Positions 1 to 25,262 of a stretch of 25,262 bases of DNA are shown piece after piece (position 1 is the first letter of the stretch; the number at the start of each line of letters is the position of its first letter). Source of the DNA: a virus. Made by a program: the position numbers and the translations under genes. The stretch spans positions 1-25,262 of the IMG/VR virus record IMGVR_UViG_3300031972_000844. One strand, 5' to 3'. The notes beneath the pieces were generated by a model, which saw only the letters and a list, made by a program, of their open reading frames with translations, made no database searches and was not told the DNA's origin.

Positions 1-234
1 CAAATAGGCGGTATAGGTGATACCGAACAAAAACAAAAAGTTATTGAAGAGCGTTTTGCATCTATCGAAACATCAGTACAATTTTTAGAAAAGCAAATAG
101 ATGGTATTTCTGTTCCAGATGTAACTGAAATAAAAACAGATATAGCTACTATTAAAGCTGATTTACAATCTCTTGATAAAGAAATTACTAAATTAGAAAG
201 TAAATTAGAAAATAAAAATCCATTAGCGGGGTAA
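1..234 (+). CDS. C-terminal part of a coiled-coil phage protein (5' end outside window)
   Basis: An open frame runs from base 1 to a TAA at 232-234 and gives 77 residues with no start in view, so the gene begins upstream. The sequence is rich in K, E, I and L with heptad-like spacing (for example the stretches around IEERFASIETSV and ITKLESKLENK), which suggests a coiled coil over almost the whole visible part. It ends two bases before the holin start, so it is co-transcribed with the lysis cassette. A tail-fibre or other virion role is possible from position, but nothing visible identifies it. Confidence 0.7.
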   Translation, partial: QIGGIGDTEQKQKVIEERFASIETSVQFLEKQIDGISVPDVTEIKTDIATIKADLQSLDKEITKLESKLENKNPLAG

Positions 235-236
235 TT

Positions 237-725
237 ATGAAATTTGGTTTAATTAAAAATGTAGTAGGAGCGCTTGCTCCAACTTTAGGAGCAGCATTAG
301 GCGGGCCGTTAGGCGGTCAAGCAGCATCTGTTATTGCTGGCGTGCTTGGTTGTCAAGCAGATCCAAAGTCTATCAACAAAGCCATTCAAGAAGCTACTCC
401 AGAACAAATGCTTCAACTCAAAAAAGCTGAGCAAGATTTTGAGCTTCAAATGAGAGAGTTAGATGTAGATATATTTAGACTAGAAACAGTAGAAAAACAA
501 GACGCTAGAAAAACTTTTAACAAAGACTGGACAGCTAGAATTATGGGTATTGCTGTTGTTGGTGGATTTATGGGTTATATATTTTTAGTTACCTTGCAAC
601 CACCTGAACAAAATTCAGAAGCTTTAATTAACTTAGTGCTTGGATATTTAGGAGGATTAGCGTCAGCAGTTATATCGTTTTATTTTGGAGCTTCCAACTC
701 GGGTGATAAAAAAGATGGCGAATAG
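237..725 (+). CDS. Three-TM holin (GTA/phage holin type)
   Basis: This 162-aa protein would form lesions in the inner membrane so that the endolysin reaches the peptidoglycan. A glycine/alanine-rich hydrophobic N-terminus (about residues 8-40) is followed by a charged central helix (50-95). Two clear membrane segments follow (about 102-122 and 130-152) and a polar tail ends the protein. This layout matches the family of 3-TM holins found next to endolysins in phages and gene transfer agents of Alphaproteobacteria (Holin_3TMs as I recall it). A GCGGGG sequence five bases before the ATG serves as ribosome-binding site. The start of the next gene lies inside its 3' end, and the endolysin follows, which supports the lysis role. 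Confidence 0.75.
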   Translation: MKFGLIKNVVGALAPTLGAALGGPLGGQAASVIAGVLGCQADPKSINKAIQEATPEQMLQLKKAEQDFELQMRELDVDIFRLETVEKQDARKTFNKDWTARIMGIAVVGGFMGYIFLVTLQPPEQNSEALINLVLGYLGGLASAVISFYFGASNSGDKKDGE

Positions 726-930
726 AACTACAGTTCAATCTGTTGCATCAGATTTAAAATCTCATGAAGCAAAATGTGAGGAAAGATGGAAAACTATATT
801 TCGAGAAACAGCAGAGATAAAGCAAGAAATGAACGATTTAAACAAAACCCTAAGAATAGCAATGTTTGGAACTTTCGGTTTTATAGGAACTTTGTTAATC
901 GCTTTTGTAACAATAGTATTGGGAAATTAA
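715..930 (+). CDS. Small single-TM protein of the lysis cassette
   Basis: A 71-aa protein with a charged N-terminal helix (residues 1-45, with K/E/R heptads) and one C-terminal membrane segment (about 48-69, ending in VLGN). I place the start at the ATG at 715; a longer frame begins at TTG 685 but lies wholly inside the holin gene. It overlaps the holin by 11 bases, and its stop overlaps the endolysin start as TAATG. The architecture of a coiled coil followed by a membrane anchor resembles XhlA-like or holin-partner proteins, so an accessory or regulatory lysis function is likely but inferred from position and shape only. Confidence 0.65.
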   Translation: MANRTTVQSVASDLKSHEAKCEERWKTIFRETAEIKQEMNDLNKTLRIAMFGTFGFIGTLLIAFVTIVLGN

Positions 931-1376
931 TGCACACTTCAGACGAAGGCTTCGAGCTTATCAAAAAATTTGAAGGCTGTGAGCTTGAGGCATATAAATG
1001 TGCTGCGGGGGTTTGGACTATAGGATATGGCCATACCAAAGATGTACAAGAAGGTGATAAGTGGACTGAAGAAAAAGCAGACTTTATGTTATGGCGTGAG
1101 CTTGATGACGAGTATGAACATTATGTTAATTCATTGGTAACTGTTCCGATGAATCAATCCCAATTTGATTCTTTGGTTTCTTGGACATACAACTTAGGTC
1201 CAAACAATCTTAAAAAATCTAGTATGCTTAGAGTTTTAAATGAAGGAAAATACGATGAAGTTCCCGCTCAAATGAAAAGATGGAATAAAGCAAAAGGCAA
1301 AGTTTTAGCTGGTCTTACAAGAAGAAGAGAGGCGGAAGGATTAATGTTTGAGGGTAAGCCTTGGGAACATATATAA
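930..1376 (+). CDS. Endolysin, T4-type lysozyme (glycoside hydrolase family 24)
   Basis: A 148-aa muramidase that cleaves the glycan strands of peptidoglycan. The catalytic pattern E-8aa-C/D-5aa-T is visible as Glu15 (KKFEG), Cys24 (YKCAAG) and Thr30 (WTIGYGHT); Cys in place of Asp at the second position also occurs in P1-type lysozymes. The conserved end (AGLTRRREAEGLMFEG) is present. The ATG at 930 overlaps the upstream TAA (TAATG); the frame is open upstream to 786, but that stretch overlaps the previous gene and lacks similarity. No signal peptide or SAR segment is seen, so export should depend on the holin. Length is normal for the family. Confidence 0.92.
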   Translation: MHTSDEGFELIKKFEGCELEAYKCAAGVWTIGYGHTKDVQEGDKWTEEKADFMLWRELDDEYEHYVNSLVTVPMNQSQFDSLVSWTYNLGPNNLKKSSMLRVLNEGKYDEVPAQMKRWNKAKGKVLAGLTRRREAEGLMFEGKPWEHI

Positions 1377-1377
1377 A

Positions 1378-3240
1378 ATGGCTTTACAAAAAACATTATT
1401 TAAACCAGGGATAAACAGAGAAGGTACTGACTACAGCAATGAGGGCGGTTGGTTTGATGTTAATCTTGTAAGGTTTAGAAAAGGATTGCCTGAAAAGTTT
1501 GGTGGCTGGGTTAAAAATACAACTGAATCTTTTTTAGGAACTTGCAGGGCTTTGCACGCTTGGGTTTCTTTGGGTGGGCAAAAATTACTAGGTTTAGGAA
1601 CAACTTGGAAATATTACATACAAGAAGGTAATGTTTTTTACGATGTTACACCTATCAGAGCAACAACAACGAACGGCATTACTTTTTCTGCTACTAACGG
1701 CAGTTCAATTATAACAGCCACAGATTCATCTCATGGTGCAGTCCAAAACGATTTTGTAACAATATCTGGTGCATCCTCTTTGGGAGGTTTAATTACAGCA
1801 GATGTTTTAAATCAAGAATATCAAATAGCAACAGTACCATCTGACAATACTTACACTTTTATAGCCAAAGATACTTCTGGCGATACCGTTACTGCAAATG
1901 CAAGCGATTCTGGTAATGGCGGAGCAGGGGTAGACGGCGTTTACCAAATAAATGTAGGTTTAGATGATTATGTTCCATCTACAGGATGGGGAGCAGGATC
2001 TTGGGGCGAGGGAACTTTTGGTTCTCTTACAGCTTTGGCAGGAACAAACCAGCTAAGATTATGGTCGCATGACCATTTTGGCGAAAATTTAATTATTAAT
2101 GCTAGAAATGGTGGTATTTATAAGTGGGTAGAAAACGATGGCGTTTCCACTAGAGCTGTTGCACTTTCTGGAATATCTGGTGCTAACCTTGTTCCAACCA
2201 AAGGCATACAGGTTATTGCTTCTGAAAAAGATAGGCATTTAATTGTTTTGGGCGCTGATCCTATTAGCGGTAGTTCTAGGTCTGGAACAATTGACCCCAT
2301 GCTAATTGCATTTTCCGACCAAGAAAATGAATTACAGTTTGAACCTTTAATTACTAATACTGCTGGTTCTTTAAGGCTATCTTCTGGATCTTCTATTATT
2401 GGAGCTAATAAATCTCGTCAAGAAATATTAGTTTGGACTGATACTGCTTTGTACAGCATGCAGTTTGTCGGACCTCCGTTTACTTTTGCTGTTAATTTAA
2501 TTAACGAAGGAACAGGTTTAATAGGGCCTAAAGCATCTGTAACAGCTCCTTCTGCTGTATTTTGGATGAGCTACAATAATTTTTACGCTTACAATGGTAC
2601 AGTTCAATCGCTACCTTGCAGCGTGCATAATTATGTTTTTTCCGATATTAACCTAACTCAGTCTTTTAAAATTAACGCTTTTACCATTACTGATAAAAAT
2701 GAAGTGGGTTGGTTCTACTGTTCAGCAGATTCTAGAGAAATTGATAGGTATGTTATTTACAATTATGCAGAACAAACTTGGGTGTATGGTTCTTTAAGCA
2801 GAACAGCGTGGTTAGATTCTGGTATTGAAAACTTTCCTAGAGCTGTAAGTAGCGGCTATCTTTATCAACAAGAAGTAGGTTTTGACGATGATGGCTCGCC
2901 GATGACAAATGTATTTATTGAAAGTTCAGACTTTGATATAGGCGATGGAGATAAGTTTAGTTTTATTAGAAGAGTTATTCCTGATTTTAAATTTTTATCT
3001 AACTCTGGTGGTGGAAAAGTTAATATTGTTGTTAAAACAAGAAACTTTCCAGGCGATTCTTTAACAACAAGAGCAACTAGCTCGATTGGTTCTACAACAC
3101 AACAAAGTAATATTAGGGCAAGAGGCCGACAAGCTGTTTTAAGGGTTGAGTCAGATGATGATGACACAAGTGGAAACTTGAGTGTTGGTTGGAGATTGGG
3201 GGCAACTAGGCTAGATGTAAAAACAGACGGCAAGAGATGA
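1378..3240 (+). CDS. Virion head-tail protein, P22 gp10-like (packaged-DNA stabilisation) candidate
   Basis: A 620-aa protein starting MALQKTLFKPGINREGT, with the N-terminal pattern 'NEGGWFDVNLVRFRKGLPEKFGGW'-like (residues about 20-42) that I recall from phage proteins annotated as DNA stabilisation or tail accessory factor gp10. The body is beta-rich with many short G/S/T/N-rich strands and no membrane segment. That is consistent with a beta-propeller-like accessory at the head-tail connector that closes the portal after packaging. The start chosen is the ATG at 1378, just after the endolysin stop; an upstream in-frame ATG at 1348 lies within the endolysin. Its stop overlaps the next start (ATGA at 3237). 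The family assignment is from memory and moderate. Confidence 0.6.
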   Translation: MALQKTLFKPGINREGTDYSNEGGWFDVNLVRFRKGLPEKFGGWVKNTTESFLGTCRALHAWVSLGGQKLLGLGTTWKYYIQEGNVFYDVTPIRATTTNGITFSATNGSSIITATDSSHGAVQNDFVTISGASSLGGLITADVLNQEYQIATVPSDNTYTFIAKDTSGDTVTANASDSGNGGAGVDGVYQINVGLDDYVPSTGWGAGSWGEGTFGSLTALAGTNQLRLWSHDHFGENLIINARNGGIYKWVENDGVSTRAVALSGISGANLVPTKGIQVIASEKDRHLIVLGADPISGSSRSGTIDPMLIAFSDQENELQFEPLITNTAGSLRLSSGSSIIGANKSRQEILVWTDTALYSMQFVGPPFTFAVNLINEGTGLIGPKASVTAPSAVFWMSYNNFYAYNGTVQSLPCSVHNYVFSDINLTQSFKINAFTITDKNEVGWFYCSADSREIDRYVIYNYAEQTWVYGSLSRTAWLDSGIENFPRAVSSGYLYQQEVGFDDDGSPMTNVFIESSDFDIGDGDKFSFIRRVIPDFKFLSNSGGGKVNIVVKTRNFPGDSLTTRATSSIGSTTQQSNIRARGRQAVLRVESDDDDTSGNLSVGWRLGATRLDVKTDGKR

Positions 3241-3566
3241 GCAAAATACTGCAAACTCAACTTCCGTTAGCTTATGGAGATACAACTTCTGTTGATGTTT
3301 TTAATAGACTTGTACGTATTTTAGAGATAAACTTAGGGTCAGTAGACCCTGATAATACTTTGCAGTTATCAACTACTGAACGTGACAAATTAAACTTTAA
3401 TATTGGCACGCTAATCTTTAATACTACAACCGAAGTGTTGCAAGTATATAACGGGCATAATTTTTTAGATTTAGGAACACCCGCCAATCCTCAAGGATAC
3501 GAAGCCCAAGGTTTAGTCGGTAGTATTTCGGTAAAAACAAACGGAAATATTACAATAACCTTGTAA
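3237..3566 (+). CDS. Small virion/tail-associated protein
   Basis: A 109-aa protein coupled to the upstream gene by an ATGA overlap. Residues about 56-76 follow the pattern G-T-L-I-F-N-T-T-T-x-x-L-Q-V-Y-N-G, a short beta repeat seen in many phage tail-fibre and baseplate-like proteins. The N-terminal half is helical (VFNRLVRILEINLGS) and the end is beta-rich (SVKTNGNITITL). There is no signal peptide or membrane segment. Its place behind the gp10-like gene suggests a tail or adaptor component. The exact role is unknown. Confidence 0.6.
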   Translation: MSKILQTQLPLAYGDTTSVDVFNRLVRILEINLGSVDPDNTLQLSTTERDKLNFNIGTLIFNTTTEVLQVYNGHNFLDLGTPANPQGYEAQGLVGSISVKTNGNITITL

Positions 3567-3582
3567 AGTAATAAGATAACAT

Positions 3583-4314
3583 ATGGAACAAGATATGCTT
3601 GCAGAAAAATTAGAACAAGAATATCAGCTAAAGAATCTTCTTTTGGCTTATCCTAACGATTGGTTTGTTGATAAAGAAACTTTAGATAAAGCAAAATTAT
3701 CTATTCCGAGCCTATTAAAATTTTACAATTCAATTGGTGCTGAAGATCCTCAACCATCTCCAATTCAAAATATTATTAAAGAAACAGTTAAAGACGTGTA
3801 TACAGTACCTTTGTTTTCTGAAACATTTTGTAAATTACTAATAGATGAAATGAAAAATTTAGAATCTTTTTATGGTTTTAAACCTAATCCAGATGAGGAT
3901 GAGTTAAGACAAATACCAGAAATAGTATTACAAGAGTGTTGTCTAGATATATATAATTCTTTGTTCCAAATAATTTATTCAGTAGTTAATCCTATTTTGT
4001 TAAGTATTTGGAATCGTCATGTAACTGGTGGCGGTATTCAGATAGCAAATTATAATCTAAAAGATAAAAAACAAGGTGCTTGGCATCATGATGCGGATGC
4101 AGATATTAGTATAGTTGTTCCTTTAAATACAGGAGAATACAAAGGTGGGGGTACAGAATTTTTAAATCGAGGTATTGTTAAACCTATTCCCACAGGAAAT
4201 GCTTTAATATTTCCTAGTTTTACACATATGCACAGAGGCTTACCAATAGAAAGTGGTGATCGCTATTTATTGGTTTTTTGGTTAACATGTAAAGAACAAA
4301 AAGATGAAATTTAA
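3583..4314 (+). CDS. 2-oxoglutarate/Fe(II)-dependent dioxygenase (prolyl-4-hydroxylase-like fold)
   Basis: A 243-aa protein whose C-terminal half is a 2OG-Fe(II) oxygenase domain (about residues 140-235). The iron-binding facial triad is visible as His168-x-Asp170 in WHHDADAD and distal His217 in HMHRG. Arg227, ten residues later, would bind 2-oxoglutarate. The glycine-rich turn YKGGGTEF at 187-193 is typical of the family. The substrate is unknown; family members hydroxylate protein side chains or nucleobases. Being placed among virion genes, modification of a virion protein is the simplest guess. The ATG at 3583 lacks a strong Shine-Dalgarno sequence; an alternative start is Met5 at 3595. 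The N-terminal 70 residues are not recognised. Confidence 0.85.
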   Translation: MEQDMLAEKLEQEYQLKNLLLAYPNDWFVDKETLDKAKLSIPSLLKFYNSIGAEDPQPSPIQNIIKETVKDVYTVPLFSETFCKLLIDEMKNLESFYGFKPNPDEDELRQIPEIVLQECCLDIYNSLFQIIYSVVNPILLSIWNRHVTGGGIQIANYNLKDKKQGAWHHDADADISIVVPLNTGEYKGGGTEFLNRGIVKPIPTGNALIFPSFTHMHRGLPIESGDRYLLVFWLTCKEQKDEI

Positions 4315-4316
4315 TT

Positions 4317-5921
4317 ATGGTTATTGATAATTCAGGAAAAGGTTTAGCAAGCTTGGGTAGAGCCGAAGATAAGTTCTTAGCACACGTTGCTCCAGGAGAA
4401 AGAGTTGTACCACCTGTAATAAGCTCTGATACTCAAGCTAGACTTAGTAAAGAAATGGTAGCCGCAGGATTAGACCCTGATAAATATATTGTCGGTCCTC
4501 ACATGAGCATTAATCCCGTTTCAGGTCAACCTGAATTTGGGTGGCTTAAAAAAACAGCTAAGTCTCTTAAAAAAGCAGTTAAAAAAATAGCTCCTATAGC
4601 AGCAGTTATTCCAGGGCCTTGGCAACCATTTGCTGTTGTGTATAACAAAGGTAACGCTTTAAATAATATTGTGAAAGGTGAGGGAACATTTTTTGATGTT
4701 TTAACTTTGGGCGCAGGTGGTTCTCAAAAAGTATTTGGAGATAAGGGTGCTTTAGCTAATATAAAAGCTGGTACAGGAATTACAAGTTTAAGTAATGTTT
4801 CAGAAGCTTTAAAAGCTAATGTAGGCTCTTTTATGGATGCTCCTAAAGAATATTTGGCTAATATTTCAGAACAAGTAGCTGCAGACCAAAAAGCTGGGTA
4901 TGGTGGTATTTTTCAAAACGTAGGTGCTGATAGTTATGGTGGTCAATTTATTGACTCAGCATCTAGTTTAGCTAATCCTTTAAGTGGTACAGGTATTATG
5001 AATGCTGTTGGTGGTACTGGTATGGAAGGCCAAATGATGCCTGCTTCAAGAGGACAAGATGATGCTACAAGTTGGCTTCAACAAAATTTTGATCCAAATG
5101 ATTCTATAACAGAAAATGGAGTTCAATACTTTAGATCTCTTAAAGATGGCCAATATTATACGCCAGATCAAGCGTATCAAATGTATAACAATCAGAGTGG
5201 ATTTCAAAGAACTTCAGAAACATCAACTTCAACAAATGATGGTGGTGGTAGTTTCTTTGGATTTAAAACACCAGATTTTATTAAAGGTATAGAAGACAAA
5301 GCAAAAGGACTAGTTGGTGGAGTTACAGGAACTTTTAAAGGAAAGTATGATGAGGATGGAAATCTTTTACAAGCGCCGACAATAGATCCAAAACTATTAG
5401 CGCTTGCCTTGGGTTACGGAAAAATTACTAGAGATGCAGCCATTAGACAATCTGGTGGTATGGAAGACATAAGAAAATCTTTACGACCAGATTTAGCTCA
5501 ACAAGCAGTTTACAATCCTGGTGGTGGATTTGATGTGGGGATAACAGCCAATAGTTTTTCTAATCGTGGTAATGCTCCATTTATGCCTAGTGCTCCCGTT
5601 GGAACTCCTATGCCAGAAAAATTTATAAGAGGTGCTGCTAATGGTGGTATTATTCAAGCCTATGCACATGGTGGACAAGTTTTAGACATGCGTTTTGGTG
5701 GTGAGTCTGAAGGTCCTGGAACAGGAACTTCGGATGATATACCAGCCATGTTAAGTGATGGAGAATTTGTTATGACTGCTAAAGCAACAAGAGGCGCTGG
5801 GGCATTTGATGTGGCCGAACAAGATGGTGGTATTATGTTATTACCAACAGGAGAAGCAAGTAGAGAAAAAGGAACTGATAATATGACAACACTAATGGAA
5901 ACTTTTGCGAGGTATGGCTAA
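4317..5921 (+). CDS. Large virion-type protein of unknown function (534 aa)
   Basis: Not recognised at family level with certainty. The N-terminus (residues 1-70) contains GERVVPP and KYIVGPHMSINP. It is followed by a Lys/Ala-rich helix (about 78-92) and a short hydrophobic stretch (about 92-110). Long glycine-rich segments come next, and the C-terminal part has the motif GTSDDIPAMLSDGEFVMTAKA (about 472-492), which I recall from hypothetical structural proteins of marine phages. It starts two bases after the oxygenase stop and its own stop overlaps the next start (TAATG at 5921). Size, position and coupling point to a virion or internal protein. Confidence 0.7.
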   Translation: MVIDNSGKGLASLGRAEDKFLAHVAPGERVVPPVISSDTQARLSKEMVAAGLDPDKYIVGPHMSINPVSGQPEFGWLKKTAKSLKKAVKKIAPIAAVIPGPWQPFAVVYNKGNALNNIVKGEGTFFDVLTLGAGGSQKVFGDKGALANIKAGTGITSLSNVSEALKANVGSFMDAPKEYLANISEQVAADQKAGYGGIFQNVGADSYGGQFIDSASSLANPLSGTGIMNAVGGTGMEGQMMPASRGQDDATSWLQQNFDPNDSITENGVQYFRSLKDGQYYTPDQAYQMYNNQSGFQRTSETSTSTNDGGGSFFGFKTPDFIKGIEDKAKGLVGGVTGTFKGKYDEDGNLLQAPTIDPKLLALALGYGKITRDAAIRQSGGMEDIRKSLRPDLAQQAVYNPGGGFDVGITANSFSNRGNAPFMPSAPVGTPMPEKFIRGAANGGIIQAYAHGGQVLDMRFGGESEGPGTGTSDDIPAMLSDGEFVMTAKATRGAGAFDVAEQDGGIMLLPTGEASREKGTDNMTTLMETFARYG

Positions 5922-7243
5922 TGTCTGTACTTGATGATTTAAGAAAAGCTTTTTCTGGAGAATATACCCGTGCTGCTGCACAAGAACCTATTCTTTTAGG
6001 ACAAGGCACTAGTGAAGTTGTACAAGATCCTTTATTAAAAGATTTATATTTTGGGTCTGCTGGATCTCCAGGACTTTTAAACCAAATACAACAAGCTGGG
6101 TCAAATTTAATAGGCCAAGATGTTCCCTTACAACAAACAGCTGGATTAGGAAATTTAGAAAATTTAGCTTTGTCTGGGGCTCAAGCTGGTATTGGTGCGT
6201 ATCAACCATTTTTAACACAAAATCAAAATTTAATTAATCAAGCTATAGATCAAGCAAGAAGAGCTGAAACTTTACAAGATCCATTTTTAACGGCTGCGAC
6301 AGGAGAAATAGGTCAAGGTGTAACTTCTTTGTTAGGATCTTTATCTGAAGCAAGAGGATTATCTAGAGATGCTGTTCGTGATTATGATAATAGATTATTA
6401 GAGTCAGAAGGTTTAATGAGACAAACATTAGGTGGTTATGATCAAGGCTTGACCGATCAATTTTATAATCCATTTGAAGAGCAAGTAGTACAACAAACAA
6501 TTCAAGATGCAATAAAAGCAAATGAAATGCAAAATATTGGACAACGTGCTTCAGATATTGCTCAAGGTGGCGAATCTGCTTTTGGCTCAAGAGCCAGGCT
6601 TAGTGCTGGCGAAAGACAAGAAGCATTCGGCAAAGGATTAGGAAGTATGTTGGCAAATATTAGAGCAGGGGGTTTTGGTCAAGCTCAACAATTAGGAATG
6701 GGTGAGTTCCAAAGACAACTAGATGCTAGAAGACAAGCAGCAAGTGGATTATCAGGATTATCTGGTCAACGTTTTGGTGCTGAAACAGGACTAGCCTCAA
6801 CTTTAGCTGGTTATGGCCAAGGCGAAGAAGCTGGTCGTGGAAGATATGCGTCTGGATTAATGGGAATTGGTCAACAAAGAGGAGCAACTGCTGCAGGTTT
6901 AGGTCAACAGTTAGCTGGATACGGAGGTCAATTAGGTCAGCTTGGAGGTTATGGTCAACAACTAGGTCAAGCACAAAGACAAGAACTTATGAACTTAGGT
7001 TCTATTCCTAGAAATATACAAGACACTAGATACCAAAGACAGTTTGCTCAACAGACTGCTCAACAAAACAGACCTTTACAAACGCTTTCTGGTATTGCTG
7101 GATTAATGCCTCAATATCAAGCAGGTTCTTCACAAATTACAGGAAGTTATGGATTGCCAGTTGATCCATTAGCTGCTGGAATGCAAGGAGCTATGAGTGT
7201 GTATGGTGGTTTATACAAAAATGCTTATCCTGGAACTACATAA
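5921..7243 (+). CDS. Gln/Gly-rich virion-type protein (440 aa)
   Basis: A 440-aa protein in which Q, G, A and L dominate. Residues about 185-270 (starting YNPFEEQVVQQT, containing GESAFGSRARLSAGERQEAF) resemble a helical segment common in hypothetical structural proteins of marine phages. Residues about 270-370 are repetitive runs of G-Q-Q/L-x-G-Y. There are no signal peptide, membrane or catalytic motifs. The gene is joined on both sides by TAATG overlaps (5921 and 7243). An internal (ejected) virion or tail-tube-associated protein is plausible; this is inferred from composition and context. Confidence 0.7.
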   Translation: MSVLDDLRKAFSGEYTRAAAQEPILLGQGTSEVVQDPLLKDLYFGSAGSPGLLNQIQQAGSNLIGQDVPLQQTAGLGNLENLALSGAQAGIGAYQPFLTQNQNLINQAIDQARRAETLQDPFLTAATGEIGQGVTSLLGSLSEARGLSRDAVRDYDNRLLESEGLMRQTLGGYDQGLTDQFYNPFEEQVVQQTIQDAIKANEMQNIGQRASDIAQGGESAFGSRARLSAGERQEAFGKGLGSMLANIRAGGFGQAQQLGMGEFQRQLDARRQAASGLSGLSGQRFGAETGLASTLAGYGQGEEAGRGRYASGLMGIGQQRGATAAGLGQQLAGYGGQLGQLGGYGQQLGQAQRQELMNLGSIPRNIQDTRYQRQFAQQTAQQNRPLQTLSGIAGLMPQYQAGSSQITGSYGLPVDPLAAGMQGAMSVYGGLYKNAYPGTT

Positions 7244-9249
7244 TGAGCGAAGTTTTAAACAGGCAAATGTTTTTACAAGGGTTGCAATCAAACAGCGATG
7301 CTCTTAATCCAAACATATTAGACATAAATCCCTCTATTCCAGTTCCACCTCCTTTGAGTATGGGTCAAAGAAGAAAACTTATTCGAGCTGGTAATTATGA
7401 GTTGCTTAAACCTAATGAAATTTACGACTCAAAAACAGATCAACTTTATACGGCTGATGACGATTTTGTTAATAATTTAACTCTTAAAGGTTTTAACTTG
7501 TATACGATTATGGGGGACGATACCCTCATAAAAGGTAAGCTTGTTAAAAATCAATTAGATAAATTTAGAAAATTTGATGAACCTTTTTATGATGTTAACC
7601 CAAGCAGAATTGGTCTTACAGAACCTAGAGATTTAGGAACAGGTGTAATTGATATGGGATTGGGTGCTTTAAGATTTTTAGAACCGTACGCAAGAACGCT
7701 TACAGGAACTCTTGGAGAACTAACAGGTAATCTGGGGGGAACTCTAGATCTTAAATCGGCTGATGATGATGTCAAACTAGGAATAAGTGGTTTGAGAATG
7801 AAAGACGATACTGGACTCATTCCTTCTAGAGAAGACAGAGCTAGATATTCTTTAAGTAAAATTGCTTCGCCAGCATCAGATATTGAAATTAATCAAAGAG
7901 CTTTAGCGGATGCAAAAGCAAGAGGGTTTGTTCCTCCCGAAACAAGTATTGATGATGCAAAATTACCAGCATCATTTGATAGGGATGAAGATACTGTTAT
8001 AAACAGAATACTAAAACTTATTGATCCAAACGCATTAACATCTGATTTAGATAAATTAGAAGAAGATAAACCTGTAGGATTTTTAGAAGAATACAATAGA
8101 AAACAAGCTGAAAAAGCTAAAAAAGAAGGTACTACGCCTGAAGAACCAAGTGTAGATGAGCCTGGTAAACTAGACGGAGATGGTAAAGAAGTTTTAACAG
8201 GTGGTGATGAAGAAAGGGTTGGAGGGAAAGCTTTAGCAGATGTAATGAACCAAGCAACAGAATTTACAAGTGGCTCGCCTACACCTTCACCGACTCCTGC
8301 ACCGACTCCTGCGCCTACAGGCGGAACTACAGAAACGATTACAACAAAATCAACCACACCCACTACATTACCAAAAGAAGGTATGGATATGGGGGCTTCT
8401 TTAGCAGATATATTCCAAAAAATTAGTGCAGTTCCTAATGTTAAAAATACATTAGATCTATTACAAGGTGGAGCTCAAACTTTATCAGCACTTAATTTGG
8501 CAGAAGAGGCTAAAGAAAAAGCAGATACAAGAGCATATCAAACAGCTATTGCTAAAGAAATAGCAAAAGCGAAAGCCGATCTAAACAAACCATTAAGTCT
8601 TAGGGAAAAAAACACTCTTACAGATAGATCTTTAGAAGTTGATCAAGCTGTTACTGATTTTAAAAACACATCTCAAAACTTAGCTCTTATTGATCGATTA
8701 ATAGAATTAACCAACGATCCTGAAATTAAAGGTTGGAGAGGTTTTGTAGGAAAATTAACAACTCAAGTTGATGCTTTCTTAGCTGCGGCAAATGAAACTC
8801 CAGAATCGTTTGATAAATTACCTCCAAGAGTTCAGTTTGAAAAACTAATGACGGTTGTATCTCAGAAAAACATTAAAGACATATTAAATGAAACTGGTAA
8901 AACCATTTCTAATATTGATAGAGATATTGTTGATAGAATTATGGGTAAAATTACCGTCTTTACCAATCCAGCAGAAACATTAAAATCATTACAACTTGCT
9001 CGAGAAGACTCTTTGAAAAACTTAGAGTCATACAGAAATAAAGGCAGAACTCTTTTGGGACTTTTGAAAGAGTACGATAAAGTGCCAGGGTCTGCTCAAA
9101 CAGAAACAGATGTATTAGAGCAATTAATAAACTTTGACAGAAAAACTTACAGATCAAACTTAACTAATGAAAACTTTACATCTGGCGCTGGTGTATCTTA
9201 TGCAGGTGCTCCAGTTTATAACTTGTCTGGTCAAAAAATATCTGACTAA
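7243..9249 (+). CDS. Large virion-type protein with Pro/Thr linker (668 aa)
   Basis: Not recognised. The N-terminal third has mixed polarity and carries a Gly/Leu-rich segment (about residues 140-175). A charged K/E/D-rich stretch (about 250-330) leads into a low-complexity linker of alternating S/T/A-P (about 343-375, SPTPSPTPAPTPAPT). After it comes a mostly helical C-terminal domain (about 385-640) with many K/E/A/L residues. A flexible linker joining two domains fits an internal virion protein passed through the portal, but other roles are possible. Stop and start overlap with both neighbours as TAATG. Confidence 0.7.
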   Translation: MSEVLNRQMFLQGLQSNSDALNPNILDINPSIPVPPPLSMGQRRKLIRAGNYELLKPNEIYDSKTDQLYTADDDFVNNLTLKGFNLYTIMGDDTLIKGKLVKNQLDKFRKFDEPFYDVNPSRIGLTEPRDLGTGVIDMGLGALRFLEPYARTLTGTLGELTGNLGGTLDLKSADDDVKLGISGLRMKDDTGLIPSREDRARYSLSKIASPASDIEINQRALADAKARGFVPPETSIDDAKLPASFDRDEDTVINRILKLIDPNALTSDLDKLEEDKPVGFLEEYNRKQAEKAKKEGTTPEEPSVDEPGKLDGDGKEVLTGGDEERVGGKALADVMNQATEFTSGSPTPSPTPAPTPAPTGGTTETITTKSTTPTTLPKEGMDMGASLADIFQKISAVPNVKNTLDLLQGGAQTLSALNLAEEAKEKADTRAYQTAIAKEIAKAKADLNKPLSLREKNTLTDRSLEVDQAVTDFKNTSQNLALIDRLIELTNDPEIKGWRGFVGKLTTQVDAFLAAANETPESFDKLPPRVQFEKLMTVVSQKNIKDILNETGKTISNIDRDIVDRIMGKITVFTNPAETLKSLQLAREDSLKNLESYRNKGRTLLGLLKEYDKVPGSAQTETDVLEQLINFDRKTYRSNLTNENFTSGAGVSYAGAPVYNLSGQKISD

Positions 9250-12200
9250 TGCCTAGATATAATATTGAAATTACGCCAGGCAACATTCAAGGTGTTGAAG
9301 CTAACTCTCCAGAAGACGCTGTTAAGATTGTAAAATCTAGTTTAGCTGAAACTGTAGCTGCGCCTTATGTAGATAAAATAATGTTTGACTACGATAGTGG
9401 TGTTCCAGACAAACAGTTAAGAAGATTGTTAGCTAGAGCTGAAATACTTCCTAGTAGAAAAAACCCTTTTGAAGAATTTGATAGAGTGCTTGATGGTTAT
9501 CAAGGTAATATTTTAAACGGTCATTATGTTAGAAACTCTAAAGGCCAACTTGCAATTACACCAGAGGGAATGGAAGCATTAGGATATGGCGATAGGGTTA
9601 AAAGTGTTGAGCTTTCTAATGGTGATGTTATTCCCCAACATACAATTATTGATGAAAGATCTTTTAATTTAAAAACAGGGGATCTTTCAGACATGACAGG
9701 AGCCCTCGGACCAGTTCTAGGGGCTGTAATTGGTATGGATCCTCGAGTAAGAGGTGTTCTTGGTTTAACTAGACTTTTGGGTGGAAGACCAAGAATGGAA
9801 AGAATGTTGGCTGCAGCATTTGGCAGTATGTTTGGTGAAGGTACTGAAGAATTTGCAGATGCCTTACAAGGATTTAATTTAAAAACCACAACAGAGGAAG
9901 CCACAAACTTAGGTAATGAGTTTTTATTTGGTTTTGCAGGACAAGGCTTGGGTGAAGCTTTTGGTGCTGGGTATAAATTGCTTTTAGGAAAAAGAGGCAC
10001 AACCGATCTTAGACAATACAATCAAATAGTAAATGGTAGGTCTTGGAGCGATATTAGAAAACTAGATCAAAGTTATGGCAGAGAAGCAACTGAAAAAGAA
10101 ATACGCAAAGCTGTAAAAGAAGGCAAAGTAAAGATACATGCGTTTAAAGGTGTTCCTTCGCAAACAGCTTTAACAAGACCTTTGGTTGGTAGAAGTCAGG
10201 CTGTAGCAGAACAAGTTTTGGGCAGTAAGAGAGATAAAATGACAGGCGGTTATCTGTACGAAGAGCTTGACTATATGTTAAAAGATATTGGTTTAGAAAG
10301 AGCTTCTTTACAAAGCTATTTAAGCGAAGCAACCAAAGAAGGTCTTGATGCTCAAGTTAGAGGCAAGTTAACAAAATTAGTAGAAGCCGAAGATAAAGTT
10401 ACAAAAGACTTAGAAAAGTTATTTAATAACATGAGCGAAGACATACTTGATATAAATCTATATGGTGATGCTCCCGCAAGTCAAGCAGTTGCTGGTCAAA
10501 TTAGAAACGTGTTACAACAAGCTGACGATTTTATTAGCAAATCTGCTAACGAAAGATATAGAGCAGTTGATGAAGTTTTTAGGACGTTACACCCTAGAAT
10601 AGATAATTTAATACAAGCAAACATTAAACAACACAGGATTCCTGAAATAGAAAGAATGATTGCTGACTTTAAAGAAACAACCAATATACCTCTAGGCTCT
10701 TCGCTTAAAACTCAAGCCGAAAAAGAAAGTTCGCAAGAAGCTATCAGAGTTATTGAACCTATGATCAAAATGATGAAAAGTAGAGATCGAATAACTTTAC
10801 AACAAATAAGAAACGATCATTCTCAGTTAAGAAAACTTTTAGAAGAAAAGGGAATTGATACTTACACATCAACTTTAGTAAGAAAAATTATTAAAAAATT
10901 AGATAATGGAGGAGCTGGTACAGATCCAAAATACTACGATAGTATTATGACTGATTTCCAGGATCCTAAAAAATTTATGGCTAAGTTAAATCCTGCTACT
11001 GGTAGACCTTGGGCAGATGATATTCTTAATCCAGATGGCTCTCTTAATACATCTGCTAGATCTAGTAATGTAGCAAGAGAAAACCCTGACTTTAATAAAG
11101 AAGCATTTGATGCAGATGAAATAGTTGCGTCTTCTAATGGAGATATAAAAATGCTTGTTGATAATGCAGGCAACCCGCATTATGTCAGCATGATGGATGA
11201 AGCTTTAAGAACAAAACCAACAAGGCTTGAGTTGGAACGTTTAGATACTGCTGTAAAAGGACTAAGAGAAGCTAATGAAACTTTTGCAAAAAGAATGGAA
11301 GTTTATGATAGCAGCAAAATGAAACAAATAGTTCATAGTGGAAAGGTTCTTAATTCTTGGGACGAGTATCAAATTTATGATAGAGCAATTTTAGGTGGTA
11401 CCGATAAAGATTTATCTAACATTTTTAGAGCAGCTAGAGAATATGATGGTTATAAAAATGAAATATTAAAATCTGGAGAAAGAGCATCTGATACAGAAGG
11501 AATGTTAAGAAGAAACCTTCAAAGAAGAATGTTTCAAGACGCTTTTCAAGAAGCCACTCAAGACGGCACTCAAGCGTTAGACTTTAGTGCTTTTGCAAGA
11601 TCTTTTAACAAGTTTAAAAATAAATATCCAAATAAACTAGAGGTATTATTTAATGGTAAAGGTCAAGTTGTTTTAGACACCTTAAACCAAATTAATAAAT
11701 TAAATCCAAGATTAAAACCTATGGATGTTTATAAAGAAATAAACAAGATGAAGTTAAGTGGTAGAGGTTTAGCAGAATCACAACCAGGTTTAAATTTTAT
11801 AAGAGGTCTTAGAGAACAAGCAGAAGCGTCTGCCGAAACATTAAGATTTGAATCTAATAGAGCAATAGCAGACTTACCTAATGTTAGTTTAGATGAAACT
11901 GTTACTAAAATTTTTAGACCAGGTAACGCTTCTAATATTAATTTATTAAAAGAAACAGTTAGCCCAGAAGTATTTAAGAGTGTGCAAAATTCTGCTATGG
12001 CCAAGCTCCTTAAAAAATCTGTTGATCAAGGCGGTAATGGAAAAATTACAGATCTATTTAAACCAGCTCAGTTAAAGTCTGTTTTAGATAGTTATGGTGA
12101 TCCTTCTCTTCAAGCTATGTTTGGCAAGGATGTTGCTCAAGGATTAAGATCATTTCAAAAATCTATTGATGTTATGACATTTGGAGAAGTTGGTAGAGGT

Positions 12201-12698
12201 GGAGCTGCTGGTACTTTGATTGCTGCAGGTATTGCTGTAAATGCTTTAAACATACAAATGTTGCCTGTCGTTGCTGGTTTGGCAATTGTTAGAAATGTTT
12301 TTAGTAGGCCTGGACTTGTAAAATTAATGACTAAAACAGACCAAGGCTCAATCATGCAAGTAATTGACGCTTTTGAGAAAGCCGCAAGACAAGAGGGAAT
12401 AAGATTGGTGGGAGAAGGCTTTACCGAAAGTGGTAACATTCTTTCAGGAATTTTAGGAGATACAGTTTCTGAGGCTCAAAATTATGTAAACACTTCAGAT
12501 GCAGCACAGCAAATTAAAGGTACTGTAGGAGAAGTTATAGAGGCTACTGATGACGCTAGAAATCAATTGCAACAACAATCACAAAACCTTATCACTCAAA
12601 GCCCTATAGAATATCCAGAAGTAAAAAATGTTAGAGGTTTAGATCCAGCAAGAATTGATTTTGCTGAAAAATTGTCTGGAGGAAGAAGAATAGTTTAA
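9249..12698 (+). CDS. Giant internal virion / ejection protein candidate (1149 aa)
   Basis: The largest gene in the window. The first 35 residues (MPRYNIEITPGNIQGVEANS, then a helix with EDAVKIV) have the beta-beta-alpha look of the small N-terminal domain seen on phage internal virion proteins. Gly/Ala-rich hydrophobic segments occur at about 147-185 and 220-240, and again at about 977-1020 (GTLIAAGIAV, MLPVVAGLAIV); these could be membrane-active. The rest is strongly helical and charged. A long helical protein with internal hydrophobic patches, last among the big late genes, fits a podovirus ejection protein that crosses the cell envelope with the DNA. I see no lytic transglycosylase motif. 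This is inference from architecture. Confidence 0.7.
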   Translation: MPRYNIEITPGNIQGVEANSPEDAVKIVKSSLAETVAAPYVDKIMFDYDSGVPDKQLRRLLARAEILPSRKNPFEEFDRVLDGYQGNILNGHYVRNSKGQLAITPEGMEALGYGDRVKSVELSNGDVIPQHTIIDERSFNLKTGDLSDMTGALGPVLGAVIGMDPRVRGVLGLTRLLGGRPRMERMLAAAFGSMFGEGTEEFADALQGFNLKTTTEEATNLGNEFLFGFAGQGLGEAFGAGYKLLLGKRGTTDLRQYNQIVNGRSWSDIRKLDQSYGREATEKEIRKAVKEGKVKIHAFKGVPSQTALTRPLVGRSQAVAEQVLGSKRDKMTGGYLYEELDYMLKDIGLERASLQSYLSEATKEGLDAQVRGKLTKLVEAEDKVTKDLEKLFNNMSEDILDINLYGDAPASQAVAGQIRNVLQQADDFISKSANERYRAVDEVFRTLHPRIDNLIQANIKQHRIPEIERMIADFKETTNIPLGSSLKTQAEKESSQEAIRVIEPMIKMMKSRDRITLQQIRNDHSQLRKLLEEKGIDTYTSTLVRKIIKKLDNGGAGTDPKYYDSIMTDFQDPKKFMAKLNPATGRPWADDILNPDGSLNTSARSSNVARENPDFNKEAFDADEIVASSNGDIKMLVDNAGNPHYVSMMDEALRTKPTRLELERLDTAVKGLREANETFAKRMEVYDSSKMKQIVHSGKVLNSWDEYQIYDRAILGGTDKDLSNIFRAAREYDGYKNEILKSGERASDTEGMLRRNLQRRMFQDAFQEATQDGTQALDFSAFARSFNKFKNKYPNKLEVLFNGKGQVVLDTLNQINKLNPRLKPMDVYKEINKMKLSGRGLAESQPGLNFIRGLREQAEASAETLRFESNRAIADLPNVSLDETVTKIFRPGNASNINLLKETVSPEVFKSVQNSAMAKLLKKSVDQGGNGKITDLFKPAQLKSVLDSYGDPSLQAMFGKDVAQGLRSFQKSIDVMTFGEVGRGGAAGTLIAAGIAVNALNIQMLPVVAGLAIVRNVFSRPGLVKLMTKTDQGSIMQVIDAFEKAARQEGIRLVGEGFTESGNILSGILGDTVSEAQNYVNTSDAAQQIKGTVGEVIEATDDARNQLQQQSQNLITQSPIEYPEVKNVRGLDPARIDFAEKLSGGRRIV

Positions 12699-12874
12699 TG
12701 AGAAAGTACGCACCAACAACCAACCTTAGTAAAGAACAACAAGCTTGGATTAAAAGACAAGAACTATATAACTCCCATCCTATTTATAAAGAACCTATTG
12801 TTAGAAAAATATGCGAAATGTTTGATGGCAAAGTTTTGTTAAACTCAATCAAACATAACGCAGTAGAGTTTTAA
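12698..12874 (+). CDS. 58-aa protein at the end of the late operon
   Basis: A complete short frame starting at an ATG that overlaps the stop of the 1149-aa gene (TAATG) and ending at TAA 12872-12874. The product starts MRKYAPTTNLSKEQQAWIKR and ends KHNAVEF. It is basic, with a predicted N-terminal helix after a short polar lead, and contains one cysteine. The same stop/start coupling as the four preceding genes argues that it is translated with them. Its last four bases overlap the stop of the convergent nuclease gene. No family is recognised. Confidence 0.65.
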   Translation: MRKYAPTTNLSKEQQAWIKRQELYNSHPIYKEPIVRKICEMFDGKVLLNSIKHNAVEF

Positions 12875-13332
12875 TAACCTATTTCATTTCTGTCCATACC
12901 CAATGGTTTGTCTGATAAACAAATCCAATCTTCTAAAGGTATGTGTATGTAAGGCTCGTTATCTTCATCATAAGTAGGAGTTTCGTTTACATTCATTCTT
13001 ACATCATAAACAAAATCTTTTTTCCATTCGTGCATATAGATGCCATCAGTCATTGCATACACAATAATAAAAGGAACTCCTGTTGCTAATGCAAACGAAG
13101 ATCCTTTCCTAAGTTTATTAGTAGATAATATTAAAGTGTCATACTTGTCATACTCAAAAGTGCGACATTTAACTTCGCACCAATAACATTTATCTTTTGA
13201 CTCAATCCAATAATCTAGTGAATAAGTTGTGGGTAACTTAAAACAAGATACCCCCCATAAGCCTTCTAAAAATCCCGCTACTCTTTCTTCTCTTTTTTGA
13301 TCGTTATGTGTTTCTAAACTAGGTGTTTTCAT
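12871..13332 (-). CDS. PD-(D/E)XK-fold nuclease, small (replication-linked)
   Basis: A 153-aa protein with the core PD-(D/E)XK signature: Asp40 in YSLDYWIES and Glu53-Val-Lys55 in WCEVKCR, separated by a beta hairpin. A hydrophobic strand (FIIVYAMTDG, about 87-96) follows. Such proteins cut DNA; in this position, directly after the primase/helicase gene, it may process replication or recombination intermediates (Holliday-junction or VRR-like nucleases are examples of the fold). I choose Met at 13332 because GAGGA lies six bases upstream; the ATG at 13338, overlapping the upstream TGA, would have almost no spacing. The exact substrate is not visible. Confidence 0.7.
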   Translation of the reverse strand: MKTPSLETHNDQKREERVAGFLEGLWGVSCFKLPTTYSLDYWIESKDKCYWCEVKCRTFEYDKYDTLILSTNKLRKGSSFALATGVPFIIVYAMTDGIYMHEWKKDFVYDVRMNVNETPTYDEDNEPYIHIPLEDWICLSDKPLGMDRNEIGY

Positions 13333-13334
13333 AA

Positions 13335-15455
13335 TCATTCCTCAAAATATGTAGGATCTACAGCAACAAATCTTTTGGTTGGTCTGCCTTTACCTCCTAC
13401 TTTAATTTCAATTTCCTGGATTTCTCCAGCGTTTATTAATCGTTCTATTATTTCTTTAACCTCGTATGACTTCATGCTTCTAAATAATTCATGCCTGTCA
13501 ACCTCTCTTTTAGATATTCCCTCCTGTCCTCTTGACCTTATAAAAGATAAAACTTGTTTTATTTTAGATTCTGTTGCACTACTTGCAACCTTGTCTCTAC
13601 ATGCCTCTATAAACAATAAATCATAATATCTAACATAATCTATCGCCCACTTAGTAATGTCTCCTGTAATTTTTTTTGCATCTGGTGATGAGGCTAATGT
13701 GCACAACAAAGAAAGCCTCATGGCCTTTTCTCTAGATCTAGACAGTAATGGCTCTAAATTATCTTTCTCTAATATGTCTTGTCTTTTAACAATCTCTCTT
13801 GCAAAATCTTGTAATAGTTCTTCCGACTCTTGATCAAAGTCTAGAACTATTTGTTTTAGATCCATTTCTGCATTATCACGCATAACATCATCTGTTTCAT
13901 TTCTATATCTTCTAATATAGTTAACCCAATTAGTAATCGTTATAGGGGCTCTAGTAAACTTTTTTAAAGCTGCAACACGCCTTGGCTCTTTGGACTCTAT
14001 CACCATAAATCTATTTAAAAACCCGTCTGCTATTCTTCCTCCATTTAAAGCCTTGTAAAAGTTTTTAGGCACAGACAATCCAACCATAGTTATAGCTGGT
14101 TTGTGAGTAACTCTACTCATCATTTGTTCTTTGTATTGTTCTTGGACATTCATTAATGAATAATTATCAGGCCTTAAAGTACCGTGACATCGGCCCCAGG
14201 CTTCCATTAAAGTTTGTATGCCGTCTTCTTTGTTTGTATTGCTTTGATTACTAATGGCTTCTAATCGCTTACCAAACTCATCCATAATAGTAATTTGAGT
14301 AGGTCGCATTTTTAAAACAGAATGAACAGCACCACTTGATGTATAACCATCACCGACAACCAAGTTTTGATGTTCAGTAGTATTTAAAACTTGTTCAACA
14401 AATGTTTTTATATTTTCTTTACCTTGGCCCGACTTAGCAATACACATAAAAAACAAAGACGAAAAGTTGTTCATGTTGGTTCTGTAAATTCTGCCACAAG
14501 TAACACTTGCTAAAGACAAGGCTGCAACCAAAGATAGTTCGGGTTGGGGAACTTGAGCAATACTTTCGCAATACTCAAACATATCTTTTAATAAACCTGG
14601 TGGTTTAAATAGATCTACAGGTCTTTCTATTGAATGTTGTGCTTGAACAAATAAAGGTGCTTGTTCGTTTTTTCTATCGTGTGTTTGTTTAACGCTTTGT
14701 ACCACCATATTAATTTCAGATTGAGGGAGTGGTGGATTGTTCTCCCTATTCCAAGACTGCATAAAAAATCTTATAAATTCTATATTGACGTTTTTAGAAA
14801 TTAAATACCCTGCAAACCTTGCTGCTTGATCATTTCTACTACCCTCTTTAACACCCTCCAAAGAAAATGGAGCTGTTGCATTGTTACTTATGTTTTTAGG
14901 AACACCCGTAACCTTGAGCCACTCCTCCTCAGTGAAATCTGGAAGATCTGTAAAATCATGCAGATCCCATTCAGTTAATATTTGAGGCCTGTAAACTTGG
15001 CCGTTTGCATGTCTATTGTATGGGGCTATTATTAAGCCACCCACTCCTCTTATGTCTATTAGTCTTTCTATAGGAGTTTCGTTTGTTCGCCTTGTAGCGA
15101 ACGTGGTGTAGTTTTGTGGGTTGTTATAATAGTAGTGCATACCTTTGCCCGTTATGACCTTAAAAGGCGTTACAGGTAAATTCTTTTCTACCCAGCCCAT
15201 ACTTTCAGGACTGTCTGCATCTACTACTAAAAACTTCCCACAAACTAATGCGACCTGTAGATTATCTCTATCTTTGAACCAACTCTCAACCAAAGACTCT
15301 TTAGGCCTTTCGTTTTTGTATTGTTCCCACCCTCCTAAAAAAGATGGTGGTTTTTTATTGGATCTCTGAAGAGGTACTACATTAAATCCCTCATTAAAGT
15401 AAGCTAATGCTATATCTAATGAGGAATCATTCTCGCTGATATTGAGTTGAAACAT
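13335..15455 (-). CDS. Prim-pol / helicase-like replication protein
   Basis: A 706-aa multidomain replication protein. Residues about 12-190 look like an AEP-type bifunctional primase/polymerase domain: the catalytic acidic pair is seen in FLVVDADSPES (about 75-85), with KVITGKGMHYYY and IDIRGVGGLIIAP following. A primase-C-terminal-like segment (about 207-260, EGSRNDQAARFAGYLI) comes next. A P-loop ATPase of the DUF3987 type follows, with Walker A-like AKSGQGKEN and Walker B-like ITIMDEFGK. The last 70 residues resemble a winged helix. It would synthesise primers and perhaps unwind DNA. It lies between the HTH gene and the nuclease gene on one transcript. The Shine-Dalgarno sequence is weak (GAAG). 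Confidence 0.8.
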   Translation of the reverse strand: MFQLNISENDSSLDIALAYFNEGFNVVPLQRSNKKPPSFLGGWEQYKNERPKESLVESWFKDRDNLQVALVCGKFLVVDADSPESMGWVEKNLPVTPFKVITGKGMHYYYNNPQNYTTFATRRTNETPIERLIDIRGVGGLIIAPYNRHANGQVYRPQILTEWDLHDFTDLPDFTEEEWLKVTGVPKNISNNATAPFSLEGVKEGSRNDQAARFAGYLISKNVNIEFIRFFMQSWNRENNPPLPQSEINMVVQSVKQTHDRKNEQAPLFVQAQHSIERPVDLFKPPGLLKDMFEYCESIAQVPQPELSLVAALSLASVTCGRIYRTNMNNFSSLFFMCIAKSGQGKENIKTFVEQVLNTTEHQNLVVGDGYTSSGAVHSVLKMRPTQITIMDEFGKRLEAISNQSNTNKEDGIQTLMEAWGRCHGTLRPDNYSLMNVQEQYKEQMMSRVTHKPAITMVGLSVPKNFYKALNGGRIADGFLNRFMVIESKEPRRVAALKKFTRAPITITNWVNYIRRYRNETDDVMRDNAEMDLKQIVLDFDQESEELLQDFAREIVKRQDILEKDNLEPLLSRSREKAMRLSLLCTLASSPDAKKITGDITKWAIDYVRYYDLLFIEACRDKVASSATESKIKQVLSFIRSRGQEGISKREVDRHELFRSMKSYEVKEIIERLINAGEIQEIEIKVGGKGRPTKRFVAVDPTYFEE

Positions 15456-15458
15456 TTA

Positions 15459-15791
15459 TTATGCTTCAACTATATCTTTCATCTCGCCGTAGATAGATTC
15501 AAAATCCAAACGACCATCTGTTGCCTTGATTATTTTCTTGGCTTGAGTAATAGATGGTTGTCTATATCCGTATCTCCACGCTTTGATTGACGCCTCCGAA
15601 ATATCAAATAAATTAGCGGCTTTTTTCATCCCTAAAAATTCAATATATTGTTTTAATGTGTATCTTTTCACTTGTCTATCCTTATATTGTGGTTGTATGT
15701 TAATGCCCTCGAGTTTCTTGAGTTCCCTGGATGCAATAGTTTTGACTCTAAAATAGTAATTAGCCAGCCAAATTATTTCCTTGTTAATCAA
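15459..15791 (-). CDS. HTH transcription regulator, probable control gene of the early switch
   Basis: A 110-aa basic protein with a helix-turn-helix region at about residues 47-92 (YIEFLGMKKAANLFDIS, then SIKAWRYGYRQPS), similar in shape to YdaS/Cro-like DNA-binding domains. The start is TTG at 15791 behind GAGGGAG (spacing about four); no ATG lies near. It is the first gene of the minus arm and sits directly beside interleaved divergent promoters and a palindrome. It probably binds there and represses or balances both arms; this is inference. It may equally be a replication-initiation accessory factor binding DNA near the primase gene. Confidence 0.7.
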   Translation of the reverse strand: MINKEIIWLANYYFRVKTIASRELKKLEGINIQPQYKDRQVKRYTLKQYIEFLGMKKAANLFDISEASIKAWRYGYRQPSITQAKKIIKATDGRLDFESIYGEMKDIVEA

Positions 15792-15814
15792 TCTACTCCC
15801 TCGAAAAAATAAAT

Positions 15815-15844
15815 TTTACACATTGTAGGTTTTTTATGTATAAT
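15815..15844 (+). promoter_or_regulatory. Sigma70-type promoter of the recombination genes
   Basis: A -35 TTTACA (15815-15820) and a perfect -10 TATAAT (15839-15844) lie 18 bases apart, placing a start of transcription near 15851, before the GAGAGGAGGA ribosome-binding site at 15863-15872 of the ATPase gene. Confidence 0.6.
15817..15827. promoter_or_regulatory. Candidate operator palindrome TACA-CAT-TGTA
   Basis: A four-base inverted repeat with a three-base centre covers both the plus -35 box and the minus -10 box. A bound regulator would block both promoters. The HTH gene immediately to the left is the natural candidate. The palindrome is short, so chance occurrence cannot be excluded. Confidence 0.35.
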
Positions 15845-15851
15845 ATGTCAA
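15822..15851 (-). promoter_or_regulatory. Sigma70-type promoter of the HTH-primase-nuclease operon
   Basis: On the minus strand a perfect -35 TTGACA (15851-15846) and a -10 TACAAT (15827-15822) are separated by 18 bases, about 30 bases before the TTG start at 15791. It overlaps the plus-strand promoter almost completely, so the two could not easily fire at once. Confidence 0.6.
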
Positions 15852-15880
15852 TATTTAATTTCGAGAGGAGGACTCACAAT

Positions 15881-16612
15881 ATGAGCATATTAAATAGAAT
15901 AGTAAGCCCTGATGATCTAGTAGATAAGCAGGGTGCAAAGGTACTTGTATACGGCGCTGCTGGATCAGGTAAAACAACCCTTTGTTCGACAGGACCTGGA
16001 AAAATTTTGGTTATAAGTGCCGAGGCTGGTTTACTTTCAATCAAAGACTGTAAGAACGTTGATGCCATCGAGGTTAAAGAGGCATCTGAAGTTATGCAGA
16101 TTCATGAAGCGTTGAGTAAAGGAGAACTCCAATATGATACTGTTTGCTTGGACTCTATATCAGAGATAAGTGAAATATTATTAAGTTGGGAAAAATCTCG
16201 TAACAAAGATCCGAGGGCAGCATATGGAAATGTGCAAGAATCTGTTACTAATGTTATGAGAGCGTATCGTGATTTAAAAATGCACGTTGTCTTCGTTTGT
16301 AAAATGGAGAAACAAAATGTAGACAGTATCATGCAATACGAACCTAAAATGGTTGGCACTAAACTAGGCCAATCTATCACTTATTTCTTTGATGAGGTAT
16401 TAGCATTACGTGTTATCGAAGATCAAGATGATGACGGCAAAATAATCAAAAGAAGATGGCTACAAACTGAAATCGGTCAAGGGCATACTGCCAAAGATCG
16501 AAGTGGAAAGCTTGAACCTTTTGAAGAACCAAACCTAACTTCTTTAATTACTAAGTTAGGTTTTAATGTAACACCACAAATGCAAAGTACAGGAGGTACT
16601 AATAATGAGTGA
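15881..16612 (+). CDS. RecA-like P-loop ATPase, Sak4/AAA_24-type recombinase
   Basis: A 243-aa ATPase with Walker A GAAGSGKTT (Gly25-Lys31-Thr32) and Walker B-like TVCLDS (Asp91). The RecA-core layout lacks the N-terminal domain of full RecA. Proteins of this type (AAA_24, including phage Sak4) anneal or exchange single strands in phage recombination together with a ssDNA-binding partner. The start at 15881 has GAGAGGAGGA eight bases upstream; an in-frame ATG at 15836 overlaps the -10 box and is not used. The downstream gene overlaps by 8 bases. With the exonuclease at 19167-20048 it makes a plausible recombination set. Confidence 0.82.
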   Translation: MSILNRIVSPDDLVDKQGAKVLVYGAAGSGKTTLCSTGPGKILVISAEAGLLSIKDCKNVDAIEVKEASEVMQIHEALSKGELQYDTVCLDSISEISEILLSWEKSRNKDPRAAYGNVQESVTNVMRAYRDLKMHVVFVCKMEKQNVDSIMQYEPKMVGTKLGQSITYFFDEVLALRVIEDQDDDGKIIKRRWLQTEIGQGHTAKDRSGKLEPFEEPNLTSLITKLGFNVTPQMQSTGGTNNE

Positions 16613-17078
16613 TTTTGAAGGAGTGGATTTTATAACCGATATGCCTGAAAGTTCTGGGTCTTTAGATCCTGCACCAGAGGGAACGCATGACGCCAAAATT
16701 ATTGATGTGGAGAAATACAAATCTCCTAATAGTGGTAATTGGACTTGTAAAATAGTTTTTCAAATTGATGGAGGTAAGTACAGAGATCATACTGAATGGT
16801 ATAACCTTTGGCATCCAAACCCTGAAACCAAAAAACTATCTAACGCTTTATTTACGCAATTAAATATGGCCGTTGGTTTTAAGCAATACCCAGAAACCTT
16901 TGATAAAATGGTTGGTAAAGAACTTCAGTTGAAGATGTATCAAATTGAAGACTCTTGGACTGATAAAGAGGGTAATGCAAGAACTAGCATGAAAACTAAA
17001 CTATCAAGAGATGGTTATGTTGCAAGTAGCATGGTTCCACCATCACCACAATCTACTGGAGATAAACCTCCTTTCTAA
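16605..17078 (+). CDS. DUF669-like single-stranded-DNA-binding protein
   Basis: A 157-aa protein of the DUF669 type: an acidic N-terminus, then EGTHDAKIIDVEKYKS, a beta-rich core containing WTCKIVFQIDGG and a W-x-N-L-W segment (EWYNLWHPNPETKK), and a disordered C-terminus ending GDKPPF. The last residues recall the acidic/PPF or DIPF tip by which SSB proteins recruit partners, though the acidic run is weak here. Members of the family are regularly encoded next to Sak4-like ATPases, as here (8-base overlap), and act as the phage SSB in recombination. An intrinsic terminator follows 18 bases after the stop. Confidence 0.7.
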   Translation: MSDFEGVDFITDMPESSGSLDPAPEGTHDAKIIDVEKYKSPNSGNWTCKIVFQIDGGKYRDHTEWYNLWHPNPETKKLSNALFTQLNMAVGFKQYPETFDKMVGKELQLKMYQIEDSWTDKEGNARTSMKTKLSRDGYVASSMVPPSPQSTGDKPPF

Positions 17079-17096
17079 GATAATGGTTGGTAATTT

Positions 17097-17119
17097 AAAG
17101 GGGCGAAAGCCCCTTTTTT
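17097..17119 (+). terminator. Rho-independent terminator after the SSB-like gene
   Basis: An eight-base-pair stem AAAGGGGC / GCCCCTTT with a GAAA tetraloop is followed by a T run, the total T tract being TTTTTT at 17114-17119. It closes the 15881-17078 transcript. The stop codon of the convergent minus gene sits inside the T tract (17118-17120), so nothing is wasted between the arms. In the opposite direction the T tract is poor. Confidence 0.9.
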
Positions 17120-17312
17120 ATTTACTAAAATTTCTAAATTCTATTTTTGTTTTTTTGCGTTTATCTCTAGGATATTCTGTAACCACTCTACCAGATGCAA
17201 AGCGTGTTTGGATTCTTCCTTTGCGTATGTCAACCATAGTTATTTGCCCGTCTAGTTGTTCTTTATCTAAACGGATTCTTTGCTCTTCTACTTTATCTGA
17301 ATATTCAGTCAT
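17118..17312 (-). CDS. Small charged protein, unknown (64 aa)
   Basis: The product starts MTEYSDKVEEQRIRLDKEQLD and ends KIEFRNFSK. The N-terminal half is a highly charged helix. The second half (QITMVDIRKGRIQTRFASGRVV) looks like a small beta unit rich in Arg. I choose the ATG at 17312 with AGGAG nine bases upstream. A longer frame back to GTG 17363 has no ribosome-binding site and covers the 24-aa gene in another frame. Its ATG lies inside the end of that 24-aa gene (8-base overlap), so the two are probably translationally coupled. Confidence 0.6.
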   Translation of the reverse strand: MTEYSDKVEEQRIRLDKEQLDGQITMVDIRKGRIQTRFASGRVVTEYPRDKRKKTKIEFRNFSK

Positions 17313-17379
17313 TTTTACTTTCTCCTGATCCTCCTGGCAATTGTTCAACATCGAACCAACCACAAGGATAATTAATCAT
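17305..17379 (-). CDS. 24-aa microprotein between two small genes
   Basis: A short frame reading MINYPCGWFDVEQLPGG and ending SGESKND. Its ATG overlaps the TGA of the upstream 44-aa gene (ATGA) and its stop overlaps the next ATG. AGGGG lies upstream at a workable distance. The motif W-F-D-V-E/D-Q-L-P-G-G-S-G-E is one I recall from tiny or C-terminal phage sequences of marine origin, which argues for real coding. It lacks a membrane segment; function unknown. The weak point is its length. Confidence 0.45.
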   Translation of the reverse strand: MINYPCGWFDVEQLPGGSGESKND

Positions 17380-17510
17380 TTGCCTTGACCCCTATATTTT
17401 TTACGAGTCTTGCGTTTATTAGTTCCAGCTCCTCTGCTAAGTCTTGAGTCGCCAATAGATGTTTTCTTTTTGACCTTTTGTATTTTTTCTTTGATCCAAG
17501 TTTTAGGCAC
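17376..17510 (-). CDS. 44-aa very basic protein
   Basis: The frame starts with GTG at 17510, six bases after a strong AAGGAGG, and ends with TGA at 17376-17378. The product (PKTWIKEKIQKVKKKTS at the start, GTNKRKTRKKYRGQGK at the end) carries about 17 Lys/Arg and few acidic residues, so it probably binds nucleic acid. The GTG lies within the last codons of the methyltransferase gene, an 8-base overlap. The C-terminal K-K-Y-R-G-Q-G-K motif seems familiar from small marine phage proteins, but no function is known to me. Confidence 0.55.
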   Translation of the reverse strand: MPKTWIKEKIQKVKKKTSIGDSRLSRGAGTNKRKTRKKYRGQGK

Positions 17511-18816
17511 TAGCATCCTCCTTTGCTATAGCAACACCTATTTGATAAATTATTTGAGGAACTATTGCGTTTCCGAGTGATTTAAGTCTGTCCACCCTAT
17601 TGGGTATCCCATCAGCCACTCGACCCACGTTGGGTTCAACTGCCCATTGACTCCCATCATTTTTAAACGATTGGGCAATTGTCCTTGGTGTCTCGGTTTC
17701 TCCAACAAGTGTTTCATGCTGTTCTGACCTTTGTAATCTCTCGCTGCTGGAGTCGGTAGCATTTTCTTCTCTAACTCTACTGAAGCTACTTTCTGACCCA
17801 GAGAGTGACCCCTCGTTTTTCCCACGCTTGGTGGAACTGAGTTCATGCTGTCTTTCCAGTCCCTCGCATTCGGAGTTGGCCACATTTTCTTTTGTTCGTA
17901 ATCTACTGCGTCCGCTAACTTCGCCCCGAACTTCTGGCCCGTTCCTTTCCTCGTTACTGAGTAACCCGTTTCCGTTTCCGTCACGTAATCCCCCATTCCT
18001 GGAAAGTAATCTGTCGCTTTCGGAGTCGGCCACTTCTTGTGAGGGTTTTTGCTTTGACTGTCCGTTACTGCTGCATTTAGATTCCATCCGTGCGTTCCCT
18101 TGATCATGCTCGGACTTGGTTTCTCTGCATACGCCATTCTTTCCGATGCTCTCGGAGTTGGCCATAACTTCTCCTCCCTCATGTCCGTTGTTGGATAGCC
18201 GTACTTCACTTGTTCCGCTAGAGATCCTGGTGGAACTGTATTCCTCCCCATGTCGTTTCTCATCTTTTCCCTTTTCTTCAAGGCTTCCTCCGACCTTTCC
18301 GATATGTTTGTCGCACTTGGGGTCAACCATAAGTTTTCCGATAATCCAGACTCTGTCTCTTCTATGGGGCGCTTCGATACCGCAAGCTGGAATAACATAC
18401 GGTTGCGTGGAGTAATTTTCTGTTTCCAAGTCAAGACACACATCATCGAGTGCCATGTTGACGAAGCCAGCAACGTTTTCGATAATGACCCAAGTGGGTT
18501 TCTTGGATTTAATAATTTCAAACACGTACGGCCAGAGGTGTCTGTCGTCTTCTTTTCCTTTGCGATTGCCCGCTTGACTGAAGGGTTGACAGGGGATTCC
18601 TCCGCAGAGGAGGTCGAAGTCTTGAATAATTCTTTCTGGTTCATTTCCTAATTCCTTTAAATCATCATAAATTGGCACGTTAGGCCAATGTTTGTTTAAT
18701 ACTTTACAACAAAACTTATCTACTTCGCAAAATGCTACAGTTTCAAAAGACCCTGTTGCCTCTAATCCTAATGAGAATCCACCGATTCCCGAACATACAT
18801 CTAAAACTTTAATCAT
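17503..18816 (-). CDS. dcm: C5-cytosine DNA methyltransferase (Dcm-type)
   Basis: A 437-aa enzyme that transfers a methyl group from SAM to C5 of cytosine. Motif I is seen at the N-terminus (LDVCSGIGGFSLGLEA) and motif IV with catalytic Cys76 (GGIPCQPFS). Motif VI (IIENVAGF, Glu113), motif VIII (HRRDRVWIIG, 151-160) and motif IX/X (LKSLGNAIVPQIIYQIG, about 411-427) are also present. Between VIII and IX, where the target-recognition domain should be, lies a hydrophilic region with five recurring V/A-D/N-S/P-x-S/C units. No cognate restriction enzyme is seen, so it is an orphan enzyme that probably protects phage DNA. The start overlaps the stop of the 29-aa gene (TAATG). Local base composition is clearly richer in G+C than the neighbours, and the +1 frame is open for 360 codons. 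Confidence 0.93.
   Translation of the reverse strand: MIKVLDVCSGIGGFSLGLEATGSFETVAFCEVDKFCCKVLNKHWPNVPIYDDLKELGNEPERIIQDFDLLCGGIPCQPFSQAGNRKGKEDDRHLWPYVFEIIKSKKPTWVIIENVAGFVNMALDDVCLDLETENYSTQPYVIPACGIEAPHRRDRVWIIGKLMVDPKCDKHIGKVGGSLEEKGKDEKRHGEEYSSTRISSGTSEVRLSNNGHEGGEVMANSESIGKNGVCRETKSEHDQGNARMESKCSSNGQSKQKPSQEVADSESDRLLSRNGGLRDGNGNGLLSNEERNGPEVRGEVSGRSRLRTKENVANSECEGLERQHELSSTKRGKNEGSLSGSESSFSRVREENATDSSSERLQRSEQHETLVGETETPRTIAQSFKNDGSQWAVEPNVGRVADGIPNRVDRLKSLGNAIVPQIIYQIGVAIAKEDASA
17562..18644 (-). CDS. 360-aa overprinted frame inside the methyltransferase gene ('WPTP' protein)
   Basis: This frame lies in the +1 frame of the methyltransferase on the same strand, over its residues 58-418. 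It has an ATG with AAGGA eight bases upstream. The product has an N-terminal part (SGRTCLKLLNP, VLTWKQKITPRNRMLFQL, EETESGLSENLW) that matches my memory of stand-alone phage proteins found next to Dcm genes. Five W/L-P/L-T-P-x-A-x-D/N/E units follow, and the end reads LNPTWVEWLMGYPIGWTDLN, also typical of that family. The same bases encode the catalytic motifs of the methyltransferase. Either both frames are translated, or this is a stop-poor shadow of a GC-richer gene. Function is unknown; a helper of the methyltransferase or an anti-restriction factor is possible but unsupported. Confidence 0.5.
   Translation of the reverse strand: MNQKELFKTSTSSAEESPVNPSVKRAIAKEKKTTDTSGRTCLKLLNPRNPLGSLSKTLLASSTWHSMMCVLTWKQKITPRNRMLFQLAVSKRPIEETESGLSENLWLTPSATNISERSEEALKKREKMRNDMGRNTVPPGSLAEQVKYGYPTTDMREEKLWPTPRASERMAYAEKPSPSMIKGTHGWNLNAAVTDSQSKNPHKKWPTPKATDYFPGMGDYVTETETGYSVTRKGTGQKFGAKLADAVDYEQKKMWPTPNARDWKDSMNSVPPSVGKTRGHSLGQKVASVELEKKMLPTPAARDYKGQNSMKHLLEKPRHQGQLPNRLKMMGVNGQLNPTWVEWLMGYPIGWTDLNHSETQ
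17749..18329 (-). repeat. Five in-phase TGGCCNACTCC-type units in the methyltransferase gene
   Basis: Minus-strand units related to TGGCCNACTCC end at plus positions 18329, 18164, 18032, 17882 and 17759. Their distances are 165, 132, 150 and 123 bases, all multiples of three. In the methyltransferase frame they encode M-V-D-P, M-A-N-S, V-A-D-S, V-A-N-S and A-T-D-S; in the +1 frame W-L-T-P, W-P-T-P (three times) and L-P-T-P. Reading phase is therefore conserved in both frames. Confidence 0.75.
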
Positions 18817-18905
18817 TAATACGAATCGTTAAAAAAAACCCAAGCTATTAAACATAATCCTAAAATAGTAAGTAAAGATCCTGTTAACATTCCTAAAACA
18901 AACAT
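18816..18905 (-). CDS. 29-aa single-span membrane microprotein
   Basis: The frame starts at an ATG overlapping the stop of the DUF3310 gene (TAATG at 18907-18903) and ends with a TAA overlapping the methyltransferase start (TAATG again). The product, MFVLGMLTGSLLTILGLCL then IAWVFFNDSY, is one hydrophobic helix with a short polar C-terminal tail. AGGAA lies five bases before the start. It fills exactly the only gap between the two flanking genes, which argues for translation. Role unknown; phage membrane microproteins may act on host envelope functions. Confidence 0.6.
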   Translation of the reverse strand: MFVLGMLTGSLLTILGLCLIAWVFFNDSY

Positions 18906-19183
18906 TACAATTCCTCGTAATGCTTAATTAATTTATCTAAATACCAAGATGCTTTTTTTAAATCTTCTATATTAGAAGTTTTATATTTATGCCTATGTAT
19001 GTATTTAATTACCGATCCTTCTAAATAAGCAAAGTAAGAAGATCCTAATTGTTGTTTGATGTATGAAATTGCCTCCATTCCACCTTTATTATAATGAGGA
19101 GGATGGTTTACATTATCTACCTCATTAACAATTACCTCATCCTCATCATTACCAAATGGGGGTACACTAGCTTTTATCGTCAT
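18905..19183 (-). CDS. DUF3310 protein (related to C-terminal part of T7 gp1.7)
   Basis: A 92-aa protein with the DUF3310 signature: VNHPPHYNKGGMEAISYI (about 25-42), then YFAYLEGSVIKYIHRHKYK and a C-terminal helix DLKKASWYLDKLI. The same domain forms the end of T7 gp1.7, reported as a nucleotide kinase, so a nucleotide-metabolism role is possible. The first 24 residues are acidic and unstructured. It starts inside the end of the exonuclease gene (17-base overlap) behind GAGGTAAATTTGA. Confidence 0.8.
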   Translation of the reverse strand: MTIKASVPPFGNDEDEVIVNEVDNVNHPPHYNKGGMEAISYIKQQLGSSYFAYLEGSVIKYIHRHKYKTSNIEDLKKASWYLDKLIKHYEEL

Positions 19184-20048
19184 TCAAATTTACCTCTACA
19201 ACATCAGGCGAATTATAAACGGACGCCTGTTTTCCGTTCAGTACATCTTTGTACTGACTAACTAAATTGCTTAAATGATCCCAACCAGAAGCTAAATCAT
19301 CTGCATTCATGGTAAAAATCTTACTTGCAAATGGTTCTTTCTTTTCTTGGGCAACAAAAATAAAACTATCAACTTTAAATCCAGCTTTCTCATAACCTCG
19401 TTTATACCAAGAAGCCTGTAGATCGTATTGATATTTTCTAATTGAAGATGTAAAAGATTCTATTGAACAACTTTGCGTTGTTTTATAATCTATAATGCTG
19501 ATTGTGTTAGGAGAATATGGCGAAGTAATTGGATGTCTTATAACATCTGATTTTACTTTTAATAAAACTCCATCTTCTTCCCAAAAAACAGCAACCTCGT
19601 ATGGCGAAACAAAACTATCTGGGTACTCATTCTCGCTTGGATTAAGAAGTTTCTTACCCTCGCTTAATAAAGCACGATCCATAGCGTATATTTTGTCTCG
19701 GTCTGAAGCAGAAATAACAGTTAGGCCTCTAGATTCATAATCTTGTTTTAAAGATTTGTTAGCATTTGTATATGGAGATCCAGTCAAACAAGCAACTGTT
19801 TCATTAAAAGCTTTCTCGCCCTCAACAACTAAAGCATGGGCTGCTGTCCCAAATCTAAGAGCGTGACTATCTTCAATTGTTTCATGTAACGCATGTAATT
19901 GGCTTTGTCCAAAACGTCTGATGGTTGAGGAAGAAACACCAGGCGACATATGATAAAAGTTATGCTCCATATTAGGAAAATAGATCGCATCTCCAACCTC
20001 CTTATAATTTTCCTGTTCTAAAGTTTCAGGCAGTTTTATGTTCGTCAT
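19167..20048 (-). CDS. RecE/YqaJ-like exonuclease (PD-(D/E)XK)
   Basis: A 293-aa nuclease of the phage exonuclease VIII-like group. The N-terminus has MSPGVSSSTIRRFGQS and RFGTAAHALVVEG (His71 near the first motif), typical of this group. Catalytic residues are seen as Glu151 (SPYEVAVFW), Asp168 (KVKSDVIR) and Asp187-Tyr-Lys189 (IIDYKTTQS), followed by Gln/Tyr in YQYDLQASWY. It would resect DNA ends to give 3' single strands for the Sak4-like ATPase and SSB-like protein. The ATG at 20048 has AGGAG six bases upstream and is preferred to the ATG at 20075, which lies in the 47-aa gene. Confidence 0.85.
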   Translation of the reverse strand: MTNIKLPETLEQENYKEVGDAIYFPNMEHNFYHMSPGVSSSTIRRFGQSQLHALHETIEDSHALRFGTAAHALVVEGEKAFNETVACLTGSPYTNANKSLKQDYESRGLTVISASDRDKIYAMDRALLSEGKKLLNPSENEYPDSFVSPYEVAVFWEEDGVLLKVKSDVIRHPITSPYSPNTISIIDYKTTQSCSIESFTSSIRKYQYDLQASWYKRGYEKAGFKVDSFIFVAQEKKEPFASKIFTMNADDLASGWDHLSNLVSQYKDVLNGKQASVYNSPDVVEVNLNDDKS

Positions 20049-20169
20049 CTTTCTCTCCTTTTTTTGAAATCTCATGGGCTATTTCAAGCATAAGCTTTTG
20101 CATATCGGCCATAAGGTAATTTAATTTATCATCATTAATGATGTCTTGGTTTTGTGTTTTTAAATCCAT
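20026..20169 (-). CDS. 47-aa leader protein of the exonuclease-methyltransferase operon
   Basis: The frame starts with ATG five bases after GGAGGA and ends at TGA 20026-20028, overlapping the exonuclease start by 23 bases. The product (MDLKTQNQDIINDDKLNYL, then MADMQKLMLEIAHEISKKG) is a charged helix with a Lys/Asp-rich tail. The exonuclease ribosome-binding site lies within its coding sequence, so translation of the two is linked. It is the first gene after a good promoter. No family is recognised. Confidence 0.6.
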   Translation of the reverse strand: MDLKTQNQDIINDDKLNYLMADMQKLMLEIAHEISKKGEKDDEHKTA

Positions 20170-20186
20170 ATCAATCCTCCATTTGC

Positions 20187-20216
20187 ATTATAAACTTATT
20201 TTATATAAAATGTCTA
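20187..20216 (-). promoter_or_regulatory. Sigma70-type promoter for the exonuclease-methyltransferase arm
   Basis: On the minus strand a -35 TAGACA (20216-20211) and a perfect -10 TATAAT (20192-20187) lie 18 bases apart, giving a start of transcription about ten bases before the GGAGGA site of the 47-aa gene. Confidence 0.6.
20199..20210. promoter_or_regulatory. Palindrome TTTTATATAAAA between divergent genes
   Basis: A perfect 12-base palindrome fills the spacer of the minus promoter and lies before the plus gene at 20249, for which a weak TTGCAT-17-TAAAAT promoter (20183-20211) overlaps it. It may be an operator or simply AT-rich promoter DNA; AT palindromes arise easily by chance. Confidence 0.25.
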
Positions 20217-20248
20217 CTTAATGGAGACAATTAAAAAGAGAGGTAAAT

Positions 20249-20449
20249 ATGTCTAAGTCTGGACAACTATACATGGATACTCAAGATGCCTTTGATCATG
20301 CTGTTGAGGATGGTTACAAGAATCTACATGAGTTATCTATAAACTACGCAAAGTATTTTAAGGAGTTTACGGGTTATAACTGCTCAGATCCTTTAAATGA
20401 GTGTAGAAGAATACAACAAGAGAGAGAGATGATGGATAGCCCTTTGTAA
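20249..20449 (+). CDS. Small acidic protein, unknown (66 aa)
   Basis: The product starts MSKSGQLYMDTQDAFDHAVED and ends REMMDSPL, with a helical acidic N-terminus, an aromatic segment (YAKYFKEFTGYNC) and a helical C-terminus. AGAGG lies five bases before the ATG. It is the first plus gene after the divergent region at 20.2 kb. No membrane segment, no motif, no recognised family. Two cysteines (about 45 and 53) do not form a zinc pattern. Confidence 0.65.
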   Translation: MSKSGQLYMDTQDAFDHAVEDGYKNLHELSINYAKYFKEFTGYNCSDPLNECRRIQQEREMMDSPL

Positions 20450-20530
20450 GCTAAAGGGAAAATATTCTTCATAATACAACACTATCTTATTACTTACTCT
20501 CCGTATGTCCAAGAGATAGGCATTTGGCTT

Positions 20531-20557
20531 CAAGGGGGTCAAGTTGGAAACCCCTTG
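20531..20557 (+). other. GC-rich hairpin in the 128-base gap before the 67-aa gene
   Basis: CAAGGGG (20531-20537) pairs with CCCCTTG (20551-20557) around a 13-base loop, 14 bases before the AGGAG of the next gene. It has no T run, so it is a weak terminator candidate; an attenuator or transcript-stabilising leader is as likely. The rest of the gap (20450-20530) shows no frame or motif. Confidence 0.4.
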
Positions 20558-20577
20558 CTTTATCATAGGAGAAAAAA

Positions 20578-20781
20578 ATGATGTTACAACTAGGATCTCA
20601 ATTAAAAGAAATGAATGATTTTGGCCACATGGAAATAGCAGATAAATTAATTGTTACTTTTAGCAAGAATTACAGGGTAGATCTATCTGAATTACCTTTA
20701 AAAGAAATACACGAAATATTAAATGACAACGACTGGATAAGACTAGCCTTTGCTATTAAGTATGGGAGTGAGTTACATTGA
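20578..20781 (+). CDS. Small protein, unknown (67 aa)
   Basis: The frame starts with ATG six bases behind AGGAG (20567-20571 region); a second ATG follows at once. The product has an N-terminal helix (LGSQLKEMNDFGHMEIADKL), then IVTFSKNYRVDLSELP and a C-terminal helix DWIRLAFAIKYG. There is no membrane segment or catalytic motif. The next gene starts within its last codon. Unknown function. Confidence 0.65.
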   Translation: MMLQLGSQLKEMNDFGHMEIADKLIVTFSKNYRVDLSELPLKEIHEILNDNDWIRLAFAIKYGSELH

Positions 20782-21320
20782 TTGAAGAAACAAGAAAATG
20801 TAAAGTTTGTCAAAAAGTAAAACCTTTAACATCCAAATATTTTAATAACAGATTAGAACTTAAAACAGTTCCACCTTTTCGCTGGGACTGTAAGATCTGT
20901 TATAACGCTTATAAAAGAACTCATCCAGGTTATTTTGAAAGAAAAATGCTTCAACATGCAAGAAATAGGGCTAGGATTAATAGTCGGGAGTTTAATATAA
21001 CTATTGATAATATTTCTATACCAAGTCATTGTCCTGTATTGGGCATCAAATTGGTTCATGGATGGGATGATGATGAAAGCTGCCCAACATTAGAAAGAAT
21101 TGATAATAATGTAGGCTACACCCCAGATAATGTGATGGTTGTATCTGCTTTAGCAAACAGAGTTAAAAGCTCTGCTACTTGGCAACAAATCATACAAGTA
21201 GGAAAATTTTATAAAGATTTAGATCTAAACAAAAGACAGGCCAAGACTAAAAAAGTCATCAAATCAATCAAAAAAATTATCATTCGTCAAAGAATGAAAG
21301 AACTTAAAAAACGCAAGTAA
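20778..21320 (+). CDS. Zinc-ribbon / HNH-like endonuclease
   Basis: A 180-aa protein with a treble-clef-like zinc site: Cys8-x2-Cys11 (CKVCQK) and Cys38-x2-Cys41 (CKIC). It is followed by a domain (about 80-135) with HCPVLGIKL, PTLERIDNNVGYTPDNV and MVVSALANRVKSS. The block C-P-x-L-G-I ... L-x-R-I-D-x-x-x-G-Y-x-x-x-N-V is common in small phage HNH or endonuclease VII-like proteins. It may be a resolvase-like enzyme or a free-standing homing endonuclease. The C-terminus is strongly basic (KKRK). The start is TTG at 20778, overlapping the upstream TGA, with GGGAG nine bases before it. Confidence 0.7.
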   Translation: MIEETRKCKVCQKVKPLTSKYFNNRLELKTVPPFRWDCKICYNAYKRTHPGYFERKMLQHARNRARINSREFNITIDNISIPSHCPVLGIKLVHGWDDDESCPTLERIDNNVGYTPDNVMVVSALANRVKSSATWQQIIQVGKFYKDLDLNKRQAKTKKVIKSIKKIIIRQRMKELKKRK

Positions 21321-21550
21321 TGTATTTAGTAAGAGCATTGTTTTTGGTAGAGGATGATTTTGCTAATTCAGAGTTTCTTGGATTAACAGAGCATTTAAAA
21401 GAAAAGGTTGATAAAAAACAAGTTACTTTTGAGTTAATGAATCCTGGCAAGTCAAGTAGGATTGAATTACAAGATCTTGCCGAAGAAAACAAACGCCTAG
21501 CACAACAAGTTGAAGGTTGGCAAGAGCTTTGCGAATTTCTTAAAAAGTAA
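21320..21550 (+). CDS. Small protein with C-terminal coiled coil, unknown (76 aa)
   Basis: The start overlaps the stop of the endonuclease gene (TAATG). The product has a beta-like N-terminus (MYLVRALFLVEDDF), a middle with KKQVTFELMNPGKSSRIEL, and a C-terminal helix with heptad character (LAEENKRLAQQVEGWQELC). No family is recognised; coupling to the endonuclease gene suggests co-expression. Confidence 0.6.
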   Translation: MYLVRALFLVEDDFANSEFLGLTEHLKEKVDKKQVTFELMNPGKSSRIELQDLAEENKRLAQQVEGWQELCEFLKK

Positions 21551-21595
21551 TTGATTTACTAAAGACAAGCTTCTCATTATTTAATATGATGAGGT

Positions 21596-21892
21596 ATGAG
21601 TTTAAAAATAGTAGATATTAATAAGAAAAAAGGTAAGCCTAGTATTAGTGAGATAATTGATTCCTGCGATAGTATGCTTAATAATTTTGAACTTAGGGGA
21701 GAAAGTAGGCTTAACACAAGTCTAACTCTCATGTCTTATGCTTTCTCCGTTATATTAGACTCTACAGACAACGAAGATTTAAGTTTGGGATATGTGCATG
21801 AGATCTTATCTAATTACGTAGATCAATCTGGACTCGTTACTTTTGTTCCTGAGTTTGATGTTAAATTAGATCCAGAAACTCCAAAGAATTAA
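21596..21892 (+). CDS. Small acidic protein, unknown (98 aa)
   Basis: The product starts MSLKIVDINKKKGKPSISEI and ends KLDPETPKN. A basic N-terminal 15 residues precede a helical acidic body (about 18-80) with NTSLTLMSYAFSVILDS and LGYVHEILSNYV. The ribosome-binding site is doubtful: GAGG lies only one base before the ATG. No membrane segment or motif. It is the last gene before the repeat-rich leader of the terminase gene. Confidence 0.55.
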   Translation: MSLKIVDINKKKGKPSISEIIDSCDSMLNNFELRGESRLNTSLTLMSYAFSVILDSTDNEDLSLGYVHEILSNYVDQSGLVTFVPEFDVKLDPETPKN

Positions 21893-22170
21893 TATTGTCT
21901 TATTTTTGTCATAAATACATGACGTCCGAAACCCCTGCGGTTACAAGCTTTGTCAATTATTTTATTTTTTTCATTTTTGTCATGGAGATTAAGGGAAACT
22001 TACTAATAATATGAAATAATTCTTGACGGGACGGGAACAAAGTTTTAGAATCTAGGAAAATACTATAAGATTTAGTAGGGATGTCTAGTATTATAATTCC
22101 TCATCAGGATCTGGTCCTGCAAGCTGGTCTGCTGTTTTACATAAATACTTATAGCTAATACAATCTAGGT
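21893..22170. other. 278-base non-coding leader with repeated TTTGTCA motifs before the terminase gene
   Basis: The longest gene-free stretch of the window. TTTTTGTCAT occurs at 21903-21912 and 21974-21983, with a third TTTGTCA at 21949-21955. The first copy forms an inverted repeat GTCAT-6-ATGAC (21908-21923). A promoter follows at 22023-22051. About 120 transcribed bases then precede the terminase ATG without a clear Shine-Dalgarno sequence. A regulator-binding region or the packaging (pac) site, which in several phages lies in or beside terS, are candidates. Confidence 0.4.
22023..22051 (+). promoter_or_regulatory. Sigma70-type promoter before the terminase small-subunit gene
   Basis: TTGACG (22023-22028) and TAGAAT (22046-22051) lie exactly 17 bases apart, one mismatch to each consensus box. 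The start of transcription would be near 22058. Confidence 0.6.
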
Positions 22171-22752
22171 ATGAAAAACCAAACCCAAGAACAAGATCTA
22201 GAATACAAGCCTATCATTGAGGCTACAGACGAACCCCCTATAGAATATTGCAACTTAGATAAACGCCTTAATCGTAGGCAACACTTGTTTATCTGGCACT
22301 CCGTTAATAATCCTAGAATGTCTTTCGTAGACGCTGCAACTAAATCTGGCTATAAAGATCCTCGCCAAGCAGCAAACAAACTTATGATGAACCCTCTGGT
22401 CCGAAGTGAATACAACTATTTGATGAATGAGGTGAAGAAGAAGTATGAGTTAAATTATGATAGGGCAGTTCAAGATTTATATGATATTAGAGATAAAGCC
22501 TTAGAGCATGGATCTTTTAACGCTGCAATAACTGCTCAAAACTCTTTGTTGAAAATAGGTGGATTAATTGTTGATCGTAAAGAAGTTAAGTATGGCCTTG
22601 TAGATCAAATGAGCCGAGAAGAAGTGGAGAAAAGACTACAACAACTTCTCGGTCAAACTATTGAAGGACAATTAGCAGAGGATGACTCAACTCTTGTTCC
22701 CGTCCTCGGCACAAAGGATGAGGATAAAAAGAATAACGCAGATAGTAAATAA
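22171..22752 (+). CDS. terS: Terminase small subunit
   Basis: A 193-aa DNA-packaging protein that recognises phage DNA and guides the large subunit. Residues about 33-82 form the expected helix-turn-helix: LNRRQHLFIWHSV, NPRMSFVDAATKSGYKDPRQAANKLMMNP. This matches the Terminase_2 pattern (R-Q-x-x-F ... A-A-x-x-A-G-Y ... A-x-x-L-x-x-N-P-x-V). A central helical oligomerisation part follows (about 85-150) and a Gln/Glu/Lys-rich tail ends the protein. No large-subunit gene is adjacent, the next genes lying on the other strand, which is unusual. It has its own promoter. Length is normal for the family. Confidence 0.85.
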   Translation: MKNQTQEQDLEYKPIIEATDEPPIEYCNLDKRLNRRQHLFIWHSVNNPRMSFVDAATKSGYKDPRQAANKLMMNPLVRSEYNYLMNEVKKKYELNYDRAVQDLYDIRDKALEHGSFNAAITAQNSLLKIGGLIVDRKEVKYGLVDQMSREEVEKRLQQLLGQTIEGQLAEDDSTLVPVLGTKDEDKKNNADSK

Positions 22753-22774
22753 CACTTGCTCTCTCCAAAAAGGT

Positions 22775-22855
22775 GATTGAGTGGCTTATAAAGGGGGAGA
22801 AAGATAACTTCCAAATAACATAAGGAGTGAAAGCTATCCTTTAAACCACTCAATC
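22775..22855. repeat. Long-range inverted repeat / structured element in the convergent gap
   Basis: GATTGAGTGG (22775-22784) pairs perfectly with CCACTCAATC (22846-22855). Inside, TAAAGG (22789-22794) pairs with CCTTTA (22838-22843), and GGGAG (22795-22799) can pair with CTTCC (22808-22812, one G-U). The result is a branched fold of about 81 bases between the convergent ends of terS and the minus genes. There is no T run, so it is not a standard terminator. A non-coding RNA, a protective 3' structure or a DNA site are possibilities. Confidence 0.5.
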
Positions 22856-22887
22856 TTGATTGATTATAATTGTTTACTTGATGTGGT

Positions 22888-23241
22888 TCAAGTTAAAGAC
22901 TCTTCAGGATCATATCTTGATCCATTAACAACATTAAACTTAGCCAAGAAACTCTCAACTTCATCTAATATATCGTTAAATATATCTTGTCCCTCGTCAG
23001 TATAAGAATATCCAATATCGTCATTACCCAGAAGATAATCTTCGTATGATCTATTCAACCTATCTTGCATAATTTGATCTGCAAACAGACAAGTATGCTC
23101 AATATAAATTGGTGCTGGTACGCATATCAATTTGCTGTATTCATTCAATTGTTGCTCGGCTTCTTGCCTTGTATCAAAAGTTTCTCCAAGAGGGGATATT
23201 TCCCACTCACCAACGCCATTTTCACATTTAACTATCTCCAT
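22888..23241 (-). CDS. Small acidic protein, unknown (117 aa)
   Basis: The product starts MEIVKCENGVGEWEISPLGET and ends RYDPEESLT. The N-terminal part looks like a short beta-hairpin domain (about 1-40: GETFDTRQEAEQQL, then a helix). The C-terminal half is an acidic helix-rich segment (DIFNDILDEVESFLAKF). I choose the ATG at 23241 with AGGAG seven bases before it; the frame is open to 23334 but that part overlaps the upstream gene. It is the last gene of the right minus arm. Confidence 0.6.
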   Translation of the reverse strand: MEIVKCENGVGEWEISPLGETFDTRQEAEQQLNEYSKLICVPAPIYIEHTCLFADQIMQDRLNRSYEDYLLGNDDIGYSYTDEGQDIFNDILDEVESFLAKFNVVNGSRYDPEESLT

Positions 23242-23437
23242 CTTCGTTCTCCTTATATTCGTTAAATGCAATTCGTTGTTTAACTGCTGAAAAGTTAAAA
23301 TTACCCTTTCCAGAAACATTAGTAATATCTTCAAGTTTTTTGAGCATATCTACAAACTCCCATAATTCTTTAACATTCAAATTACTAACCTCATGGGCTA
23401 GTCTTGATGCTTCTGTTTTATGTATTAGTATTGTCAT
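23228..23437 (-). CDS. Small protein, unknown (69 aa)
   Basis: The start is an ATG seven bases after GAGGAG. The product (MTILIHKTEASRLAHEVS to NEYKENEDGDS) is mostly helical (NVKELWEFVDMLKKLEDI) with a polar acidic C-terminus that doubles as the ribosome-binding region of the next gene (14-base overlap). No recognised family. Confidence 0.6.
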   Translation of the reverse strand: MTILIHKTEASRLAHEVSNLNVKELWEFVDMLKKLEDITNVSGKGNFNFSAVKQRIAFNEYKENEDGDS

Positions 23438-23642
23438 CTTCGGTCTCCTCTAATTTATTTAATTCTGTCCAAGCTATAAGATTAAATTCAGAAAATACTG
23501 AATCTTTAAAACTAAATTTTTGTAATCTTTCTAAACAATCTTCTGCTTTATTTTTATTGTTAAATATTTTAGTTCTAGTATTTTCATGCAATTCTGGTGT
23601 GTAGTATGCTCTTGCCATACCAAATTTAACTTCATATTTCAT
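23418..23642 (-). CDS. Small protein, unknown (74 aa)
   Basis: The product starts MKYEVKFGMARAYYTPELHEN and ends LEETEDDNTNT. An N-terminal beta-like segment is followed by a helix (NNKNKAEDCLERLQKFSF), a layout reminiscent of the 117-aa neighbour's first half (short strands, then a helix after a D/N-K-x-E-A/E unit). GGAGACCGAAG precedes the ATG directly. It overlaps the next gene by 20 bases and the previous one by 11. Function unknown. Confidence 0.6.
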   Translation of the reverse strand: MKYEVKFGMARAYYTPELHENTRTKIFNNKNKAEDCLERLQKFSFKDSVFSEFNLIAWTELNKLEETEDDNTNT

Positions 23643-23832
23643 CTTCGGTCTCCTTTTTTAATAATTCATAAAGTTCTTTATTACTCCAACCCTCATACCA
23701 ATACTTCATAAACTCAATTAAGCAAAGTCTGAGTTCTGGTCCGTCCATTGCATAAACTTTCTTGTAGATATAAGTATTTAGATCTTTTTGAATGTTGGGG
23801 GCTTTAGTTGGTTTATTACTTGGAACAATCAT
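23632..23832 (-). CDS. Small protein, unknown (66 aa)
   Basis: I choose the ATG at 23832, which overlaps the upstream TGA (ATGA) and has GGAGG five bases before it; an ATG at 23844 would put the ribosome-binding site inside the gene. The product starts MIVPSNKPTKAPNIQKDL and contains aromatic helical parts (YIYKKVYAMDGPELRL, FMKYWYEGWSNKELYELL) and an acidic end KETEDEI. The tryptophan/tyrosine-rich helix suggests a protein-binding surface. No family is recognised. Confidence 0.6.
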   Translation of the reverse strand: MIVPSNKPTKAPNIQKDLNTYIYKKVYAMDGPELRLCLIEFMKYWYEGWSNKELYELLKKETEDEI

Positions 23833-24092
23833 GCAGTCCTCCATACTCTATAAATGTTTAAATGGTTTCCTGTTTTTCTTGTTGTAAATCTTTTATCTCT
23901 GCAACTAAAGTTATTTTTAGTATTAAAACCAATACTGTTTCTTGCATTTGTAATTTCCCTAAAAGAACAGACCTCAAAACTATCTCCAACTTCCATACTA
24001 TTAATGGCGTCATCATATTTTGTAACTTCTGTATTTCTAGGACGGCCTTGCGTATTTTTTGTTATAGGCACATTTTTTTCTATCTTAATCAT
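23829..24092 (-). CDS. Small basic protein, unknown (87 aa)
   Basis: The product starts MIKIEKNVPITKNTQGRPRN and ends LNIYRVWRTA. It carries SMEVGDSFEVCS (a short beta turn), then REITNARNSIGFNTKNNFSC and a basic segment RDKRFTTRKTGNH. A pattern of conserved-looking strand, S/R-rich loop and final YRVWR strand resembles small phage DNA-binding proteins, but this is only an impression. AGGAGGAG lies about ten bases before the ATG, inside the end of the 27-aa gene. Confidence 0.6.
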   Translation of the reverse strand: MIKIEKNVPITKNTQGRPRNTEVTKYDDAINSMEVGDSFEVCSFREITNARNSIGFNTKNNFSCRDKRFTTRKTGNHLNIYRVWRTA

Positions 24093-24098
24093 AATGAA

Positions 24099-24182
24099 TT
24101 ATCTCCTCCTGTCGTCATCATCTGAAAATGTTATAAGAGTCCCAAAGACTATTAACGCTGTTATTATGGTTAACCAACTCAT
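24099..24182 (-). CDS. 27-aa membrane microprotein with charged tail
   Basis: The ATG overlaps the TGA of the upstream gene (ATGA) and has GGGAG seven bases before it. The product is MSWLTIITALIVFGTLITFS followed by DDDDRRR: one membrane helix and a tail of four Asp and three Arg. The tail codons GAC AGG AGG AGA carry the ribosome-binding site of the next gene. Gap filling and coupling on the upstream side support coding. Function unknown. Confidence 0.55.
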   Translation of the reverse strand: MSWLTIITALIVFGTLITFSDDDDRRR

Positions 24183-24523
24183 GCTTGTTCTCCCATAAGG
24201 TCTGAAAGGTTTATATGTATAACGGAAGTTTCTTCACTTGCATGATCGTCATACTCATCTTCATACTCGGAGATCCAAGTCATTTCGTATTCTTCCTCCA
24301 GAACGGATAAAACTTTATCTGCATTGTTAGAGTTATAACGGAAAGCATCAACAACAAGTCCTCTAGAGTCGGTTGCATAATGAATGTAATTTCCCTCGTA
24401 AAGAAAATAATGCTTATCTTCTTCGTCATCATCAATAACCTGAAAGCCTATTTCTTCTAAATCTAGGTTTTCTTTGATGTGTCTGAGTTTAATTGGTTTG
24501 GTTGGTCTGTAATATGTTGACAT
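24179..24523 (-). CDS. Acidic small protein, unknown (114 aa)
   Basis: The product starts MSTYYRPTKPIKLRHIKENLD and ends NLSDLMGEQA. It is very acidic, with runs such as DDDEEDKHYF and YEDEYDDHASEE. A middle part with FLYEGNYIHYATDSRGLVVDAF looks beta-rich. AAGGAG lies seven bases before the ATG. Such acidic proteins in early phage regions are sometimes DNA mimics; no evidence here beyond composition. Confidence 0.6.
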   Translation of the reverse strand: MSTYYRPTKPIKLRHIKENLDLEEIGFQVIDDDEEDKHYFLYEGNYIHYATDSRGLVVDAFRYNSNNADKVLSVLEEEYEMTWISEYEDEYDDHASEETSVIHINLSDLMGEQA

Positions 24524-24534
24524 AATTTATCTCC

Positions 24535-24792
24535 TTAAATTACGGGAATGGTTAAAAGTTCGGGAAAAGAAGTGGCTAATGCCCCAGCATCATTACCCTC
24601 GTCATCTGACATAGGCATAATCCAAGAGCCGTCATCAAAAATAATAACTAATCCTTTGTTATACCAATGCCAATGTTCTTTTTCTTTGTTGTCGATATAA
24701 CGGACTTCAACAACTTTCTTACCCACTAAATGCTTAGCTGAAATGTCTGTCCAATACTTTTCAATTTCTTCTGGTGTTTTGAATTTACCCAT
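24535..24792 (-). CDS. Conserved phage protein of unknown function (85 aa)
   Basis: The product starts MGKFKTPEEIEKYWTDISAKH and ends LLTIPVI. The block VGKKVVEVRYID...GLVIIFDDGSWIMPMSDDEGNDAGAL is one I recall from small hypothetical proteins of phages and bacteria: a strand with V-x-V-R-Y, then I-F-D-D-G-S/T and D-D-E-G-N-D/N-A-G-A. This suggests a compact alpha/beta fold. AGGGGG lies seven bases before the ATG, which overlaps the upstream TAA (TAATG). No function is known to me. Confidence 0.7.
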   Translation of the reverse strand: MGKFKTPEEIEKYWTDISAKHLVGKKVVEVRYIDNKEKEHWHWYNKGLVIIFDDGSWIMPMSDDEGNDAGALATSFPELLTIPVI

Positions 24793-24959
24793 TAGTTATC
24801 CCCCTCTATTGATGATTTAAGTTTTAGAATTAACTCTGCCGTATCAACCCTTGATAGATCTCCAAGAGTTGATGCTAATAATATTATGGCTATTTGTTTT
24901 CTTTGATACTCATGTAGCCTTAAACAAGTATCAATAATGTCGTGTAAGATTTTATCCAT
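24792..24959 (-). CDS. 55-aa helical protein, unknown
   Basis: A complete frame from ATG 24959, behind GGGAGG, to a TAA that overlaps the next start (TAATG). The product starts MDKILHDIIDTCLRLHEYQR and ends SSIEGDN, and is predicted as two or three short helices (RKQIAIILLAST, TAELILKLKSS). It overlaps the upstream gene by 8 bases. No family is recognised. Confidence 0.55.
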   Translation of the reverse strand: MDKILHDIIDTCLRLHEYQRKQIAIILLASTLGDLSRVDTAELILKLKSSIEGDN

Positions 24960-25251
24960 TTGCCCTCCCTTTAAGTTCGTGGATTAAATTAAAAATATCA
25001 TTCCAATCGTTACCTTGTGCTATCCAAGAATGCAAAATATCACCCTCATGATGTCTAACTACAATTCTTCCAAAGTTTTTAGATATAGTTACTTCAGCAC
25101 TACCCAACTCCGTAGGATTGTTCTGATATTTAATTTGATCTATTAACTCATCATCTGTATAAACATCTGCACAAGACAAGCAAAGGGAAAACTCCCCTTG
25201 CTCTTGTATTGCTCTCTCGTCCTCACGCTTTCCACATAATTGACAATTCAT
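24952..25251 (-). CDS. Small zinc-ribbon protein, unknown (99 aa)
   Basis: The product starts MNCQLCGKREDERAIQEQG. Cys3-x2-Cys6 and Cys24-x2-Cys27 (CLSC) form a probable zinc ribbon, followed by a beta-rich part (SAEVTISKNFGRIVVRHHEGD) and a final helix. Proteins of this kind bind nucleic acid or partner proteins. The ATG overlaps the stop of a gene cut by the window end (TAATG at 25253-25249); GAGGTGG serves as ribosome-binding site. Confidence 0.65.
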   Translation of the reverse strand: MNCQLCGKREDERAIQEQGEFSLCLSCADVYTDDELIDQIKYQNNPTELGSAEVTISKNFGRIVVRHHEGDILHSWIAQGNDWNDIFNLIHELKGRANG

Positions 25252-25262
25252 TAAGCCACCTC
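25251..25262 (-). other. Last codons of a gene entering from beyond the window
   Basis: On the minus strand the bases read GAG GTG GCT TAA, in the same stop/start overlap pattern (TAATG) used throughout this arm. Three codons are too few to identify anything. Confidence 0.4.

Follow-up and report, generated by a model that had tools for sequence, protein, structure and literature searches.

In a 25 kb IMG/VR record of a marine virus, near genes for phage replication, recombination and the virion, a gene for a Dcm-like cytosine-C5 methyltransferase holds a second long frame (X), open on the same strand and shifted by one position (+1). The question raised by this locus is what the second frame encodes: nothing of its own, a separate protein, or a part of the methyltransferase that the first frame lacks. 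The last is the best explanation. The locus very probably encodes one cytosine-C5 methyltransferase as two chains, alpha and beta, from overlapping frames, that is, as nested genes, comparable to the two-chain enzymes M.EcoHK31I and M.AquI. Computational analysis shows that the DNA codes in two frames, that both are under selection and complement each other in their motifs, and that fused and staggered forms exist in nature. Coordinates (Table 1) are those of the window, the whole stretch of 25,262 nucleotides that was analyzed.

Table 1. Features of the Dcm/X locus in the window.
Feature	Positions	Strand	Evidence
Dcm frame (alpha chain), C5-cytosine methyltransferase, 437 aa	17503..18816	-	PF00145 E 1.3e-45, residues 2-257; TIGR00675 E 5.8e-37
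Alpha catalytic part, motifs I-VIII, residues 1-165	18322..18816	-	Pfam/PHROG match
Alpha linker between motifs VIII and X, S/E/G/N/R-rich, open, little amino-acid constraint	17640..18321	-	codon-position rates
Alpha motif X, LGNAIVPQ	17554..17577	-	sequence; TIGR00675 match reaching residue 427
X frame (putative beta chain), 360 aa, +1 to Dcm, nested in Dcm	17562..18644	-	phrog_1008 E 6.6e-38; selection tests
Shine-Dalgarno-like AAAGGA, 8 nt 5' of X ATG, in Dcm codons D-L-K-E-L	18653..18658	-	SD-like sites, AAG bias in relatives
X N-terminal region, residues 1-105, over Dcm motifs IV-VIII	18330..18644	-	lowered Dcm position-3 rate
X unit 1, WLTPSATNISERSEEALKKREKMRNDMGRNTVPPGSLAEQVKYG...	18165..18329	-	unit family n=34, incl. 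E. coli phages Bas48, Aragogtheria
X unit 2, WPTPRASERMAYAEKPSPSMIKGTHGWNLNAAVTD...	18033..18164	-	unit family n=30, incl. Planctomycetes contig
X unit 3, WPTPKATDYFPGMGDY...	17883..18032	-	unit family n=13
X unit 4, WPTPNARDWKDSMNSVPPSVGKTRGHSLGQKV...	17760..17882	-	unit family n=25
X unit 5, LPTPAARDYKGQNSMKHLLEKPRHQGQLPNRLK...	17640..17759	-	unit family n=18
X motif-IX-like tail, LNPTWVEWLMGYPIGWTDL	17583..17639	-	invariant core in 30-member alignment; profile alignment to canonical IX-X

The Dcm frame carries motifs I-VIII, including PCQ and ENV (GGIPCQPFS and IIENVAG, within the PF00145 and TIGR00675 matches), and has neither an in-frame recognition domain nor motif IX; its Pfam match ends at profile position 242 of 324. 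X matches phrog_1008 over X residues 6-212 (E 6.6e-38). The label of this PHROG is just 'DNA methyltransferase', and the overlap and the complementary role go unrecorded there. X alone has no match in Pfam or NCBIfam, and the same is true of X from the staggered loci described below. An earlier sequence-only reading of this DNA had described five WPTP-like units and a LNPTWVEWLMGYPIGWTDL end in the second frame; the five units, in the form (W/L)(P/L)TP, and the end are indeed present, and the phrog_1008 match bears out its mention of relatives with WPTP, TWKxKxT and LFQL traits. It had also placed X over the catalytic motifs and LGNAIVPQ. This holds for motifs IV-VIII and not for the whole of LGNAIVPQ, as the X stop codon (17562-17564) lies inside that motif of alpha. 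No restriction endonuclease gene was noticed among the window ORFs covered by a non-systematic search.

The nature of X becomes clearer from its relatives, which show three layouts: nested as in the window, staggered, and fused in one frame. In the staggered loci (L019, L022, L032, L202, L205, L324) alpha stops near motif VIII and X contains the IX-like tail together with motif X. The fused, single-frame genes include gp70 of Mycobacterium phage ShiLan (L089), L181, L183, L184, L194 and others, and their order is motifs I-VIII, LPTPxAxD units, RLAPAFSEWMMGWPAGW (the IX-like tail) and motif X as IGNGVVPQ. Pfam DNA_methylase aligns to residues 1-356 of fused L183 along profile positions 1-314. 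Fused and staggered forms thus put the units and tail of X between motifs VIII and X of the enzyme, which argues that X is not a separate protein.

Complementarity between the frames is also seen within single genomes. Among 16 bacterial genomes, chosen for holding X and so informative about genes within genomes and not about prevalence, the C5 methyltransferases with a full-length Pfam match (15 scored) have no X-like +1 ORF; the longest reach 34-120 codons, with at least five stops. By comparison, methyltransferases whose Pfam match ends at or soon after motif VIII have a +1 ORF of 180-297 codons in every case (10/10), nine of them with a recognized IX-like tail. Aligned with each other, the X-type and the canonical IX-X profiles stay in register (probability 90%, score 33.1); the highest score among 60 column shuffles was 14.3. 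A search of PDB sequences with the 61-column IX-X profile gave no C5-methyltransferase match, and the homology of motif IX therefore rests on the profile comparison, its position and the fusions. By the IX-like tail, the fused and staggered forms and the profile alignment, the motif IX absent from alpha is supplied by the predicted second polypeptide, X.

Structure prediction adds less. For X alone, AlphaFold2 (AF2) gives a pLDDT of 52, with an N-terminal block at about 80 and a predicted beta hairpin at residues 70-90; given this poor model, the fold lends no support to a recognition domain. The model of fused L183 (pLDDT 60) is aligned by Foldseek along the HhaI and HaeIII methyltransferases with an rmsd of about 16 Å, a match that supports the overall topology only. 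The WPTP units have no recognized similarity to known target-recognition domains.

X might instead be a separate functional protein, such as an inhibitor, mimic or regulator, that overprints Dcm and acts outside the enzyme. It does possess its own start, N-terminal region and repeats, and PHROG treats it as its own family. Against this, motif IX is missing from the Dcm frame exactly where X occurs, the X-type IX-X profile is homologous to the canonical one, and the same units and tail form the middle of fused and staggered enzymes, making a role outside the enzyme very unlikely. The sequence-only reading had gone further along this line, proposing an independent stand-alone family beside Dcm genes that arose wholly by overprinting, and this found no support. 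Among the X ORFs for which a pattern scan had reported no Dcm overlap, the five inspected one by one (L279, L287, L295, L324, L202) turned out to be nested or staggered, the scan having missed divergent Dcm motifs or short overlaps. Relatives annotated alone, when opened, likewise overlap Dcm, as in Mycobacterium phage Bipolar, where gp069 is X and the Dcm frame is unannotated. In addition, the fused and staggered forms show the C-terminal half of X to be homologous to the C-terminal part of C5 methyltransferases (motif IX). Only the N-terminal ~105 residues of X, over motifs IV-VIII, look newly overprinted.

Several relatives vary these layouts. The L181, L183, L184 and L194 fusions still have a +1 ORF of 122-187 codons over motifs IV-VIII, either a relic or translated. 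In L030, L060 and L080 further WPTP units follow the IX-like tail and X extends past the end of Dcm, unlike in the window. In Actinoplanes (L295:2515-4737) no stop closes the X frame behind the IX-like tail, and it continues into a long coding region downstream, perhaps as a fusion or a shared frame.

If X belongs to the enzyme, its chain could be made from its own start or joined to alpha by programmed frameshifting between the frames, giving a single chain. The fusions show that a single chain is workable, and the two frames always stand in one phase. The start site of X speaks for internal initiation. The sequence-only reading had assigned X its own start, AAGGA eight nucleotides before ATG; in the window AAAGGA indeed ends 8 nt upstream of the ATG, and among 60 unique X starts in relatives 59 are ATG and 56 have an SD-like site. 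The lysine of Dcm at this site is encoded by AAG in 48 of 52 cases, whereas AAG makes up 89 of 246 lysine codons in the rest of these genes. The conserved ATG and SD and the AAG bias, a synonymous constraint on Dcm, favor internal initiation over frameshifting. Moreover, to take in both motif IX and motif X, a nested locus would have to shift by +1 and later back by -1, and the constraint on X already covers ~105 codons before any point at which a shift would help. Frameshifting is thus highly improbable, and the preferred reading remains two chains with separate starts.

Both frames are open far beyond what synonymous codon choice would give. When the Dcm protein was held fixed and its synonymous codons shuffled 5000 times, the +1 frame had a mean of 13.8 stops and a minimum of 6; with X held fixed, the Dcm frame had a mean of 12.4 stops and was open in 0 of 5000 shuffles. 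Each frame is closed by such shuffling, so each is kept open in its own right. The sequence-only reading had cautioned that a local rise in G+C lowers stop frequency in all frames. This does not account for X, because the shuffles produce many stops and the +2 frame of the Dcm gene in the window has 30. The Dcm gene of E. coli K-12 has 14 stops in its +1 frame.

Selection on the two frames can be read from codon positions, as the sequence-only reading had proposed. In a +1 overlap, the silent third position of X is position 1 of Dcm, and the silent third position of Dcm is position 2 of X. Substitutions were counted in 38 independent pairs taken from relatives of the window among IMG/VR viruses, which are a sample of the branches and not every one. 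In the non-overlapping flanks, changes at Dcm positions 1/2/3 number 74/47/232 upstream (2063 codons) and 58/26/175 downstream (1099 codons). The C-terminal overlap shows the reverse, 675/239/218 (7829 codons), and 34 of the 35 untied pairs have more changes at position 1 than at position 3; here X is constrained and substitutions fall on sites silent for X. Over motifs IV-VIII the counts are 119/51/213 (3935 codons), and the Dcm silent rate is 0.054 against 0.129 in the flanks, a 2.4-fold cut (p 3e-28, an indicative value, as the summed pairs share ancestry with other pairs). These rates indicate that X is selected over its units and Dcm outside the overlap, with both constrained over motifs IV-VIII. 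Rates and shuffles together reveal purifying selection in both frames, as in a same-strand overlapping gene pair, and the alpha linker is a shadow of the putative recognition array of X. A shadow ORF arising from Dcm composition and codon use, suggested by the locally raised G+C and by an N-terminal likeness of X to its relatives that could partly reflect conserved Dcm motifs IV-VIII, is ruled out by the at least six stops in every shuffle, the reversed codon-position rates in the C-terminal overlap and the missing +1 frame in canonical Dcm genes, and its probability is close to nil.

The overlap is widespread. An unbiased query with Dcm residues 1-165 only (motifs I-VIII) fetched 80 viral loci, and in each of the 80 the +1 frame stays open for 70-623 codons, as far as its own stop or the edge of the contig, with +2 frames of at most 42 codons. 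Frequent +1 stops among close homologues, named beforehand as evidence against dual coding, were looked for and are absent from the 80; with the shuffles and codon-position rates, this establishes the 360-codon +1 frame in a C5-methyltransferase gene as genuine same-strand dual coding. In the 81 loci found with X, the window included, X is always +1 to Dcm. The Dcm/X locus is present in at least 596 IMG/VR stretches and at 345 places in bacterial genomes. The same overlap is found in phages C72C1, Bacteroides BS-TP4, Lacticaseibacillus R9.1, Klebsiella Seifer, Bas48, Bas75 and Aragogtheria, and in phages of Erwinia, Rhodobacter, Komagataeibacter, Synechococcus, Vibrio and Microbacterium. A phosphoadenosine phosphosulfate reductase gene lies a few genes from Dcm/X in four unrelated phages (L081, L083, L087, L089).

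Annotations mostly retain one frame and sometimes label the gene a pseudogene, and the second half is usually absent. For instance, both frames are open throughout in a prophage of E. coli 914033 (L338:2363-3532), which RefSeq lists as two partial pseudogenes. In Paenibacillus phage Redbud the overlap bears the annotation 'g50 internal gene', and both ORFs are annotated as methyltransferase in E. coli phage K1ind2. In Pseudomonas phage PACT201 (L086) Dcm and X are both disrupted by frame changes, from gene decay or sequencing errors. Five X loci with identical scores in an uncultured Roseovarius chromosome (L296-L300) are perhaps repeated prophages or an assembly artefact. A literature search, with most subscription papers outside its scope, found no paper on this overlap in phages.

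The X proteins contain 894 units in recurring families; each protein has 1-8 of them, and their median length is 41 aa. Units 58-81% identical to those of the window are found on X proteins with N-terminal regions of 33-45% identity (L057, L058, L067, L259, L260); other apparent exchanges (among them L137, L131, L001 and L141) were set aside because the N-terminal region had been mis-cut. Similar units on differing N-terminal regions suggest an exchange of units between X proteins. By analogy with the recognition-module arrays of Bacillus phage C5 methyltransferases (PMC12707154), each WPTPxAxD unit may be regarded as a candidate recognition cassette. The same unit families turn up in different phyla, and they are probably specificity cassettes that can be exchanged. 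On balance we lean towards a fuller version of this idea, in which the units are interchangeable DNA-specificity cassettes from a pool common to phages and bacterial phyla, each family naming one methylated sequence, with unit order and number giving multi-specific protection. The catalytic frame would survive each exchange because it is needed there only as an open linker.

In the proposed mechanism, one mRNA would serve both chains. Alpha would bind SAM and carry out catalysis through motifs I-VIII, and would also bring a flexible linker and motif X. Beta (X) would begin at its own SD and ATG inside alpha and comprise a short N-terminal region, tandem ~41-aa WPTPxAxD target-recognition modules and motif IX. 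Upon assembly, X would contribute the DNA-recognizing domain and motif IX to the catalysis and motif X of alpha, and the active enzyme would methylate one or more sequences in the phage genome, protecting it from host restriction. We infer translation, assembly, methylation, one specificity per unit and the anti-restriction role from the features above.

The locus represents a long, clearly selected same-strand nested overlap that is widespread in viruses and bacteria. It also provides a natural experiment, the two frames being constrained in different parts of one sequence. The two-chain reading would account for many phage Dcm proteins that have no recognizable recognition domain. If it is true, cytosine methylation should follow a readable cassette code, which could be tested in laboratory phages such as Bas48, Bas75 or K1ind2.

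Precedents exist for the two-chain form. In M.EcoHK31I, an alternative frame within the large-chain gene encodes the small chain. This two-polypeptide C5 methyltransferase, specific for YGGCCR, has motifs I-VIII and X on the large chain and motif IX on the small chain, with the recognition domain predicted in the large subunit (PMC3404938). The window resembles it in that alpha has motifs I-VIII and X while the second chain, X, has motif IX. The window and its relatives differ in an array of 1-8 tandem WPTP units, which lies on X, often much longer, and not on the large chain; this comparison concerns domain placement. The split enzyme M.AquI has motifs I-VIII on one chain and the recognition region with motifs IX and X on the other (PMC3404938), and the staggered L019, L205 and L324 divide their motifs in the AquI way. 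In contrast, the catalytic frame of the window copy retains motif X and has the second chain nested in it, and long dual coding is not mentioned for AquI in the text consulted (PMC3404938).

A two-chain C5 methyltransferase is therefore already established by M.EcoHK31I and M.AquI (PMC3404938). What appears new is the breadth of the arrangement, the length of dual coding, the tandem units in the second frame, the common unit families and the reciprocal constraint. The C5 methyltransferases of the Bacillus phages SPR, phi3T and H2 combine several recognition modules in one enzyme and thereby evade many restriction systems (PMC12707154); such multispecific enzymes also appear among the references cited by PMC8936443. 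The likeness lies in several modules arrayed in one phage enzyme, the X units being putative modules. The SPR-type enzymes, however, have all modules and catalytic motifs on a single chain in a single frame, whereas in the window and most of its relatives the array lies on a second chain, in the +1 frame, and bears the WPTPxAxD signature.
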